Assembly (NCBI RefSeq): GCF_018137985.1
Contig: NZ_CP073084.1
Coordinates: forward strand, 682,001 to 746,000
Origin: Streptococcus oriscaviae
Lineage (GTDB): Bacteria; Bacillota; Bacilli; Lactobacillales; Streptococcaceae
Direction of reading: 5' to 3'
Length of the DNA: 64,000 bases
The first letter of the stretch is position 1. The number at the start of each line of letters is the position of its first letter. The position numbers were made by a program, and so were the translations under genes. Below are positions 1 through 64,000 of this stretch, piece by piece. The notes beneath the pieces are model-generated. The model did not search any database, had not been told where the DNA came from, and worked only from the letters and a program-made list of their open reading frames with translations.

Positions 1-2
1 AT

Positions 3-512
3 GTAGCTTTAGGAGCCGCTTTAATCGCAGCCCTTTCTCAAGTTACCCTCTCCATCGGCTTGGTGCCATTTACCCTACAAACTCTCGCTATCGGTCTCAT
101 TGCTACAAGTTTCAAGCCTAAAGAAGCTATCTTGAGCATCCTTATCTACTTGCTTCTTGGAGCGCTTGGTCTTCCAGTCTTTGCTGGTTTTTCCGGTGGT
201 TTTGCTGCTCTCTTCAGCCCGACTGCTGGCTTTCTTTGGGGTTTCCTCCTCTTTGCAACTGTAACCTCCATCTTAACCAAGCCAAACTCCTCTCTTGCAA
301 AAGTATTCTTGGCTAATCTAATAGGTGACAGCCTCTGTTTCCTACTAGGTTTTGTCGTATTCAAGTTTGTAACAGGAGCTAGCTGGACAGATAGTTTAGC
401 CTGGACAGTCCTTCCGTTTGTCCTGCCGGACTTGTTCAAAATTGCAATCATCACTTTGGCTCACCGCTTCTTAAAGCCTGTCTTAAAGGACATCACATAC
501 TTCAAAGCATAA
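3..512 (+). CDS. bioY: Biotin transporter BioY, 5' end outside window
   Basis: S component of an ECF-type biotin importer, an integral membrane protein that binds biotin and docks with an energising ECF module. The open frame runs in from the left edge at position 3, so the true start is missing; an internal TTG at 60 is not the start. About 170 residues are visible, with several hydrophobic helices and the family motif VPFTLQTLAIGL followed by GALGLPVFAGFSGG and later SPTAGFLWGF, as in BioY. A terminator hairpin follows directly. birA, the biotin ligase and possible repressor, lies 22 kb away. No regulatory region is visible because of the cut. Confidence 0.9.
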   Translation, partial: VALGAALIAALSQVTLSIGLVPFTLQTLAIGLIATSFKPKEAILSILIYLLLGALGLPVFAGFSGGFAALFSPTAGFLWGFLLFATVTSILTKPNSSLAKVFLANLIGDSLCFLLGFVVFKFVTGASWTDSLAWTVLPFVLPDLFKIAIITLAHRFLKPVLKDITYFKA

Positions 513-538
513 AAGCAGGGAGCCCCCTGCTTCTTCTT
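513..538. terminator. Bidirectional terminator between bioY and ydbC-like gene
   Basis: Perfect 8-bp stem (AAGCAGGG/CCCTGCTT, loop AGCC) just after the bioY stop, with T-rich sequence on the right and A-rich sequence on the left. It serves the two convergent genes. Confidence 0.75.
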
Positions 539-752
539 ATTGATTACGAAAAGCATCCAGCAAAACCTGAAACTCTTCATTGGAAAGAGTAATTCCCTTT
601 CCCATCTTAGTATGGTCTGGACTCCAAGTACGAATATCGTACTTAGCTGGCGCTCCGTTAAAGGAAACGCGATTGAGTTCCTTGGTCCAACCTTTCTCAT
701 TCTCAGACAGGACCAAGAGTTTTTCTTCAATTTCAAATGTAAATTCTGCCAT
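537..752 (-). CDS. YdbC/PC4-like single-stranded nucleic acid binding protein
   Basis: A 71-residue protein of the YdbC family, related in fold to the PC4 transcription coactivator, which binds single-stranded DNA as a dimer. It begins with an alternating acidic strand region, has the pattern KGWTKELNRVSFNG and ends with a helix around LSNEEFQVLLDAF, as in family members. The size is normal for the family. The gene stands alone, convergent with bioY. Its cellular role in streptococci is not established. An overlapping longer frame at 461-736 is a shadow. Confidence 0.75.
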   Translation of the reverse strand: MAEFTFEIEEKLLVLSENEKGWTKELNRVSFNGAPAKYDIRTWSPDHTKMGKGITLSNEEFQVLLDAFRNQ

Positions 753-845
753 ATTCCCTCCTACTCTTTCTATTCGAGAAAACTTGTCTTTTTCTCTAAA
801 ATTCGCTATGATTATTATATCAGGTATGAAAGGAAATAACCAGTC

Positions 846-1166
846 ATGAAAGAATTTCTTCAGGTTCTATTGCAACACATCAATCGTTTTTTGGGCAATT
901 CCCAACCGGATGTGTCCGATAAACCTGACGAAAAAAAGGATTTGCTTAATACCATCCAACTAGCCCTCTACAAAAAAGCTGCTGTTCATGTGATTTATGG
1001 CAACAAGAGCTTTACAGGAGATATTGTAAAATGGGATGACAAGCGCCAGCAACTCATTTTGAAAAACTTCAAAAAAAGTGTCACCAGTATCATCCGCATG
1101 AGAGATATTAAGCGAATTTCCCTAGTTCCTGACAGTATACGACAATCCCAACGGCAAAAAAACTAG
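846..1166 (+). CDS. Small conserved protein, possibly YolD/Sm-like
   Basis: A 106-residue soluble protein that I do not recognise with certainty. The N-terminal third is helical and charged (about 40 residues). The rest alternates short strands (VHVIYGNKSFTG, QQLILKNFKKSVTSIIRMRDIKRISLV), which suggests a small SH3/Sm-like barrel of the kind seen in YolD-like proteins. The gene is monocistronic and ends at a bidirectional terminator shared with the U32 gene pair. No signal peptide or membrane helix is visible. The YolD link is a guess from the strand pattern. Confidence 0.65.
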   Translation: MKEFLQVLLQHINRFLGNSQPDVSDKPDEKKDLLNTIQLALYKKAAVHVIYGNKSFTGDIVKWDDKRQQLILKNFKKSVTSIIRMRDIKRISLVPDSIRQSQRQKN

Positions 1167-1169
1167 CAA

Positions 1170-1193
1170 AAAACGACCAGACGGTCGTTTTCT
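1170..1193. terminator. Bidirectional terminator
   Basis: Hairpin with arms AAAACGACC and GGTCGTTTT around a 4-base loop, flanked by A-rich and T-rich sequence. It separates the convergent genes at 846-1166 and 1194-2480. Confidence 0.75.
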
Positions 1194-2480
1194 TTATGCT
1201 CGAATCGTCATAGAAGTGCCATTCTCTTTGTAGAGATTGATCAAACCGGATTGACAGGAACGCACCATATCCCCTGGATAAACTTCTTTATCCAAACGAA
1301 TTGTCAACAGTTCCATTGGCTTATTGGCCCGTTCGATCTTTTCTCCATTGGAATCGTGGAGGTTGTTGATGGTTGTTTCAAAATGGCGGAAACCTGGGCC
1401 GTAGAACTCCACCTTATCGCCTTCGTTGATAACATTGCGCTGGCGAATCGTTGCGGTCATGGTTTCCTTATCAAAAGCTACCACTTCTGCGATGAATTTG
1501 TACTCTGGAATTTTGCGACGCGCTCCAAAAAGCTGCTCATTCTCACTTGGCGGGCTGTAATAGAAACCTGTTGCCAACTCGCGCTGGGCCACCTTCCACA
1601 TCTCATCAATCAAGTCCTGCTTAATGGCTTCAAATTTCTCAGGACTTTCCAGATAGGCATCAACAGCCGCCTTATAACAGTTGGTCACCGTTGATACATA
1701 GTGGACGGATTTCATCCGACCCTCGATTTTCAGGCTATCCACTCCATTTTCAATCATATCTGGAATGTGGTCAATCATACACATATCGACGGCAGACATG
1801 GAAAATTCTTCTGGAACCTGGCCTTTGATTGAACGTCTTTCGTCGCCAAATGGCAAGTCATAGAGATTGTACTTCCAGCGGCAGGACTGGGAGCAGCCAC
1901 CGCGGTTGGCATCGCGATTGCTCATGTGGTTGGAGAGAACACAGCGACCTGAATAGGAAATACACATGGCTCCATGGACAAAGGCTTCAATTTCAACATC
2001 GGTCCGCTTGCGAATTTCGGCCACCTCTTTCATGGTTACCTCACGCGCCAGCACCACACGGGTCAATCCTAATTCTTTCCAAAATTCAAAGGTCTCGTAA
2101 TTGGTGGAAGAAGCTTGAGTAGACAAGTGAATTTCAAGTCCAGGAGCTTCCGTTGCACAAATTACGATTAAGGCCGGATCTGACACAATAACTGCGTCCA
2201 AGCCCATATCGCGCAATTCGCGGAACCAGGCTCCTGCTCCTTCTTCATTGCCTTCATGGGTGACCATATTGGCTGCCACATAGACTTTGGCTCCGCGTGC
2301 ATGGGCATAATCAATCCCTTCACGCATCTCATCCATGGTGAAATTCCCCGCCCGGCTCCGCAAACCGTAAGCCTGACCGCCAACGAAGACAGCATCCGCG
2401 CCGTAGTCAATTGCCACCTTTAGTTTTTCCAAAGTTCCCGCAGGCGAGAGAACCTCGGGACGTTTCAATGTTTTTGACAT
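1194..2480 (-). CDS. U32 family protein, TrhP2/YrrO-like
   Basis: A 428-residue member of the U32 peptidase family. In Bacillus subtilis and E. coli, proteins of this type (TrhP, YrrO/YegQ) are required for prephenate-dependent 5-hydroxylation of wobble uridine 34 in some tRNAs; peptidase activity in this group is doubtful. Visible features are the N-terminal TIM-barrel start (RPEVLSPAGTLEKLKVAIDYGADAV), the U32 signature region around EAFVHGAMCISYSGRCVLSNH (residues about 165-186) and clustered cysteines (SCR after GGCSQ) that probably bind a cofactor. The gene starts 2 bp after the paralogous upstream gene, so the pair is an operon. Confidence 0.85.
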   Translation of the reverse strand: MSKTLKRPEVLSPAGTLEKLKVAIDYGADAVFVGGQAYGLRSRAGNFTMDEMREGIDYAHARGAKVYVAANMVTHEGNEEGAGAWFRELRDMGLDAVIVSDPALIVICATEAPGLEIHLSTQASSTNYETFEFWKELGLTRVVLAREVTMKEVAEIRKRTDVEIEAFVHGAMCISYSGRCVLSNHMSNRDANRGGCSQSCRWKYNLYDLPFGDERRSIKGQVPEEFSMSAVDMCMIDHIPDMIENGVDSLKIEGRMKSVHYVSTVTNCYKAAVDAYLESPEKFEAIKQDLIDEMWKVAQRELATGFYYSPPSENEQLFGARRKIPEYKFIAEVVAFDKETMTATIRQRNVINEGDKVEFYGPGFRHFETTINNLHDSNGEKIERANKPMELLTIRLDKEVYPGDMVRSCQSGLINLYKENGTSMTIRA

Positions 2481-2482
2481 GC

Positions 2483-3412
2483 TTATTTTACCTTATCCTT
2501 GTCGTAATCGTAGAATCCTGTATCCAAACCACGCTCAGCTGGATGGAGTTTGCGCACTTCTTCTTCCAGCAAAAAGGCCTGGTCATTACTAAATTGCCCC
2601 TTTTCAATCAAATCCCGGGCCTGGACAAACAATTTGGCAATGGCTACAAAGTTGGGTCCTGGGCAATAGATACCATCTAATTTCCAGTTGCGGTAGCCAT
2701 GTTCAGCCAACTCCAGCAGCTTGGTCATCATGCTGATGTCATTGTTGATGAAGATATGGGTACCATGCTTGTCTTCAAAAATAGAATAATGGCTGTCTGG
2801 ATCTGAGGGCTCTGCCAAGAATAAACCGCGCTCTTTTGATAGGTCTGTTTCATCAGCCTTCGTAAAATTATAGTAGTTTTGCAGGAGAGTCCGTTTGGAA
2901 TGGTGAATGACAGAAGCGCCATAGACGAGAATCTCAGCAGGCATTTCAAGATTTTTAGCAATTTCAAAAAGCTCCACCGAAGGAATTTCACGCGCTAAAA
3001 CAGCCTCCACAGCACCATGGTCCTTCCAAAAATTGATTTGGCGGCTAGAGGTGACAAAAACCGATGTATCATAAATGAGCTTAAAGTTATACCCATCGCG
3101 CTTGTTGATGTAGAAGACACCAGTATCTCCGACCACCAGATAGTCTACTCCAATCTCCTTCATCAATTCCATAAAGGGTTTAATGGCATCCATCATGTCT
3201 TGGTGCATAAGAGCGTTAGCGGCCACGGTCAGCTCTTTTCCTGCCGCATGGACTAGACGGGCAATCTCTCTCAGTTCATCATAAGAAAAATTGGTCGGAA
3301 GGCGCAAACCATAGTCTGCTTCCCCAACATAAATCCGGTCCACACCAGCTTCTAAAAGTTCTTTTACTTGTTCAATGCTTTCAGCTGTTGCTGTAATGAT
3401 AATTTTTCCCAT
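2483..3412 (-). CDS. U32 family protein, TrhP1/YrrN-like
   Basis: A 309-residue shorter partner of the downstream U32 protein. Streptococci and bacilli keep the two side by side, matching the TrhP1/TrhP2 pair implicated in tRNA ho5U34 formation. It has the barrel start around ESIEQVKELLEAGVDRIYVGEADYG and a U32-like core near ILVYGASVIHHSKRTLLQNY, but lacks the cysteine-rich segment and C-terminal extension of its partner. It is first in a two-gene minus-strand operon. The assignment rests on family knowledge; the specific tRNA role here is inferred. Confidence 0.8.
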   Translation of the reverse strand: MGKIIITATAESIEQVKELLEAGVDRIYVGEADYGLRLPTNFSYDELREIARLVHAAGKELTVAANALMHQDMMDAIKPFMELMKEIGVDYLVVGDTGVFYINKRDGYNFKLIYDTSVFVTSSRQINFWKDHGAVEAVLAREIPSVELFEIAKNLEMPAEILVYGASVIHHSKRTLLQNYYNFTKADETDLSKERGLFLAEPSDPDSHYSIFEDKHGTHIFINNDISMMTKLLELAEHGYRNWKLDGIYCPGPNFVAIAKLFVQARDLIEKGQFSNDQAFLLEEEVRKLHPAERGLDTGFYDYDKDKVK

Positions 3413-3567
3413 AAAGATTATTATATCAAAAAAACAAACTATTTTTAAGGTCTAAAACCACTTTAATGTTCAGACTTTTCTCATTTTCTTGTAACAGTAT
3501 TGTAATGTAACTGACACAAAAAAACAGCAATGTTATGGTATGCTTATAGGGCATAAAAGGAGACGAT

Positions 3568-3882
3568 ATGGCACTTAGACAATATCGGCCTGACACCCAC
3601 CCGTATGAGAACTCCCTCCCGAAAGAGAAACAGGCCACTTACCAAACCTATCAAGCCAGCAATCCACATAAAGAACGACTGAAAGAACTGTTATTTTTTG
3701 TTAACATTGTCCTATTTAGTATCATCACTGTGATGGCTGCTTATATCTACCTTTCTTTCCAGATCCCTGTATTCATTGCCTTTTTGATGGCAATCGTTAC
3801 AGGCTTTATTGGCTTGCGTTTAGTGCAGGCTCTTATGAGAAGAAAGTACAAACAAATCAAACAGAAAAAACGCCGCAAATAA
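3568..3882 (+). CDS. DUF3270 family membrane protein
   Basis: A 104-residue protein: a hydrophilic N-terminus of about 45 residues, two predicted transmembrane helices (about residues 46-67 and 70-90) and a very basic tail (RRKYKQIKQKKRRK) that should be cytoplasmic. This layout matches the streptococcal DUF3270 family, whose function is unknown. The gene is monocistronic with RBS AAAAGGAGACG just upstream and two terminators behind it. Confidence 0.7.
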   Translation: MALRQYRPDTHPYENSLPKEKQATYQTYQASNPHKERLKELLFFVNIVLFSIITVMAAYIYLSFQIPVFIAFLMAIVTGFIGLRLVQALMRRKYKQIKQKKRRK

Positions 3883-3952
3883 GAGGGGAATCGACTCCCC
3901 TCTTATTCGATGACCAAAAAACACTGATAGCGCGTCTATCAGTGTTTTTTGG
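3881..3952. terminator. Two tandem terminator hairpins between convergent genes
   Basis: The first hairpin (3881-3904) has 9-bp arms AAGAGGGGA/TCCCCTCTT and includes the stop region of the DUF3270 gene. The second (3914-3952) has 17-bp arms from CCAAAAAACACTGATAG with a 5-base loop, ending in T-runs on both strands, so it works in both directions. Confidence 0.85.
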
Positions 3953-3953
3953 C

Positions 3954-4484
3954 TTATGCTGGATTTTCTTCTGAATCAGCTAGATCAGCAGCTACTTCTT
4001 CTTGTTCCGGCTGGGAGCTTACTTGACCTGTATAGTCAATTTCGATAACTTCTTGGTTGATGTTTTCTTCTGTGGCAGGCTTATGACCAGCCATTTTTTC
4101 TTTGATGGATGCAAAAAGATCTGCCGTAGACAAATTTTGTTCTGCCATCTTTTCCTTAATCTGCTCAAATTTTTCAAGCGACTGTTCCTTGACAACCTGC
4201 GCTTTTTCTTTGCCAGATTGAACCAAGTCATCAACCGTCAGTTCACCTGACTCAAACTGGCTCTTGACTTCTTCATAGCGATCTACCGCGTGTTTGCCAA
4301 GGTCCTGTGCCTTGTTGATTAAGTCCGCATTGATTTCTTCATGATTTTCCTTGTAATCTCGAGCAAAATGAACTACTTTTTCCTTGACTGCCTTCCCAGT
4401 CTTGGAAGCTAGGAAGACTGCTGCTGCCGCTCCTCCTGCTGCTCCTAAAAGGATACTTGTAAAAATACTTGATTTTTTGACCAT
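3954..4484 (-). CDS. YtxH domain protein
   Basis: A 176-residue protein with the YtxH-type N-terminus: a glycine/alanine-rich membrane helix (SILLGAAGGAAAAVFLA, residues about 9-26) followed by TGKAVKEKV and a long amphipathic charged helical region that probably forms a coiled coil, ending in an acidic tail. YtxH proteins are small stress-related membrane-anchored proteins in Firmicutes with no enzymatic activity known. It is last in the hprK-lgt-DUF948-ytxH gene string, 1 bp after the DUF948 gene, an arrangement usual in streptococci. Confidence 0.8.
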   Translation of the reverse strand: MVKKSSIFTSILLGAAGGAAAAVFLASKTGKAVKEKVVHFARDYKENHEEINADLINKAQDLGKHAVDRYEEVKSQFESGELTVDDLVQSGKEKAQVVKEQSLEKFEQIKEKMAEQNLSTADLFASIKEKMAGHKPATEENINQEVIEIDYTGQVSSQPEQEEVAADLADSEENPA

Positions 4485-4485
4485 G

Positions 4486-4893
4486 TTATTCTCCTTTCTT
4501 TCCTAAGATGGATGAAAATAAGTTAAGTGCGGACAGGACGCCGCCTGCTTTTATCGTATTTTTCCCAGCGTTCTTGGCCTTGACTGTCAAATCACGCGCG
4601 GAAGCATTGAGATCCGAAACGGATTCAGAAAGATCAGCCACAGCAACAAAGAGCGGGTCAAGGGTAGAAACCTTTTTATTGACATCTTCAACCAAGACAT
4701 TGGTTTTAGCCAAGAGTTCGTTGGTTTGATAGAGGGTGACATTGACATCACTGGTTAACACCTTGAGTGTCTGCTGGGCTTCGTCTGCGATAATTGATAA
4801 CTTTTTCAACAGCAAGACCAGATAAACTGCAACAGCTGCAAGAGCCAGTGCAATGATGAGGACTGATACTTCAATAATCATAGTAATCTCCAT
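4486..4893 (-). CDS. DUF948 domain protein
   Basis: A 135-residue protein with one N-terminal transmembrane helix (about residues 6-28) and a long helical region with heptad-like spacing (about 30-110) typical of DUF948, often described as having a methyl-accepting-protein-like helix. Function unknown. It lies between lgt and the YtxH gene with gaps of 1-3 bp, so it is cotranscribed with both. The DUF948/YtxH partnership next to lgt is a standard streptococcal arrangement. Confidence 0.8.
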   Translation of the reverse strand: MEITMIIEVSVLIIALALAAVAVYLVLLLKKLSIIADEAQQTLKVLTSDVNVTLYQTNELLAKTNVLVEDVNKKVSTLDPLFVAVADLSESVSDLNASARDLTVKAKNAGKNTIKAGGVLSALNLFSSILGKKGE

Positions 4894-4896
4894 TTC

Positions 4897-5673
4897 TTAT
4901 GATTGATAGTAAGGTATGGTAGCTTGTTTCCGTCTGTAAAAAATTAAGCCGAGCCCTAAAATAACCAGTAGGGCAGACAGCCACTGAGATACGCGCAAGC
5001 CTAAGAACATCAGGCTATCTGTTCGCATCCCTTCAATGAAAAAGCGCCCTGTGCCATACCAGACAAGATAAAAACAGGTAATCTCCCCTTGCTTGAGTAG
5101 ACGTGGCCGCCTTCTGAGAATGCAGATGAGGATAAAACCAATCAGGTTCCACAAGGATTCGTAGAGGAAGGTCGGGGTTCGGTAACTACCGTCAATATAC
5201 ATCTGGTCGCGAATAAAGGCTGGCAGATAATCTAAGTGGGCAACTGCTTCTCCATAAGCTTCTTGATTGAAGAAATTCCCCCAGCGACCGATAGCCTGAG
5301 CAATCATCACCGACGGAGCTGCAATATCTAAGAAGTCCCAGGTATTGATAAAGCGATGCCGGGTAAAGAAAACTAATACCGCAAAACCAGCCAGCAAGCC
5401 TCCGTAAATGGCAATTCCACCATTCCAAATGGCAAAAATAGCTAGCAGATTATCTTTGTAGGACTCCCAACTAAAAGCGACATAGTAAAGACGCGCTCCT
5501 AGAATGGCCAATGGAAAGGCGATGAGGATAAAATCATACACATCGTCTTCTCTAATGCGTCTGCGAGGGGCTTCTTTGGCAGACAGGTATACAGCTAGAA
5601 CGAGACCTACCAATATACAGAGGGCGTACCAGCGAATCTCTAGTGGACCAAGTTTCAGTGCAATCGGATCCAT
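4897..5673 (-). CDS. lgt: Prolipoprotein diacylglyceryl transferase
   Basis: Membrane enzyme that transfers diacylglycerol from phosphatidylglycerol to the lipobox cysteine of prolipoproteins, the first step of lipoprotein maturation. The protein has 258 residues, the usual length, with about seven hydrophobic segments. The Lgt signature is visible around [13 protein letters not shown] (residues about 130-143), with further family motifs [10 protein letters not shown] near the N-terminus and [15 protein letters not shown] near the C-terminus. It overlaps hprK by one base (TAATG-type junction), so it is translationally coupled in the hprK operon. Confidence 0.97.
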
Positions 5674-6611
5674 TACTTGTCCTCCGATTCTTTATTGGTC
5701 TGGATGAGGCTGGCTAGGCGTTCCTCAAAGCTCTTGGTTGCATCAAATCCCATCTTTTTAGCCCGATAGTTCATGGCTGCCGCTTCAATAACGACGGAGA
5801 TGTTCCGTCCTGTCTTCACAGGAATGCGGATTTGAGGAAGCTGAATTCCTGCAATTTCAATCGAATCATTGCTGTTGCCCAAGCGGTCAAACACCTTATC
5901 TTTTTCGTAATATTCCAGATAAACTGCCAACTGGACTTCCGATGAATCCTTAACTGCACTGGCACCGTATAAACTCATGACGTCAATAATACCTACCCCA
6001 CGGATTTCAAGGAGGTGGCGAAGGATTTCTGCCGGTTCTCCCCAGAGGGTAACATCATCCTTGGCATAAACATCCACTCGGTCGTCTGCCACCAAGCGAT
6101 GGCCCCGTTTGACTAGCTCTAAGCCAGTCTCACTCTTACCAATCCCTGAATCTCCTTGGATTAGAACTCCCATGCCGTAGATGTCCATAAGAACGCCATG
6201 AACACTAGTTCGTTGGGCTAGTCGAGTATCCAGATAGGATGAAATCTCTCCTGATAGGCGGCTGGTGGCCGTTCTGCTCTGGAAAATAGCAATTTCCTTT
6301 TCCTTGGCAGCCTGAAACATCTCCTCAGGAATCGCTAGACCTCTGGCTACAATGACAACAGGGGTTTCAGGTTGGAACATCTGACACAAAACCTGATAAC
6401 GGTTATGGGAGGTCATGGCCATCAGGTAAGACCATTCCTTCATCCCAATCAGCTGGATTCGTTCCGGCGAATAATAGTCAAAATAGCCGGTCATCTCAAG
6501 CCCTGGTCGGGTAATGTCTGATGTTGTTATTTCTTTTTTTAGCAGTTCTTCTGTGCAATAGGCACAGTCGACACGCACATAGTCAATCAAATCCTTGACG
6601 TATACTGTCAT
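5673..6611 (-). CDS. hprK: HPr kinase/phosphorylase
   Basis: Bifunctional enzyme that phosphorylates HPr on Ser-46 with ATP or pyrophosphate and removes the phosphate again. It is the sensor of carbon catabolite repression in Firmicutes. The protein has 312 residues, normal for streptococci. The Walker A motif GDSGIGKSE (about residues 153-161) and the HPrK signature [15 protein letters not shown] (about 202-216) are intact. It is the first gene of the hprK-lgt-DUF948-ytxH operon. Confidence 0.97.
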
Positions 6612-6686
6612 CTTCTACCTCTCATTTCTATGAAACTATTATATCATAAGTTGCAGCAGATGATGAGATTGGACTTGATACTTTCA

Positions 6687-6719
6687 AAAACAAAAGGCCC
6701 GAGAATTTCACTCAGACCT
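6687..6719 (-). terminator. Terminator after the PspC gene
   Basis: Arms AGGTCTGAG and CTCGGGCCT (one mismatch, read on the minus strand) around a 7-base loop, followed by TTTTGTTTTTG. It lies between the PspC gene and hprK. Confidence 0.7.
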
Positions 6720-6735
6720 CTATTACCAATCGTTA

Positions 6736-6996
6736 TTATTTCCGAATCTTCTCTGCGTCTTTGATTTTGCGCGGGCCTGTTCCGTAACGGTCGGCATAGA
6801 CATCTTCCTTGAAAGGAAGTATAGCCGCCAAAAGAACATAGGCCGCAATAGCTAGGAGACCAATTTTCCCCAATAGACAGATAACAACGAAGATAATCCG
6901 CACAAGAGATACATTCCAATGAAAGCGATCGGAAATCCCTGCCAACACTCCGGCTAGAACTCGACCCAAACGCTGTTTATAAAATCCGAGTAACAT
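6736..6996 (-). CDS. PspC domain membrane protein
   Basis: An 86-residue protein of the PspC family. It has the N-terminal motif RLGRVLAGVLAGISDRFHWNVSLVRI, one or two transmembrane helices (about residues 30-65) and a basic cytoplasmic tail. PspC-domain proteins take part in envelope-stress responses, as in the LiaFSR-controlled systems of Firmicutes. Its start lies inside the end of the upstream gene (20-bp overlap), so the two are coupled. A direct role in stress sensing here is inferred. Confidence 0.85.
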   Translation of the reverse strand: MLLGFYKQRLGRVLAGVLAGISDRFHWNVSLVRIIFVVICLLGKIGLLAIAAYVLLAAILPFKEDVYADRYGTGPRKIKDAEKIRK

Positions 6997-7747
6997 CTTT
7001 GACTCCTTTCACTGTGCAAGGACTCTTGTCTGTTCGTATCTGCAAGTATAGTAGGTTGTTACCATCCTTTTCACAGAGATAGGGACTGGACTTTTTCTTG
7101 CGATTGACAGAAACACTGCCTTCTGCTCCTTCTATCCGCCCCTTGACTCCCTGTTCTTTAGGTACATGGAGATGGATAGGAGCCTGACTCAACTGGATGG
7201 TCAAGTGTTGAGGGAATTGGCCCAAGGAAGCAATCCGAATATCCTGTTGTTTCTTATCCGTTGTGCTTCTCAAGCTAATATCTTCAAATGGCAGGTAGTC
7301 TAACTTCACATCCGCCCGACCAACCTCAAGTTCTAAGACGGCCATCCATTGGTCTGGCAGGATGACTGTCAGCTGACAAGGGAGGGGGGAGGCAAAGTGC
7401 AAGCCCTTATTTTCAACATAGATTTGCGGCAACAAGGTCTCTTCCACCTGCTGAGGATAGACCAGCCGTAGCTGAACCTGATCGGTCTTTCCTTTCATAA
7501 AGGAAACACGACCTTCCGACAAACTCATAAAGAGAGATTCAACGTCAGAAAAAACATAATCCTGTTTGAGTTTGGAAGATGAAAAGACTTTGAGACTAGG
7601 CAGGGTAAAGGTCATCTTGGTCTTTTCTTCTACAAACAAGAAATCCGGGCTCTCTTCAAGCTCCAAAAAGCAGGCACGCGCTTCTTCCTTGGTTAAGATT
7701 CCTTTTTCATACAACTCAATCAACCGTTTCTGTTGGTCCTGTGCCAT
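6977..7747 (-). CDS. DUF4097-like protein upstream of PspC
   Basis: A 256-residue protein. The first 35 residues form a short helical domain (QQKRLIELYEKGILTKEEARACFLELEE) like the N-terminal SHOCT/LiaX-type helical segments. Residues about 45-250 are rich in short beta strands, like the DUF4097 adhesin-like beta-helix domain. No signal peptide is visible, so it may act in the cytoplasm. Pairing with PspC recalls LiaX-LiaF-type envelope-stress modules. The family assignment is tentative; the domain pattern, not a signature motif, is the evidence. Confidence 0.65.
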   Translation of the reverse strand: MAQDQQKRLIELYEKGILTKEEARACFLELEESPDFLFVEEKTKMTFTLPSLKVFSSSKLKQDYVFSDVESLFMSLSEGRVSFMKGKTDQVQLRLVYPQQVEETLLPQIYVENKGLHFASPLPCQLTVILPDQWMAVLELEVGRADVKLDYLPFEDISLRSTTDKKQQDIRIASLGQFPQHLTIQLSQAPIHLHVPKEQGVKGRIEGAEGSVSVNRKKKSSPYLCEKDGNNLLYLQIRTDKSPCTVKGVKDVTRIL

Positions 7748-7786
7748 GATCTCACCTCAATTCCCTTCTAGTATACCATATCTCAG

Positions 7787-7818
7787 CACAAAAGAATCAG
7801 CCCGAAGACTGATTCTTT
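7787..7818 (-). terminator. Terminator after sprT
   Basis: Perfect 10-bp stem AAAGAATCAG/CTGATTCTTT with an 8-base loop and flanking T-run on the minus strand. It ends the tex-sprT transcript before the DUF4097-like gene. Confidence 0.8.
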
Positions 7819-8245
7819 ATTTCTTTAGTCTAAGTGAGCCACGGCAACGGCCGCAACGGTATTTACGAGTATCCACCCTGCGTTTGCGCTGATAGGGTTG
7901 ACCGCAGGTTTGGCACTGATAATGGTGGTAGTTCACAGCTTCAAGCCGAGGAGCATAGCGTAGGCCATCTACCGCTGCCAGCAGGGTCTTGAAGTCCTTA
8001 TCGCCGTGCCGATACCCCTTTTGCTCAAAGTAAAGATGATAGTGGCAAAGCTCATGACGGACAATCTTGCGAAAGATGTCTAGTCCCTGTTCTTCCAAGT
8101 GCTTGGGATTGAAATCCAAATGACCGTCCTTGGGGAAAAAACGTCCGCCGGTTGATCGCAACCGCCTGTTCCAAACCGCTATATGTTGAAATTCCTTACC
8201 AAAGTCCCCCAACGAAACCTGTTTGACATACTCAGTGAGATTCAC
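7817..8245 (-). CDS. sprT: SprT-like zinc metalloprotein
   Basis: A 142-residue SprT family protein. The zinc-binding HExxH motif is present as HELCHYHLY (about residues 64-72), and a C-terminal zinc ribbon is formed by CQTCG (about 107-111) and CGRCRG (about 130-135). SprT-type proteins resemble the protease domain of eukaryotic Spartan, which acts on DNA-protein crosslinks; a protease activity has not been shown for streptococcal members as far as I know. The start overlaps the end of tex by 14 bp, so it is coupled to it, as usual in streptococci. Confidence 0.88.
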
Positions 8246-10361
8246 GAGGCGCCACCAAGGTCAAGTTGACCTTCTCACGTTGCTCGTCTAGTTTATGAAC
8301 CCAGACGGTCACCAAGTCACCGACAGAAACCACTTGGCTTGGGTGCTTGATGAAGTTCTTGCTCATGTTGGAGATGTGGATGAGCCCGTCTTCATGAATA
8401 CCAATGTCCACAAAAGCTCCGAAGTCTACTACGTTGCGGACAACACCTTCCAGCTTCTGACCGATTTGTAGGTCTTTGAAGTCCAAGACATCCTGACGAA
8501 GGACAGGTGCCGCAAAGTCATCCCGCAAATCACGACCGGGCTTGAGTAAATCTGCGATGATGTCTTTCAAGGTTTCCTGACCGACACCAATCTTTTCTGC
8601 CGTGTCAACGATAGAAACCTGCTTCAATTTTTCCTGCGCAGCAGCATCTAAGTGGTCGATGTCTAAGAGTTCAAGTAGGTTCTCAACAGCCTTGTAAGAC
8701 TCTGGGTGCACGCCAGTATTGTCCAAAAAGTTCACTCCGTTTGGAATCCGCAAGAAACCGGCGGCCTGTTCAAAGGCCTTGTCCCCCAAACGAGGAACCT
8801 TTTTGAGTTGCTGACGTGAGGTCAAAGCCCCATTCTCCTCACGATACTTGACGATATTTTCCGAAATGGTCTTGTTGAGACCAGCCACATGAGCCAGAAG
8901 GGCAGGACTGGCGGTATTGACATTGACACCGACCTGGTTGACCACCGTGTCGACCACGAAGTCTAGACTTTCCGACAGGAGCTTCTGGTTGACATCGTGC
9001 TGGTACTGGCCGACACCGATGGACTTGGGATCAATTTTGACCAACTCAGCCAGAGGGTCTTGCAGACGGCGGGCAATGGAAATAGCAGAGCGTTTTTCGA
9101 CAGTCAGGTCTGGAAACTCTGCTCGAGCCAGTTCAGAAGCTGAGTAGACAGAGGCTCCGCTTTCATTGACGATAACGTAAGAAACAGCAGGAAAGTCCTT
9201 GAGTAAATCAGCAACGAAGGCTTCGGATTCCCGACTGGCCGTCCCATTTCCGATGGCAATGATTTCCACCTGATACTGACCAATCAAGGCTGCCAACTCT
9301 TCCTTGGCTTGGGCAATCTGGGACTGAGAAGCTGGCTTAACAGGATGAATAACCTGCGTGGTCAAGAGTTTACCAGTCTGATCCACCACTGCCAGCTTGG
9401 CACCTGTCCGAAAAGCAGGGTCAAAGCCCAGCACCATTTTTCCTTTTAAAGGCGGTACAAGAAGCAAGTTGCGCAGGTTATCTGAAAAGAGTGCAATAGC
9501 CCCTTCTTCTGCACTTTCCGTCAACTCTGTCCGAATGCGACGCTCCATGGCTGGAATAATTTTCTTCTTAACCGCCTGGTTGATGGCGTCTGCGATATAG
9601 GCATTTTTCTGCGGGAAACGCACTTCAAAGAAACGGACAATTTTGTCCAGATTGTGTTCAAAGCCGACTTTCAAGGCACCGATTTTCTCTCCACGGTTGA
9701 GAGCCAGTGTTCGATAGCCTTGCATTTTAGCCACTTTTTCGGAAAAATCATAGTAAATCTGGAAGACCAGCTTCTCATCTGCTGCTTGATCTTTTAACTC
9801 TGAATAAAGGCTGGAATTGGTTTGGATTTCATGATAGGTCCACGAACGAAGCTTGGTATCTTCAGAAATAGCTTCCACCAAAATATCGACTGCACCCGCT
9901 AAGCAGGACTCAACGGTATCAAAACCTTCACAGATAAAAGTCGCCGCTTGAGCTTCTAAATCAGCTACATTCTGCAAAATAAGACGTACCAGTGGGAAGA
10001 GGCCGGCCTCACGCGCCACCGTTGCCTTAGTGCGGCGTTTTTCCTTATAAGGCAGATAGAGTTCCTCCACATCTGCCAACTTTTCAGCTTCTTCAATGGC
10101 TTTTCGAAGTTGGTCTGTCAGTTTCCCCTGTTCTTCAATCTTGGCTAGGACTGTCGCCTTTCGGTCAGCTAGAGCTGTCAAAGACTTATCGAGGTCAATG
10201 ATGGACTTGATGGCTACCTCATCCAAATTGCCTGTCACCTCTTTGCGGTAACGAGCGATGAAGGGGATGGTATTGCCTTCTGCTGTCAAGGTCAGCACCG
10301 TATCAATTTGCTTTAAGCTAACGCCCAAATCTTGAGCAATTTTCATGTATTTTTCTTCCAT
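8232..10361 (-). CDS. tex: Tex family RNA-binding protein
   Basis: A 709-residue Tex protein, a nucleic-acid-binding factor linked to transcription and RNA metabolism. Domain order matches the family: N-terminal helical region (residues about 1-190), YqgF/RNase H-like domain around [16 protein letters not shown] (about 315-445), helix-hairpin-helix segments around [19 protein letters not shown] (about 475-560) and a C-terminal S1 domain around [20 protein letters not shown] (about 635-700). Length is normal. It is followed by overlapping sprT and preceded by a terminator from queT, so it starts its own transcription unit. Confidence 0.95.
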
Positions 10362-10408
10362 AGGCTTTATTATACCACGCTTTCAGATGAATTGAAATGC
10401 CGGATAAG

Positions 10409-10430
10409 AAAAAAGCACCTCACGGTGCCG
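10409..10430 (-). terminator. Terminator after queT
   Basis: Short GC-rich hairpin GCACC/GGTGC followed by TTTTTTC on the minus strand, between queT and tex. Confidence 0.7.
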
Positions 10431-10446
10431 CCTCCCAGTATAGACC

Positions 10447-10962
10447 TTAACGTTTCAAGTCAATATGCTTGGATAATTTGTCGATGATAACAGCTCCTAT
10501 GAGCAGTGAGAGCAATTCTCCCCCCGCTGTTGTCAGCCAAGTTGTAAAGAAAGGTAAATCGTAGAGAACCTTTAACTCCAAGGCAATGGTGAACATGCTA
10601 GCTGAAAAGAAAAGGGAAAAATACAGAAAAGCCTTATTGACCAAACCGCCCAGAAGATAGTCCTTCTGGTAACGTTCAAAGAGCATGACCCCAAGTGTGA
10701 CAAAAACTAGGGTCGAAAGGCCGCCAACAAAAAGGTCCACAATTCCAAAACCAATCAGATTAGAAATCATACAGCCAATAGTTACACCAATGATGTACTT
10801 ACGGTTGTAGAAGGCTAAAAAATTAAGCATTTCTGACAGACGGAACTGGATGGCTCCGAAGGAAATAGCATTGAGTGGGGGTGTCAGAGTCAGGGCCACA
10901 TAAATGGCCGCAACAAGGGCGATGTCCGTCATATCACGGGCAGTGAGTTTTTCTATTTTCAT
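10447..10962 (-). CDS. queT: Queuosine precursor transporter QueT
   Basis: Predicted S component of an ECF transporter for queuosine precursors (preQ0/preQ1), 171 residues with about five hydrophobic helices. The start chosen is the ATG at 10960-10962 (MKIEKLTARDMTDIALVAAIY), which has an AAAGGAGAA RBS formed by the 3' end of a preQ1-II riboswitch. A longer open frame back to 11124 would put the riboswitch inside the coding region and is rejected. Family motifs include TPPLNAISFGAIQFRLSE. The riboswitch strongly supports the substrate assignment. Confidence 0.95.
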   Translation of the reverse strand: MKIEKLTARDMTDIALVAAIYVALTLTPPLNAISFGAIQFRLSEMLNFLAFYNRKYIIGVTIGCMISNLIGFGIVDLFVGGLSTLVFVTLGVMLFERYQKDYLLGGLVNKAFLYFSLFFSASMFTIALELKVLYDLPFFTTWLTTAGGELLSLLIGAVIIDKLSKHIDLKR

Positions 10963-10965
10963 GTG

Positions 10966-11024
10966 TTCTCCTTTGGCGGCTATACCGCTTGTAATATGCT
11001 TGGCTAAAGGGAGGAAGTGCCAAG
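10966..11024 (-). ncRNA. preQ1-II riboswitch (COG4708 motif)
   Basis: Read on the minus strand this 59-nt segment has the preQ1-II architecture: a hairpin whose arms are CTTGGC and GCCAAG around a pyrimidine-rich loop, then CATATTACAAG, a GCGG/CCGC hairpin and the tail CAAAGGAGAA that carries the Shine-Dalgarno sequence of queT. The AAAGGAG tail is known to pair in the ligand-bound pseudoknot, hiding the RBS and lowering translation. The class is known from Streptococcaceae upstream of this gene family. A second hairpin (GTTGCTG/CAGCAAC) lies just 5' of it, between promoter and riboswitch. Confidence 0.93.
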
Positions 11025-11052
11025 GGTTGCTGCAAACACAGCAACGTTGACA

Positions 11053-11064
11053 AGTATAGCATAT
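11053..11064 (-). promoter_or_regulatory. Probable queT promoter -10 region
   Basis: TATGCTATACT on the minus strand just upstream of the queT leader; TATACT is a good -10. The -35 is weak (T-rich). The divergent gtrA-like gene starts only about 30 bp away, so the two promoters share this short interval. Confidence 0.5.
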
Positions 11065-11091
11065 TTTTGAAAAAAATGATAGACTAGAGAC

Positions 11092-11529
11092 ATGAAAAAT
11101 CGTATTATGAAACTTTTCCAGCATGAAGTCGTCCTGTACTTAATCGCTGGAGTAGCCACCACTATCGTTTATTTTGCAGTCCGAATGGGGCTCTTTTTCC
11201 TCATTTCAGATGTTGTGACTGTCACGCTAATCGCCAATTCCTTGGCTATCCTCTTTGCTTTTTGGGTCAACGACCGCTTTGTTTTCAAACAAGTGACTAA
11301 GGGCTGGCCCCTACGTCTGGTCAAATTTACCTCTGCACGCCTGGCAACTCTATTTTTAGATGTAGCACTTGCCTGGCTCTTAGTGGATAGTTTCCCTCAA
11401 CTGATTGGTCAATTTGTTAACAACAATATTCAAATGGTCAATGCGGTGGCAGCCTTAATTGGACAGGTTCTCATCATGGTCAGCAACTATTTCCTAAGTA
11501 AGTTTTTTGTATTTAAAGATAAAAAATAG
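11092..11529 (+). CDS. GtrA family membrane protein
   Basis: A 145-residue protein with four hydrophobic helices typical of GtrA-like proteins, which are small membrane proteins thought to help move lipid-linked sugars or teichoic-acid precursors. The motif FWVNDRFVFKQ after helix 2 and NYFLSKFFVFKDKK at the end match the family pattern (N.... F.F). It is transcribed divergently from queT and ends at a strong bidirectional terminator. The transported substrate cannot be told from sequence. Confidence 0.85.
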   Translation: MKNRIMKLFQHEVVLYLIAGVATTIVYFAVRMGLFFLISDVVTVTLIANSLAILFAFWVNDRFVFKQVTKGWPLRLVKFTSARLATLFLDVALAWLLVDSFPQLIGQFVNNNIQMVNAVAALIGQVLIMVSNYFLSKFFVFKDKK

Positions 11530-11550
11530 GTTGTGCTCAACCTATTTTTT
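11521..11550. terminator. Bidirectional terminator
   Basis: Perfect 13-bp stem AAAAAATAGGTTG/CAACCTATTTTTT with loop TGCT between the convergent gtrA-like and brkB-like genes. It overlaps the stop codons of both. Confidence 0.88.
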
Positions 11551-12477
11551 ATTAGTTTCCGTATCAATGTCTGTAAAGCGGGCTTTTATCCGATTGAGCA
11601 CCGTCACAACATCCCCATGTCTGGCGTGAAACTCCTCCACATGCAGGCTCTGGACAGTCGCATTTAATACCGCTCCCATAATCAGGACATTGGCCATGAA
11701 GATGAACCAGAGCATGAGAACCAGAAAGAGGACCGATGTTACAAAACGAAAGTCAATCAATCGATTGGCGTACACTTCTACATAAAAACCAAAGATCTTG
11801 CCCACCGTTCCCATGACTACCATGACAAAAATTGCTCCCGGGAGAATGTAACGGATTTTCTTGATTCGCACATTAGGCAGGAAAAAATAGAGCATCAGCA
11901 GAGAGAGAAAGAGGGAGAGGTAGACAGCAGGCTCACTCTGATTGATAAGGGTTTTTACAATCCCTTGATCCAACTGGATGAATCGTTGCAGCATTTGAAG
12001 CAGGGTCTTACCAAAAGCAATCATCAGAACACTGAGGGTGATGATAAGCTGAAGGCCAATCCCTAAAAAGATACCAACAATTCGACTGATAATAAAATCC
12101 CGGTGCCGATCCACGCCATAGGCCTTATTGACCGCTTTTTGCAGAACGGTCATACTCCGAGAAATGGTCCAAAGGGTCGTTGCGATAGAGAAACCTAACC
12201 AAGAACTAGACGGTTGGGTCAGGACAGAAATCACCAAACTAGAAACCTTCGGATAGAGTTGCTCTGGAAATATATCCTTGAGCATCGGCAAAAATTGCTC
12301 TGCATCAATGTTTAAAAAAGGCAGTAGGTTGGCCAGTGTCATCAATATGGGAAAGATGGAGATGATGAGGTAGTAGGCTACTGCTACCGCTGTGACATCC
12401 AACTCAGCCGACCGGTAAAATGAAAAGAAGGTTGAGAAAAAATAGCGAACCTTGGCAAACCATGTCTGTTTCTCCAT
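11542..12477 (-). CDS. YihY/BrkB family membrane protein
   Basis: A 311-residue integral membrane protein with about six predicted helices. The family landmark YYLIISIFPILMTLANLLPF (about residues 35-54) and the central motif TLWTISRSMTVLQKAVNKAYG (about 103-123) are present. YihY/BrkB proteins are widespread, formerly called ribonuclease BN; that enzyme name is an old misassignment and the function is unknown. It lies 29 bp downstream of map on the same strand and may be cotranscribed. Confidence 0.9.
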   Translation of the reverse strand: MEKQTWFAKVRYFFSTFFSFYRSAELDVTAVAVAYYLIISIFPILMTLANLLPFLNIDAEQFLPMLKDIFPEQLYPKVSSLVISVLTQPSSSWLGFSIATTLWTISRSMTVLQKAVNKAYGVDRHRDFIISRIVGIFLGIGLQLIITLSVLMIAFGKTLLQMLQRFIQLDQGIVKTLINQSEPAVYLSLFLSLLMLYFFLPNVRIKKIRYILPGAIFVMVVMGTVGKIFGFYVEVYANRLIDFRFVTSVLFLVLMLWFIFMANVLIMGAVLNATVQSLHVEEFHARHGDVVTVLNRIKARFTDIDTETNKK

Positions 12478-12506
12478 TTTCCTCCTCCTTCTTTTTCCTT
12501 TAAACC

Positions 12507-13367
12507 TTAGTAAGTTCCTTCATCTCCCTGACTAGTCAGGATACGGGGGCCATCCTTGGTAATCACAAATTGGTGTTCATACTGACAGGACAAACCGCCA
12601 TCAAGGGTCTTATGGGCCCAGCCTGTCTTTTCATCCGTGTCAATTTCCCAAGTGCCTGTATTGATCATCGGCTCGATTGTCAAGACCATGCCTTCACGCA
12701 AGCGAAGGCCACGGCCTGCTTTTCCATAGTGCGGAACCATAGGCTCCTCATGGAAGGTTGGGCCAACACCATGGCCAACCAAGTCACGCACCACTCCGTA
12801 ACCAAGTCCTTCAGCGTATTCCTGAATTGCTGCACCAATATCACCAATTCGATTACCAACGACCGCCTGCTCAATACCACGGTAAAGGCATTCTTTGGTG
12901 ACATCCATAAGCTTTTGCACTTCTTCAGAAACTTGACCCACTGCGTAGGCCCAGCAAGAATCCGCCACACCACCACGATAGGTTTGGGTGTGCTTTTTCA
13001 TCAAGGCAACATTGTTAAAGTTTAATGTTGAAACATCTAATACAGCCTTGTCAAGCGGTTCACTTAAAACCATGTCCACCTTGAGCAAGTCACCTTCTTT
13101 TAATTTGTAATGCCGTGGAAAGGCGTGGGCCACTTCATCGTTAATGCCGCAACAAGTCGCATAAGGATAGTCCATGAGATGACCATCTACCCCAATTTGC
13201 AGGGGAAGGACATTTTCTTCCTTGCAACGTTTGCGAACATACTCTTCAACTTCCCACAAGTCCAAGCCCGGCTTAACCAAATTGCGCAGGCCGATATGAA
13301 TACTAGCAAGAACATCTCCTGCCCGATCCATCGCTTCAATTTCTCTTTGTGATTTAATCGTAATCAT
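12507..13367 (-). CDS. map: Methionine aminopeptidase type I
   Basis: Removes the initiator methionine from nascent proteins; cytoplasmic dimetal enzyme. The 286-residue length with an internal insertion is the streptococcal form. Metal ligands can be followed: DMVLSEPLDKAVLDVS region (about residues 98-113), the HGVGPTFHEEP histidine segment (about 204-214) and the glutamates in LTIEPMINTG (about 233-242) and YEHQF near the end. It begins one base from the GNAT gene and may share its transcript. Confidence 0.96.
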   Translation of the reverse strand: MITIKSQREIEAMDRAGDVLASIHIGLRNLVKPGLDLWEVEEYVRKRCKEENVLPLQIGVDGHLMDYPYATCCGINDEVAHAFPRHYKLKEGDLLKVDMVLSEPLDKAVLDVSTLNFNNVALMKKHTQTYRGGVADSCWAYAVGQVSEEVQKLMDVTKECLYRGIEQAVVGNRIGDIGAAIQEYAEGLGYGVVRDLVGHGVGPTFHEEPMVPHYGKAGRGLRLREGMVLTIEPMINTGTWEIDTDEKTGWAHKTLDGGLSCQYEHQFVITKDGPRILTSQGDEGTY

Positions 13368-13368
13368 T

Positions 13369-13935
13369 CTACTCCTCGTACATTTCTAACCTGAATTCTT
13401 TTTTATGGAGAGCAAATTGGCAATAATCCCTCATCTTGTGACTGTAACGATCGCTCCCACGATAACGGCGTATTAGTTTGAAACCGGCTTTCTGAGCCAC
13501 CTGCTGACTAGCAATGTTCTCCAGATGCGCAATAAGAACCAGCTGTTGAAGCCCCAATTCTTCAAAGGATAAATAAACTAGATTTTTCAAGGCTTCTGTC
13601 ATCAGCCCCTGTCCCCAAAAATCTTGATGGAGAAAATAACCAATCTCTGCCAGTCGTCTGGTTTCATCTATTTTTTCAAGACGAATAGCGCCTATCATCT
13701 GCCTTGTTTTCTTATCCTCCAATGCCCAAATTCCAAGCGGTGCCTTCATAAACAGCTGAACCAAGATTTCCTGACTCTCCCCAACTTCCTTACTTCCAGG
13801 AAAGATAAAGGCTAGGTTGGAGGGATTGGATACAATAGCATGAAAATCATTTACATCTTCAAAAACGAAGGGGCGAAACAGCAAGCGGTCGCTTTCAAAG
13901 GTCGCAAAAGCTGCCAAGTCTTTCCAAATTGTCAT
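13369..13935 (-). CDS. GNAT family acetyltransferase, RimJ/RimL-like
   Basis: A 188-residue N-acetyltransferase of the RimJ/RimL type, which acetylates N-termini or small amines with acetyl-CoA. Visible motifs are ESDRLLFRPFVFEDVNDF at the start, the acetyl-CoA loop region EIGYFLHQDFWGQGLMTEAL (about residues 110-129) and HLENIASQQVAQKAGFKLI near the end. An upstream ATG at 13960-13962 lies in the loop of a hairpin that follows murA, so the ATG at 13933-13935 (MTIWKDL) is preferred. The acceptor substrate is unknown. Confidence 0.82.
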   Translation of the reverse strand: MTIWKDLAAFATFESDRLLFRPFVFEDVNDFHAIVSNPSNLAFIFPGSKEVGESQEILVQLFMKAPLGIWALEDKKTRQMIGAIRLEKIDETRRLAEIGYFLHQDFWGQGLMTEALKNLVYLSFEELGLQQLVLIAHLENIASQQVAQKAGFKLIRRYRGSDRYSHKMRDYCQFALHKKEFRLEMYEE

Positions 13936-13944
13936 CGTTCTTAC

Positions 13945-13977
13945 CAAGAGGCTGGAACACATGATTCCAGCCTCAGT
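13945..13977 (-). terminator. Hairpin between murA and the GNAT gene
   Basis: Perfect 10-bp stem GAGGCTGGAA/TTCCAGCCTC with a 7-base loop on the minus strand. The following T-run is poor (TTGGTAAG), so it may be a partial terminator that lets some murA transcripts continue. Confidence 0.6.
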
Positions 13978-14004
13978 TTGTTTTCTTTGTTTCTAGGTAT
14001 GAGC

Positions 14005-15264
14005 TTACTCTTCTACCAGCTGGATGTCAGCACCTAATTCTGTCAACTTTTCAATAATGTTGGAATAGCCGCGTAGGATGAACTCGATATTTGTAATCTC
14101 TGTTCGACCTTCTGCCATCAAGCCTGCAATGACCATCGCCGCTCCTGCTCGCAGGTCAGTCGCCTTAACGGCTGTACCTCTCAGATGACTTGGACCCTTG
14201 TAGGCAATGCGATTCCCCCGTGTTTGAATGTCTGCTCCGAGATTGGCTAATTCTTGGACATGTCCAACACGTTTCTCATAGATGGTATCGGTAATGTAGC
14301 CACTTCCTGTTGCTTTTAACAGAAGCGGGGTAATCGGCTGCTGCAGGTCGGTCGCAAATCCAGGATAAGGGGAAGTCTTGATGCTGACTGCTTTCAACTT
14401 ATCCTGCTTTTCTACAAAAACAGCATCTTCCGAAACCGTCATCCGAACACCCATCTCTTCGAGTTTAGCAATGTAGCTTTCCAAGTGCTCATAAAGAACG
14501 TTGTCAATCTGAATTCCTTCGCCGACAGCAGCTGCAAGAGCTATATAGGTGCCAGCTTCAATACGGTCTGGAATAACCTGATGACGGGTTCCGTGAAGGT
14601 TTTCAACTCCGTCAATAGTGATAATGTCCGTTCCAGCGCCACGAATGCGGGCTCCCATATTGTTCAAAAGAGTTGCCACATCGATAATCTCTGGCTCGCG
14701 CGCAGCATTTTCAATAACCGTTCGCCCTTCAGCCTTAACAGCTGCCAAAATGGTATTGATGGTTGCTCCAACACTGACTGTATCCATGTAGATATGGGCT
14801 CCATGAATTCGCTGCCCTTCCGTAGAAAGACGCATGTTTTGCCCTTCATAGGTCACGCGAGCACCCATGGCTTCAAAAGCTTTGAGGTGCAAGTCGATCG
14901 GTCGTGGTCCCAAGTCGCAACCACCCGGCAAACCGACAACTGCCTGTCCGAAACGGCCTAAAAGAGAGCCGTAAAAATAGTAAGAAGCACGCAGGCTATT
15001 GATTTTCCCAAACGGCATTGGCATATCTTGCACACCTCTTGGGTCAATTTCAAGGGTTTCACCCTGACGTGTAACAGTGGCCCCCATTGTTTCCATAATA
15101 TCAATCAAACTATCCACGTCTGAGATGGCTGGCACACCGTCCAAAGTAACGATTCCATCTGCCAGAATAATTGCAGGAATCAGCGCCACCACTGAATTTT
15201 TTGCCCCGCTAACCGTCACTCGTCCTTTCAAGGAGCGACCGCCATTTATTACGATTTTTCTCAT
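14005..15264 (-). CDS. murA: UDP-N-acetylglucosamine 1-carboxyvinyltransferase
   Basis: First committed enzyme of peptidoglycan synthesis: adds enolpyruvate from PEP to UDP-GlcNAc; target of fosfomycin. The 419-residue protein begins with the conserved [21 protein letters not shown] and has the catalytic-cysteine loop [19 protein letters not shown] (about residues 113-131). Firmicutes often carry two paralogues (MurA and MurZ); which one this is cannot be settled here. A -10 (TACAAT) lies about 45 bp upstream. It is followed by the hairpin and the GNAT gene. Confidence 0.95.
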
Positions 15265-15423
15265 ACTTTCATATCACTTTCACATTTTTGCCGATAGACA
15301 TACAGCTCATTGTATCATATTTGGTAAGAAATTGCTAGTAGAGTTATTCTAATAAACGGTTGGGCTTGTTCCTAAACCGTTCAAATCCGTTTTCCGCTGT
15401 CACAGTTTTTACTTGTCCAGTTC

Positions 15424-15452
15424 TTGTCCTAAATAACAAAGTATGCTATATT
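15424..15452 (+). promoter_or_regulatory. Promoter of the YiaA/B-like gene
   Basis: TTGTCC (15424-15429), 17-bp spacer, TATATT (15447-15452), about 30 bp before the ATG at 15482, which has RBS TTAGGAGAT. Confidence 0.65.
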
Positions 15453-15481
15453 AGCATAAATATAAAATTAGGAGATTTCTT

Positions 15482-15754
15482 ATGAACAAAGTTAAAAAGA
15501 AAGTTTATCGCAACACACCCGCCTTTACCATGATGGCTTGGGGTTCCTTTATCTTCTTTGTTTCCTTGATTTTGATTGGTCTTTACACATTAAAAGAACC
15601 ATTGATGGTCAAGGGTTATTACTTGATGGGGTCTGTTGGTTTGATTTCCTCTTCCTTTACCCTATCAAAAGTTATTCGTGACAACCAAGAAGACGAAGAC
15701 AATTACAACAGCTTCTTACAAGATGTTGTTGCTAAGGACGAACAAGCAAAATAA
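15482..15754 (+). CDS. YiaA/YiaB two-helix membrane protein
   Basis: A 90-residue protein with two transmembrane helices (about residues 18-38 and 46-66). The segment VKGYYLMGSVGLISSSFTLSK followed by RDN matches the YiaAB two-helix family, small inner-membrane proteins of unknown function. The C-terminal 25 residues are acidic and soluble. The gene is monocistronic, with its own promoter and a bidirectional terminator. It may also be found annotated under a DUF number in streptococci. Confidence 0.75.
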   Translation: MNKVKKKVYRNTPAFTMMAWGSFIFFVSLILIGLYTLKEPLMVKGYYLMGSVGLISSSFTLSKVIRDNQEDEDNYNSFLQDVVAKDEQAK

Positions 15755-15760
15755 GCACGA

Positions 15761-15798
15761 AAAACAGGTCTGAGGTCATATCCTCAAACCTGTTTTAT
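15761..15798. terminator. Bidirectional terminator
   Basis: Arms AAAACAGGTCTGAGG and CCTCAAACCTGTTTT (one mismatch) with a 6-base loop and T-runs on both sides, between convergent genes. Confidence 0.8.
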
Positions 15799-16748
15799 TT
15801 TTTACTATCAGATTTTATGTCTTCCTCCGCCTTGTATTGTAGACATTTTTCCTTAAATTGATTATCCAATTGTGCAATATCTTGGAGGATGTCTGCGAGC
15901 GAGGTGTAATCCTCCCGCAAGCTAGCCAAATGTGCCTGCCCGAACAGGTCAGCCATCTTTTCTTTCAAGACTGCTCTTTCAAGATCGTATTTTAGGAGGA
16001 AATGACTCAGATAATTGCTTCTTGCAGATGCTAATCTGAATGAAAAGAAGTCATGCAGTTGCTTTTGTTGCAAATTAAGACCATGGCTTCGAATAGAGTC
16101 TGCATAGGCTTCTATCACATTGCTTTGACCAGATTCGTAGCGCTCTTTCATAGTTAGAGAGAGTTTATGGTAAATCTCCACTAGACTTGGAGTTTCCACT
16201 CGCAGCAAATTCCCCCACATGGAAAAGGAACCTCTCTTATAAGCGATTGATTCTGCCTGCCAGGCGGGCAAGAAATCAGTAAAATTCATCTGCATGCAGG
16301 GATAGCCGGCTGGGTCATGGAGAAAGAGTTCATCCCCAATCAAATCATAGATGGTGACAAAATGATCTACCCCTTTTAGATATCCATGATTGGGGTTGTA
16401 GGTCAGATGCCCCATATCCAGAGGACCGACAATGACGGGACCGTTTTTCAATAAAGAAGCCAAGCTTTCTTTTATGTTGACGACATCCATCTCATCAGAA
16501 GGTTTCAAGTAATGTTCGTCATATTCAAATCCTAGCATTTGTAAACAGTTGCTAATCGAAATATCTGGTTCACCATTGTCAAAGAAAACAAGGGGATGCT
16601 TTGGGTCATCGTTTAGAAAGTTTGCCTCGTTTCCCATAGCCATCAAGGCTTCCAAATAGGGAGGTTGGAAATCATAGCCACAGGCATGCAGGACCATGGC
16701 CACCGAATGTGTATAGCAGAGGGGAATATCCCCGTAGTAAAGCTGCAT
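15795..16748 (-). CDS. Papain-fold (C39/BtrH-like) protein of unknown function
   Basis: A 317-residue protein. The N-terminal 160 residues have the layout of the C39/BtrH N-terminal fold: a cysteine at PLCYTHSVAMVLHACGYDF (about residues 8-26), a histidine at GVDHFVTIYDL (about 123-133) and an aspartate at LFLHDPAGYPCMQM (about 137-150), a plausible Cys-His-Asp triad. The C-terminal half is helical and charged and ends with lysines. The ATG at 16746-16748 has RBS GGAAGGAGCG and is chosen over one 13 codons upstream. It follows an AraC/GyrI regulator by 17 bp, likely one operon. It could be an acyltransferase or amide-cleaving enzyme; no substrate is evident. Confidence 0.7.
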   Translation of the reverse strand: MQLYYGDIPLCYTHSVAMVLHACGYDFQPPYLEALMAMGNEANFLNDDPKHPLVFFDNGEPDISISNCLQMLGFEYDEHYLKPSDEMDVVNIKESLASLLKNGPVIVGPLDMGHLTYNPNHGYLKGVDHFVTIYDLIGDELFLHDPAGYPCMQMNFTDFLPAWQAESIAYKRGSFSMWGNLLRVETPSLVEIYHKLSLTMKERYESGQSNVIEAYADSIRSHGLNLQQKQLHDFFSFRLASARSNYLSHFLLKYDLERAVLKEKMADLFGQAHLASLREDYTSLADILQDIAQLDNQFKEKCLQYKAEEDIKSDSKK

Positions 16749-16765
16749 GTGTATCGCTCCTTCCT

Positions 16766-17608
16766 TTATTTGACAATGGGAATCCAAAGCTCCATTTCGT
16801 AGTCAGGGCTATCCATCTCTCCTTCTGCATAGACTTCAAAGTCTGGAGCTCCAGAATGGCGATAGCCTGTTTCAGGGAAAAACACTTCCAAAACATACTT
16901 CCAAGCTTGATGAATGGAACCCGGAATAGGACCTTTAACTGGGATGATGGCATATTCTGCTGGCTCGATTTCCATGATAGTCAGACCCAGTGCTTTGGCT
17001 TTTCTCTGATCAGTCACATCATAGCCAGCCATGTAATTGATGATTTCCCCTTCTTTGACATCTGAGCAGATACCATAAGATTGGCCATTCCCAAGACTGG
17101 CCAAGGTTTCAAGAGACTGTTCTTCAAAAAGCTGATTCCAAGCAGAGGGGCAAAGACTATTGTCAATGGCTTCTAGCAGGATGCCAGCCACAGCAAAGGC
17201 TGATTTTTGTGCAATTTTGATATCCATATTTTTTCCTCCTGTGATTTTCAAGGATAGTTGCAGGGGCGGGAAAACCTTATAGGCACTTCCGCCTCTGACC
17301 TGAGAAGGTGTCACACCGTGAAACTTTTTGAAGGCCGCACTAAAGGCATCGGCCGAATCGTAGCCATATGTTAGAGCGATGTCAATAATCTTGGCAGATG
17401 TTTGGGTTAAATCATGGACAGCTTGCGAAAGTCTGCGATTTCTCAGGTATTCTGCCAAGGTCATATCCGCCAAAATGGAGAACATTCTGCTGAACATGGC
17501 ATAGGGATAGCCAGACAGCTGCTGGATTTTCTTCGGATCCATTTCCGAATCCAGAACAGTCTCCAAATACTTCATGGTTTGATTAAACTGATGCATCATC
17601 TTCCTCAC
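16766..17608 (-). CDS. AraC family regulator with GyrI-like effector domain
   Basis: A 280-residue transcription factor. Residues about 10-108 form the AraC double helix-turn-helix (MFSRMFSILADMTLAEYLRNRRLSQ, then IIDIALTYGYDSADAFSAAFKKFHGVTPSQVR). Residues about 125-280 form a GyrI-like/effector-binding domain with the typical SIHQAWKYVLEVFFPETGY and final YEMELWIPI. Such proteins (Rob/SoxS/BmrR-like) bind hydrophobic or drug-like ligands. It precedes the C39-like gene closely, so it may control that gene. The ligand is unknown. Confidence 0.87.
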   Translation of the reverse strand: MRKMMHQFNQTMKYLETVLDSEMDPKKIQQLSGYPYAMFSRMFSILADMTLAEYLRNRRLSQAVHDLTQTSAKIIDIALTYGYDSADAFSAAFKKFHGVTPSQVRGGSAYKVFPPLQLSLKITGGKNMDIKIAQKSAFAVAGILLEAIDNSLCPSAWNQLFEEQSLETLASLGNGQSYGICSDVKEGEIINYMAGYDVTDQRKAKALGLTIMEIEPAEYAIIPVKGPIPGSIHQAWKYVLEVFFPETGYRHSGAPDFEVYAEGEMDSPDYEMELWIPIVK

Positions 17609-17684
17609 CTCTCATAGACAGTATAACAGAAATCAGATGGGCCCGCCCCAGAATTTTTGAACAAAGATAATGGGGTTCTTTTTG

Positions 17685-17720
17685 TAAAAAAACACCGCCC
17701 CAGCAAGGCTGGAACGATGT
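17685..17720 (-). terminator. Terminator after metK
   Basis: Stem ACATCG..CCAGC/GCTGG..CGGTGT with two small mismatches, followed by TTTTTTTAC on the minus strand, just after the metK stop. Confidence 0.75.
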
Positions 17721-17730
17721 CCTGACAATC

Positions 17731-18921
17731 TTATTTGGTCGCTTCTTTCAAAGCCTCTACCTTGTCCAGTTTTTCCCAAGGCAAATCAATGTCGGTCCGG
17801 CCCATGTGGCCATAGGCCGCAGTTTGTCTGTAAATCGGGCGATTGAGGTCCAGCATTTGGATAATGCCTGCTGGCCGAAGGTCAAAAATCTGGCGGACAG
17901 CCGCTTCAATCTTGCCCTCAGAGACTGTATTGGTACCAAAGGTATCCACCCGTACGGACACTGGATGGGCCACGCCGATGGCGTAGGCTAACTGCACCTC
18001 TGCCTTGCTAGCTAAACCTGCTGCTACAATATTTTTAGCGATATAGCGGGCTGCATAGGAGGCGGAGCGGTCTACCTTGGTCGCATCCTTACCAGAGAAG
18101 GCACCGCCACCATGACGGGCATAGCCGCCATAGGTATCGACGATAATTTTACGACCTGTCAAGCCCGAATCCCCTTGCGGGCCACCGATGACAAAGCGAC
18201 CGGTCGGATTGATGAAATACTTGGTTTTTTCATCCAGATATTCAGCAGGAATGACTGCCTTGACGACTTTTTCAATCACATCTTGATGGATTTGCTCATT
18301 AGTCGCATCTGGATCATGCTGGGTTGAAATGACAACCGTATCCACTCGCGCTGGTCTTCCATTCTCATCGTACTCGACGGTCACCTGTGACTTGGCATCT
18401 GGACGTAGGTAAGAAATGGCGCCAGATTTGCGCAAATCAGCCAATTTTTTCACCAGCTTATGGCTAAGCGAGATAGGCAGTGGCATGAGTTCAGGCGTTT
18501 CATCCACCGCAAAACCAAACATGAGCCCCTGGTCACCTGCACCAATCAAATCCAGCGGATCTTGACTGGCATCCTCACGCGCTTCTAAGGCTTCATTGAC
18601 CCCTTGGGCAATATCTGGTGACTGCTCAACCAGTGACGGATGAACCCCGACAGATTCTGCCGCAAAACCGTATTCGCCCTTGGTGTAGCCAATCTCCGCA
18701 ATGGTATCGCGCACCACACGGTTAATGTCCACATAGGCTGTGGTTGAAATCTCTCCAAAAACATGGACGCTTCCGGTATAAACAGCCGTTTCAGCTGCCA
18801 CATGGGCCTCCGGATCCTGGGCCAAAATGGCATCCAAAATCGCATCGGAAATCTGGTCCGCAATCTTATCCGGATGCCCCTCCGAAACCGACTCAGACGT
18901 GAAAAGTTTACGTTCTGACAT
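17731..18921 (-). CDS. metK: S-adenosylmethionine synthetase
   Basis: Makes SAM from methionine and ATP; cytoplasmic tetramer. The start is the ATG at 18919-18921 ([20 protein letters not shown]), directly behind the GGGGG Shine-Dalgarno of an SMK-box leader; a longer frame back to 19011 would cover that riboswitch and is rejected. The 396-residue length is normal. The methionine-binding [14 protein letters not shown], the [12 protein letters not shown] motif (about residues 118-129) and the [17 protein letters not shown] loop (about 260-276) are intact. Expression should fall when SAM is high. Confidence 0.97.
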
Positions 18922-18925
18922 AAAA

Positions 18926-19045
18926 ATGTCCCCCTTAAAATAAATTGTTACCAAGGTTACAAAGCACCGACTGAAAGGAGCGATTCGGGAAACGTCAAGG
19001 ACACCGTTCAAAGCACTCTTTCAGTCGCCTTTTCGGGACTTAATA
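18926..19045 (-). ncRNA. SMK box (SAM-III) riboswitch of metK
   Basis: On the minus strand the leader carries AAGTCCCGAAAAGG near its 5' end, GGTGCTTTGTAACC and GGTAACAA further on, and TTAAGGGGGACATTTTTATG at the metK start. This matches the SMK arrangement in which the GGGGG Shine-Dalgarno pairs with an upstream CCC-containing anti-SD in the SAM-bound form and blocks translation. The class is known upstream of metK in Lactobacillales. A long accessory arm interrupts it: CGACTGAAAG pairs with CTTTCAGTCG, enclosing about 40 nt. A -10 TACAAT lies at 19054-19059. Confidence 0.87.
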
Positions 19046-19117
19046 ACTCCTCTATTGTACCACAAGTTGGTAAAAACTGCAGTGAAAATCAAAAATGAAC
19101 TGTCACATCATTCACAG

Positions 19118-19140
19118 ACTATACTATACTATACTATACT
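19118..19140. repeat. Pentanucleotide tandem repeat in the lipoprotein promoter
   Basis: The unit ATACT is repeated four times in perfect register (19121-19140), with three further matching bases before it. It ends 16 bp before the extended -10 of the lipoprotein gene and overlaps the place where a -35 would lie. The repeat also contains TATACT, itself a good -10. Confidence 0.9.
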
Positions 19141-19156
19141 CCACTTCCTCAAAAAA

Positions 19157-19165
19157 TGATATAAT
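19157..19165 (+). promoter_or_regulatory. Extended -10 promoter of the lipoprotein gene
   Basis: TGATATAAT (TGnTATAAT extended -10) ends about 20 bp before the ATG, with RBS AAAAGGAGACA between. The -35 position falls at the end of the pentanucleotide repeat and has no consensus. Confidence 0.7.
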
Positions 19166-19185
19166 AAGAAAAAGGAGACATTGTA

Positions 19186-20091
19186 ATGAAAAAAACCATC
19201 TTATCTAGTTGTTTCATCCTAGCCCTAGCTACTATGAGTGCGTGTGCCACTTCGCCTGTTACAAAAGAAATAGATGTAACGGAAAATACTGCTGCCTACT
19301 CTAAGACCTATCGCAAGCAAACACTAGACGGCAGTCTGGCATCTTCTGGCGAACTTGTCGTTGATGATACAGAAAGAAAAGAAGCCTACGACCAGCTTCA
19401 GGAATACAAGGCAGGAATAAAAGAAAAAGCCATCCTAAATGCCCTTTCTATTGTAGATGAATTTTATATTTCCAATAACACCCTGCAAGCTACCCGAAAA
19501 GCCTATGGTGTTTCCTCAGAGAAAGATGTCTATGAAAAACTATTTTCTTTCTTCATAAAGGACATGAAAGCTGATTTAAATTATAAAATGACCTACCAAG
19601 GTACCACTTATAGGCTATCCGAAGTTGGACCAAAGGCTTTAAAAGTCAACATCAACTCACTCCAAGAATCCGCAGCGTACGAGGTTGTTTTTTCAAAACT
19701 CGAAGACAACAAAGTTTACCTTCATCTTCGGGTGCCAATTGTCGACAGTTATCAATATTACGCTCAAGCAACTTACCACAACAATTATGAAGACTTTTTC
19801 TACCCGTTGGAAATGGAGTTGACTGCTGCACAAGAGAAAGAGGACATTAACAAAAGCTTGCTCGTTTTGTATATCTATTATCTTGAAGCAGTTGGAGGCG
19901 AAGAAGGCGCTGTTGATTTAGCAGGTATGACTTGGGGAGAATTACGTGACATCTACCTTGTGCTAGATGTCAACAAAGACCAGTCAATCTCTATTTCTGA
20001 CGAAATGTTGGGCGCAGTCAGCCAAGTAGATGCAAGCTCCGTCAATGAAAAATGGGAAAGCACCTTCCAAAAATGGGAAGCGGGAAATTGA
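19186..20091 (+). CDS. Lipoprotein of unknown function
   Basis: A 301-residue protein with a type II signal peptide: basic MKK start, hydrophobic core and lipobox MSAC (cysteine about residue 19), so it should be lipid-anchored at the outer face of the membrane after Lgt processing. The mature part is charged, mostly helical and without known catalytic motifs; near the end, VLDVNKDQSISISDEMLG looks like a degenerate EF-hand/dockerin-type calcium loop. The gene is monocistronic between metK and comEB, with its own promoter next to a pentanucleotide repeat. I do not recognise a family. Confidence 0.8.
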   Translation: MKKTILSSCFILALATMSACATSPVTKEIDVTENTAAYSKTYRKQTLDGSLASSGELVVDDTERKEAYDQLQEYKAGIKEKAILNALSIVDEFYISNNTLQATRKAYGVSSEKDVYEKLFSFFIKDMKADLNYKMTYQGTTYRLSEVGPKALKVNINSLQESAAYEVVFSKLEDNKVYLHLRVPIVDSYQYYAQATYHNNYEDFFYPLEMELTAAQEKEDINKSLLVLYIYYLEAVGGEEGAVDLAGMTWGELRDIYLVLDVNKDQSISISDEMLGAVSQVDASSVNEKWESTFQKWEAGN

Positions 20092-20100
20092 TAGATACAA

Positions 20101-20140
20101 AAATAAAGGCAGTTTGATTGAGCTGCCTTTATTCTTTATT
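20101..20140. terminator. Bidirectional terminator
   Basis: Stem AATAAAGGCAG/CTGCCTTTATT with a 10-base loop followed by CTTTATTTTT, between the lipoprotein gene and comEB. Confidence 0.8.
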
Positions 20141-20141
20141 T

Positions 20142-20609
20142 TTAAATAAACTCCGCGTCTGCAATAGCCTGTTTGACAACCTCCAAAGGCAGATGAACCA
20201 ACTCACATTCCTTTTCCTTGTAAAGGTATTGGGCATAGTCATCCATGCGGTAAGGGGTAATGTAGACCACGCGCTTGCAACCCACCTGAAGCAGCTGCTT
20301 GGAGCAGGTCAGGCAAGGAAAATGGGTCACATAGGCTGTAAAGCCCTTAGGAATGCCCCGTTCCGCCCCTTGTAAAATAGCATTAACCTCGGCATGCAGG
20401 GTTCTGGCGCAATGGCCGTCAATCATCAAACACTCCTGATCCAGACAGTGTTCCGTCCCAGAAACCGATCCATTGTAACCCGTCGCAATGACCTTGTTGT
20501 CCTTGACTAGGACAGCCCCCACCTTGGCCCGCTTACAGGTCGCCCGATTGGCAATCAAAAGCGCCTGCGCTCCAAAATACTCATCCCAAGCTAATCGTGT
20601 TGTTGACAT
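20142..20609 (-). CDS. comEB: dCMP deaminase / ComE operon protein 2
   Basis: Zinc-dependent deoxycytidylate deaminase (dCMP to dUMP), feeding thymidylate synthesis; 155 residues. The zinc site is visible: HAEVNAI (about residues 72-78) with the catalytic glutamate and the PCLTC cysteine pair (about 98-102). An internal cysteine-rich insertion (EHCLDQECLMIDGHC) is typical of the ComEB subgroup. It stands alone on the minus strand; in Bacillus the homologue lies in the comE operon, but competence genes are not adjacent here. Confidence 0.92.
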   Translation of the reverse strand: MSTTRLAWDEYFGAQALLIANRATCKRAKVGAVLVKDNKVIATGYNGSVSGTEHCLDQECLMIDGHCARTLHAEVNAILQGAERGIPKGFTAYVTHFPCLTCSKQLLQVGCKRVVYITPYRMDDYAQYLYKEKECELVHLPLEVVKQAIADAEFI

Positions 20610-20718
20610 GACTCACCTCGTTTTCTTTTTTACTATTATACTATTTCTTTTGAGAGAAAAAAAGACTCAAAGAGCCTTTTCATTAAACTACTTTTCCAAC
20701 CCTATCCTCTTCTCCCCC

Positions 20719-21456
20719 TCACTCAATCTCTCGATAAATTTCTGCCAGATCGTAGCCGGTGATGATACCGGTCAGGTCTTGTGGGCTAATGAGTTTGCAG
20801 TTGGGATGATTGCAGACCAGAACGGTGGTGACATTTGCTCGTTCAAACAGGGATACAAGCTGGTAAAGACTCGCTTCCTTATGGATTTTTACCACTTGAT
20901 CGCGATCCTCCTCCAGAGCTAGAATATCCTTGAGCTGAACAGCTTTCAGGAGGTCTAAGATAGTATCGTCTTCTTCTAGGGTTTTGGCCAGCCAATGAGC
21001 AATCCCATTTTCAGAGACCATGCCCAGATAGCCTGTTGGTGAAAAGATAGGAAACTGGGAATACCGCTTGTGATGGACAAGGCTCAGGGCCTGAGTCAAT
21101 GGGTCTGTTTCCATGAAGCAGGTTGGTCTTGGAACTTGCTTAGCCGCAAGGTAGCTGATGATGGTCATAGGATCCTGATACTGGCTGATGACCTCTTCCA
21201 GTACAGCAAGCAATTGTTCAGAGGGTTCCGCAACAGAAGTGAGGTTTTGACGGCGCTCATGAACCATGAGATTGCGCAGGTGTCGGGCAACATAGAGGTT
21301 ATCCCAGTGACTGCGAACAGGATTGTGATGGGAAGCCTCCTTGGCCTTGCTTAACAGAGTGGCCATGTCCTCATACTGGTCATCCTTGATGCGGCACTCC
21401 TTCCTCAAAATCTTTTCCAATTCATTGAAAAGGAGCAAAAAGCGTTCTTCTCTCAT
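20719..21456 (-). CDS. CBS domain protein
   Basis: A 245-residue protein. The first half (residues about 1-105) is helical with no known motif; the second half contains a pair of CBS motifs (PLTQALSLVHHKRYSQFPIFSPTG and LYQLVSLFERANVTTVLVCN), which in other proteins bind adenine nucleotides or SAM and regulate an attached function. No enzyme domain is attached, so it may act as a stand-alone sensor. It lies 13 bp downstream of the M42 peptidase gene and is probably cotranscribed. Confidence 0.78.
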   Translation of the reverse strand: MREERFLLLFNELEKILRKECRIKDDQYEDMATLLSKAKEASHHNPVRSHWDNLYVARHLRNLMVHERRQNLTSVAEPSEQLLAVLEEVISQYQDPMTIISYLAAKQVPRPTCFMETDPLTQALSLVHHKRYSQFPIFSPTGYLGMVSENGIAHWLAKTLEEDDTILDLLKAVQLKDILALEEDRDQVVKIHKEASLYQLVSLFERANVTTVLVCNHPNCKLISPQDLTGIITGYDLAEIYREIE

Positions 21457-21469
21457 GGTATCTCACTTT

Positions 21470-22504
21470 CTAGTCAATCATTTCGGACTTGAGATAGACG
21501 TCTACCATCTTCTCCGTGGCAACAACCGAGTCGATATGGGTTCGCTCATACGAATGACTGGATTCAATGCCTGCTCCCAACAAAGCATGTTTGACATCTG
21601 CTCCAGCTCTCATAGCAGCAGAAGCATCCGAACCATAGTAGGGATAAATGTCCAGTTTATAGGGAATGTCATGCTGGTTTGCTAGAGCGACCAAGTGTTG
21701 GCGAAGTTCGTAATGGTAAGGGCCAGAGCCATCCTTGACACAGATAGAAACCGTGTATTCATCTGTCTGTTGATCATCTCCCATAGCTCCCATATCCACG
21801 GCCAAATATTCTACAACCTGCTCAGGTAGGCTAGAATTAGCTCCGTAGCCAATTTCTTCATTGTTTGAGAAGTAAAAATGCGTGGTATAGGGCAGGACAA
21901 CTCCCTCCTGCTGGTAGGTCTTGAGCAAGTGCATCAGGATAGCAGCTGACACCTTATCGTCCAAGTGGCGGCTCTTGATAAAACCGGTATCTGTGATGAT
22001 GGTGCGAGGGTCAAATGAGATAAAATCACCAACTTCAATCCCCAAGGCGCGTGTTTCTTCTGCTGTTCTCACCTTCTCATCCAGTCGGATTTCCATATTG
22101 GTCTGGTTACGCTCGGCTGTACTGGCATCTCGGTAGACATGGACAGAGGTCTGATGCATGAGAATCGTCCCTGTGAAAGTCTTGCCATTTTTAGCGCAGT
22201 GAATAAGACAGTTTTCGCCCTCAATAGAAGGGTAGCCAAATCCACCCACCAAGTCCATTTTGATGCGGCCATCTGGTTTTATTGCCCGAACCATGGCACC
22301 CAGTGTGTCTAGGTGAGCAGTTACAATTCGGTGTTGGCGGTCATTTTTCCCCTTAAGGGAAACCAGGATGCCTCCTTTGGGTGTTTTTATGGCCTCATAG
22401 CCCATGGCCTCTACTTCATTTTTGATGTAATTCATGATACCTGTGGTGAAGCCTGTCGGTGAAGGCGTTTGGGTCAAGGTCACAATGTAGTCAATTGTAG
22501 TCAT
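21470..22504 (-). CDS. M42 family aminopeptidase
   Basis: Cytoplasmic dimetal aminopeptidase of the M42 (PepA/TET/FrvX) family, 344 residues, releasing N-terminal residues such as Glu/Asp from peptides. Metal-ligand segments are visible: TAHLDTLGAMV (about residues 62-72), SRHLDDKVSAAI (about 178-189), NNEEIGYGANSS (about 213-224), AVDMGAMGDDQ (about 234-244) and a late histidine at GIESSHSYERTH. It is first in a pair with the CBS gene. Exact specificity, glutamyl or other, is not decided by the sequence. Confidence 0.9.
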   Translation of the reverse strand: MTTIDYIVTLTQTPSPTGFTTGIMNYIKNEVEAMGYEAIKTPKGGILVSLKGKNDRQHRIVTAHLDTLGAMVRAIKPDGRIKMDLVGGFGYPSIEGENCLIHCAKNGKTFTGTILMHQTSVHVYRDASTAERNQTNMEIRLDEKVRTAEETRALGIEVGDFISFDPRTIITDTGFIKSRHLDDKVSAAILMHLLKTYQQEGVVLPYTTHFYFSNNEEIGYGANSSLPEQVVEYLAVDMGAMGDDQQTDEYTVSICVKDGSGPYHYELRQHLVALANQHDIPYKLDIYPYYGSDASAAMRAGADVKHALLGAGIESSHSYERTHIDSVVATEKMVDVYLKSEMID

Positions 22505-22568
22505 AATTCCTCCTTATTTCTCAGTTCATTATACCACTTTTTAACACTTTTTTTGCTATAATGAAGGT

Positions 22569-23504
22569 ATGAAAACCTATGAAAAAATTTATCTTCTTCT
22601 GGAAGAACGTGATGATTATATCAGCGGAGAAGACTTGGCACAGGAGTTGGGCATTTCTCGCACCTCCGTATGGAAGGCTATTCGCCAGCTTGAAGCACAT
22701 GGCCTAGTCATTGAGGCTGCCCGCCACAAAGGCTACAAACTAGTCAAGGGTGATCTGTTGCTGCCGAAACAACTGGAACAGGAAATCGGTCTGCCTGTCT
22801 TTTTAAAAGTTGACAGCGACTCCACTCAGCTGGATGCCAAGCAAGGAATTGAACTGGGGCACCCGAGTCCTGCCCTCTACCTTTCCCCTTATCAAAACAA
22901 AGCCAAAGGACGGTTTGGTAGACCATTTTACGCCTCTCGGGACGGAGGCATCTATATGTCTTTACGCCTCTCTCCTAACGCACCTTTTTTAGAGTTCAAA
23001 CCTTATACCATCATGGCCGCAGCAGCTGTGGTCAAGGCTATCCAAAATCTCACAAATCTGGATGTCGAAATCAAATGGGTTAACGATATCTATCTCAATC
23101 AGAAAAAAGTAGCTGGTATCCTGACAGAAGCCATTTCCTCCATGGAAACCCAGACTGTTCTTGATGTTGTCATTGGCATTGGTATCAATTTCCATATCGA
23201 CTATTTTCCCGAAGAATTGCAGGCAAGCGCAGGCAATCTTTTTGAGGGCCGTCCGACCATCAGCCGCAACCAATTGATTGCAGAGATTTGGAACTGTTTC
23301 CTTCAGACGGATGAGATGGAACTCCGCGCCCTCTATAAAGAAAAATCACTTGTCGTTGGCAAACAAGTGAGCTTCGTGGAAAATCAAGTGGAGTACCGTG
23401 GCACAGCAGTGGCCGTGACTGATACTGGAAATCTAGTCTTAGAACTCAAAGATGGCAGGGCAAAAACGCTCTCCAGCGGAGAGATCAGCCTTACTTCTTG
23501 GTAG
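22569..23504 (+). CDS. birA: Biotin-protein ligase / biotin repressor
   Basis: A 311-residue bifunctional BirA. The N-terminal 60 residues are a winged helix-turn-helix (SGEDLAQELGISRTSVWKAIRQLEAHG), followed by the ligase domain with the biotinyl-AMP loop altered to KAKGRFGRPFYAS (GRGRxGR in most), the KWVNDIYLNQKKVAGIL motif (about residues 180-196) and a C-terminal SH3-like domain. It activates biotin and attaches it to carboxylase carrier proteins. The DNA-binding domain suggests it also represses biotin uptake genes such as bioY. Divergent from the M42 gene. Confidence 0.94.
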   Translation: MKTYEKIYLLLEERDDYISGEDLAQELGISRTSVWKAIRQLEAHGLVIEAARHKGYKLVKGDLLLPKQLEQEIGLPVFLKVDSDSTQLDAKQGIELGHPSPALYLSPYQNKAKGRFGRPFYASRDGGIYMSLRLSPNAPFLEFKPYTIMAAAAVVKAIQNLTNLDVEIKWVNDIYLNQKKVAGILTEAISSMETQTVLDVVIGIGINFHIDYFPEELQASAGNLFEGRPTISRNQLIAEIWNCFLQTDEMELRALYKEKSLVVGKQVSFVENQVEYRGTAVAVTDTGNLVLELKDGRAKTLSSGEISLTSW

Positions 23505-23679
23505 GTTTATTAAAAAAACGGATAACCTTGGTAATTTGATAGCTAAAATGAAGGTTACGCAGGACAATTAGACCAAAAATTCCTGCAAAAAAATAATCGC
23601 CCGCCAAGATAGAGTCATTCATAAAATAGGTTGCGATTGCTGTCGTCAGGGCCAGCATCAAAAATGGTGACAATTTCAT
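23491..23679 (-). CDS. DUF3272 family small membrane protein
   Basis: A 62-residue protein with two hydrophobic segments (about residues 4-22 and 27-45) and a basic tail ending in NKPTKK. It sits convergently against birA (14-bp overlap) and before dnaX, the position held by DUF3272 proteins in several streptococci. Function unknown. The family call is from size, topology and location. Confidence 0.65.
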   Translation of the reverse strand: MKLSPFLMLALTTAIATYFMNDSILAGDYFFAGIFGLIVLRNLHFSYQITKVIRFFNKPTKK

Positions 23680-23736
23680 ACTACCAGTATAGCACAGTTT
23701 CTCTGGAAAGTACGCCTAAACCCATCTTCAAAAACC

Positions 23737-23769
23737 AATCCCCTTTCATCACAACAGAAAGGGGATTTT
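23737..23769 (-). terminator. Hairpin downstream of birA / upstream of DUF3272 gene
   Basis: Perfect 11-bp stem AATCCCCTTTC/GAAAGGGGATT with a 9-base loop; T-rich on the plus-strand side (TTTTA). It probably ends plus-strand transcripts from birA or minus-strand ones from dnaX. The remaining interval to 23891 holds an imperfect inverted repeat (GATAAGAATCCT against AGGAAGGCTCTTATC) that I cannot assign. Confidence 0.55.
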
Positions 23770-23891
23770 ATACTACTCGGAAAGTTCTTAACGGTTTGAG
23801 ATAAGAATCCTATCTTTGCTTTCAACACATTGCTAGGAAGGCTCTTATCTTATCAAGACAGGTCAAAAACTTCGCAGAGCATTTTTATAGC

Positions 23892-25565
23892 TTAATCATC
23901 AATTACTGTCACCTGTTGGGCTAAAAATTGAAAACCTTCTGGAAGAGGTGACTCCTCTGCTGGCTCTGATTCCGGTATTTTCTGGCCCTTGGCCTTGGCT
24001 GAAAATTCTGCTCGGATGTGAACCCAATCTTCCTGAGCAATAGCCAGAATTTGGGGTGAAAAACCAGCGGCCTGGCTGAGAATATTGCCAAAGAGGATAT
24101 TGAGATTGTCCCGCTTCATGGTCTGCTCGGCATTAAAGGGTGAATCAAAGGCCAAGATGGCATGGTTTTCATTGGCCGCCACAGGCTGAGAGCCGCTGAG
24201 CAGGGCCTTGTCAGCACCCGACAGGCTTTCGATGACTTCGCCCCAGGCATTTTGCAGGCGGGTTAGATTTTCTCTGGCCTGATGGGGATTTTCCATGGCC
24301 TCTTGGAGGATGGTGTGGACCCGATTGGTATCAAGTCGATACTTCTTAGGCTGTTGGGGCTGGCGCGATACAGGCTTAGCCTCAAAACCTTTGGCAGGGC
24401 CGCCTTGGGCCAGCTGTTCTTGAAGCTGGGCCACCTGACTCTTGAGCTGGGTAATCTCTGCTAGGAGATTGGGCGGCAGCTTGCTTGCAATACTTGAGCT
24501 TTCAGGGGCATCTGCCAGCCGGATGGTCATCATCTCCGCATAAATTTTGGGCTGGGGGCTGGACTTGATATCCTGCAGCCCCGTCGTCACGCGCTCAATC
24601 ATGGCAAAGATTTGCTCTCTGGAAAAGGCTAGATTTTCCTCAAAAACTGGGCTGACATGGGTATTTTCTCCGCCTGTCTGCACAATGAGCAGATCCCTTA
24701 GATAGTAGAGCAGGTCTGTCGCAAAACGGTGCATGCTCTTACCGTTGTCAAAGATGATTTGGAGCTGTTGAAGGGCCTGGGGAACATCTCCCTGACGGAT
24801 AAAGGCCACATAATCATCCAAAGCCCGCAGACTGATGGAGCCTGTAATCTCTTCTGCCGTTTCCAGAGTCAACTGATTTTCAGCCGTTAGACTGAGGGCC
24901 TGATCCAAGATGGAAAGAGCGTCCCGCATCCCTCCTTCGGCCCGTCTGGCAATCATACTGACGGCTTGCGGATTATATCGGACACCTTCCTTGTCCAGAA
25001 TGGACGAAAGATGGCGCTCAATGTCCTGAACCTTGATGGACTTGAATTCAAAGCGCTGCACCCGTGAGAGAATGGTGGCTGGAATCTTGTGGAGTTCCGT
25101 TGTCGCCAAGATAAAAACTACATTCTCCGTCGGTTCTTCTAGAGTCTTCAAGAGGGCATTGAAAGCCCCCATGGACAGCATGTGAACCTCATCAATGATA
25201 TAGACCTTATACTGAGCCAGGCTAGGCGCATAGGTAGACTTATCTCTGATGTCACGGATTTCATCAACTCCGTTGTTCGAAGCCGCGTCAATCTCGATGA
25301 CATCTTCTAAACTACCTTCTGTGATGGCGCGACAGATATAGCAATCATTACAAGGCTCCCCACCCACTTGATTGGGGCAGTTCATGGCCTTGGCAAAGAT
25401 CTTGGCAGCAGAGGTTTTCCCCGTTCCCCTTGGCCCTGAGAACAGATAGGCATGGCTGATTTTTCCCTGCTCAATGGCCTGACGAAGGGTGGTGGCGACC
25501 ACCTCTTGGCCCACCATTTCCTCAAAAGTCTGGCTACGGTACTTGCGATAAAGGGCTTGGTACAT
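23892..25565 (-). CDS. dnaX: DNA polymerase III subunit gamma/tau
   Basis: Clamp-loader ATPase of the replicative polymerase, 557 residues. The Walker A motif is SGPRGTGKTSAAKIFAKAMNC (about residues 44-64), the zinc module follows as CPNQ..C..CYIC (about 64-80), the DEVH-type Walker B is VYIIDEVHMLS and sensor/arginine-finger segments are intact. The C-terminal 170 residues diverge, as usual for tau. I saw no obvious slippery sequence for a gamma frameshift. It overlaps the upstream fRMsr gene by one base, so the two are coupled. Confidence 0.95.
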   Translation of the reverse strand: MYQALYRKYRSQTFEEMVGQEVVATTLRQAIEQGKISHAYLFSGPRGTGKTSAAKIFAKAMNCPNQVGGEPCNDCYICRAITEGSLEDVIEIDAASNNGVDEIRDIRDKSTYAPSLAQYKVYIIDEVHMLSMGAFNALLKTLEEPTENVVFILATTELHKIPATILSRVQRFEFKSIKVQDIERHLSSILDKEGVRYNPQAVSMIARRAEGGMRDALSILDQALSLTAENQLTLETAEEITGSISLRALDDYVAFIRQGDVPQALQQLQIIFDNGKSMHRFATDLLYYLRDLLIVQTGGENTHVSPVFEENLAFSREQIFAMIERVTTGLQDIKSSPQPKIYAEMMTIRLADAPESSSIASKLPPNLLAEITQLKSQVAQLQEQLAQGGPAKGFEAKPVSRQPQQPKKYRLDTNRVHTILQEAMENPHQARENLTRLQNAWGEVIESLSGADKALLSGSQPVAANENHAILAFDSPFNAEQTMKRDNLNILFGNILSQAAGFSPQILAIAQEDWVHIRAEFSAKAKGQKIPESEPAEESPLPEGFQFLAQQVTVIDD

Positions 25566-26062
25566 TAGTCTTTCTCTCCAAACATAGCAAAATTCCAGTC
25601 AGTTTTTTCAACCAAAAGGGCAACAAACTGTTCCAGATACTCTTGGTCAATGGCATCATAATCGGCTTGCAAGCGGGAATCCAGATCCAAAACGCCCAAG
25701 AGTTGACCGTCTTTCATCATTGGTACTACGATTTCTGACATGGCCGCCGCATCGCAGGAAATATAATTGGTATGGCTGGTCACATCGTCCACGATGATGG
25801 TTTTTGGGGTCTGGGCAGATTCTCCACAGACACCCTTACCTAGGGCAATATGAACGCAGGAAACCCCGCCCTGAAAAGGCCCCAAAATCAATTCCTCTCC
25901 ATCAAAGAGGTAAAAGCCTGTAAAGACCGAATTCGGCAAGGCTTGGTTGAGCAGGGCTGAAGCGTTGGCTAGATTGGCCAGGACATTGGATTCACCCTCT
26001 AAGAGGGCCTCCAGCTGGGCCAGCAAGAGCTGGTAGTTTGATTTTTTTTCTGAATGTGTCAT
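25565..26062 (-). CDS. msrC: GAF-type free methionine-(R)-sulfoxide reductase
   Basis: A 165-residue single-GAF-domain enzyme that reduces free methionine-R-sulfoxide in oxidative-damage repair. The three cysteines of the fRMsr family are present with the usual spacing: [18 protein letters not shown] and then [17 protein letters not shown]. The ATG at 26060-26062 (MTHSEKK) is preferred over a longer frame, which would read through the leu operon terminator region. It is coupled to dnaX downstream, an arrangement common in streptococci. Confidence 0.88.
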
Positions 26063-26090
26063 GGAACCATTATAGCATAAATCAAGCCAG

Positions 26091-26123
26091 TAAAAAACCG
26101 AAAGACACAAGGCCTTTCGGTTC
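26091..26123 (-). terminator. Terminator of the leu operon
   Basis: Perfect 9-bp stem AACCGAAAG/CTTTCGGTT with a 9-base loop followed by a T-run on the minus strand, 5 bp after leuD. Confidence 0.85.
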
Positions 26124-26127
26124 TCGC

Positions 26128-26727
26128 TTATTCCTGCCAATAGGCTGGACGATTTTTTTCGTATGCTGCAATCAAGTCCTCATATTGGAGGGTGATGCCG
26201 ATGTCATCTAAGCCATTGAGGAGCTTGTGCTTCCAGTCGCCATCAATGTCAAAGTCAAAGGTTCCAACTGGGCTGACAATCTGCTGCTTGAACAAATCAA
26301 CAGTAATCTCATCTGTCGGAGCCAGCTGGGCCAGCTTTTGCCGTACTTCCAGCGGTTGGACAATAGGCAACATGCCGTTGTTGAGTTCGTTGTTGTAGTG
26401 AATATCACCAAAGGAACCTGCAATGACCACCTTAAAACCATAGTCCGCTAGAGCCCAGGCGGCATGTTCTCGGGAAGAACCAGCCCCAAAATTATCTCCG
26501 GTGATTAAGATTGTGGCCTTACGGTACTCCTCTTTATTGAAGATAAAATCTGGATTTTCAGTATAGAGATGGTCTGAGTAACGCCAGGCGTACATGAGGT
26601 ACTTGCCAAAGCCCTTTTTATCGATGAGTTTGAGGAATTGCTTGGGCAAAATCTGGTCTGTATCGATATTGTCGTTCATAAGGGGAACGGTCGTTCCAGT
26701 ATAGACTGTAAATTTTTCCATGCCCAT
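26128..26727 (-). CDS. leuD: 3-isopropylmalate dehydratase small subunit
   Basis: Small subunit of the isomerase converting 2- to 3-isopropylmalate in leucine synthesis; about 199 residues. Family motifs [20 protein letters not shown] (about residues 15-34) and [17 protein letters not shown] (about 73-89) are intact. The ATG at 26725-26727 overlaps the leuC stop (TGATG) and is 5 bp from GAAGGG, so coupled translation is likely; an ATG two codons later is an alternative. Last gene of the leu operon. Confidence 0.94.
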
Positions 26728-28109
26728 CACATCCCTTCTACCCATTCTCTCACATCCACAAAGCGACCATGAATGGCCGCCGCTGCTGCCATGGCTGGGC
26801 TACAGAGGTGGGTTTTGGCCCCGAAGCCTTGGCGGTCTTCAAAGTTCCGATTGCTGGTGGAGGCACAGTGGACACCCTCTGGTACCTTATCTGGGTTCAT
26901 CCCCAGGCACATGGAGCATCCTGGATCCCGCCATTCAAAGCCGGCCTCCATGAAGATCTTGTCCAGCCCGAGGCTTTCCGCCGCCCGCTTGACCGGTCGT
27001 GAACCCGGCACTACAATAGCGGTCAGATTTGGGGCAATTTTCTTGCCTTTTACAAAGCTAGCGGCCAGTTTCAAATCGCTGAGTCTGGCATTGGTACAGG
27101 AGCCGATGAAGACATAGCCCAGCTCAATATCAGCTGGTTTTTGCCCAGGCTGCAAGTCCATATAAGCATAGGCCCGTTCATCATTCATATCCCTGATGGC
27201 TGGAAAGGCTTGGTCAAAAGATACGCCCATCGAAGGGTTGGTTCCCCAAGTCACCATGGGTGCCAGGTCCGACACATCCAGGGTAATCACCTTGTCATAG
27301 GTGGCATCCGCATCCGAGACCAAGGTCTTCCAATCCGCTACTGCCGCCTCAAAATCCTTAGGCACACAGGCCTTATCTTTCAGATAATCAAAGGTGGTCT
27401 GATCTGGGTTCATGATGCCGATTTTAGAGCCAAATTCGATAGACATATTGCAAATGGTCATGCGTTCTTCCATGCTGAGGGCATCTACTGCCTCTCCCAC
27501 AAATTCGGCTGCATAGCCAACTCCCAAAGCCACCCCGTGTTGGGCAATGAGGGCTAAAATATAATCCTTGGCATAGACGCCCTTGGGCGGACTACCAACA
27601 AAGCGAATCAAGAGTTTCTTGGGCTTGACCTGCCAGATGGTCTGGGTGGCGAAAACATGTTCCACCTCAGAGGTGCCAATGCCAAAAGCCAGGGCACCAA
27701 AAGCCCCGTGGGTGGCCGTATGGCTATCACCACAGACGATGAATTTCCCAGGCTGGGTTCGGCCTGTTTCAGGTCCAATCATGTGGACAATGCCCTGTTT
27801 CTCCGACCCATGGGCGGCATGGTCAATGCCAAATGCTAGGACATTTTCAGCCAACTTATCCATCTGAGCCTTGGAAATGGCATCCCGAATGTCAAAAATA
27901 TCCACCGTCGGGACATTGTGGTCAAAGGTTCCATAGGTCAAATCGGGTCTGCGAACCTTGCGCCCATTGTCTTTGAGACCTTGAAAGGCCTGGGGACTGG
28001 TCACCTCATGGATATAATGCTGGTCCACATACATGAGCTGGGGCTGGCCTAGTGTACCCGTCACGACATGGCGGTCCCACAGTTTATCAAAAATCGATTG
28101 TCCTGCCAT
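26727..28109 (-). CDS. leuC: 3-isopropylmalate dehydratase large subunit
   Basis: Aconitase-family large subunit, 460 residues, carrying the [4Fe-4S] cluster. Cluster cysteines are visible at [13 protein letters not shown] (about residue 340) and in [13 protein letters not shown] (about 400-412). The [21 protein letters not shown] motif (about 127-147) is intact. Works as a heterodimer with LeuD. Four bases separate it from the DUF1294 gene upstream. The long open frames on the opposite strand here are a by-product of base composition. Confidence 0.96.
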
Positions 28110-28112
28110 CAG

Positions 28113-28382
28113 CTACCTCCACAGATAGTAAATAACCAAAATATCCACCGCGAGGCCCAGCAACCAAGCCAGCTTGAAGTAGAGTTTTTGAGTCTTGTGG
28201 TGGAAGAAATGCCCTCCCGCCCAGGCTCCCAGTCCACCAAAGAAAATAGCCATGGCCATCAGGGTCTTCTCTGGAATCCGATAGGCCTGTTTTCTGGCCT
28301 TGCCCTTGTCCAATCCATAGATAACAAAGACGACTAGGTTCCAAATTAAGAGAGCGAGACTGATGAGTTGTTGTACTGTCAT
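28113..28382 (-). CDS. DUF1294 membrane protein inside the leu operon
   Basis: An 89-residue protein with about three hydrophobic segments and the DUF1294 pattern FVIYGLDKGKARKQAYRIPE, AIFFGGLGAWAGGHFFHHKT and a final hydrophobic helix. Function unknown. It overlaps the leuB stop by 4 bp (ATGA) and lies 3 bp before leuC, so it must be translated with the leucine genes. Its presence within leu operons is, to my knowledge, usual in some streptococci, but no leucine-related role is known. Confidence 0.82.
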   Translation of the reverse strand: MTVQQLISLALLIWNLVVFVIYGLDKGKARKQAYRIPEKTLMAMAIFFGGLGAWAGGHFFHHKTQKLYFKLAWLLGLAVDILVIYYLWR

Positions 28383-29416
28383 AAATGATTGATAATAGCC
28401 TCAAGCATTTCTTGGGTTGAGGCGTTTCCTCCTAAATCTTGTGTCAATACGCCTGCCAAAAAGGCTGCTTCTACCGCCGCTTCAATGCGGTCAGCCCCTT
28501 CGCTTAGGCCAAAGGAATCACGTAGCATCATCGCAACAGATAGAATCATGCTGACAGGATTGGCAATGCCCTTTCCTGCAATGTCTGGAGCGGAACCATG
28601 AATCGGTTCATAAAGGCTAGGGCCGTCTACCGCATGGGAAGCCGACGGCATAACACCCAGAGTTCCCGAAAGAACACTGGCCTCGTCTGACAGAATATCC
28701 CCAAAGAGATTTTCTGTCACGATAACATCAAACTTGGCGGGATTGGTAATCATCAACATGGCTGCACTGTCCACCAACTGGTGTTCTAGGACTACATCTG
28801 GATAGTCTTCTGCTACCTGATCTGCAACCTGACGCCAGAGTTTAGAAGTCGCCAAAACATTTTGCTTGTCAATGCTGGTAACCTTCTTCTTGCGTTTTCT
28901 AGCTTCCTCAAAGGCTGTCCGCAAGATGCGATCAATTTCAGCTCGGCTGTACTCATTCACATCCCGGGCAAATTCCGTTTCAAGATGATGTTCGCCAAAA
29001 TAGATTCCTCCTGTTAATTCTCTCACAACTAGGAAATCTACACCAGCAATACGCTCTGGTTTTAAAGGAGAGAGGTGAGAAAGGGAGCCAAAAATCTTAA
29101 CAGGCCGAATATTGGCAAAGAGCCCCAGTTCCTTACGCAGGGCTAAGAGCCCCTGCTCAGGACGAATAGGCGCTTGATCATACTGGGGACTGCCAATAGC
29201 AGCAAGAAGAATCGCATCTGCCTGCTTAGCCGCAACCAGCGTTTTGTCAGGGAGAGGATGTCCAACTTGATCAATGGCTGCTCCTCCAAAAGCTTCTTCT
29301 TCCACTTGATAATCAAAGCCAATTTTCGGAGCAAGGCTGGCCAAGACTGCAAGACCAGCAGCCATAATTTCTGGGCCGATACCGTCACCAGCAAGGGCAA
29401 GAATTTTCTTGGTCAT
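28379..29416 (-). CDS. leuB: 3-isopropylmalate dehydrogenase
   Basis: NAD-dependent oxidative decarboxylase making 2-ketoisocaproate precursor in leucine synthesis, 345 residues. Conserved features are LALAGDGIGPEIM at the N-terminus, RELTGGIYFGEH (about residues 135-146), the metal-binding VTENLFGDILSDEASVLSGTLG (around 233-254) and the nucleotide segment HGSAPDIAGKGIANP (about 271-285). Second gene of the operon, 8 bp after leuA. Confidence 0.96.
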   Translation of the reverse strand: MTKKILALAGDGIGPEIMAAGLAVLASLAPKIGFDYQVEEEAFGGAAIDQVGHPLPDKTLVAAKQADAILLAAIGSPQYDQAPIRPEQGLLALRKELGLFANIRPVKIFGSLSHLSPLKPERIAGVDFLVVRELTGGIYFGEHHLETEFARDVNEYSRAEIDRILRTAFEEARKRKKKVTSIDKQNVLATSKLWRQVADQVAEDYPDVVLEHQLVDSAAMLMITNPAKFDVIVTENLFGDILSDEASVLSGTLGVMPSASHAVDGPSLYEPIHGSAPDIAGKGIANPVSMILSVAMMLRDSFGLSEGADRIEAAVEAAFLAGVLTQDLGGNASTQEMLEAIINHL

Positions 29417-29424
29417 AGTTTCTC

Positions 29425-30984
29425 CTATCTTGGCAATTCTTTAGCAGAAAGAGGTTTAGCAAACCCGCCTTCATTTTCCTTTTGAACCATGATATTGGCA
29501 TTGATATAGGCAATGGCCGCTGCTTTCAAAACATCAAAGTCAATACCGGTTGCATTAAAGATCGTATCGGTATCTACATTTTCCACCGACACATTCACTG
29601 CCGCTTGGGCATCAATGCCTTCTGTAATCGCATCAATGGTAAAGGCATCCAGTCGTACAGCATGATTGAAGAATTGATCAATCGCATTGAAGATGGCTTC
29701 GACAGAACCCTTGCCATCTGCCAGCAAATCAACCCTCTCATCTTCCTGATTGACCATGCTGACCGTCGCCGAAATGCTTTCGTCAGTGTTGGAAACCAAC
29801 TTGAGATCGGCAAAGTGGAATCCTTCAACATTTTCAACCGTCACCCCAACAACTAGCGCTCGAATATCTGCGTCTGTAATCTGCTTTTTCTTATCTGCCA
29901 AAACTTTGAATTTGGCAAAAAGGGTCTTGATTTCTGACTCGTCAAAGTCTAGTTGCAGCTCCTTCAACTTTTCAACAAAGGCATGGCGACCTGAAAGTTT
30001 CCCCAGAGGCAGTGAATTGGAGGCAAAACCGACCAGCTCTGGTGTGATAATTTCATAGGTAAGAGGATTTTTGAGAACTCCATCCTGATGGATACCCGAC
30101 TCATGAGAGAAGGCATTGCCCCCCACGACTGCCTTGTTTTTGGGAATGGGCAACCCTGAAAAGCGTGAAATCATTTGGGAAGTGTTCACTGTTTCGCTGA
30201 GTACAATTGGGCTTTCAATATCATAAAAGTCAGAACGGATGTTGAGAGCTACGGCCACTTCTTCTAGGGCGGCATTGCCAGCCCGTTCACCGATTCCGTT
30301 GACCGTTCCTTCCACACGGCCTGCCCCATTTTTGATAGCAGACAGGGTGTTGGCAACCGCCATACCAAGGTCGTTGTGGCAATGCGGGCTAAAGCGAATC
30401 TCGCGGTCGGACTGAACATGTTCAATCAAGTAGCGAAAAATATAGCCGTACTCTTCTGGAGTGGTAAAGCCGACTGTATCTGGAATGTTAATGTAGCTGG
30501 CTCCCGCATCAACTGCTGTCTGAACAACTTCTAGCAGAAAATCCAATTCTGTCCGAGTCGCATCCTCAGGTGAAAATTCAACTACTTCAAACTTGGAGCG
30601 AGCGTAGGAAACATGCTCTTTGATAGCCTCCAAGATTTCTTGCTTGGTCTTGTTGAGTTTGAACTCCCGGTGGATGGGACTGGTTGCGATAAAGACATGA
30701 ATCTGAGGGAACTTGGCATCCTTCAAGGCTTCATAGCAGGCATCGATATCTGACTTGACAGAGCGGGCTAGACCTGTGACCGCCGTTTTGGTCATCGTTT
30801 TAGCAATAGCCTGAACCGCCGCAAATGAGTCTGGACTTGCAGCAGGGAAACCTGCTTCAATAGCGGAAATCCCCCACTTCTCCAATTGCTTGGCAATGGC
30901 TACTTTTTCCTTGATTGAAAAATGAATACCCGGTGTCTGCTCGCCATCCCGAAGGCTGGTATCTAGAAACTCAACTGTACGCAT
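29425..30984 (-). CDS. leuA: 2-isopropylmalate synthase
   Basis: First enzyme of leucine synthesis: condenses acetyl-CoA with 2-ketoisovalerate. 519 residues, full length. The HMGL-like catalytic barrel starts with [16 protein letters not shown] and has the metal-binding [28 protein letters not shown] region (about residues 200-227); the C-terminal LeuA regulatory dimer domain (about 395-505), which binds leucine for feedback inhibition, is present. First gene of the operon, downstream of a leader-peptide attenuator. Confidence 0.96.
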
Positions 30985-31024
30985 AGACTTTTCTCCTTAC
31001 CTTTCATCTGCGGCCGTAAACTCG

Positions 31025-31080
31025 CATAAAAAATAAAAACATCTCACTTGAACCAAGCGAGATGTTCTTTCCCGCTTGGT
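31025..31080 (-). promoter_or_regulatory. leu operon attenuator: antiterminator and terminator
   Basis: On the minus strand, ACCAAGCG (fwd 31073-31080) pairs perfectly with CGCTTGGT (31052-31059) to form an antiterminator. The second arm is also part of the terminator stem AACATCTCGCTTG/CAAGTGAGATGTT (31038-31066, one G-T pair), which is followed by TTTATTTTTT. The two structures exclude each other. Further upstream GGGCTAGTGC pairs with GCATTAGTCC, overlapping the leader stop codon, and can act as a pause hairpin. Confidence 0.88.
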
Positions 31081-31108
31081 AAGCCAAACAGGACTAATGC
31101 TTCTAGCA

Positions 31109-31156
31109 CTAGCCCTTGCACCTCAACAACAAGTTTTGTGTATAAAGGTTCGCCAT
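31109..31156 (-). CDS. leuL: Leucine leader peptide
   Basis: A 15-codon frame on the minus strand, MANLYTQNLLLRCKG, starting at the ATG at 31154-31156 behind a strong RBS (CAAGGAGAAG) and ending TAG at 31109-31111. Four of its 15 codons are leucine, three of them consecutive TTG. It lies between the leu promoter and the attenuator hairpins and is far too short to be a normal gene. When charged leucyl-tRNA is scarce, ribosome stalling at the leucine run should favour the antiterminator; this mechanism is inferred from other leu/ilv attenuators. Confidence 0.87.
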   Translation of the reverse strand: MANLYTQNLLLRCKG

Positions 31157-31185
31157 TTGACTTCTCCTTGAGATAGATTGACCCT

Positions 31186-31214
31186 ATTGTACCCCTTTTT
31201 TTATGATGTGTCAA
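31186..31214 (-). promoter_or_regulatory. Promoter of the leu operon
   Basis: TTGACA (fwd 31209-31214), exactly 17 bp, TACAAT (fwd 31186-31191) on the minus strand, about 30 bp before the leader peptide ATG. Near-consensus sigma-A promoter. Confidence 0.85.
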
Positions 31215-31282
31215 GAATTTTCTGTAATGCGTGAATTGTCAGACAATTTTGCCTCAAAAAAAGATTCAGCAAAAACTGAATC

Positions 31283-31822
31283 TTAGTAGTCTGCCAAGGT
31301 TTCTTCTAGCCAGTTTAACTGCGCTCGATTGCGGACAATGGCCCGGTTTAAAATCAAGTAATGACCGTAGTTGGCCTGAACCTTTTCCTTAGAAGGAAAC
31401 AGCTCTTCTTTGCGGCTTTCTAAGTGACGCAAATGCTTCTTCAAAAGATCAATTTGACCTTCCAGCAAGATTGGAATCCGATCATCTTGCTTGCTTTGGA
31501 TAAAGAACATCTTCAGAGAGAAAATATCTTTTTGCAAAGGAGTTTCTCTATGAGGAATCGCCAGCCAGTCCTCCAACTCTGCACGTCCTGCATCGGTCAA
31601 ACTATAACGTTTTTCCTTGTCATTTCCTGGCACAGGGTAACAGGTTAGCCAGCCGTCAGCCACCATCCTCTTTAACTCCGGATAGACCTGACTGTGGGCC
31701 ACTTGCCAAAATTCGCTGATTTCTCTTTGGACATAGTCCGTGACCTGCTTGCCTGTGATATCGCTATCGCTTGCAACCATAATTCCTAAAATGATATGAG
31801 GTAAAATTCTTTGCTTCGGCAT
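31283..31822 (-). CDS. PadR family transcriptional regulator
   Basis: A 179-residue regulator. Residues about 3-80 form the PadR winged helix (ILPHIILGIMVASDSDITGKQV, FWQVAHSQVYPELKRMVADGWL) and residues about 90-178 the Vir-like helical dimerisation domain with KDIFSLKMFF and LESRKEELFP. PadR proteins often sense phenolics or drugs and repress neighbouring genes; the target is unknown. The ATG at 31820-31822 is chosen, one base after the udk stop; a GTG three codons earlier is possible. Probably cotranscribed with udk. Confidence 0.86.
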   Translation of the reverse strand: MPKQRILPHIILGIMVASDSDITGKQVTDYVQREISEFWQVAHSQVYPELKRMVADGWLTCYPVPGNDKEKRYSLTDAGRAELEDWLAIPHRETPLQKDIFSLKMFFIQSKQDDRIPILLEGQIDLLKKHLRHLESRKEELFPSKEKVQANYGHYLILNRAIVRNRAQLNWLEETLADY

Positions 31823-31823
31823 C

Positions 31824-32459
31824 TTAACCACGCTCTCTTAATATACTCTCCACCTTAGTAGTAATCAAGTCAATAGCCACGACATTGGACACACCTTCGG
31901 GAATGACCACATCGGCGTAGCGTTTCGTTGGCTCGATAAACTGATGATACATCGGTTTTACCACTGAGGTATATTGCTCAATGATACTATCCAAGCTCCG
32001 ACCACGTTCTTCCATATCCCTTTTTATCCGTCGAATAATCCGGATGTCGTCATCCGTGTCCACAAAAAGTTTGATATCCATTAGATCACGGAGGCGCTTG
32101 TCTTCTAAGACTAGAATCCCCTCCACAATGAACACATCCTGTGGCTCCTGACGGTAAGTCCTGTCTGAACGGGTGTGCTGGGTGTAATCATAAATCGGTA
32201 TTTCCACTGCGCGGCCTTTAAGCAACTCGTTGATATGATAGATCATCAAATCTGTGTCAAAAGCCAGTGGATGGTCGTAATTGGTCTTGATTCGCTCTTC
32301 GAAGGTTAAATGGGACTGATTCTTATAATAAGAGTCATGTTCAATCATCGAAATGCGAGCATCAGGAAAGCTATTTAGGATAGCACGAGAGACACTAGTC
32401 TTGCCTCCGCCTGAGCCACCCGTTACGCCAATAATAATTGGTTTTTGTGACATCATCAT
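31824..32459 (-). CDS. udk: Uridine kinase
   Basis: Phosphorylates uridine and cytidine in pyrimidine salvage; 211 residues. The P-loop [17 protein letters not shown] (about residues 10-26), the [10 protein letters not shown] and NYDHPLAFD motifs and the lid-region arginines ([16 protein letters not shown]) are intact. Three consecutive ATGs at the start make the exact initiator uncertain by one or two codons. Divergent from the oxidoreductase gene. Confidence 0.95.
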
Positions 32460-32536
32460 CTCCTTCTTTTTTCAATACTATTTTATCATGAAAAATGATA
32501 TAATGAAAAGAATAACACAATAAGAAGGGAAAAAAT

Positions 32537-33523
32537 ATGTTAAAACTAGGCATTATTGGCACCAGCGCCATCACACATAACTTTGTCACTGCCGCTCATG
32601 AAAGTCAAGGCTATCAACTTTCCGCTGTTTTTTCCCGTAGTTTGGATAAGGCAGAAGCCTTCGCAAAGAGCTATGGGAACCTGTCGCTTTTTACAGACTG
32701 GGCAGATTTCCTAGCTTCCGACTTAGACGTTATCTACATTGCCAGCCCAAATTCACTGCACTTTCACCAGGCAAAGGCGGTACTGGAAGCCGGCAAACAT
32801 GCTATCGTAGAAAAACCGATGGTTTCAACCCCTGCTGAATTGCATATCCTAAAAGACACCGCCGCCAAGCATCAGGTATTGGTTTTTGAAGCCGCCCGTA
32901 ACCACCACGAACCTGCCTTCCAACAGATCCGTAACTTTTTAACAGACAAAACTATCTTGGGAGCTTACTTTGGCTATGCCAAGTATTCATCCAAGATGCC
33001 CGAATTGCTTGCCGGACAGACTCCAAACGTCTTTTCTGCAGACTTTTCAGGCGGAGCCTTGATGGACTTAGGCATCTACCCCGTTTATGCTGCTGTTACT
33101 CTCTTTGGTAAGCCTCAAACAGCCACCTACAAGGCCAGTCAACTGCCAAGTTCCGTTGACCTGAGAGGAAGCGGTCAACTCTTCTATGATGGTTTTTATG
33201 TTACCATAGAGGCTGGTAAAAACATGACCAGCTACTTCCCTAGTGAAATTTATACCGACCAAGGAACTCTCACTCTCAATGCCTGCCAGCATATTCAGTC
33301 AGCTGTTTTTTGTTCCAATGACGGACAAGTGACCGAACTGGCGATTGACTTTGAAGTTGATACCATGCTAACAGAAGCGCAACACTTCGCCCAGGCTATT
33401 GAAAGGAAAGACCTAGAACTAGCCACAGACTGGCTGATTGCTGCCCAAGCTGTCCACGATACACTTTACACTATGCGCCAAGATGCGCAGATACAATTTA
33501 AGGCGGATTTAGATGTTAACTAA
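32537..33523 (+). CDS. Gfo/Idh/MocA family oxidoreductase
   Basis: A 328-residue NAD(P)-dependent sugar-type dehydrogenase. The Rossmann start is KLGIIGTSAITHNFVTAA, followed by IYIASPNSLHFHQAKAVLEAGKHAIVEKPM (about residues 69-98) with the catalytic EKP lysine, and GGALMDLGIYPVYAA (about 171-185) of the C-terminal domain. RBS AAGAAGGG upstream. Its last 11 bases overlap the DEAD-box gene, so the two are translated together. The substrate is unknown; similar streptococcal proteins are mostly uncharacterised. Confidence 0.87.
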   Translation: MLKLGIIGTSAITHNFVTAAHESQGYQLSAVFSRSLDKAEAFAKSYGNLSLFTDWADFLASDLDVIYIASPNSLHFHQAKAVLEAGKHAIVEKPMVSTPAELHILKDTAAKHQVLVFEAARNHHEPAFQQIRNFLTDKTILGAYFGYAKYSSKMPELLAGQTPNVFSADFSGGALMDLGIYPVYAAVTLFGKPQTATYKASQLPSSVDLRGSGQLFYDGFYVTIEAGKNMTSYFPSEIYTDQGTLTLNACQHIQSAVFCSNDGQVTELAIDFEVDTMLTEAQHFAQAIERKDLELATDWLIAAQAVHDTLYTMRQDAQIQFKADLDVN

Positions 33524-34595
33524 TTTACCCACTCCTTGGCAAGACCAATGGTCCCAGACTGGCTTCAGCCACTTCACTCCTATTCAAGAAAAGGTCTTTG
33601 AACCCATCTGTTCGGGCAAGAGTCTATTGGCCATCAGCCCGACAGGAACTGGAAAAACCTTGGCTTATCTATTGCCGAGCCTGCTGCAATTAAAACCCAA
33701 GAAAGCGCAACAACTTCTTATCCTAGCGCCTAACACGGAACTGGCAGGACAGATTTTTGAGGTTTGTAAAACTTGGGCAGAGCCGCTCGGTCTTACTACC
33801 CAACTCTTTCTATCAGGCTCTAGTCAAAAGCGACAAATTGAACGGCTCAAAAAAGGTCCAGAAGTCCTCATTGGCACTCCTGGCCGTATCTTTGAACTCA
33901 TCAAACTAAAAAAAATCAAAATGATGGCTGTTCATACCATTATTTTGGATGAGTTCGATCAGTTGCTCAGTGATTCTCAGTACCAGTTTGTAGAGAGAAT
34001 CTGTCACTACGCCCCACGCGACCATCAATTGATTTACATGAGTGCTACCGCCAAGTTTGACCGTTCCAAACTTCCTGCTGACCTTTTAACTCTGGACCTT
34101 TCTGACCAAGACTTGTCCACCATTCAGCACTATTACATGATGGTGGATAAACGCAGTCGTTTAGACATTCTTCGCAAGTTTGCTAATATCGAGGATTTTC
34201 GTGCCCTGGTCTTTTTCAACAGCCTATCCGACCTAGGTGCAGCAGAAGAACGGCTCCTATACAACCAAGCCACCGTTGTTTCCCTAGCATCAGATGTCAA
34301 TGTCAAATTCCGCAAAGTCATCATTGAACGATTTAAAAACAGGGAAATCCCCCTGCTTTTAGCAACAGACTTGGTAGCGCGTGGCATTGATATTGAACAC
34401 TTGGAATATGTCCTCAACTATGAAGTTCCCTTCGATAAGGAAGCCTACACTCACCGTGCTGGTCGAACTGGCCGTATGGGAAATGAAGGAATTGTCATTA
34501 CTCTGGTATCCAATCCTCAGGAACTCAAACAATTGAAAAAATTTGCTCCTGTCAGCGAAGTCGTTTTGAAGAATCAAGAACTTTATAAAAAATAA
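33513..34595 (+). CDS. DEAD-box type RNA helicase
   Basis: A 360-residue minimal helicase core without C-terminal extension. Motifs in order: Q motif near THFTPIQEKVFEP (about residues 20-32), Walker A SPTGTGKT (about 46-53), motif II as DEFD rather than DEAD, motif III SAT, motif V/VI ATDLVARGIDIEHLEYVLNYE and HRAGRTGRMG. It may help RNA unwinding in ribosome assembly or cold response, like CshB-type proteins. The D-E-F-D variant and short length place it in a streptococcal subgroup whose job is not defined. Confidence 0.88.
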   Translation: MLTNLPTPWQDQWSQTGFSHFTPIQEKVFEPICSGKSLLAISPTGTGKTLAYLLPSLLQLKPKKAQQLLILAPNTELAGQIFEVCKTWAEPLGLTTQLFLSGSSQKRQIERLKKGPEVLIGTPGRIFELIKLKKIKMMAVHTIILDEFDQLLSDSQYQFVERICHYAPRDHQLIYMSATAKFDRSKLPADLLTLDLSDQDLSTIQHYYMMVDKRSRLDILRKFANIEDFRALVFFNSLSDLGAAEERLLYNQATVVSLASDVNVKFRKVIIERFKNREIPLLLATDLVARGIDIEHLEYVLNYEVPFDKEAYTHRAGRTGRMGNEGIVITLVSNPQELKQLKKFAPVSEVVLKNQELYKK

Positions 34596-34612
34596 AATCC
34601 TACACCACACTC

Positions 34613-34665
34613 AAAAGGCTCAGAACCATGTTTCTTACAAAGAATTGGTTCTGAGCCTTTTTCTG
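34613..34665. terminator. Bidirectional terminator
   Basis: Arms AAAAGGCTCAGAACCA and TGGTTCTGAGCCTTTT, perfect 16 bp, 17-base loop, T-rich on both outer sides; between the helicase gene and gloA. Confidence 0.88.
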
Positions 34666-34677
34666 TTTTTGCCTCCA

Positions 34678-35061
34678 CTAATCTGCCCGAATCACTTCAA
34701 CCCGATAGCCATCTGGGTCTGTCACAAAATAATAGCGTCCTGGGCTGCCTGGAAGACCCTTGATGTCTGTCGTTGGATAGCCCATAGCCTTGTGCTTAGC
34801 GTTATCACCTTCCAAATCATCAGAAGAAAGGGCTAGATGAGAAAAACCATCGCCTACGATATAAGGGCCGTGATCGTAGTTATAGGTCAACTCAATTTCA
34901 AATTCATCACCAGGGAGCGCCAAGTAGACCAAGGTAAACTTGTGTTCTGGATAGTCCTTACGGCGGGTTTCCTTAAAGCCAAACCCTTCTTCATAGAACT
35001 TCTGAGATGCTTCCAAATTTTCAACACGCAAGCAGGCGTGTAACATTTTTTTACTTGCCAT
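34678..35061 (-). CDS. gloA: VOC family protein, lactoylglutathione lyase-like
   Basis: A 127-residue glyoxalase I-like metal enzyme that would convert the methylglyoxal-thiol hemithioacetal. It has the two beta-alpha-beta-beta-beta repeats of the VOC fold: MLHACLRVENLEASQKFYEEGFGF and later GFSHLALSSDD, ending in YFVTDPDGYRVEVI. The ATG at 35059-35061 with RBS AAAGGAGACG is preferred over one 16 codons upstream. Single gene between two other minus- and plus-strand units. Confidence 0.88.
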   Translation of the reverse strand: MASKKMLHACLRVENLEASQKFYEEGFGFKETRRKDYPEHKFTLVYLALPGDEFEIELTYNYDHGPYIVGDGFSHLALSSDDLEGDNAKHKAMGYPTTDIKGLPGSPGRYYFVTDPDGYRVEVIRAD

Positions 35062-35159
35062 TGTCGTCTCCTTTTTCTTTACTAGCTTCATTATAACATG
35101 AACCGACACTTTCGGTGGTACGAAAAAACTAGCCCATGATAGGCTAGTTGAACAGCATA

Positions 35160-35855
35160 TTATTCACCACCAAGGTAGTACTCAGCAGTAAGGTTTAATT
35201 TTTCGTCAAATTCGAAAACAAGTGGTGGGAAGTTTGGAATTTCCACATCCATGATTTCATCATCTGACAATTGTTTGATGTGTTTTACAAGGGCACGGAT
35301 AGAGTTACCATGGGCACCAACAAAAACATCTTGACCTGATTTAAGAGCAGGAGCAATCTTGTCTTCCCAGAAAGGAAGCGCGCGTTCCAAGGTTACTTTC
35401 AAGTTTTCTGCATCTGGAACTACTGAATCATCCAAAAGAGCGTAACGACGGTCAGTATGTGCTGAATACTCATCATCTTTAGCCATTGCTGGTGGCAAGG
35501 TATCGTAAGAACGACGCCAGATGTGAACTTGCTCATCACCGTATTGTTCTGCTGCTTCTGCCTTGTTTTTACCAGTCAAACCACCGTAGTGACGTTCGTT
35601 CAAGCGCCATGATTTTTCAACTGGAACCCACAGTTGGTCAGCTGCTTCAAGAGCCAAGTTTGTCGTTTTGATAGCACGTTTCAATACAGAAGTATAAGCT
35701 ACATCAAACTCAATACCTGCTTCTTTAATCAATTTGCCAGCGTCAATCGCTTGTTGTGTTCCTTTTTCAGACAAATCAACGTCAGCCCAACCAGTGAAAA
35801 GGTTAGCTTTGTTCCATTCAGACTCACCGTGGCGAGCAAAAACCAATTTTACCAT
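35160..35855 (-). CDS. gpmA: 2,3-bisphosphoglycerate-dependent phosphoglycerate mutase
   Basis: Glycolytic mutase interconverting 3- and 2-phosphoglycerate; 231 residues. The phosphohistidine motif is [27 protein letters not shown] (about residues 5-31); [14 protein letters not shown] and [15 protein letters not shown] (about 182-196) carry the other active-site residues. Single gene with strong codon bias, as expected for a highly expressed glycolytic enzyme. Its upstream side marks the left boundary of accessory region A. Confidence 0.97.
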
Positions 35856-35963
35856 TTAATGGATTCTCCTTTTATTTTTGAGGCTTCCCTCTTTTACCTT
35901 TCTATTTTACACAAAAAAACAAAAAAAAGCTAGCCTTTAGGTGATCTGACGCTCAGCAGTCTA

Positions 35964-35987
35964 TAAATCTGAGTTCATACGCCTTAT
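35964..35987. repeat. 24-bp direct repeat, copy 1
   Basis: The 24 bases beginning TAAATCTGAGTTC and ending GCCTTAT are identical to 37379-37402; three more bases before it match with one difference. This copy lies just after the terminator of the DUF6161-like gene. See copy 2. Confidence 0.95.
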
Positions 35988-36024
35988 AAAAACTCAAAAG
36001 ACGACCTAAAAGTGGCCGTCTTTT
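35987..36024 (-). terminator. Terminator of the DUF6161-like gene
   Basis: Stem AAAAGACGGCC/GGTCGTCTTTT (one mismatch, minus strand) directly at the stop codon, followed by TTTTGAGTTTTT. Confidence 0.75.
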
Positions 36025-37303
36025 ATTTTGAGATATTTTTCGAAATCGCAGCTAGTAGTCCCTCAGAATCTGATACTCCTTCTGTTTTAATTAAGCCGGT
36101 TTCAACTCTACTAAAGAGCGCGCTAACAATTATCAAACGTTCATCTTTATCAATATCTATTCCTGAATATGTTAATGATTGATAGAATCTGGTTAATGCT
36201 GCCTTTTGTTCATATTCGGTCGCTATATGATGATTGGACATCACAATTTTTATTAAGACTCTAATTATATAAATTAAAAAAGAAATTACTGAAATAAAGA
36301 TAAACGATTGGGAAATAAATGGAATTTTGCTTGTTATTCCAATAGGATATTGGTAAAGCATAAACACTAGACCTGATGCCGCGATAATCATAAGTGTCGA
36401 AAAAATACCTAAACCGATAGACCAATATTTTGCCTTAGTTCTATATTCATTAGCTCGCTTATTCCACAGTTTTTCTGGTTCTTCAAAAGAAAGTTTTATA
36501 TTGTATGTCTCTTCAAGGTCGCTGAGTTTTGCCTGCTTATCTGCTTGCCAAGCATTGAGTTTATCTTGAAACTCTATTAACTCTAAAGACTTAGCATCAA
36601 CTTCTTGTTTAATTTTACTGTATTGTTCTTCTGAAAACTTAACAATTTCACTATATTTTTCGTTCGCTTCACTCGATAGTTGATTTAGTTGCTCCGTAAC
36701 GGGATTAACTACCGTTTGAGTGAAGTTTGATACGTCTTCACGAATATTAGAAAACTCTTTTTTGAAATGGTAAAGCGCAGGATAGTAGCGATATTTTTCC
36801 GCATAAGATAGATATTGACCAACACTATGATTGTTTTTATAGAGGTATATATAGGAGTTTAACGCTTCCGTTTGATAATCGGTTGTTTTTTCTAAATAAT
36901 AACGAAAAAAGTCCCTAATTTTTCTAATCTCGCCATCTTCGCTAATAGGAGACGCAATAGATAGCAGGTATATTCTTTCACCCGTTGAAATCGTCTCATA
37001 ACTATAGTTTACATTATTTGTTAAGAAACTATTGATAGAATCTATATCGAGACTTTCTAAATTCGAAAAATATTCTCGTACTCGTTTTATGGTTGAGTTT
37101 AGATTATCCCAGTGCGTTTTAAAAGGGTTATTCTTCCCAATGCTCTCCCAATATGCCAAATTTCGTTGTGTAATTTTTTCGAATTCATCAAATGTATAAG
37201 TCTTAGTATTACCATAATCTATAATAAAGTTAGCGTTGACTTGGAATCTGAATAGAATTTTACTGTTAATATAGTTCGAAACTTGCTGCTTAGTGTATCC
37301 CAT
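36023..37303 (-). CDS. DUF6161-like membrane protein with coiled coil
   Basis: A 426-residue protein. Residues about 1-180 are helical and hydrophilic, about 185-265 form a long charged coiled coil (VNPVTEQLNQLSSEANEKYSE onward), two transmembrane helices follow (about 292-316 and 327-350), and the C-terminal 75 residues contain YEQKAALTRFYQSL and DERLIIVSALFSRVETGLIK. This order and the C-terminal pattern recall DUF6161 proteins, which I know only as uncharacterised and often in accessory islands. An extended -10 (TGCTATAAT, fwd 37328-37333 region) and RBS AAGGAAAT precede it. A defence role is a guess. Confidence 0.68.
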   Translation of the reverse strand: MGYTKQQVSNYINSKILFRFQVNANFIIDYGNTKTYTFDEFEKITQRNLAYWESIGKNNPFKTHWDNLNSTIKRVREYFSNLESLDIDSINSFLTNNVNYSYETISTGERIYLLSIASPISEDGEIRKIRDFFRYYLEKTTDYQTEALNSYIYLYKNNHSVGQYLSYAEKYRYYPALYHFKKEFSNIREDVSNFTQTVVNPVTEQLNQLSSEANEKYSEIVKFSEEQYSKIKQEVDAKSLELIEFQDKLNAWQADKQAKLSDLEETYNIKLSFEEPEKLWNKRANEYRTKAKYWSIGLGIFSTLMIIAASGLVFMLYQYPIGITSKIPFISQSFIFISVISFLIYIIRVLIKIVMSNHHIATEYEQKAALTRFYQSLTYSGIDIDKDERLIIVSALFSRVETGLIKTEGVSDSEGLLAAISKNISK

Positions 37304-37378
37304 AATTATTTCCTTGTTCTTTTCTTAATTATAGCATATTGTTGAAGTTTTATAATTACCATTTCAATGTTTTGGCTG

Positions 37379-37402
37379 TAAATCTGAGTTCATACGCCTT
37401 AT
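37379..37402. repeat. 24-bp direct repeat, copy 2
   Basis: Identical to 35964-35987, same orientation, 1415 bp apart. It lies 8 bp after the stop codon of the 37411-38217 gene and before the promoter of the DUF6161-like gene. The two copies thus frame one complete transcription unit. Confidence 0.95.
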
Positions 37403-37410
37403 CCAGTCTC

Positions 37411-38217
37411 TTATTGTCTGTAAGTGGATTCTATATAGTCTATATTGTCCTTATTCAGATTGTTATCCGACTTTAATTCTATAGCCAACAGCCACGCTTG
37501 TTCAAAATATTTTCTAAATACCCCCACTAATTCCTTTCCTTTCAAAGAATATAGGTGGGGTGCATAAGATGATGAGACAAAAATAACCTCTTCATCATCA
37601 ATTATTACAAATTGAATCTTTGGAAATTTTGTTTTTTCTTCCTTATTATCAAAGTATCTACACGAATAAACAGAACCGTAGTTTATATGGTCAAGCATTT
37701 TATCAATATTGCGCTCATAGCTAAAAGTAAATATTTCTTTATACTCTCTTATATCTTTTTTATGGTTGCAGAATTTTCTGATTTCCTTATCGATCTGATT
37801 GCTTACATGTTTTTTCTTAGCCTCATTTCTTGGTATAGGATTTGTTGTCGTAAAATCTTGCCAGTTAAGGTCACAAACACTTTCCTTAGCCTGCGATATT
37901 CGTTTAGCAATGTAATTATCGACTTCATCAATGTTTTTAAAGAATTTAACGCTCCCGGAATTCCCTACGATACTACTTATATCCTTAGGCAACTCCTCTA
38001 TTTTTTCCAATTTCTCCCTATTTTCAAACTGGTAAAGGATTAAAATAGTAGATACTGAAACAAGAAGAACAGAGGAGATGGCAGGGTATGCCACCTCTAT
38101 ATCAGGCAATGATTTAAGCATGAAATTATTTGTCATATCATAAACCATTATTATGAAAATTACAAAAATAGTAAAATACCCTACTAAAAATTCTATGATT
38201 TTTCTAATTTTTTTCAC
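37411..38217 (-). CDS. Two-TM protein with PLD-like soluble domain
   Basis: A 268-residue protein not clearly recognised. Two N-terminal transmembrane helices (about residues 8-30 and 42-62) are followed by a cytoplasmic domain of about 195 residues. Its pattern (VDNYIAKRISQAKESVCDLNW, later KIQFVIIDDEEVIFVSSSYAPHLYSLKG and FRKYFEQAWLLAIEL) resembles phospholipase D-like domains in which the catalytic HKD histidine-lysine pair is missing. It is AT-rich. Membrane anchor plus degenerate PLD fold suggests sensing or binding rather than catalysis, but this is inference. Confidence 0.62.
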   Translation of the reverse strand: MKKIRKIIEFLVGYFTIFVIFIIMVYDMTNNFMLKSLPDIEVAYPAISSVLLVSVSTILILYQFENREKLEKIEELPKDISSIVGNSGSVKFFKNIDEVDNYIAKRISQAKESVCDLNWQDFTTTNPIPRNEAKKKHVSNQIDKEIRKFCNHKKDIREYKEIFTFSYERNIDKMLDHINYGSVYSCRYFDNKEEKTKFPKIQFVIIDDEEVIFVSSSYAPHLYSLKGKELVGVFRKYFEQAWLLAIELKSDNNLNKDNIDYIESTYRQ

Positions 38218-38253
38218 AACCCACTCCGACTATATTTGCTAGATAAAGATAAA

Positions 38254-39030
38254 CTATAGTTTGTTTACAAAAAAATCAACAAAAAGATTAGCCATATATT
38301 CCCATTTTCCGTCTTGGGTATATCCATGGTCGCAATTTTCAATCAATACTAATTCAACATCATTCGAAGAAGTCAGTAATTGCGATTGTAGCAATTGAGA
38401 TTGCCGAAAAGGAACAATCTCATCATCTAGCCCATGCGTTATGAGACAAGAAGAGGATATATCTGAAGATTCCCTATATATATTATAGTTCATTGGATTA
38501 TATAAAACGTTTATATTGTATCCATTTTCAGAGCAGTAGCCTGATGTCTTCCAATTTTTTGCCGCTTCCTCGGAAATCTCATTCAAATAAGCATCTGGCA
38601 GGAAAGTGCACGGTGACTTGAAGCCATGCGCTTTTATGTCTCGAAATTCTTTTGAAGCAATAACGACGCTTGAACCAAAACTGGAAGAAAATACGCCTAT
38701 TCTGTCAGTATCTACTGCATCTATCTCGTCAATTAGTTTAATAACAGCCTTGAAGTCGTCAATCCCTTTTTCTAAAGTCAACTCCTTTCTACTGCCCTCA
38801 CTATCCCCTAATCCAGAAAAGTCAAAGGTTAGAGAGGCTATCCCTTTTTCGCTCAACAGAGGAGGGATTTTTGTCCAGCTTAAACTCTTAGAGCCACTAG
38901 GTCCATCACCCGTAAGCATAACAACTAGCGGAAATTTGGTTTTCGCGCCATTGTTATTTTTCGGAAGAAAAAAATGAGCACATAACTTTTCTCCCTTTTT
39001 GTTTTCTGTGTGTCTTTTTATTATTTTCAT
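38254..39030 (-). CDS. Alpha/beta hydrolase
   Basis: A 258-residue serine hydrolase of the dienelactone-hydrolase/peptidase-like alpha/beta group. Features: oxyanion segment VMLTGDGPSGSKSLSW (about residues 37-52), the LTFDFSGLGDSEGS strand-turn (about 68-81), nucleophile elbow GVFSSSFGSS (serine about 117), acid at GLDDEIVPF and histidine at NCDHGYTQDGKWEYM near the end, so the triad looks complete. Cytoplasmic, no signal peptide. Its start overlaps the WbqC-like gene by 4 bp (ATGA), so both are one operon. The substrate is unknown. Confidence 0.82.
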   Translation of the reverse strand: MKIIKRHTENKKGEKLCAHFFLPKNNNGAKTKFPLVVMLTGDGPSGSKSLSWTKIPPLLSEKGIASLTFDFSGLGDSEGSRKELTLEKGIDDFKAVIKLIDEIDAVDTDRIGVFSSSFGSSVVIASKEFRDIKAHGFKSPCTFLPDAYLNEISEEAAKNWKTSGYCSENGYNINVLYNPMNYNIYRESSDISSSCLITHGLDDEIVPFRQSQLLQSQLLTSSNDVELVLIENCDHGYTQDGKWEYMANLFVDFFVNKL

Positions 39031-39779
39031 CTTAAACTCCTCTTGTAAATTTCAGGTAAATATTTAGTGTCTTCTATAATTTTTTTAGTAAAATCTATTC
39101 CCTCATTAAAAATACAATCTATAACAGACTGACACGGTATGAATCCCTCGATAGACCTCCTGTATTGATAGTATTTTGGGTGTATTCGCTTAAAATCTTG
39201 AATTAAAATACTAATGCCAGAGTCAAGCAGTCTCTGTTCTTCAAACTCCGTAAGACCCCCGCCTCCACCTATAATTATAGTGTTATTGTGAGTTTTCCTA
39301 CATAGCTCTATTATTTTCTCTGTATGCGGGGATTCATTGTCAGATATAATATCGCTGCTCATTATTATATTGGGCTTGTGTGTGTCTAAAATATTTAACA
39401 ATCCTTCAATCAGCTCTATATCAAATTCGGCAAGATTAGTGGATTTGTCTGCCGAAGAAATCAATAATTCTGAAAATACTTCAAAAAATTCTTCAAAGTA
39501 AGGTGCTTTTACATAAGCGTGCCTTACTGTTTCGATTATCTTAAATATATTACTAGCGTTAAAATATATTTGATTGCAAAGTTTATTGTAGTTTTCTCCT
39601 GTCTTTAGTGATATAAATGATGGTTGACCATTAGAGTTGGTTATTCTTGCCCTGTCTATAAATAGTCTCTTCGTAAAAATGAAATTATCTTGAACTATAA
39701 ATGTATCAGCATGAACAAGCTTAGTAAAATATCCTAACCACGGAAGAAAATAAGGTCTATGAATTACAGCAGTTCCCAT
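39027..39779 (-). CDS. WbqC-like family protein
   Basis: A 250-residue member of the WbqC-like family. The hallmark N-terminus HRPYFLPWLGYFTKLVHADTF (about residues 7-27), RARITNSNG and the C-terminal FIPCQSVIDCIFNEG are all present. WbqC-like proteins occur in O-antigen and other surface-polysaccharide or natural-product clusters and are believed to modify sugars or acyl groups; the exact chemistry is not settled to my knowledge. Here it is coupled to an alpha/beta hydrolase with no glycosyltransferases nearby, an unusual setting. A glycine run IIIGGGGGLTEFEEQ is notable. Confidence 0.8.
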   Translation of the reverse strand: MGTAVIHRPYFLPWLGYFTKLVHADTFIVQDNFIFTKRLFIDRARITNSNGQPSFISLKTGENYNKLCNQIYFNASNIFKIIETVRHAYVKAPYFEEFFEVFSELLISSADKSTNLAEFDIELIEGLLNILDTHKPNIIMSSDIISDNESPHTEKIIELCRKTHNNTIIIGGGGGLTEFEEQRLLDSGISILIQDFKRIHPKYYQYRRSIEGFIPCQSVIDCIFNEGIDFTKKIIEDTKYLPEIYKRSLR

Positions 39780-39850
39780 GATAATACCTCCCGCAACATT
39801 CTAATTTATATTTTAGCAACAATGTTGTAAATAATCAATCCATAAAATAG

Positions 39851-40876
39851 CTATAATGTGATGAAATTGATTATGATATCTTTTGTTTTGTTATCTATGA
39901 ACCTTTCCCCCAACTCCCTAAAAAACTCATCATCCGTCCCAATCTCCAAAATCTCAATCAAAGCTTTGGCGGTATCTGTTAGGTGAAAAGCACTGTATTC
40001 AAAAGTTATTCTTTCATCAGAATCAGTGGAGAACGTTAGGACTAGGTTGTCATTCTGGAAACCAGACAGTTCACCTTTTTCTACAATCATTTCATGTCTG
40101 CCACCGCCAGAAATCAAGCCGTATTCTTTCAGTCTTGAAATGTCGTTTCCTTTTACACCATATTTTGTGAATAAATCCAGAAAATCGGCGTGAGAAATCA
40201 GGTAATAATCCAAGATATATTCCCCTGAAAGCTCGTCAAAGGATTCATCATAAAAAGTATAAGGGGCGATTCGCTTAAACAGATTCAGTTCATCTTCTGA
40301 AAAGCGGTTTAGTTCTTGCTTGATTCGCTTGGAATAGCCTGTTGCTTTTGAAACTAACTCTTCCAAAGGGCGGGAGACCACTTCCGTTTCTCGGCTGAAA
40401 TCCAGTTCGATATATCCTTGGTGTTTGTTGTGCTGGTAAGCCAAGACGTAAAACAAACATTCTGCTAAAAACAAATAAGGTCGCTCGGCATGGTTGAGCT
40501 GGAAAGATTGCTTCAAACCTAAAAGAATGGATTTTGGTAAATTTTGTGCTTGCTCTAACAAATCAAAGAAGTCTTCTTGCGCTTTCTGTAATTCAAACTT
40601 ATTTTCTCGGTAGTTGGTATCGCTTAATCTCTTTTCAGTTTTGAAAATGTAAGCTGAAAAACCTGCTTCATCTATCTCATCTTGGACGATTCCGTAAAGG
40701 GTTCGTCCTTTATTTTGCCCTGTGAATAATTTATTGAAGGTTGTGTCAGATAGATATGCTAGTGAATCCTCATGAAGAACAACTGCTAAGCCAACACTCA
40801 CTTTCTTGCGGTCAGACCAGACCGTTTTGTTGGCATTTTTCAAAACAATGGAAAATAAGTCTGGGATTGTAAACAT
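39851..40876 (-). CDS. Unrecognised 341-residue protein
   Basis: The ATG at 40874-40876 (MFTIPDLFSIV) with RBS TCGGAGGTGT is chosen; an 18-codon longer frame has no RBS. The protein is soluble, mixed alpha/beta, with a helical centre (RPYLFLAECLFYVLAYQHNK, about residues 132-151) and a C-terminal domain with LVLTFSTDSDERITFEYSAFHLTDTAKALIEIL. I recognise no family and see no catalytic motif. It is divergent from the plus-strand backbone genes across a palindrome-containing intergenic region, so it may be an element regulator or an independent cargo gene. Confidence 0.65.
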   Translation of the reverse strand: MFTIPDLFSIVLKNANKTVWSDRKKVSVGLAVVLHEDSLAYLSDTTFNKLFTGQNKGRTLYGIVQDEIDEAGFSAYIFKTEKRLSDTNYRENKFELQKAQEDFFDLLEQAQNLPKSILLGLKQSFQLNHAERPYLFLAECLFYVLAYQHNKHQGYIELDFSRETEVVSRPLEELVSKATGYSKRIKQELNRFSEDELNLFKRIAPYTFYDESFDELSGEYILDYYLISHADFLDLFTKYGVKGNDISRLKEYGLISGGGRHEMIVEKGELSGFQNDNLVLTFSTDSDERITFEYSAFHLTDTAKALIEILEIGTDDEFFRELGERFIDNKTKDIIINFITL

Positions 40877-40890
40877 AAACACCTCCGAAA

Positions 40891-40970
40891 TTGGCAAGAT
40901 TTTGACATAGATTTTGGCAACATTTGGCATTTTAACTTTGATAAACTTTAACCATAAGTTAGCTAACTTA
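40891..40970. promoter_or_regulatory. Divergent control region with palindrome and short iterons
   Basis: A perfect 16-bp palindrome TAAGTTAGCTAACTTA (40955-40970) lies just before TAAAATTATAT, a likely -10 region for the plus-strand gene at 40998. TTGGCA occurs three times in the same direction (40891, 40914, 40924). This is the only non-coding gap between the two oppositely transcribed halves of accessory region A. Confidence 0.55.
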
Positions 40971-40997
40971 CTAAAATTATATCAAAGGAGAATGCTT

Positions 40998-41267
40998 ATG
41001 TCACTCACACCTTCTATTCGTCGCAATAAAGAAGTCCAAGCACTTCAAACCATCGCCAGTCCATATCAAATGGAGGTCGCAAGAAAGCTCAGCCAAAACA
41101 TGGCAGACAACCAAGCAAGGGAGCTTCTGGCGACAGACATTCTCTACAAAGTGGGGAATTTAGCCTTGATTCAAGCTGAAATCCTGAAAAACAATCCAGA
41201 AGCTCACGCTTATACAGATTATATTCTGAGAGCTTTCACTCATTATACTACGCAATATTTGAAATAG
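40998..41267 (+). CDS. Small element-encoded protein
   Basis: An 89-residue soluble helical protein starting at ATG 40998 with RBS AAAGGAGAATG; the longer frame from 40914 lies in the control region and is rejected. Pattern: SLTPSIRRNKEVQALQTIASPYQMEVARKL, then a helix around MADNQARELLATDILYKVGNLALIQAEIL. No family recognised. It is the first gene of the plus-strand backbone of the element, followed by two small membrane proteins and a TraG-like ATPase, which suggests a role in transfer or its control. Confidence 0.62.
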   Translation: MSLTPSIRRNKEVQALQTIASPYQMEVARKLSQNMADNQARELLATDILYKVGNLALIQAEILKNNPEAHAYTDYILRAFTHYTTQYLK

Positions 41268-41277
41268 GGAGAATACC

Positions 41278-41478
41278 ATGAATATGTATCTTTGGCTTGC
41301 CTTAGGGCTGCTTGTAATAGCTGCCATCTGGGACTGTTTGGAAGAAATCTCAGAGCAGGAAAAAACCACCTACACCACAGAAGAAATCGAATTGGCAGAA
41401 TATCTTGAAAAGAAACAAGCAATTAACGGAATTTACCTAGAAGCTGTCGCCGAAATCTTACGCCACCAAAAGCGATAA
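41278..41478 (+). CDS. Small membrane protein
   Basis: A 66-residue protein with one N-terminal transmembrane helix (about residues 3-19, MYLWLALGLLVIAAIWD) and an acidic soluble tail containing TYTTEEIELAEYLEKKQAIN. RBS AGGGAGA 6 bp before the ATG. It lies 10 bp after the 40998 gene and belongs to the same transcript. Function unknown. Confidence 0.6.
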   Translation: MNMYLWLALGLLVIAAIWDCLEEISEQEKTTYTTEEIELAEYLEKKQAINGIYLEAVAEILRHQKR

Positions 41479-41635
41479 AATCACCACTTGGACTAGACAA
41501 AAGGACAAAATATGGTGAAATATACTACTGTTAACCTGCCCAAAATCTATTCCAATCGCTTCAAAAGCAGGACAAAGCCAAATTTCAATTTTTGGCAATC
41601 TTCCTGTATAACTGAAATCAGAAAGGAAACCAGCC

Positions 41636-41806
41636 ATGAAGAAACTACTCGCTTACATTCTCGGATTCTTTGCCTGTGCTTGGCTTGTCAATCAGGCGGT
41701 TAAATTGGTCTTGGAAGTCTGGCAAGTGTTGTTTTGGGGAGCGGTGTTCATCTTTGCTGGCTGGTTTATCTTTCGGATTATCAAAATTAAGAAAGATTGG
41801 AGGTAA
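41636..41806 (+). CDS. Small two-helix membrane protein before the TraG-like ATPase
   Basis: A 56-residue protein starting at the ATG at 41636 behind RBS GAAAGGAAAC and ending TAA at 41804-41806, two bases before the ATPase start codon. It has two hydrophobic helices (about residues 4-24 and 29-46) and a basic end (IIKIKKDWR). Topology and position are those of small membrane partners of coupling proteins. It overlaps a weaker 63-codon frame (41512-41703) in another phase that I do not accept. Confidence 0.65.
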   Translation: MKKLLAYILGFFACAWLVNQAVKLVLEVWQVLFWGAVFIFAGWFIFRIIKIKKDWR

Positions 41807-41808
41807 AT

Positions 41809-44015
41809 ATGAAGCGACACTTTAACGCCTTGTCGTGGAGTGAATGGACTTGGCAACGTCCGTTTTCAGAAGAAGATGTCAAAGGTCTGCTTGGTCAGTT
41901 GGTCGGTCTAACTCGGCGGAAGAGTCTTGTTTTTGAAGTTCACTTGAAGAGAAACCATGTGCGGTATCTTCTAGGAACAGAAGAACAAGATAAGCGGCAC
42001 GTTCATCAATTGATACAATCACACCGACAGATTCAATTTTCTAAAGCTCCTAAGCGTGAAAAAATATCGGTTGCCCGATTAGTTCAGATTAAGCAGTCAC
42101 ATTATGCTCTAAAAACAGATTCGTTAGAGAATATGATTCGTTCTAGTTTGGCACTGTCAAAAACACTCCAACCAGATGAGGAAATTGTTCTTCAGTTGAT
42201 TCTTGGCTCTGGCTCTCCACCAAAGCCACAACCTAAAGAATTACCGAATTTGTCTGCTCGCTGGTATCAGGTTATTACAAATAATATTCCTGAACTCTCG
42301 GAAAACTCCAAAAAGCTCATGCGTCAGAAGTTAAATCAATCAACTTTCAGATGTGAAATTAGACTTGGGGTAAGCTCACGCAGTATTTTGCGGACGAAAG
42401 AGTTCTTTTCGAGTCTGCTCAGTAGCTTTCGTATGCTGGAGACTCACGCCACTATCGAACTAAAATCAATCTCGGCTTCAAAAATCAATCAAACCCAACC
42501 ATCTTGGTCTTTCCCGTATAGCCTAGCTACTGCTGACCTCGCTTGTTTCCTGCTTTTGCCAGTTGGCGAAGAAAACATGGACGGCGTGCCGAATGTTCAC
42601 CCGAAACTCATCACGCCACCGCTTGGCTACAATTTGAATCACAACAAGGCGAGAAGTTTTGGGCAGACTATCGAAACTCAGCCGAGACCGCTTCAAATTT
42701 CTAGCCAATCCGCCAAGAAACATTTGTTTCTACTTGGAAGCACTGGAACAGGTAAAACTACAGCGATGAGTCATTTGATTCTGTCTGACATAAAATCCAA
42801 AAAGCATAGCGTGGTCGTGATTGACGCCAAGGGGCAATTAACGCATGAACTACTTGAACGAACTCCAGCCGAACATGATGAAGACATAGTGGTTATTTCA
42901 CCAACCGCCAAGCGAATTGTTGGCATTAACCCCTTTGAGCTGACAAACTATGGAATTGAACCTGAAGTTATCGCAGATTATTTACTAGAGTTATTCAAAG
43001 GCTTATATCCAGAACATTTCGGAATCTACTCTTTGGATATTCTGTCGCACGCTTTCTTAACTCTGGCACGGATTCCAAACAGTTCTTTGGTGATGTTGCC
43101 TAGCCTTTTAACCAACAAGCATTTCAGAAATAAACTGTTGAAAAATCTCACAGACCCAATCGGCTTAGAAAGTTTTTGGTCTTGGTTTGAACTGTTAAGC
43201 GAAGCCCAACGCCACCAGATGTTAAACCCGATTTTGAACAAGTTTCGCCAGTTTTTGCTTCGTCCGCAACTCAGGGCTATGCTTGGACAAGCTAAACCCA
43301 AATTCAGTTTGGCAGAACTCTTCCAGGGCAGAAAAATTGTGCTAGTGCCACTTAACAAGGCAGTTATTGGTTCAGAATCCGCCAAACTTATCGGAAGCCT
43401 TGTCACTTCAATCTTGTGGATGCTTATTTTGCGACAGTCTTCGGTTGAGCCAAGCAAGCGTCGGTCTGCTTTCATTTATGTCGATGAAACACCGAGCTTT
43501 CTTGGAATCCCTAACGCCAATCTGGACGAAGCACTTTCACAATCTCGCCAGTTTAATGTTGGCTGGGCGATAGGCTTTCAGCACTTGGCGCAGATGTCTT
43601 CAAATCTCAAAGCGGGAATTGAGTCAAACACCGCCAATAAAATTGTCTTTGGCTTGAATTTGAACGAAGCCAAGGAAAAGGCAAAACCACATTAGAAGTT
43701 ACCAAAGAGGATTTTTACAGCCTACCACCGTTTTGGGTGTATTCAAGAATTGAAACCTCACCCAATACTTATCGCTGGGTAATTGGCAAAACCTATCCTC
43801 CAACGCCTAGGATTCGAGATAGTCGCACGCCTTATCTAAATAGTCTTATCAGATACGGACAAAATGTAGATGATTTAGAGCGAGAATTTCAGGCTTTTAC
43901 CTACCAAGAGAAACCACAAATGGCTGAATCTCTGGACGATTTAGGACGAAAAAAGCGTTCTAATCGGTCTTCTAATCGTGTTGATGAAGAAGATTCTTCC
44001 ACCCCTGTAAAATAA
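41809..44015 (+). pseudogene. TraG/TraD-like conjugation ATPase, frameshifted
   Basis: Coupling-protein-type ATPase of a mobile element, split in two frames. Part 1 (from ATG 41809 to TAG 43693-43695) holds the N-terminal domain, Walker A LLGSTGTGKTTAMSHL (about residues 305-320), VVVIDAKGQLTHEL and Walker B AFIYVDETPSFLG. Part 2 continues in the -1 phase from about 43680 (GKTTLEVTKEDFYSLPPF, then TYRWVIGKTYPPTPRIRDSRTP) to 44015 with an acidic/basic tail. Together they give one uninterrupted family-like protein, so a one-base deletion near GGAAAAGGCAAAACC is likely. A TTG at 41797 is an alternative start without RBS. Confidence 0.8.
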
Positions 44016-44097
44016 GCCTTTCTGCCCTCAATTGTCACACGACTTACTGCGTAACTTAGCACATTTTACCAGCCAACCTTTAAGGAGAACAAAACAG

Positions 44098-44898
44098 ATG
44101 AAATGGAATCAATTAACCACACAAGATATTCAAATTTTATACTTTCTCAATCAAGCTAGATATGCCACCACCAGCCAGCTTGCCAGACTCTTTTATTCAG
44201 ACAGCGACAAACCAGAAACCGCTATTCGCCGTGCTAACTTTACAACACAAAGGCTGTTAAAGGCTGGTCTGGTTTCACACCTCAAACGCCGAATCGGTGG
44301 CGTTCGCAAAGGCTCTGCTTCCTATGTTTGGCAAATTACTTTTCAAGGTTTGAAGCTGCTGAAAAGCCAAGATGAAACGGTTGTTCTGCGGTATAAAAAC
44401 CACTACGAACCCAGCCAACACCATGTCGAACATACCTTGGCAGTCACGGAAATATTCGTTGAAACTATGGAGACCGTCCGAGATTCCAAAAAGCTATCGC
44501 TTGAAGCCTTTTCTTTCGAGCCGAACTCTTGGCGGAGCTACCAAAAACTTTCTGGCTTAGGTATGACTTTGAAGCCAGATGCTTATCTGGAGCTAGTTAG
44601 CCAAGAATACGAAGACCACTATTTCATTGAACTAGACCGAAGCACTGAAAGTCTAGCCCGCATAGCAAACACCTGTAAAAAATATATCGAATACTATCGC
44701 TCAGGCGTCGAACAACGCCAGCACGGAGTTTTCCCATTCGTGCTTTGGATTGTTCCAGATGACAAGCGAAAGCTAGCAATTTCGAAAGCCATTCAAGCGG
44801 AACTTTATAATTTTTGGGAATTGTTCACCGTGATTACTCTGGACGACTACCAAAACTATATCAAAGGAGGGATTGATGAACTTGAAAAATCAAGATAA
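44098..44898 (+). CDS. Replication-relaxation family protein
   Basis: A 266-residue protein of the replication-relaxation family, found on conjugative and mobilizable elements and thought to act at the transfer origin with the relaxation complex. The N-terminal winged helix is QLTTQDIQILYFLNQARYATTSQLARLFY, and the C-terminal nuclease-like region includes LKPDAYLELVS and YFIELDRSTESLARIANTCKKYIEYY. ATG at 44098 with RBS AAGGAGAAC is chosen; the frame is open upstream to 44032. Second gene of the surviving transfer module. Confidence 0.84.
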   Translation: MKWNQLTTQDIQILYFLNQARYATTSQLARLFYSDSDKPETAIRRANFTTQRLLKAGLVSHLKRRIGGVRKGSASYVWQITFQGLKLLKSQDETVVLRYKNHYEPSQHHVEHTLAVTEIFVETMETVRDSKKLSLEAFSFEPNSWRSYQKLSGLGMTLKPDAYLELVSQEYEDHYFIELDRSTESLARIANTCKKYIEYYRSGVEQRQHGVFPFVLWIVPDDKRKLAISKAIQAELYNFWELFTVITLDDYQNYIKGGIDELEKSR

Positions 44899-45043
44899 AG
44901 ACTCCATAACCAGCTCGCACACCAAGCACGAAAAGAAGCAAATCGGTCGAACTACTTACTTTATCTGCCACTATTTTACTGGAAATCGTCCACTTGAAAA
45001 TGTCCTAGAAAGGTTGATTTTTAGCGATAAATCACTACTTTAA
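44876..45043 (+). CDS. Small TnpW-like protein
   Basis: A 55-residue protein starting at ATG 44876 inside the end of the previous gene (23-bp overlap), with RBS AAAGGAGGG. The pattern KKQIGRTTYFICHYFTG followed by LENVLERLIFSDK recalls the TnpW family, small proteins encoded just before large serine recombinases of Tn4451-like elements. It lies 60 bp before the recombinase here, which supports the link. Function of TnpW is not established. Too short to appear in a usual long-ORF scan. Confidence 0.6.
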   Translation: MNLKNQDKDSITSSHTKHEKKQIGRTTYFICHYFTGNRPLENVLERLIFSDKSLL

Positions 45044-45103
45044 CAGTAGTAAAAATGGTATAATAGAAGTATAAGGTGTGTGAACTCCAATAGGAGAAAA
45101 CAC

Positions 45104-46798
45104 ATGAACAGAACTTTGACAATTTCAGATTATAGACAAGTAGATACTTCCAAACTGTCGGATATTACGGTTGTTTATTGCCGTTTGAGTCAAGACGATG
45201 GACTGGACGGAGACAGTAACTCCATTATCAATCAGAAGAATATTCTTTTTGAAGTGGTAACCAGAGAAAAACTGCCAAATCCCGTCCTTTTCGTTGATGA
45301 TGGTTTTAGCGGAACAAATTTTGACCGACCAGCTATTTCAGAAGCGTTGCGACTTGTAGAAAATGGACAAGTTTCAAACTTCATTGTTAAGGATTTAAGC
45401 CGTTTAGGGCGGTCTTATATCAAGGTTGGACAACTAACGGAAATTACTTTTCCAAGTTTTGATGTCCGATTTATCGCCCTTAATGACGGTATAGATTCAA
45501 ACAAGCCAAATGAAACCAACTCCATTTTCCTGCCAATCAAGAGCTTAATGGATGAAATGTATGCGGCGGACACCAGTAAGAAGATTCGGGCTGTCTTTCA
45601 AGCCAAGGCAAAATCGGGTGTGCCCGTCACGACCAACCCACCTTACAGCTATCTAAAAGACCCAAACAACCCTAAAAACTGGATAATAGACCCTGTTGCC
45701 AGCGAAGTTGTGAAACGGATTTTTCAAGAAGCGAAAAGCGGTAAAAGTCTTTCAGAGATTGCGAAAGGATTAGAAAGCGAGAAAGTTTTCAAGCCAGACC
45801 GTCACCGCATTGAAATTGGCTTGAAGTCGATTTCTGCTAGTCCAAATGTAGAGGCTCTGCCATATTTTTGGACTCGGGAAACACTGAGTGCTATTTTAGG
45901 GCGTGAAGAATATCTTGGACATACCGTCAATCTTCGGACACGGACAAAATCTTATAAGGACAAAAGGTCTATTGACCTTCCAAGAGAAGATTGGTTGATT
46001 TTCAAAAATACCCATGAAGCAATTATAGACCAAGAAACTTTCGATATTGTCCAGAAAATGCGAAGTCACAAGCGTTCAAATCAGCGGTATAAAAATTGAC
46101 TTGGGCATGAAAATTTGTTTGCGGGGCTAGTCTTTTGTGGAACTTGTGGGCGGAAGCATTACTTTTGTCCGCAAGAGAAAAATGGACTCAATCACGACCA
46201 TTACAAATGTTCGGGTTATCGAAAACCAATTGACGGGTGTGAGAATCCACACTACATTCAGAAATCCGCCCTGATTGCGATTGTGAGCGACAAACTCCGC
46301 CAGACCATTTTTGAAGCCCAGCTTGACCGAGAAAACTTTTTGAAGAAGTTAGAACAACAAAGTCAGGCTCAATTCAGCAAGGACAACAAACGCCAACGTC
46401 AGCAACTCCAAAAGGACGAACACCGCTTCAAAGAAATCGACCGTATTATTCAACAGCTTTACGAAGACAATCTACTTGGCAAAATTTCAGATGAACGCTT
46501 TGTAAAGTTAAGCCAGACTTATGAAGAAGAACAGAAACAACTTCAAACTTCCATTTCTGACTTAACAGAAAAACTCGCCAAACAACAAGAAGATAGCCTG
46601 AATATCTCCAAGTTTATGACGAGAATTTCCAAATATACACAAGTTTCAGAATTAACCGTTGAAATGGTAAATGAACTGATTGACAAGATTGTGATTCATA
46701 AGCCAACTGGCACGAAACGCAACCGAATTATCCAGATAGACATTTATTACAATTTCATCGGAAAACTAAACAACGAAAAAGCGAGTCAGGCGGACTGA
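45104..46798 (+). pseudogene. Large serine recombinase with in-frame stop
   Basis: Site-specific recombinase of the TnpX/large serine integrase type, which would excise and insert the element. ATG 45104 (MNRTLTISDYRQ). The resolvase domain shows VVYCRLSQDDGLDGDSNSI with catalytic serine, and the recombinase domain follows (about residues 170-300). At 46097-46099 a TGA interrupts the frame; reading continues in the same phase with ENLFAGLVFCGTCGRKHYFCP, the zinc ribbon, a coiled coil and a C-terminal domain ending at 46798. The zinc ribbon and coiled coil are needed for synapsis in this family, so the gene is probably inactive. Confidence 0.88.
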
Positions 46799-46803
46799 CT
46801 CGC
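46781..46803. terminator. Hairpin at the recombinase stop codon
   Basis: Perfect 9-bp stem GCGAGTCAG/CTGACTCGC with a 5-base loop covering the stop codon. The adjacent T-run is on the minus-strand side, so termination of plus-strand transcripts may be weak. Confidence 0.55.
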
Positions 46804-46935
46804 TACTATTTAATCACAAGAACTAAACTGCTAGGTGTCAGCTCGGCTTTCTACAATCTGTTTACGCTTTCATTAACAGGCACTATAAAATCAGACCTGA
46901 GACCGATATTTAAAGCTATGCTTTACCCTAAAAAA

Positions 46936-46944
46936 TGGTATAAT
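46936..46944 (+). promoter_or_regulatory. Extended -10 promoter of the mevalonate genes
   Basis: TGGTATAAT (TGnTATAAT) about 45 bp before the thiolase ATG. It marks the end of accessory region A, since the promoter belongs to the core gene. Confidence 0.65.
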
Positions 46945-46989
46945 GGTAGAGCTGAATCTAGAGTTTTCAGAAGAAAATGAGGAGTTATC

Positions 46990-48174
46990 ATGAAAAAAGT
47001 TGCTATCGTGTCTGCCTACCGCTCTCCTATCGGAAGCTTCGGTGGCAGCCTCAAAGATATCAAGCTGGCAGATTTGGGCGCGCAGGTGCTCCAATTTGCC
47101 CTAACAGAAAAAAATATCCCTGCCGACTCAATTGATGAAGTTATCCTTGGTAATGTCCTCAGCAGCGGGCAGGGGCAAAATATTGCCCGACAAATTGCCC
47201 TTGAAGCAGGTCTTCCCCAAACAACCCCTGCTTTTGCAGTCAACAAGGTCTGCGGTTCCGGTCTCAAGTCTGTTCTCCTAGCAGCCCAGTCTATTCTTCT
47301 GGGTGACAATGAGGTTGTCGTAGCAGGTGGCATCGAAATCATGAGTCAAGCCCCTTACCTGTCCAAGCATAGTCGCTTTGGAGGAAAATTGGGACATGTC
47401 CAACTTGAAGATGCTATTTTGAGCGATGGCTTACTAGATGCCTTTGACGGCTCCCATATGGGAATAACTGCTGAAAACATTGCGCAAACTCACGCTATTC
47501 GTCGAGAAGAACAAGACGCCTTCTCCTTACGGAGCCAAGAAAAAGCTGCTCAGGCTATTGCCTCAGGGCGCTTCCGTGATGAGATAGTGCCGATCACATT
47601 GACAAGCAGACGAGGAGAAACTACATTTGAACAAGATGAATACCCACGTCTGACATCACTGGACAAATTGGCCCAGCTCCGCCCTGCCTTTCAGAAGGAT
47701 GGCACCGTTACTGCCGGCAATGCCTCCGGAATAAATGACGGTTGTGCTATTCTTGTCCTCATGTCTGCAGAAAAGGCTGCTGAACTCTGTATCGAACCTC
47801 TGGCTTATATCGAAGCCTACGCAACAACTGGTCTTGACCCTGCCTATATGGGGCTAGGCCCTGTTTCGGCCAGCAAAAAAGCCTTGGCGAAAATGGGTAA
47901 AAAAACAACTGACATTGACCTCTTTGAGCTAAACGAAGCCTTTGCTGCCCAGTCTATTGCAGTTATCAGAGAACTGGGTCTAGATGCTGAAAAAGTCAAT
48001 GTAAATGGTGGTGCCATTGCCTTAGGCCATCCAATTGGAGCCAGTGGCAGTCGCATCCTTGTAACCCTTATCCACGAACTGCAAAAACAAAATGGACACC
48101 TCGGTCTCTGCTCTCTCTGTATTGGAGGCGGTCAAGGTATCGCCCTGATTGTCTCAAATTCAAAAAAACAATAA
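46990..48174 (+). CDS. Acetyl-CoA acetyltransferase (thiolase)
   Basis: Condenses two acetyl-CoA to acetoacetyl-CoA, the entry to the mevalonate pathway that supplies isoprenoids in streptococci; 394 residues. The acyl-accepting cysteine is in VNKVCGSGLKSVLLA (about residue 87), the second active-site region is GGAIALGHPIGASGSRI (about 343-359) and the last is CSLCIGGGQGIAL (about 377-389). RBS GAGGAGTTATC region upstream. Followed by mvaS and mvaA on the same strand, which gives the pathway context. Confidence 0.94.
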   Translation: MKKVAIVSAYRSPIGSFGGSLKDIKLADLGAQVLQFALTEKNIPADSIDEVILGNVLSSGQGQNIARQIALEAGLPQTTPAFAVNKVCGSGLKSVLLAAQSILLGDNEVVVAGGIEIMSQAPYLSKHSRFGGKLGHVQLEDAILSDGLLDAFDGSHMGITAENIAQTHAIRREEQDAFSLRSQEKAAQAIASGRFRDEIVPITLTSRRGETTFEQDEYPRLTSLDKLAQLRPAFQKDGTVTAGNASGINDGCAILVLMSAEKAAELCIEPLAYIEAYATTGLDPAYMGLGPVSASKKALAKMGKKTTDIDLFELNEAFAAQSIAVIRELGLDAEKVNVNGGAIALGHPIGASGSRILVTLIHELQKQNGHLGLCSLCIGGGQGIALIVSNSKKQ

Positions 48175-48219
48175 GAGGTTTGGCACCTGTGCCCCCTCTA
48201 TCTTAATAAAGGATACATT

Positions 48220-49380
48220 ATGAAGATTGGTATTGATAAAATCGGTTTTGCGGCACCCGATTATGTAGTTGACTTAGCTGATTTAGCTGCCGCTCGAAAC
48301 ATTGACCCAAATAAATACAAACTTGGTCTGCTCCAAAGCGAAATGGCTGTTTCCCCTGTTACTCAGGATATTGTTACCCTAGGTGCAAGAGCTGCTCAAG
48401 CCATCCTGACCGACCTGGATAAAACACAAATCGACATGGTGATTGTCGGTACCGAATCCAGTGTTGACCAAAGTAAGGCCGCAGCGGTCTTCATCCATGG
48501 GCTATTGGGAATTCAACCCTTTGCTCGCTCCATTGAGATGAAAGAAGCCTGCTACGGTGCGACAGCCGGCCTCAGTCTTGCTAAGAGCCACATCGCTCAA
48601 TTCCCAGACTCCAAGGTTCTAGTGATTGCTAGCGACATTGCCAAGTACGGCATTGCCTCAGGCGGTGAACCGACTCAAGGTGCAGGTGCAGTAGCCATGT
48701 TGGTTACAGCCAATCCTCGCATCATGGTTCTCAACAACGACAACGTTTGCCAGACCCGTGACATCATGGATTTCTGGCGACCAAACTATGACAAGTATCC
48801 ACGGATAGATGGCCGCTTCTCGACAGAGCAGTACACCAACTGCTTGACCACTACATTCGACCATTACCAGCAAAAAACAGGCAAAACCCTAGCTGATTTT
48901 GCAGCTATGTGCCTACACATCCCCTTCTCCAAACAAGGTCTCAAAGGGCTTCAAGCCATCGGCAAGAAAGACCCTGAAAGCCTCGAACGCCTGACTGAAC
49001 GATTCCACGAGGCCATCGTCTACAACAAGCTGGTCGGCAATATCTACACAGGCTCCATCTTCCTCTCGCTACTTTCTCTTTTGGAAAATAGCAGAGCGCT
49101 GAAGCCAGCCGACCAAGTCCTCTTTTATAGCTATGGAAGCGGTGCAGTCTGTGAAATCTTTAGCGGAAACCTTGTTGAGGGCTATCAAGATTATCTGCAG
49201 CCAGATCGTTTGGAGGTACTCAAACAGCGTACTCGCCTCAATGTATCTGACTATGAAAGAATCTTTTTTGAGGAGATTCAACTAGATGAGACCGGTTCTT
49301 CTATCCAATTGCCTGAGGATTCCAGTCCATTTGCCCTCACCAAGATTGAAAACCACCAGCGCATTTACCGCAAAGCTTAG
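48220..49380 (+). CDS. mvaS: Hydroxymethylglutaryl-CoA synthase
   Basis: Condenses acetoacetyl-CoA with acetyl-CoA to HMG-CoA; 386 residues, standard for Gram-positive cocci. Catalytic glutamate in VIVGTESSVDQSKAA (about residue 79), catalytic cysteine in EMKEACYGATAGLS (about 111) and histidine in CLHIPFSKQGLKGL (about 233). RBS TAAAGGATAC before the ATG. It lies 45 bp after the thiolase gene, and a terminator hairpin follows before mvaA. Confidence 0.95.
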   Translation: MKIGIDKIGFAAPDYVVDLADLAAARNIDPNKYKLGLLQSEMAVSPVTQDIVTLGARAAQAILTDLDKTQIDMVIVGTESSVDQSKAAAVFIHGLLGIQPFARSIEMKEACYGATAGLSLAKSHIAQFPDSKVLVIASDIAKYGIASGGEPTQGAGAVAMLVTANPRIMVLNNDNVCQTRDIMDFWRPNYDKYPRIDGRFSTEQYTNCLTTTFDHYQQKTGKTLADFAAMCLHIPFSKQGLKGLQAIGKKDPESLERLTERFHEAIVYNKLVGNIYTGSIFLSLLSLLENSRALKPADQVLFYSYGSGAVCEIFSGNLVEGYQDYLQPDRLEVLKQRTRLNVSDYERIFFEEIQLDETGSSIQLPEDSSPFALTKIENHQRIYRKA

Positions 49381-49387
49381 CCAAACT

Positions 49388-49420
49388 AGCCCTCTTTGGC
49401 TTTTCAAAGGGGGCTTTTTC
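49388..49420 (+). terminator. Terminator between mvaS and mvaA
   Basis: Stem AGCCCTCTTTG/CAAAGGGGGCT (one G-T pair) with loop GCTTTT followed by TTTTTC on the plus strand. It sits between two genes of the same pathway, so it may be a partial terminator. Confidence 0.75.
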
Positions 49421-49442
49421 AATGAAGAAAGAAAGGCCAGCC

Positions 49443-50702
49443 ATGTCACACTTCTCCGGATACTATAAAAAAACACGCCAAGAGCGCATCAACCTTCTCC
49501 AACAGGCCAGACATCTCGCGCCAGATAGCTTCAACATCTTGTCGCAGGATCAAAATCTTCCTGAAACCATTGCAGGCAAGATGACCGAAAACCATCTGGG
49601 TACTTTTGCTCTCCCCTTCTCACTGTTACCAGAAATTCTCATCGATGGTCAGGAGTACAGTGTACCTATGGTCACTGAAGAGCCCTCTGTTGTAGCTGCT
49701 GCTTCCTTTGGCGCAAAAATTATTTCAAAATCTGGCGGTTTTACAACCACAATCCATAACCGTCTCATGATTGGCCAAGTGGCTCTCTATGATGTTCCTG
49801 ATATGGAGGAGGCTACAAAAGCCATTTTACAGCAGAAGCGTTCTATTCTCGACAAGGCTAACGCTGCTCATCCTTCTATTGTCAAGCGAGGTGGCGGTGC
49901 ACGACAACTTTCTGTTGAAAGTAAAGAGGAATTTCTCATCCTCTATCTGGAAGTCGATGTTCAAGAAGCCATGGGGGCCAATATCTTGAACAATATGCTA
50001 GAAGCTATCAAGGATGACTTAGAGGCACTCACTCAAGGGCAGGCCCTGATGGGCATCCTATCCAACTATGCCACCCAATCGCTCGTCACAGCCTGCTGCC
50101 GAATTCGGATAAGCAGCCTTGCAACCAACTCTGCTCTTGCTCAAAAAACAGCCAAGAAACTCGTCCTAGCCAGCAAATTAGCTCAGCTTGACCCCTACCG
50201 AGCTGCAACCCACAACAAGGGGATTTTTAATGGTATTGACGCTGTTGTTATCGCAACTGGCAATGACTGGCGAGCTATCGAAGCCGGAGCTCACGCGTAT
50301 GCAAGTCGCGACGGACAATACCGCGGGCTCTCCATTTGGGAAATAGAAGGAGATGACTTGGTGGGCCAGATCACCCTACCACTTCCCATCGCCTCTGTTG
50401 GAGGCTCTATCGGTCTCAATCCCAAGGTGCAGACAGCCTTTGACATACTGGATCAACCAAAGGCAAGACAGTTGGCTTCGATTGTCGCCTCTGTCGGCCT
50501 CTGTCAAAACTTTGCTGCCCTAAGAGCCCTTGTCACCTCTGGTATCCAGCAGGGCCATATGAAACTCCACGCCAAATCACTGGCTATGTTGGCCGGTGCA
50601 ACAGAAACTGAGATTGATAAAGTTGCCCAGCTCTTGCGCCAAGAAAAACACAGCAATCTAGAAACCGCACAAGCCATTCTCAAAAAAATCCGTCAAGAAT
50701 AA
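49443..50702 (+). CDS. mvaA: Hydroxymethylglutaryl-CoA reductase, class II
   Basis: Reduces HMG-CoA to mevalonate; 419 residues from ATG 49443 (MSHFSGYYKKTRQERI) with RBS GAAAGGCCAG. An ATG at 49422 is open but its upstream GGGGG is part of the terminator stem, so it is less likely. Conserved features include VPMVTEEPSVVAAASFGAKI (about residues 76-95), QEAMGANILNNMLEAI (about 174-189) and the late ALVTSGIQQGHMKLHAKSLA with the catalytic histidine. A terminator carrying a tiny inserted element follows. Confidence 0.94.
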   Translation: MSHFSGYYKKTRQERINLLQQARHLAPDSFNILSQDQNLPETIAGKMTENHLGTFALPFSLLPEILIDGQEYSVPMVTEEPSVVAAASFGAKIISKSGGFTTTIHNRLMIGQVALYDVPDMEEATKAILQQKRSILDKANAAHPSIVKRGGGARQLSVESKEEFLILYLEVDVQEAMGANILNNMLEAIKDDLEALTQGQALMGILSNYATQSLVTACCRIRISSLATNSALAQKTAKKLVLASKLAQLDPYRAATHNKGIFNGIDAVVIATGNDWRAIEAGAHAYASRDGQYRGLSIWEIEGDDLVGQITLPLPIASVGGSIGLNPKVQTAFDILDQPKARQLASIVASVGLCQNFAALRALVTSGIQQGHMKLHAKSLAMLAGATETEIDKVAQLLRQEKHSNLETAQAILKKIRQE

Positions 50703-50722
50703 GAGAAAGGCTTGGTTTCAAT

Positions 50723-50816
50723 AAAAACTCTTAGATTATTATGTGTACTGACCCCAAAAGTTAGATTTTTTCTGTCTAACTTTTTGGGGTCAGTACATTA
50801 TGTTCTAAGAGTTTTT
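50723..50816. terminator. mvaA bidirectional terminator, loop occupied by a mobile element
   Basis: Outer arms AAAAACTCTTAGA (50723-50735) and TCTAAGAGTTTTT (50804-50816) are perfect inverted repeats of 13 bp. Without the insert the loop would be 9 bases, a normal bidirectional terminator between mvaA and the convergent acetyltransferase gene. Confidence 0.85.
50744..50797. mobile_element. 54-bp MITE-like element with IS3-type ends
   Basis: The ends TGTACTGACCCCAAAAGTTAGA and its inverse (one extra T in the T-run) face each other with 9-10 bases between, making the whole unit a near-palindrome. The end sequence resembles the inverted repeats of IS3-family (IS150-group) elements. TTATG is directly repeated on both sides (50739-50743 and 50798-50802), a probable target duplication. 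No coding capacity. Confidence 0.82.
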
Positions 50817-50843
50817 CGTTGCTAAGAATCCGTTACTTCACTT

Positions 50844-51311
50844 TTATTCTACTCTTTGTTCCATTCTAAGACGCTGAACCTTCATGCCCAAACGCTCATA
50901 AAAGCGCACAGCACCCTTATTGGCTTCCCAGACGTCCAAACTTACCGTCTGACAGCCCAATTCCCTGGCCAACTCTAGGGCATATTGATAGAAAGCCTCA
51001 CCAATCCCCAATCCACGCGCAGATTCTGCTACACATAAATCATCAATGAAGAGGGTCTTGCTTGGTTTGATTACCTGACTCTTCGACTCTAAGATTTTGC
51101 AGAAGAGGTGACCTAAAACTTCCCCATCCTTCTCATAGACAAAAACAGGCTTGGTTTTGTCCTCTAGGAGGAACGCTAGCTCCTCTGCGCTATATTTTTG
51201 ACCTGTGGCCTTAAAAATGTCTGGCCGCAATCGATGGTGAACCTCCAAAATATCCTGCAGGAGGGCTTGCAAAGTAGGAATATCTGTTTTCGTTGCTGGT
51301 CTAATGGCCAT
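50844..51311 (-). CDS. GNAT family N-acetyltransferase
   Basis: A 155-residue acetyl-CoA-dependent acetyltransferase. Motif A is LFIDDLCVAESARGLGIGEAFYQYAL (acetyl-CoA loop RGLGIG, about residues 92-97), motif B covers VSLDVWEANKGAVRFYERLGMKV near the end. ATG 51309-51311 with RBS AAAGGAGAAG is chosen over one seven codons upstream. The substrate is unknown. It marks the left flank of accessory region B. Confidence 0.86.
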   Translation of the reverse strand: MAIRPATKTDIPTLQALLQDILEVHHRLRPDIFKATGQKYSAEELAFLLEDKTKPVFVYEKDGEVLGHLFCKILESKSQVIKPSKTLFIDDLCVAESARGLGIGEAFYQYALELARELGCQTVSLDVWEANKGAVRFYERLGMKVQRLRMEQRVE

Positions 51312-51685
51312 GGCTCTTCTCCTTTTTTTCAATCAGTATACCACATGTTCAAAAAATAACAAAATCAGTCTGAGGACCGATGAATGATTGAAAAATTCCT
51401 GTATACTATAAGTGTATCCTAAAATTTTTCATAAATCTCCTTAAAAATCAGTCCGCCAAGGCTGATTTTTTCTACCATTTGTCAAGTCTATCAAGGCTTT
51501 AAGCAAAAAAATAAATCAAGACAGTAACTATTCTGAGGCTGCCACCTTATTTTTTTTCACTAATTTAGCTATAAAAGGGCATGACAAAACACCACCTTAT
51601 CTGGTATTTTTTGAAATAAGGTGTTAAATTGATATGGCATACACAATTTTACTGATTTTGGGTTGAAGTATAATCGTAAAGTTTG
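51312..51685. other. 374-bp stretch without genes at the left end of region B
   Basis: AT-rich. It contains a hairpin AAAAATCAG/CTGATTTTT (about 51444-51471) followed by T-rich sequence, a TATACT about 60 bp before it with no good -35, and a second hairpin around AACACCACCTTAT/ATAAGGTGTT (about 51589-51634). No reading frame with an RBS. It probably includes the left junction of the integrated element; I could not place the junction exactly. Confidence 0.5.
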
Positions 51686-51695
51686 TTATGCGTTA
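51686..51695. other. Possible left attachment core of region B
   Basis: TTATGCGTTA is identical to 58069-58078 next to hup, at the integrase end of the element. Ten bases are few, so this is only a candidate. Confidence 0.3.
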
Positions 51696-52096
51696 TGAGG
51701 TAATACATTGTCCGAATGAGACGATGTATGGAGGCAATCGTGTGTGGCTTGGTTGAAGTCGTTTGCGATTGTCTTTTTCGTTTTTGTGTTTCCCCAAAAA
51801 TGCCCCAAAACAACCTTGTTAGCGTCTAGCAACTGCTCAACTAAGGCTTGCCTGATTTCCTGTTTCCAGGCTAAGAGGTCTGCCGCCTTCATTTTCGCAT
51901 CTGTTAGTAAAGTGTAATCAAATGTTCCGTCAACATTGGCTATCGCATTTCCACGTTCAATGTCACGCTTCAAATTGATATTGATACTACGCTTGTCCAA
52001 TCCAGCTGACGCTAAGTTTTCGACTGCATCATCAACTGTTGCATTTGGATTGTCGATAAAATATTTTCTGACCGTTTCTGCTTTTGTCATGGTCAA
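51686..52096 (-). CDS. Element-encoded protein of unknown function
   Basis: A 136-residue protein. The first 60 residues (KAETVRKYFIDNPNATVDDAV, LDKRSININLKRDIERG) look like a small winged-helix DNA-binding domain of phage type, followed by a helical segment. The last 30 residues are unusual in composition, rich in His, Asn and Ser, and may be read from the attachment region rather than from an original gene end. RBS GAAAGGAATG upstream. Leftmost gene of region B. Confidence 0.55.
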   Translation of the reverse strand: MTMTKAETVRKYFIDNPNATVDDAVENLASAGLDKRSININLKRDIERGNAIANVDGTFDYTLLTDAKMKAADLLAWKQEIRQALVEQLLDANKVVLGHFWGNTKTKKTIANDFNQATHDCLHTSSHSDNVLPHNA

Positions 52097-52124
52097 TCAT
52101 TCCTTTCTGTGGTATAATGAAACT

Positions 52125-52170
52125 GTAATTTTTGGTAAGCTCCTGACTTTGTCAAGGGGCTATTTTTATT
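52125..52170 (+). ncRNA. Candidate short RNA opposite the 51686-52096 leader
   Basis: An extended -10 TGGTATAAT (52110-52118) on the plus strand is followed about 20 bp later by hairpin AGCTCCTGAC/GTCAAGGGGCT and a T-run (TATTTTTATT). No plus-strand gene lies here. A transcript of about 45 nt would be antisense to the leader of the neighbouring minus-strand gene. The -35 is poor. Confidence 0.35.
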
Positions 52171-52362
52171 AGCTTTTTGCTAATTCGTCCAGACTCACAT
52201 CAAGAGCCTTGGCGATTTTTTTTACTGTTTCAAAGTGCAAATCTTTGACCCTGCCGTCACGAAGTCGATAAAGCATTGCTGGATCAAGTCCTGCATTCAA
52301 TGCTAGCCTATAAATCGAAAAATTTTTTCAGCCAAAATTCGTTCGATATTTTTCCACAACAT
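52169..52362 (-). pseudogene. Frameshifted XRE-type repressor
   Basis: Minus-strand remnant starting ATG at 52360-52362 (MLWKNIERILAEK). After an A6 run the frame is lost and quickly stops; restoring one A gives a continuous 64-residue helix-turn-helix protein: RLALNAGLDPAMLYRLRDGRV, then ETVKKIAKALDVSLDELAKS to TAA at 52169-52171. It is like the small XRE protein at 53964-54146. A one-base deletion in the homopolymer explains the break; a sequencing slip cannot be ruled out. Confidence 0.75.
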
Positions 52363-52387
52363 ATTGTTTTACACCTTACCAAGCGTG

Positions 52388-52507
52388 TCAAATTTTGATA
52401 CGCTTTTTCCATAGACAGAAACACTTGCCGAAAATATTGATTTGTATCCAGCTTTCAGCATATCGCTGATTGTTCTCTGTGTACTTCGTGATATAGTGAT
52501 GTAACAT
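52388..52507 (-). CDS. 39-residue conserved small protein
   Basis: Starts at ATG 52505-52507 (MLHHYITKYTENNQRY) with a strong RBS AAAGGAGAAAGG and ends near 52388. The rest is AESWIQINIFGKCFCLWKK then RIKI. Very similar short proteins are, in my recollection, common beside repressors in streptococcal phages and ICEs, with no known function. The longer frame to 52591 has no RBS and is not used. Confidence 0.5.
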   Translation of the reverse strand: MLHHYITKYTENNQRYAESWIQINIFGKCFCLWKKRIKI

Positions 52508-52616
52508 CCCTTTCTCCTTTCTAGTTAGTAAATTTGATATAATAAAAATAAAAACGTGAGGTACTGTCATGACACCGTAAATTGAAACCACTCCATTCTG
52601 GCAAACACTTGACTTT

Positions 52617-52703
52617 TTATTTTCTATCTCGAAAAATCGTAATCATTAATAAAGATATAGTGAAAACGTTTATTAACATTGTTAATAGTTGTAATATATT
52701 CAT
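52617..52703 (-). CDS. Candidate small hydrophobic peptide
   Basis: A 28-codon frame starting ATG 52701-52703 with RBS AAAGGAAAATT. The peptide MNILQLLTMLINVFTISLLM plus ITIFRDRK has one membrane-spanning stretch and a charged end, the layout of type I toxin peptides of the TxpA/holin-like kind. T-rich sequence with a small palindrome (TGTCATGACA) follows about 50-70 bp later. Translation and toxicity are unproven. Confidence 0.4.
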   Translation of the reverse strand: MNILQLLTMLINVFTISLLMITIFRDRK

Positions 52704-52748
52704 AATTTTCCTTTCATAATTTTGTATAAAAAACCGGAGGTATTTCTT

Positions 52749-53318
52749 GTGCAAATTTCAATCATTGACATTATTAATCTCCTACTGTCGCTTGGTACAG
52801 CAATATTCAGTATCTATGTATTTCAACGAGAACAACGAGAAAAAAGATTTCAAACAGATATAATAATTAGAGCAGTGGTTCCTACTGAGCGACAAAGTGC
52901 AGAGGTGACTGGTGTTACCTATGTTGAGATGATGCTCGTAAACCGCTCTACTTTACCTACTGCTATAATTGATATTGAATTAAAGATTATTCCTCCTAGA
53001 AGTCATCCTAAGGATTTAATTATTGGAAAAGTACTAAAGGGACCAAATAAAATAACACTAGGTGGTTTTAATCATGGTCAACAGGATGAGCCACAACTCT
53101 CTGATACATTCCCAGTTTCAATTCCTCCACTTGAAAGTAGAAACGTTGTGCTAGCTTTTCAAACAGAGTGGATACGTAGCATAAAATCCATTGAAGATTT
53201 GAGATTAAAAGCAACGTTTATTGACAGAGGAAAATCAAAACAAATTTCTATTGCTTCAGAAGAATTAAAAGAAAAGTTGATAACTATGAGAGATTGGCTA
53301 TGGTTGACTAAATTATGA
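52749..53318 (+). CDS. Membrane-anchored protein of unknown function
   Basis: Starts at GTG 52749 with RBS CCGGAGGT; an in-frame TTG-type start at 52722 lacks an RBS. The 189-residue protein has one N-terminal transmembrane helix (about residues 3-24), a basic stretch (FQREQREKRFQ) and a beta-rich domain of about 140 residues, apparently cytoplasmic, with VEMMLVNRSTLPTAIIDIELK resembling the N-out/beta-sandwich pattern of phage and ICE accessory proteins. No family recognised. It is the only plus-strand gene between blocks of minus-strand regulators, so it is likely an independently expressed cargo gene. Confidence 0.65.
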   Translation: MQISIIDIINLLLSLGTAIFSIYVFQREQREKRFQTDIIIRAVVPTERQSAEVTGVTYVEMMLVNRSTLPTAIIDIELKIIPPRSHPKDLIIGKVLKGPNKITLGGFNHGQQDEPQLSDTFPVSIPPLESRNVVLAFQTEWIRSIKSIEDLRLKATFIDRGKSKQISIASEELKEKLITMRDWLWLTKL

Positions 53319-53474
53319 TTCCGACTCTTCAAAACGATAGTCAATAAACTTTCCTGTGTACGTATCCTTTACAGCAATTATTCTGAAATCCATATTTGAA
53401 TACGGAAATCGCGTCTCATTCACAATAACTTCCTGGTACCTCTGTTTTGAATAGGGGTATTTTTTCGGTCTCAT
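53313..53474 (-). CDS. Small element protein
   Basis: A 53-residue protein from ATG 53472-53474 (MRPKKYPYSKQRYQEVIV) with RBS AAAGGAGACGG. Residues 20-53 are predicted beta-rich and the end is acidic (DYRFEESES). Function unknown. It is 13 bp downstream of the ribbon-helix-helix gene, in one minus-strand operon with the small regulators, and its end overlaps the convergent 52749 gene by 6 bp. Confidence 0.6.
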   Translation of the reverse strand: MRPKKYPYSKQRYQEVIVNETRFPYSNMDFRIIAVKDTYTGKFIDYRFEESES

Positions 53475-53487
53475 AACCGTCTCCTTT

Positions 53488-53709
53488 CTAGTCCTCAAGG
53501 ACAAGGCGCTTAGTCTTGATGGTGACTTCTTCAATACGAGCACGTTTCAAGCCTTCACTGATAAAATAATCAATAATAGCACTACGGCTCATTCCTGTTC
53601 CAATTGATAAGCTGTCTACCTCGTCGTAGTTCTCACGACTAATGACCACTGTGGGACGGTTGTTCCCTTTTTGCCCTGTACTTGGGCGACCGTATCTTTG
53701 TTTTGACAT
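53488..53709 (-). CDS. Ribbon-helix-helix DNA-binding protein
   Basis: A 73-residue protein: a basic flexible N-terminus (SKQRYGRPSTGQKGNN), then RPTVVISRENYDEVDSLSIGTGMSRSAIIDYFISEGL, the strand-helix-helix of Arc/CopG/Omega-type repressors with the GMSRSA turn. Such proteins regulate copy number, excision or partition on mobile elements. Part of the minus-strand regulator operon. Confidence 0.75.
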   Translation of the reverse strand: MSKQRYGRPSTGQKGNNRPTVVISRENYDEVDSLSIGTGMSRSAIIDYFISEGLKRARIEEVTIKTKRLVLED

Positions 53710-53739
53710 GTTAGCCCCTTCCTAGTTTGGTTGATTTCG

Positions 53740-53756
53740 TGCGGTTAAACCGCAAT
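53740..53756. repeat. 17-bp palindromic repeat, copy 1
   Basis: TGCGGTTAAACCGCAAT, with 7-bp arms around one central base, identical to 54717-54733. This copy covers the stop codon of the XRE gene at 53745. Confidence 0.75.
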
Positions 53757-53957
53757 CTTGTCTAAAAAAATAATGTCATCTATCGACAATCCAAAATTTT
53801 CTGCAATTTTATAGGCTGTTTTGACATCTGGATTGGTTTTCCCTTTTTCCAAATTGGCCCATGTGTCGGCCGTGACTCCCACAAGTTGGCCAGCTTGTTT
53901 TTGCGTAAGATTATCTCTGGCACGAAGCATTTTTAGCGTCCATTTCATTTGTGTCAA
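53745..53957 (-). CDS. XRE family transcriptional regulator
   Basis: A 70-residue Cro/CI-type protein, essentially only a helix-turn-helix: KMLRARDNLTQKQAGQLVGVTADTWANLEKGKTNPDVKTAYKIAENFGLS. The five-helix pattern is complete. It probably binds an operator in this element. It sits 6 bp after the next XRE gene in the same operon; the pair of small repressors next to a divergent promoter is typical of an element's control switch. Confidence 0.85.
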   Translation of the reverse strand: MTQMKWTLKMLRARDNLTQKQAGQLVGVTADTWANLEKGKTNPDVKTAYKIAENFGLSIDDIIFLDKIAV

Positions 53958-53963
53958 TCCCCC

Positions 53964-54146
53964 TCACCCCTTTCTAAATCCATCCAGGCTGACATCCAAA
54001 GCGTCAGCGATTTTTTCCATTTTTTTGAAACCAATATCGTGATGTTTGGCATTATATATGCTTGTCTTTGGGACACCTGCCATTTTTGCCAAGTCAACGA
54101 CTGTCAGGCCTCGTTCTACCAATATTTTTTGTAGTTTTTCCCACAT
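53964..54146 (-). CDS. XRE family transcriptional regulator
   Basis: A 60-residue helix-turn-helix protein from ATG 54144-54146 (MWEKLQKILVERGLTVVDLAKMAGVPKTSIYN) with RBS ACAAGGAGGATATT. First gene of the minus-strand regulator operon, directly beside the palindromic operator at 54167-54207, so it likely autoregulates. It resembles the frameshifted gene at 52169-52362. Confidence 0.82.
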   Translation of the reverse strand: MWEKLQKILVERGLTVVDLAKMAGVPKTSIYNAKHHDIGFKKMEKIADALDVSLDGFRKG

Positions 54147-54166
54147 AATATCCTCCTTGTAAATCA

Positions 54167-54207
54167 CTAGATATAGTAATGTAAAATTTTTGTAATACTA
54201 TATCTAG
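54167..54207. promoter_or_regulatory. Palindromic operator in a divergent promoter region
   Basis: Perfect 12-bp inverted repeat CTAGATATAGTA/TACTATATCTAG separated by 17 bp. It lies between the first XRE gene (minus) and the DUF2188 gene (plus); an extended -10 TGCTATAAT (54215-54223) for the plus side follows. The right arm covers the plus-strand -35 position. Confidence 0.75.
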
Positions 54208-54282
54208 TAATCTGTGCTATAATATTCTCAGGAATAACCCAACATCTGTTATTCATAAAATCTTGATAGGAAGGAGAAGAAT

Positions 54283-54507
54283 ATGGCGAAAAACCAACAC
54301 GTCGTTCCGAATAAAAACGGTGGCTGGGATGTCAAAGGTGCTGGCAATAGTCGTGCAACCAAACACGTAGCCACGCAAGCAGAAGCCACAAAGATCGCCC
54401 GTGACATCACTAAGAACCAAGGTTCAGAACTGTTTATCCATCGTCCAAATGGACAAATACGAGAACGCAATTCATATGGTAACGACCCATACCCACCAAA
54501 AGGTTAA
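54283..54507 (+). CDS. DUF2188 domain protein
   Basis: A 74-residue DUF2188 protein. The pattern HVVPNKNGGWDVKGAGNSRATKHVATQAEATKIARDI and ELFIHRPNGQIRERNSYGNDPYP is complete. DUF2188 proteins are small, common on phages and plasmids, with no proven function. RBS GGAAGGAGAAG. It is expressed divergently from the repressor operon under the palindromic operator. Its last 4 bases overlap a small convergent frame. Confidence 0.85.
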   Translation: MAKNQHVVPNKNGGWDVKGAGNSRATKHVATQAEATKIARDITKNQGSELFIHRPNGQIRERNSYGNDPYPPKG

Positions 54508-54644
54508 TCATATTTTGGCGTCAGTCGAACTACATAGCCTTCGGCAGGAATTACTTCCGTTAAAGTGATTTCTGCTATTTTTTTACCTTCTTCCGTCTCT
54601 ACGACCAATGAGGTATATTTTTCGGCATTCAGGATTTCATTCAC
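54504..54644 (-). CDS. Small 46-residue protein
   Basis: A minus-strand frame from GTG 54642-54644 (RBS AAAGGAGAAG) to TAA at 54504-54506. The peptide, with segments NEILNAEKYTSLVVETEEG and EVIPAEGYVVRLTPKYD, is acidic with regular alternation of strands, so it looks like a real small protein rather than noise. It ends against the DUF2188 gene. Function unknown; not visible in scans with a 60-codon cutoff. Confidence 0.5.
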   Translation of the reverse strand: MNEILNAEKYTSLVVETEEGKKIAEITLTEVIPAEGYVVRLTPKYD

Positions 54645-54662
54645 TTTCTTCTTCTCCTTTCC

Positions 54663-54682
54663 GCCCTTATGGGCTTTTTTTA
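54663..54682 (+). terminator. Short GC terminator
   Basis: GCCC/GGGC with loop TTAT followed by seven T on the plus strand; short stem, probably ends transcripts from the DUF2188 gene. Confidence 0.55.
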
Positions 54683-54716
54683 TTTGGTCATTTCCCTGAC
54701 CTTGATTATATTATGC

Positions 54717-54733
54717 TGCGGTTAAACCGCAAT
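54717..54733. repeat. 17-bp palindromic repeat, copy 2 (candidate operator)
   Basis: Identical to 53740-53756. It lies 45-60 bp upstream of the CI-like gene's promoter. Between it and the -10, two near-direct repeats TTTTTGCGTTTTT (about 54743-54755 and 54784-54796) share the TGCG half-site. Confidence 0.6.
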
Positions 54734-54777
54734 ATCAAGAACTTTTTGCGTTTTTCCCGCATTTTTTTGTTTTTTTC

Positions 54778-54806
54778 TTGATTTTTTTGCGTTTTTGCCG
54801 TAAAAT
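54778..54806 (+). promoter_or_regulatory. Promoter of the CI-like repressor gene
   Basis: TTGATT (54778-54783), 17-bp spacer, TAAAAT (54801-54806), 27 bp before the ATG at 54833; RBS GCGAGGAAAA. Confidence 0.7.
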
Positions 54807-54832
54807 CTTCATTAGAAAGCGAGGAAAATGCT

Positions 54833-55594
54833 ATGCTAATAGAAAACAAAGATATTTTCTCGAAAAATCTAAAATACTATATGGATAAAAAAGGAGTTGA
54901 TAGAAATCAACTCTGCTCCGATTTAGATTTAAAGTATACAACTGTACGAGACTGGATAAAAGGTATTACATACCCACGAATCGATAAAATCGAATTGCTT
55001 GCAAATTACTTTGGGATTAACAAGTCGGATTTGATTGAAGATAAAAGAACTCTTTCAATAAATCGCGCCACAGAAGCCCCTGACAGCCCCGTAGCGATGA
55101 TTTCGCCCAAGGTGGTATATTTAGACCAGGAGCTCAAAGAACCGCGCCACAGCGCCTGGCTTGGCCACGGTGAGCAGCTTCTGAAAGAGCAGTCCCTCGA
55201 ACTGCGAGAAGAACCTCTCTTTGAGTACCGTATTTATGAGAAATTATCTGCAGGTACAGGGACGGCCATCTATGAAGACCACAGTTATGATCTGGTCTAT
55301 TTTGACAAGGACCTGGACCACGACATTGCCAGCTGGATCTACGGCGACTCCATGGAACCAAAATACCACCATGGCCAAGTGGCCCTGATTAAGGAGACAG
55401 GCTTTGACTACGACGGGGCCATCTACGCCGTGGTCTGGGATGGCCAGACCTACATCAAGAAAGTATACAGAGAAGAAGACGGCCTGCGCCTGGTCTCGCT
55501 TAACGACAAATACTCCGACAAGTTCGCCCCCTATGACGAAGACCCGAGAATCATCGGCAAAATCGTCGGTAACTTTACACCGGTGGAGAGATAA
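54833..55594 (+). CDS. CI-like repressor with LexA/S24 self-cleavage domain
   Basis: A 253-residue phage-type repressor. Residues about 8-72 form an XRE helix-turn-helix (LKYYMDKKGVDRNQLCSDLDLKYTTVRDWIKG). Residues about 130-250 are an S24 peptidase domain: cleavage dipeptide in KLSAGTGTAIYED, catalytic serine in YGDSMEPKYHHGQ and lysine in TYIKKVYREED. RecA-triggered self-cleavage would induce the element during the SOS response. The DNA-binding part is AT-rich and the peptidase part clearly GC-richer than anything around it, which suggests a domain exchange near residue 80. Confidence 0.92.
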   Translation: MLIENKDIFSKNLKYYMDKKGVDRNQLCSDLDLKYTTVRDWIKGITYPRIDKIELLANYFGINKSDLIEDKRTLSINRATEAPDSPVAMISPKVVYLDQELKEPRHSAWLGHGEQLLKEQSLELREEPLFEYRIYEKLSAGTGTAIYEDHSYDLVYFDKDLDHDIASWIYGDSMEPKYHHGQVALIKETGFDYDGAIYAVVWDGQTYIKKVYREEDGLRLVSLNDKYSDKFAPYDEDPRIIGKIVGNFTPVER

Positions 55595-55637
55595 GGGAAC
55601 TATTTAAAAATTTTTTTATAACATAGAGGCTTATCTA

Positions 55638-55666
55638 TTGCAATCTGGTTGAGATTAATCTATAAT
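55638..55666 (+). promoter_or_regulatory. Promoter of the structured RNA and abi gene
   Basis: TTGCAA (55638-55643), exactly 17 bp, TATAAT (55661-55666), predicting a start near 55673, just before the structured RNA. Confidence 0.8.
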
Positions 55667-55672
55667 TAAGTC

Positions 55673-55742
55673 AATCGATGAATAGGCGCGCTAAGCGTCA
55701 TACCAAAAGGGCCTCTTTTATGGGGTCCTTTTGCGCTTCATG
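55673..55742 (+). ncRNA. Structured leader RNA, abiF-type candidate
   Basis: A compact fold can be drawn. ATGAA (55678-55682) pairs with TTCAT (55737-55741); GCGC (55686-55689) pairs with GCGC (55733-55736); directly stacked on this, AAAAGGGCCTC (55705-55715) pairs with GGGGTCCTTTT (55722-55732, two G-T pairs) around a 6-base loop. An unpaired stretch 55690-55704 (containing TAAGCGTCATACC) is left on one side. It starts at a strong promoter and ends at the GGAG of the abi gene. An RNA motif named abiF upstream of such genes is known from comparative work; membership needs a covariance-model search. Confidence 0.65.
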
Positions 55743-55753
55743 GAGATTAGAAA

Positions 55754-56722
55754 ATGAAACCTTTTACAGACAAAGAACAGCAAATAGCAATACTAAACAG
55801 ACGAAATCTAAATTTTATAGATGTAGAAAAAGCAAAGAAATTACTAATGCGCTATGGATATTACGAAGTAGTGAACGGATATAAAACTTTCCTTCTGAAA
55901 GAAGAATGCGAATCCGAGGAATTTAAAGACGGCGAGACATTCGAACACCTTATCGCCCTTTATGAGCTAGACAAAGACATCCGAAATGGTGTTATGAAAG
56001 CCAGCTTAGAAATAGAACTATCATTGAGAACTGCCATCGCATACACTCTAGCTGAAGATTTTGGAGTTCATCAGCGAGACTACCTTCACTATCGAAATTT
56101 TAGACAAGGAGATAGTATTTGGGGGAACGGCTCTCCAACTAATGAAAGAGCGGTACTGCTAAATAAGCTAAACGCTCTTACAAACAAAAATATAGAACCA
56201 CTTAACCATTACAGAGCTTTCCATGGCCATATCCCTCCTTGGATACTATTAAAAGAAACCACGTTTGGCAATTTAAAGCACCTATTCAAGCTCTTAAAGG
56301 GGCCTCAAAAGGATAAAGTGATTTCAATTTGCTATGGAATAAATATTGACGAAGTAACGGAGGAGAAAAAATCTTTATTCAAAGACAGTCTGTCTGTAAT
56401 TAATAGCTTCAGGAATCGAGCAGCACACAGTGGTAGAATATTTAACTACAAATCCAATTTACATATTCTTCAATTTAATCAGGAATTTCACTCTGAAATT
56501 GGGATTACAGCGGCTAGTTACAGAAACGGATTAGGGAAAAGCGATCTCTATACTCTGTCGAAATTATTATCTAGATTTGAAAATAGCCTTGCCAAAATCA
56601 ACCTCGATTTCTATACGACTTACTCAATAGATAAACATTGCCAAATATATCCAGATGATCTAATGTTACTTTCACAAGAGATGAATTTCCCGCTTGAGGA
56701 ATTAAAATATAATCAACAATAA
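55754..56722 (+). CDS. Abi_2 (AbiD/AbiF) family abortive-infection protein
   Basis: A 322-residue protein of the AbiD/AbiF group (Abi_2). The start TDKEQQIAILNRRNLNFIDVEKAKKLLMRYGYYEVVNGYK with the RYGYYEVVNGYK motif is diagnostic; ELDKDIRNGVMKASLEIELSLRTAIAY follows (about residues 73-99). The HEPN-type catalytic motif Rx4H is visible as FRNRAAHSG (about 218-226), so an RNase activity is plausible. Family members stop phage growth by killing or arresting the infected cell. RBS GGAG lies directly behind the structured RNA. It is cargo of region B, next to the integrase. Confidence 0.92.
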   Translation: MKPFTDKEQQIAILNRRNLNFIDVEKAKKLLMRYGYYEVVNGYKTFLLKEECESEEFKDGETFEHLIALYELDKDIRNGVMKASLEIELSLRTAIAYTLAEDFGVHQRDYLHYRNFRQGDSIWGNGSPTNERAVLLNKLNALTNKNIEPLNHYRAFHGHIPPWILLKETTFGNLKHLFKLLKGPQKDKVISICYGINIDEVTEEKKSLFKDSLSVINSFRNRAAHSGRIFNYKSNLHILQFNQEFHSEIGITAASYRNGLGKSDLYTLSKLLSRFENSLAKINLDFYTTYSIDKHCQIYPDDLMLLSQEMNFPLEELKYNQQ

Positions 56723-56723
56723 A

Positions 56724-56765
56724 AAAGCCCTACGCTCAACTTTGGCCGGTCCGAGCGTAAGGCAA
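56724..56765 (+). terminator. Hairpin after the abi gene
   Basis: Arms GCCCTACGCTC and GAGCGTAAGGC (one mismatch) with a 15-base loop just after the abi stop. An A-run precedes it and no clear T-run follows, so it may act mainly as a minus-strand terminator. Confidence 0.5.
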
Positions 56766-56848
56766 AATGTAAAGAAATCTTTTCAAAAGACATTATCTTT
56801 TGAAGTGTTTTCTTATACCCATTTTAACACAGAAATGAGGTAAAAACA

Positions 56849-57991
56849 ATGTGGGATGAACAACTTCCAGACGGCAGATATAAATTTTTTGAACGATACA
56901 AAGATCCATATACTGGAACTTGGAAAAGAGTAGCTACTATTTTAACAAGCAATTCAAGCAGGGCGCAAAAACAAGCACAAAAAATTCTTGAGCGACGTAT
57001 TGCAGAAAAAATAGCTCAGCTTAAAACATCTGAAATGCTCTTCACTGACTTGTTTGACCAGTGGTGGACTTTTTACCAACAAGAAATCAAACGCTCCTCC
57101 ATCGCTTCTCTGAGTGGTAATATCAAAGAGATAAGAGAAAGTTTTGGATTAGGTGTCAAAGTTGTCAATATTGACCCTAAGTACGTCCAGAATTACCTGG
57201 ACAGCCTAGACTGCTCTAGAAATAAAAAAGAGCGGACCAAGTCCATGCTTAACCTTGCCTTTGACTATGCAGCAGACTTGGACATCATCAAAGACAACCC
57301 TGCCAGACGGGCCAAACTTCCACGGGTCAAAAAGACTTTGGAAGATTGGAAAAAAGTTGAAGAAAAGTATCTTGATGAAGACGAAATTAAGCCCCTGTTG
57401 AAAGAATTATATAGACGACCTAGCACGTACCGAACAGCCCTGTTGGCTGAATTCATGAGCCTTAACGGCTGCCGTATTGGTGAGGCAGTCAGCCTTGAGC
57501 CAGGCAATCGTGATTTTGAAACCAAGGTCTTACAACTGCACGGGACCTATGACCACACGGGAGGCTATCGCAATGGTGAGAAAACAACTCCAAAGACTAA
57601 TGCTTCATACCGTGAAACAATCATGACCAAACGGGAAATGGAAATACTCGAGGAAATGGAATTTATCAACGAGTTAGAAAAAAACACCAACCCAAGATAC
57701 AGGGAAATGGGCTATATCTTCACAACTAAGAACGGTGTTCCAATCCAAACCAACTCTTTCAACCTGGCCTTAAAAAAAGCCAACGAACGACTTGAGAAAC
57801 CAATCCAAAAAAATCTGACCAGTCACATCTTCCGCCACACCCTGGTTAGTCGCCTGGCAGAAAACAGAGTTCCGCTGAAAGCTATTATGGATCGTGTTGG
57901 CCATGCAGATGCAAAGACAACAACCCAAATCTACACCCATATCACCAAAAAACTCAAGGCAAATGTAGCTGAAATCATGGAAAACTACTAA
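56849..57991 (+). CDS. Tyrosine site-specific integrase
   Basis: A 380-residue phage-type integrase that would insert and excise region B. Arm-binding domain about residues 1-50 (YKFFERYKDPYTGTWKRV), core-binding SAM-like domain about 60-150, catalytic domain about 170-380. The catalytic residues are all present: arginine in LNGCRIGEAVSL, lysine in the strand TPKTNASYRE, HIFRHT (H-x-x-R), GHAD histidine and the tyrosine in QIYTHIT. RBS ATGAGGTAA. As is usual it lies at the very end of the element, next to the likely attachment site beside hup. Confidence 0.95.
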   Translation: MWDEQLPDGRYKFFERYKDPYTGTWKRVATILTSNSSRAQKQAQKILERRIAEKIAQLKTSEMLFTDLFDQWWTFYQQEIKRSSIASLSGNIKEIRESFGLGVKVVNIDPKYVQNYLDSLDCSRNKKERTKSMLNLAFDYAADLDIIKDNPARRAKLPRVKKTLEDWKKVEEKYLDEDEIKPLLKELYRRPSTYRTALLAEFMSLNGCRIGEAVSLEPGNRDFETKVLQLHGTYDHTGGYRNGEKTTPKTNASYRETIMTKREMEILEEMEFINELEKNTNPRYREMGYIFTTKNGVPIQTNSFNLALKKANERLEKPIQKNLTSHIFRHTLVSRLAENRVPLKAIMDRVGHADAKTTTQIYTHITKKLKANVAEIMENY

Positions 57992-58022
57992 AGTTTTGCC
58001 CCTTATTTGCCCCTTAAACAAG

Positions 58023-58070
58023 AAAAAAGCCTACTGCACAACGTCGAAATATTGATACAATAGGCTTTTT
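58023..58070. terminator. Bidirectional terminator between integrase and hup
   Basis: Arms AAAAAAGCCTA and TAGGCTTTTT with a long loop, T-runs on both outer sides. It ends hup transcription and the integrase transcript. Confidence 0.75.
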
Positions 58071-58078
58071 ATGCGTTA
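58069..58078. other. Possible right attachment core of region B
   Basis: TTATGCGTTA, the same 10 bases as at 51686-51695, 1 bp from the hup stop codon and 78 bp after the integrase. Candidate only. Confidence 0.3.
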
Positions 58079-58079
58079 A

Positions 58080-58355
58080 TTACTTAACAGCGTCTTTAAG
58101 AGCTTTACCAGCTTTGAATGCTGGAACTTTTGAAGCTGCGATAGTGATTTCTTTACCAGTTTGTGGGTTGCGACCTTTACGAGCTGCACGTTCGCGAACT
58201 TCGAAGTTACCGAAACCGATCAACTGAACTTTCTCACCAGCAGCAAGGTAGTCTGCTACTGCAGCAAATACTGCATCAACTGCAGCTGCTGAATCCTTCT
58301 TAGTCAATGAAGTTGCTTCTGCAACTTTTGCAATCAAATCTTGTTTATTAGCCAT
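58080..58355 (-). CDS. hup: DNA-binding protein HU
   Basis: Nucleoid protein that bends DNA as a homodimer; 91 residues. The HU signature [24 protein letters not shown] (about residues 47-70), including the DNA-intercalating arm, is intact. Highly expressed, as shown by the optimal codon use and near-consensus promoter. It borders accessory region B, whose integrase end lies directly downstream. Confidence 0.97.
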
Positions 58356-58402
58356 TTTGCTAAATCCTCCAAAAATTTTCTGAGTAAACTACTCACTCTA
58401 AT

Positions 58403-58431
58403 ATAGTACCTAAATTTATTCGATTGGTCAA
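58403..58431 (-). promoter_or_regulatory. hup promoter
   Basis: TTGACC (fwd 58426-58431), 17 bp, TACTAT (fwd 58403-58408) on the minus strand, about 50 bp before the hup ATG. Confidence 0.75.
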
Positions 58432-58441
58432 GTTTTTTCTG

Positions 58442-59041
58442 CTATTTCTGCACTTTTCTATAGATATCTACAATGATTTGGTCATTATAAAGGTCAATTG
58501 TGTTTGCTTTCCCATAAAGACCGAGTTTATTTTCCAAAGCTGTCAGTTGAATATGGACTGTTGCGGCGTTGGCATCTATCTGAACAAAACTTGGTAGCTT
58601 GTAATGTTTCTCGATATAATCGAGTATCAAGGACTTGGGCAGATTCAAACTGCCTGCTGAAATTTCGGTGATGGTCAATAAGACACTTCCATCTTCTAGC
58701 TTGCTCGGATGGAGATAAATATCCAAGGGAATCTGTGTGCCAAGAACCGTATAAGACCCTTCAAAGAGTATCTGCTGGTTGCTGGCATAGAGCTTGTAGG
58801 CGAAATCTTCTGTTTGATAGTCTTCCAGATAGTTTGCTAGGGTTTCGTTCAACTGTTCCCTATTGGTCGTAAAGGTGCCAATCTTTGTGTCCTCTGCATT
58901 GGTGGCAACAAGTTGGCTCAAGTCCTCTCTTGGAACCACGATTCGACTGATTAGGACGATTCCTAAGCCTAAAACCAGGGCTAGAAGGGTTAGAAAGAGC
59001 CACTTCCATATATTGACTTTACCAGTTTTCTTTTGTTTCAC
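58442..59041 (-). CDS. YpmS family membrane-anchored protein
   Basis: A 199-residue DUF2140/YpmS protein: one N-terminal transmembrane helix (about residues 12-33) and an extracellular domain with the family pattern EQLNETLANYLEDYQTEDFAYKLYASNQQILFEGSYTVLG and a strand-rich C-terminal half. Function unknown. It overlaps the GDSL hydrolase gene by 23 bp, and the pair (YpmR-YpmS) also occurs side by side in Bacillus, which suggests joint action at the cell surface. Confidence 0.85.
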   Translation of the reverse strand: MKQKKTGKVNIWKWLFLTLLALVLGLGIVLISRIVVPREDLSQLVATNAEDTKIGTFTTNREQLNETLANYLEDYQTEDFAYKLYASNQQILFEGSYTVLGTQIPLDIYLHPSKLEDGSVLLTITEISAGSLNLPKSLILDYIEKHYKLPSFVQIDANAATVHIQLTALENKLGLYGKANTIDLYNDQIIVDIYRKVQK

Positions 59042-59855
59042 TAATCGCCTCCATGACTGCCTGTTTCATGATTTCATAGCCTGTATTATTGGGATGAAAA
59101 CTGTCTTCTTCATAAAGAAGATTGTTCACTCCGCTTGATGTGCTTGAGTTCGTTTCCGCTACACCCTCTTGACCATCTAAGCCTTTATAGAGAAGGTCGT
59201 TGATGGGAACAAAATAAACATTTTCCATACTGGTCACAGTTTCTTCTGTCACTTGATTCCAGTTATCTACAATGGTCTGCATATCTGTCATTTCCGGAAA
59301 AGACAGATAGAGCGGATTGTAGATGCCCAGAACATAGATAGGAAGGTCGGGATTATGCTGCCGAGCCGTCTGAAGAATGTCTTTCAGCCGCTGACTATAA
59401 GCCTTCAGGGGCTGATCAAAGGTCGATATACTCAAATTAGCAATGTTTTTGAGAACAATATGACGCAGATCGTTTCCACCAACCGTCAAGGTCAGTAAGT
59501 CAGCCGTCTTTAGAGCCTGGCCAATTTCTGCTTCTTCTGTCATCCGCTTGAGAATCTGCTGACTGGTATTGCCTGCGAGGCCGTAATTATCATAGTTAAC
59601 CTGATAACCATAGGAATTGACAAGGCTTTGCGCCAACAAGGGAACAAAGCCCCCCTGATTGGTTGTATCCCCTACTCCTTCGGTTAAAGAATCTCCGATG
59701 GCTACATAGTGAAACGCCTGTATTTCCTGTTTCTGAAAATCCTCTGGTTTGAAGCGGGCCTGAGCCTGAGGCAGTAAAAACTGGAAAATGAATACAAAGA
59801 GGAGCAAACAGACAAAGAAGTAGACTGTGCTATGAAGAAAATTGCGGCTATTCAT
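59019..59855 (-). CDS. SGNH/GDSL-type hydrolase, YpmR-like
   Basis: A 278-residue secreted or membrane-anchored esterase. An N-terminal signal anchor (about residues 8-30) is followed by block [19 protein letters not shown] (serine about 55), block II glycine GLAGNTS, block [13 protein letters not shown] and block [14 protein letters not shown] with the catalytic Asp-His pair. Natural substrate unknown; YpmR-like enzymes are lipase/acylhydrolase type. Overlaps degV by 8 bp and ypmS by 23 bp, so the three are one transcript. Confidence 0.88.
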
Positions 59856-60681
59856 AGCGTACTAGAACCGCCCAGGCGTCTTCTCCTGTATGCGTTTGGA
59901 TAATGGAACCTGTTTCAAGAACAGAGATAGGGGTCGGTACAGCATCCTGTAATCTAGCCTTGATTTCCTCCGCAAATTCTGGACTGCCCGCATAAGAGAT
60001 TCCCACCTCTAAAACGCTCTTATCAGATAACTTAAGGTGAAATTCTTCCAGCCATTTCTTGAAGGTTTTATTGCCTCGTCCCTTGACAATCGGATTGAGC
60101 TGATGGTCTTTCATTTCCATAATCACTCGGATATTGAGCAAGCTGCTCAGAAGACCCGTCACTCGGCCGATTCGACCGCCTTTTACCAAGTTTTCCAGTG
60201 TTGAAACACCGATATAGAGCTCTGTTTTAGACTGAACATAGGCAATTTCTGCCAAGATGTCTTCCTTGCTAGCTCCTGCCTGTGCCAAACGAGCGGCTTC
60301 AACCACTTGAAACTTAGCCGCCTGATCCGTAAAACCAGAGTCAATTACTGTGACATCTGCACCTGATAGATTAGCTCCCTGACGAGCGGCTTCAACCGTT
60401 CCGGAAAGAGCGTGTGACAGGTGAATCGCGATAATCTGGCTGCCATCTTTAGCGAGATTGGCAAAGGTTTCTGCAAACAAGCCCACCGGTGGCTGACTGG
60501 TTTTAGGCAGGTTTTTGCTCGTACGCATCAGCTTGAGGAACTGTCCTTCCTCCAAATCACTGTCTGAATAAACAACACCATCTACCATGACAGAAAGTGG
60601 AACGACGGTAATTCCCAGTTCTTTGACCAATTCTGGCTCTATCGTTGTGCTAGAGTCGGTTACGATTTTAATAGAAGTCAT
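59848..60681 (-). CDS. DegV family fatty-acid-binding protein
   Basis: A 277-residue DegV protein. It begins [27 protein letters not shown] and carries the lipid-pocket segments TSQPPVGLF (about residues 61-69), [14 protein letters not shown] (about 82-95) and the later [21 protein letters not shown]. DegV/FakB proteins present fatty acids to the FakA kinase for phosphorylation and use in phospholipid synthesis. Which FakB paralogue this is cannot be told. Located between recN and the GDSL gene. Confidence 0.9.
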
Positions 60682-60794
60682 TGATATTTCCTACTTTACA
60701 TTTCTATTGATTGTCCTTATTATACCAAAATTCAGATTAAAAGTGGGGATTTTTTTCTATACAAATCAACAGAAAAAGGGGATAGAACTCCTTC

Positions 60795-62456
60795 CTACCC
60801 CTTGTTCAACAACTCCCTAGCTTGGCTCCTAGCGGCTTCTGACACCTTGTCACCGGCCAGCATCTTGGCAATCTCCTCAATCCGCTCGTTCTCATCCAGA
60901 AGTCGGACTTTGGATACTGTCGAAGCCTCATCTGATATTTTTTCAATATAAAATTGGTGGTCTGCAGCTGCGATAACCTGCGGTAAATGGGAAATGGCCA
61001 ATACCTGACCAAATTGGCCAATCTTATAAATTTTCTGGGCGATAGCCTGAGCCACTCGGCCAGACACGCCGGTATCTACCTCGTCAAAGACGATTGACGT
61101 CTTGGCTTCCTTGCGGGCAAAGGCCGACTTGATAGCCAGCATAAGGCGAGATAATTCACCGCCTGAAGCAACCTTAACAAGAGGTTTGTAATCCTCTCCA
61201 GGGTTGGTCGAAATATAGAATTCAACCTGTTCATTGCCTTCGCGATTGAACTTTCCTTTGGTGAAACGCACTTGAAACTTGGCCTTTTCCATGTAAAGAT
61301 CCTGCAATTCCTGAGCGATTTCCGCTTCAAGCTGGCTGGCTAAATCATGTCGTGCCTGACTGACCTGCTGGGCCAGCTCCACCAGTTCTTTTTCCAAGGT
61401 CTTGAGTTGATTTTCTAGGTCTTCACTAGTAAGATTATTCCCCGTCAAAAGATTGTATTCATCTGTAATCTTTGCCAGATAAGCCAGCACATCGTCCACA
61501 TCACCGCCGTACTTGCGTGTGATGGTGTTGAGAATATCTAACCGACTTTCCAGCTGAAAGAGGCGATTCCCGTCAAAATCCAAGCCGTCAATGACATCTC
61601 CCAGTCGCTTGACAATATCTTCAATGACATAATAGGCTTCCGTTAAATTGCCTGACAGCTCCTTGTAGCTACCATCATAGTCCTCAATTGATTGCAGGTC
61701 ATTCATGGCAGAACGCAGGTTAGATAGACTTGAAAATTCCTCATTGTCTAGCATAGCATAGGCATTGGTCAGCGTATCTGCAATCTGTTTGTGATTGAGC
61801 AATCGTTCTCTTTCCTGCTGGAGCTGGCTGTCCTCACCAGACTGCAGATCGACCGCTTCGATTTCTGCAATCTGATACTCTAGCATCTCGATACGGGCCT
61901 TATGTTCCTGTTCGTTCTTTTGCTTTTCAAGCACCTGTCTGCGCAAGGTTCGGTAATCTTCAAAGGTTTCCTGATAGCGTGACTTAAGCTGCCAAAATGT
62001 CGCCTCTCCAAAGTTATCCAACAGTCGGATATGGTGCTGAGGCTTCATCAATTCTTCTTGGTCATGCTGACCATGGATGTCTACCAGATATTGTCCAATT
62101 TCTTTGAGAACCGATAAATTCACCAGCTGCCCATTGACTCGACTAAGTGAGCGGCCGTTTTGTAAGATTTCACGGCGGATAATTAGCTCGTCCCCGGCCT
62201 CTATTCCCTGTTCCTCCAAAACACGAAGCAAGCCGCTCCTATTCTCCACGGAAAAAAGTCCCTCAATCTCTGCTTTGGGGCTTCCGTGCCGGATGATGTC
62301 CGTCGTTGCCCGAGCCCCTAACATGAGGTTCATAGCATCGATAATAATGGACTTACCAGCTCCTGTTTCACCGGTCAAAACCGTCATTCCTTTATCGAAA
62401 CTTAGCGATACTTCCTCAATAATCGCAACATTCTTTATGGAGATATCCAGTAACAT
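60795..62456 (-). CDS. recN: DNA repair protein RecN
   Basis: SMC-like ATPase acting early in double-strand break repair; 553 residues. Walker A is TGETGAGKSIIIDAMNLMLG (about residues 28-47); a central coiled coil spans about 150-370; the ABC signature KVASGGELSRLMLAIK and Walker B SIVFDEVDTGVSGRVAQAI (about 455-473) follow. It lies 3 bp after argR, in the ispA-tlyA-argR-recN cluster found in many Firmicutes. A terminator hairpin (AAGGGG/CCCCTT) overlaps its stop codon. Confidence 0.95.
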   Translation of the reverse strand: MLLDISIKNVAIIEEVSLSFDKGMTVLTGETGAGKSIIIDAMNLMLGARATTDIIRHGSPKAEIEGLFSVENRSGLLRVLEEQGIEAGDELIIRREILQNGRSLSRVNGQLVNLSVLKEIGQYLVDIHGQHDQEELMKPQHHIRLLDNFGEATFWQLKSRYQETFEDYRTLRRQVLEKQKNEQEHKARIEMLEYQIAEIEAVDLQSGEDSQLQQERERLLNHKQIADTLTNAYAMLDNEEFSSLSNLRSAMNDLQSIEDYDGSYKELSGNLTEAYYVIEDIVKRLGDVIDGLDFDGNRLFQLESRLDILNTITRKYGGDVDDVLAYLAKITDEYNLLTGNNLTSEDLENQLKTLEKELVELAQQVSQARHDLASQLEAEIAQELQDLYMEKAKFQVRFTKGKFNREGNEQVEFYISTNPGEDYKPLVKVASGGELSRLMLAIKSAFARKEAKTSIVFDEVDTGVSGRVAQAIAQKIYKIGQFGQVLAISHLPQVIAAADHQFYIEKISDEASTVSKVRLLDENERIEEIAKMLAGDKVSEAARSQARELLNKG

Positions 62457-62459
62457 TTT

Positions 62460-62885
62460 TTACCAAACCCTTATCGTTTCTTCCAACCGAGGCAGGTTAG
62501 CCTCATCTTTTACAATAATCAGTATGCTGTCATCATCAACAATGATGCTAAAAATCAATTCTTCAAACTGCTCCAAAATCTGCCGTTTAACCACTGCCGT
62601 ACTGCCCGGAACGAGATTGATATTCATCATCTTGTCCATGGAAGCCAGACTTAGAACATTGCGGCTCTGCACCTTGCTCAAGCCTGATTTAGGCAACCCA
62701 TATATATACCCTTTTTCAGGAGAAGGTACCTTGATGATCCCTAGTTCCTTAATATCTCGTGAAACGGTCGCTTGGGTCGCATGAACGCCCATCTCCTTAA
62801 GGCGTTCAACAATTTCTTCCTGAGTATCGATCGGGTATCGGACTACCAAATCCTTAATGACCTGTAATCGTTCTTTCTTATTCAT
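62460..62885 (-). CDS. argR: Arginine repressor ArgR
   Basis: A 141-residue ArgR/AhrC-type regulator. The winged helix is ERLQVIKDLVVRYPIDTQEEIVERLKEMGVHATQATVSRDIKEL; the C-terminal trimerisation and arginine-binding domain ends with VDDDSILIIVKDE, a variant of the usual GDDTIL motif. ATG at 62883-62885 is chosen, inside the end of tlyA (8-bp overlap) with GAGGA upstream; the frame is open six codons further. Streptococci have several ArgR paralogues, so the target set is uncertain. Confidence 0.9.
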   Translation of the reverse strand: MNKKERLQVIKDLVVRYPIDTQEEIVERLKEMGVHATQATVSRDIKELGIIKVPSPEKGYIYGLPKSGLSKVQSRNVLSLASMDKMMNINLVPGSTAVVKRQILEQFEELIFSIIVDDDSILIIVKDEANLPRLEETIRVW

Positions 62886-63699
62886 CTTTTTTAAATTCCT
62901 CATGTGCTTGCTCTACCAGAGACTCTATTTGGTCTGCCACTTGATTGACCGGCAGAGCGCTTTTTTCCAGAAAAGCTAAAAATTCAATATTTCCTTGACC
63001 ACCCTGAATCGGTGAAAAGTCCAGCGCCTTGACAGAAAAACCAACCGTCTGGGCCATCGCTGCCACCTCCTTTAAAACCTTGAGGTGAACTGCCTTGTCC
63101 TTGACAATCCCATTCTTACCAACTAATTCTCTACCTGCTTCAAATTGTGGCTTAATCAAGGCTACGACCTGACCGCTGTCCGCTAGAAGTCCATGTAGGG
63201 CTGGCAATATCAAACTAAGAGAGATAAAACTAACATCTATGGACGCAAACGTCACCTGCCCTTGAGAAAAATCAGCTTCTTGAGCGTAACGAAAATTGTA
63301 CTGCTCCATGCTGACAACTCGTGGATCCTGACGAAGTTTCCAAACCAGTTGGTTGGTACCAACATCCACTGCATAAACTAGGTGCGCCCCTGCTTGTAGC
63401 ATCACATCTGTGAAACCACCCGTAGAAGCTCCAATATCCAGACACACTTGCCCGTCAACTGACAGTTCAAACACCTGCAAAGCCTTTTCCAGCTTGAGTC
63501 CGCCACGGCTGACGTATTTTAATTTTTCACCCTTGAGTTTGAGTTCTGTTGCCTCATCAATCTTCTCGCCCGGCTTGTCAAAGCGCTCTCCGTTTAAGAC
63601 GGAAACCACTAGACCTGCCATTACCCCTCGCTTGGCCTGTTCTCTGGTTTCAAACAAGCCCTGCTTAAAGGCTAGTACATCTACTCTTTCTTTAGCCAT
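62878..63699 (-). CDS. tlyA: TlyA family rRNA 2'-O-methyltransferase / hemolysin-like protein
   Basis: A 273-residue protein with an N-terminal S4 RNA-binding domain (about residues 4-65, ERVDVLAFKQGLFETREQAKRGVMAG) and a Rossmann methyltransferase domain. The SAM-binding motif CLDIGASTGGFTDVMLQAGA (about 89-108) and the K-D-K-E type residues in ASIDVSFISLSLILP and ALIKPQFEAGRE are visible. TlyA enzymes methylate ribose in 16S and/or 23S rRNA; hemolysin is an older label. Overlaps ispA by 8 bp. Confidence 0.92.
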   Translation of the reverse strand: MAKERVDVLAFKQGLFETREQAKRGVMAGLVVSVLNGERFDKPGEKIDEATELKLKGEKLKYVSRGGLKLEKALQVFELSVDGQVCLDIGASTGGFTDVMLQAGAHLVYAVDVGTNQLVWKLRQDPRVVSMEQYNFRYAQEADFSQGQVTFASIDVSFISLSLILPALHGLLADSGQVVALIKPQFEAGRELVGKNGIVKDKAVHLKVLKEVAAMAQTVGFSVKALDFSPIQGGQGNIEFLAFLEKSALPVNQVADQIESLVEQAHEEFKKDE

Positions 63700-64000
63700 C
63701 TAGTCGTAAACTTTCTATGATTTTTTTGATCTTTTCCGGAGAAAAAGCAGTCAGTTCTGCTACTTTTTCCAGTTCTTCCAAGGCCTGACTGAGCGTTTCC
63801 TCAAGGAAAATTCGAGAAGCTTCTAAGCCCATGAGCGCTGGATAGGTAGACTTGTCCGCTCGCAAATCCTTCTGCGGTGTCTTGCCTAATTCTTCAAAAC
63901 TAGCCGTCACATCCAAGATGTCATCCCGCACCTGAAAGGCTAAACCGACCAAACGCCCTGCTTCCCGAAGGTGGGCGATAACAGCTTCTGACTGGTCTGT
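63692..64000 (-). CDS. ispA: Polyprenyl (farnesyl) diphosphate synthase, N-terminal part outside window
   Basis: C-terminal 102 residues of an isoprenyl diphosphate synthase; the frame runs off the right edge. The second aspartate-rich motif is visible at GLAFQVRDDILDV, followed by GKTPQKDLRADKSTYPALMG, as in IspA. It joins isopentenyl units from the mevalonate pathway (thiolase, mvaS and mvaA lie 13-17 kb to the left). First visible gene of the ispA-tlyA-argR-recN run, overlapping tlyA by 8 bp. Confidence 0.9.
   Translation of the reverse strand, partial: TDQSEAVIAHLREAGRLVGLAFQVRDDILDVTASFEELGKTPQKDLRADKSTYPALMGLEASRIFLEETLSQALEELEKVAELTAFSPEKIKKIIESLRLDG

Follow-up and report, generated by a model that had tools for sequence, protein, structure and literature searches.

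The available part of PMC12373285 reports that AbiF systems are modules with an RNA antitoxin and that Cas13 descends from them. According to that text, the RNA RCd22, which carries two abiF motifs (RF03085), neutralises AbiFCd by direct binding, a terminator with read-through is found at the AbiFCd locus, and the release of the AbiF toxin is left open. For AbiD1, the accessible portion of PMC2661086 describes activation of translation by the phage protein Orf1 or by cold. Here we describe a locus in a 64,000-nucleotide stretch of Streptococcus oriscaviae DNA (the window, by which the whole of that stretch is meant), in which a structured leader RNA precedes an Abi_2 gene. The analysis points to this leader RNA as probably holding a probable RNA-cutting defence protein in check.

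Gene context and the Abi_2 protein

The abi gene with its leader (55638-56722) lies between a CI-like repressor gene and an integrase gene, in an apparent small prophage-like element. The features of the region are given below with their window coordinates and strand.

54833..55594, + strand: CI-like S24 repressor gene, co-directional with and upstream of the leader
55625..55632, + strand: AGAGGCTT, just 5′ of the −35, candidate displaced partner of the hairpin 2 left arm
55638..55666, + strand: leader core promoter TTGCAA-17-TATAAT, by eye, scan score 10/12
55673..55753, + strand: leader RNA of about 81 nt, its start placed from the −10
55678..55682 and 55737..55741, + strand: outer stem AUGAA/UUCAU round both hairpins, in the predicted fold
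55685..55699, + strand: hairpin 1, GGCGC-GCUAA-GCGUC, a conserved small hairpin with arms at 55685-55689 and 55695-55699
55704..55733, + strand: hairpin 2, 12 bp, terminator-like, with arms at 55704-55715 and 55722-55733
55742..55745, + strand: Shine-Dalgarno GGAG, partly paired with the leader 5′ end in the predicted fold
55754..56722, + strand: intact gene for an Abi_2/AbiD HEPN protein of 322 aa, a putative RNase toxin
56849..57991, + strand: tyrosine integrase gene of the element

The CI-like repressor gene is a possible origin of read-through into the leader. Nine proteins of the element were compared with PHROGs. No clear attachment repeat was found for the element, the sole match being one of 11 bases, 16 kb off. 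The window gene is the one Abi_2 match in the source genome.

Several other elements were observed in the window. On the 5′ side of the CI-like gene there is a palindrome, GCGGTTAAACCGC, at 54718-54730 and a repeat array at 54743-54800 (Tandem Repeats Finder), which together are perhaps the operators of that gene. On the 3′ side of the abi gene, a sub-threshold match to Rfam RF02589 (Spy779816) covers 56722-56818 on the reverse strand, with 44.3 bits relative to a cut-off of 67; the match to this model is stronger (56.5 bits) at positions 1189-1273 of another Abi_2-gene locus, L047. Rfam also places a PreQ1-II riboswitch at 10960-11063 on the reverse strand (84.6 bits).

The abi gene product matched Pfam PF07751 (Abi_2) with 121.3 bits at a cut-off of 25.6, and the PADLOC AbiD model with 139.9 bits. 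Its Rx4-6H RNase motif is intact (R220-N-R-A-A-H225), and R220, N221 and H225 are invariant across 24 aligned sequences, in agreement with an earlier note on this DNA, which had described an Abi_2 protein with an intact Rx4H motif. The structure predicted from 24 sequences has a mean pLDDT of 93.5, and its sole PDB match at E ≤ 0.001 is 8vz6, in which a dimer of PbAbiF holds an ncRNA (E 1.5e-8, TM 0.66/0.71, 20% identity). The same entry is also matched by sequence profile (E 5.2e-21) and is the sole significant PDB match both ways. It was found that the single window protein, used as the query against genome and viral contigs, returned no relative, whereas alignment queries did find relatives.

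The leader RNA and its family

The −35 of the leader promoter (TTGCAA) is at 55638-55643 and the −10 (TATAAT) at 55661-55666, with a spacer of 17 nt. The region has no more promoter-like sites than its shuffles would give (7 found, 6.7 expected). The window promoter is credible because close relatives keep a promoter, TTGACA-17-TATAAT, at the equal position; the earlier note had named this same TTGCAA-17-TATAAT promoter, and inspection by eye confirmed it. Overlapping its −10 edge is a perfect 10-bp palindrome, AGATTAATCT (55652-55661), which occupies the place of a segment that in close relatives is complementary to an arm of hairpin 2. With regard to CI control of the leader promoter, the 12 bases round AGATTAATCT occur once in the window at up to 1 mismatch, a 17-base version occurs once at up to 3, and the palindrome 5′ of the CI gene is, by eye, a different one. 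Tandem Repeats Finder (score 50) found no tandem antitoxin repeats at the leader, in a scan that could miss strongly diverged copies and whose sole array was that at 54743-54800.

The predicted fold of 55668-55756 has a free energy of −32.0 kcal/mol (z −4.07), which 0 of 200 shuffles equalled. The earlier note had proposed a 70-nt RNA with three stacked stems: the structured fold stands, but the length deduced here is about 81 nt, the supposed GCGC/GCGC stem is the GGCGC/GCGUC of hairpin 1, and the hairpin given as 11 bp measures 12 bp. The third stem, ATGAA/TTCAT, is present in the predicted window fold, where it is the strongest of 68 leaders (−9.3), but across these 68 leaders it is weakly conserved (z −2.5; equalled by 125 of 20000 permutations), and it was therefore dropped as a feature of the whole leader family. 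Hairpin 2 is followed by a U run of length 4 and is absent from the terminator-scan list; its left arm is the counterpart of the promoter-complementary arm in relatives.

The pairing of the Shine-Dalgarno sequence with the leader 5′ end in the predicted fold would suit a purely local control of the gene, in which the leader is a 5′ UTR attenuator or a translation switch as in AbiD1 and has no antitoxin role. AbiD1 is indeed regulated at translation, as far as the available text of PMC2661086 goes, but its element is described there as a weak AU-rich stem, unlike the window leader, and RCd22 is reported to act in trans (PMC12373285, available part). The distribution of the RNA, given below, also bears on this explanation.

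The earlier note had suggested a search with the Rfam abiF covariance model (RF03085, gathering score 37). This model gave no match in the window, and nothing up to E 10 in 55590-56860, whereas the positive control, the phiC2 locus (L128), whose RNA resembles RCd22, scored 37.6; 1 of the 18 loci given to the model was matched. A first alignment of 35 leaders yielded no consensus pair, and the model made from it (R1) was set aside. Model R2 was built from the leaders of 18 relatives, with the window left out and hairpins 1 and 2 imposed. The R2 structure was drawn from several of these same sequences, which favours that structure, and with it 81.2% of cells pair compared to 67.0% in shuffles, 47 cells are changed on both sides compared to 22.3, and the score is 0.462 compared to 0.241, the last two values being reached by 0 of 500 shuffles. 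Two of the five measures are weaker: pairs with both-side changes number 12 relative to 9.3 (15 of 500 shuffles reach this), and the measure of pair types is reached by 75 of 500. Both-side changes were found in 5 of 5 model pairs of hairpin 1 and in 7 of 11 of hairpin 2, and so the compensatory changes in homologues for which the earlier note had proposed to look are present in both hairpins among the 18 relatives.

R2 matched the window leader at 55669-55730 with 39.1 bits (E 1.1e-10), and its one other window match, of 10.8 bits, is to the reverse complement of hairpin 2. Judged by sequence comparison, the window leader is a member of a covarying RNA family, and it represents a class of leader RNA outside the Rfam abiF model and within a known kind of RNA-antitoxin system.

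When R2 was run on the window and 84 of 459 loci, 33 matches were obtained at E ≤ 1, and 26 of these are directly 5′ of an Abi_2 gene. Matches at E ≤ 0.01 occurred in 19 of the 85 sources, some being near copies of training leaders, and R2 therefore captures some two-hairpin leaders but not all. The search of 284 Streptococcus genomes (E 1e-4, stricter filters) gave 17 matches in 17 genomes, 11 directly 5′ of an Abi_2 gene and 6 lacking it (L460, L462, L465, L470, L473 and L474). The first abi codons remain in L460 and L462, and in L465 other genes come next. At E 0.01, no Abi_2 match was obtained in five of the six genomes with an orphan RNA, and the sixth has a distant one on another contig. 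Retention of the RNA without the toxin gene could fit an antitoxin, and recent deletion of the abi gene could also explain these orphans. Because RNAs are retained without the abi gene, and given the two differences noted above, we consider it quite improbable that the leader acts only in cis.

Some related units were seen beside these leaders. Upstream of the orphan RNA of L473 (Pfam, L473 alone) there is a pair of genes, DUF6978 and DUF1828/DUF1829. Second promoter-hairpin RNA units, besides the gene-adjacent leader, are found about 400-500 nt 5′ of the Abi_2 start at L155:1058, L193:1105 and L144:995, and at L191:3390 and L189:2487 such units are at or just past the Abi_2 gene end and have some promoter-arm complementarity. 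Other Abi_2 genes (L249, L263, L257, L181, L276 and L054) are preceded, by eye, by single-hairpin leader types, in which one hairpin seemingly is both RNA and terminator and promoter complementarity is little or none.

Complementarity between the hairpin 2 left arm and the promoter

It was found that in filtered two-hairpin leaders (n = 86) the left arm of hairpin 2 tends to complement the core promoter of its own leader. The filters (promoter score of at least 15, hairpin of −13 kcal/mol or better, no more than 40 nt from the start) removed 137 of 223 leaders, and the remaining 86 were tested by comparing own with swapped promoter/arm partners in 20000 permutations. They fall into three non-overlapping sets: set 1, in which the pattern had first been seen (27 of 81 non-redundant leaders were kept); set 2, collected after set 1 and with less than 85% leader similarity to it (39 of 86 pass); and set 3, chosen as set 2 was (20 of 56 pass).

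The duplex value for own partners was −10.17 relative to −5.76 for swapped partners in set 1 (n = 27, z −9.3), −8.34 relative to −5.41 in set 2 (n = 39, z −8.9), and −8.12 relative to −5.72 in set 3 (n = 20, z −4.7), with 0 of 20000 permutations reaching the own value in each set. The longest exact run was 6.67 compared to 4.60 in set 1 (z 9.0), and the z value for run length in set 2 was 6.3. An earlier clustering by leader similarity had merged 49 of 66 leaders, and protein clusters (50% identity) were used in its place: own partners beat the swap in 33 of 42 clusters over all three sets and, for sets 1 and 2, in 25 of 28 by duplex and 22 of 28 by run length. Exact runs of at least 7 were present in 31 of 86 own pairs and 240 of 7310 swapped pairs, and runs of at least 8 in 13 of 86 and 74 of 7310, respectively; in 55 of the 86 an exact run of 7 is lacking. 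Two-hairpin leaders often have the complementarity but are not defined by it. It is limited to about −35 to +2, with none upstream to −96 and none in the transcribed part.

In a control set of 38 units, each separated from the nearest Abi_2 ORF by more than 700 nt, own partners were slightly better than swapped ones (z −2.4), and runs of at least 8 occurred in 0 of 38, though few would be expected. A first control set (z −3.9 and −2.6) had been discarded because 4 of the 5 top units inspected adjoin Abi_2 genes. A further 93 leaders, pooled, gave z −5.4, a value that includes near copies of tested leaders and is therefore not counted as evidence; the lowest ranks among them are, by eye, mostly single-hairpin leaders, but the leader of the window itself is also there, as are some with two hairpins.

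The two arms of hairpin 2 are not equivalent in this respect. Counted at non-Watson-Crick stem positions in 46 well-aligned leaders, bases of the promoter segment are complementary to the left arm at 49 positions and identical to the right arm at 8, compared to 569 and 523 with swapped partners (Fisher p 1.9e-7). The promoter is therefore matched to one arm only, as base pairing would require. The direct match of the promoter to the right arm is weaker (z 3.6 in set 1 and 3.5 in set 2), and this, together with the left-arm bias, disfavours a protein-bound DNA operator as the source of the similarity between promoter and hairpin. G-U pairs are without excess in the complementarity (0.156 relative to 0.149), and hairpin wobble pairs did not prove to be clustered under the promoter partner (48 of 362 positions under that partner and 66 of 442 elsewhere).

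The window leader itself lacks complementarity to its own promoter, with a longest run of 4, a duplex of −3.7 and 0.2 predicted promoter-arm pairs compared to 3.5 with swapped promoters. The same is true of the RCd22 copy in phiC2 (−4.3; 38 of 86 foreign arms are as good). The window copy would have dropped the promoter element, by loss or displacement. The segment AGAGGCTT gives a duplex of −12.3 with the left arm, which 3 of 85 other arms and 339 of 5000 shuffles match in strength, and as a displaced promoter element it is suggestive only.

We found no description of promoter complementarity of such leaders in the open-licence literature (titles and abstract starts), and the available part of PMC12373285 does not describe it; the words ‘antisense’, ‘orphan’ and ‘satellite’ are absent from that paper. 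On the evidence of the swapped-partner tests, promoter complementarity in the relatives is strongly supported and apparently new.

Proposed read-through, possible self-recognition and known systems

Pairing of the left arm could involve RNA or DNA. Read-through RNA was expected where the upstream gene is co-directional and no terminator-like hairpin lies between (n = 62), and unexpected where the upstream gene is divergent (7) or such a hairpin is present (5); 12 leaders of unassigned direction were set aside. The own minus swap value was −4.30 where read-through is expected and −0.77 where it is unexpected (n = 12; p 8e-4), and with cluster means the split persisted (28 and 11 clusters, p 0.005); it had first come to light in a subset of 66 leaders. 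Exceptions that keep the signal are the divergent cases L309, L248 and L236 and the hairpin cases L193 and L327, the intervening hairpin of L193 being a second RNA unit. Since the complementarity is reduced in leaders that should receive no read-through from upstream, read-through RNA is favoured as the partner. Against a purely RNA-based reading, the signal is independent of the gap width to the upstream gene (rho 0.12) and is not enriched in G-U pairs.

When the RNA was cut before the right arm, 7.34 pairs with the promoter segment were predicted compared to 3.62 with swapped partners, and own was above swap in 70 of 86 leaders. With the right arm present, the terminator beats the antiterminator (0.15 pairs, with 4 or more in a single leader of the 86), and so the antiterminator would have to be kinetic. 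The complementary segment often overlaps −35 or −10 bases by eye, which counts against a pure RNA view because an antiterminator would not need this overlap.

Such overlap would be expected if the left arm paired with its own melted promoter, as RNA alone or with AbiF, and shut that promoter. The restriction of the complementarity to about −35 to +2, the one-arm nucleic-acid pairing in place of a symmetric protein operator and the lack of G-U enrichment all agree with RNA-guided self-repression of this kind, for which CreA/CreR with Cascade or Cas12a is a precedent (available part of PMC12737573) and ‘potential RNA-guided capabilities’ are cited for the AbiD/F ancestor of Cas13 (PMC12373285, in the part available). 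A DNA target, however, does not predict weaker complementarity where read-through is unexpected, the left arm is sequestered in a hairpin (−13 kcal/mol or better by the filter used), and the complementarity is missing at the window promoter and in RCd22. AbiF is not known to need a guide, which also counts against such repression. We therefore regard repression of the promoter through an RNA guide as unlikely, and start-site-dependent attenuation is preferred over it. It is similarly doubtful that the left arm is a guide-like segment that recognises its own promoter, as open-complex DNA or read-through RNA, for autoregulation by pairing; if this were true, it would be a case of RNA self-recognition before CRISPR guides, in a protein family thought to be ancestral to RNA-guided Cas13.

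A functionless by-product, for example of local composition or of a hairpin that arose from duplicated promoter sequence, would account for the small effect in the control units (z −2.4) and for the absence of complementarity from the window and RCd22, but it does not fit the three swapped-partner sets, the 33 of 42 protein clusters, the 49:8 left-arm bias or the association with read-through, and we consider it very unlikely.

We think it probable that the system pairs a HEPN toxin of the AbiD/F type with an RNA antitoxin encoded in cis; in the preferred model, a transient antiterminator would form in read-through RNA. The published work on AbiF and RCd22, taken with the family data presented here, makes an RNA antitoxin the most likely interpretation. 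The own promoter would yield a short two-hairpin RNA. By analogy with RCd22/AbiFCd and PbAbiF, hairpin 1 would bind and silence the toxin, and hairpin 2 would end or attenuate transcription so that the RNA exceeds the toxin mRNA. In relatives with the complementarity, RNA from a co-directional upstream gene would include the promoter segment, which would pair with the left arm while the right arm is still to be transcribed, so that polymerase reaches the toxin gene, whereas RNA begun at the own promoter would have no such segment and would end as antitoxin. At the window locus we infer antitoxin function, termination and read-through. The suggestion in the earlier note of an RNA-protein toxin-antitoxin unit is thus matched by the reported AbiF system, by 8vz6 and by the covariation, although not by the Rfam abiF model.

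A leader class that in the window goes undetected by the Rfam abiF model widens the known set of AbiF-type RNAs. The promoter-complementary arm is an easily mutated element for asking how toxin and antitoxin output is set, and with it one can also ask if promoter self-recognition by such RNAs is older than CRISPR guides.

Among known systems, the ToxIN-type type III toxin-antitoxin modules have the order promoter, RNA antitoxin, terminator and toxin, which the window resembles with its promoter, candidate RNA antitoxin, terminator-like hairpin and putative toxin, but they have tandem antitoxin repeats, of which none were found in the window, and a different toxin (PMC12373285, available part). 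The CreTA/CreR RNAs resemble the leaders of the relatives in their partial complementarity to the promoter of their own module, and differ in that they act with Cascade or Cas12a, whereas the leaders here show complementarity by sequence alone (available text of PMC12737573). Lactococcus AbiD1 is also an AbiD-type protein with a leader that affects expression, but its Orf1 binding and its weak AU-rich stem, placed at the RBS, set it apart from the window with its strong predicted hairpins (PMC2661086, accessible portion). PbAbiF (8vz6), an HEPN dimer with bound ncRNA, matches the window protein in fold and in sequence, at 20% identity, a likeness seen at the level of the protein. AbiFCd-RCd22 of the C. 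difficile prophage phi027 differs in its abiF motifs, which are present in RCd22 (one is detected by Rfam in the phiC2 locus) and absent from the window leader; as in the window, it has an Abi_2 HEPN gene in a prophage, with a promoter, a structured RNA and a terminator-like hairpin 5′ of the start codon (available part of PMC12373285).
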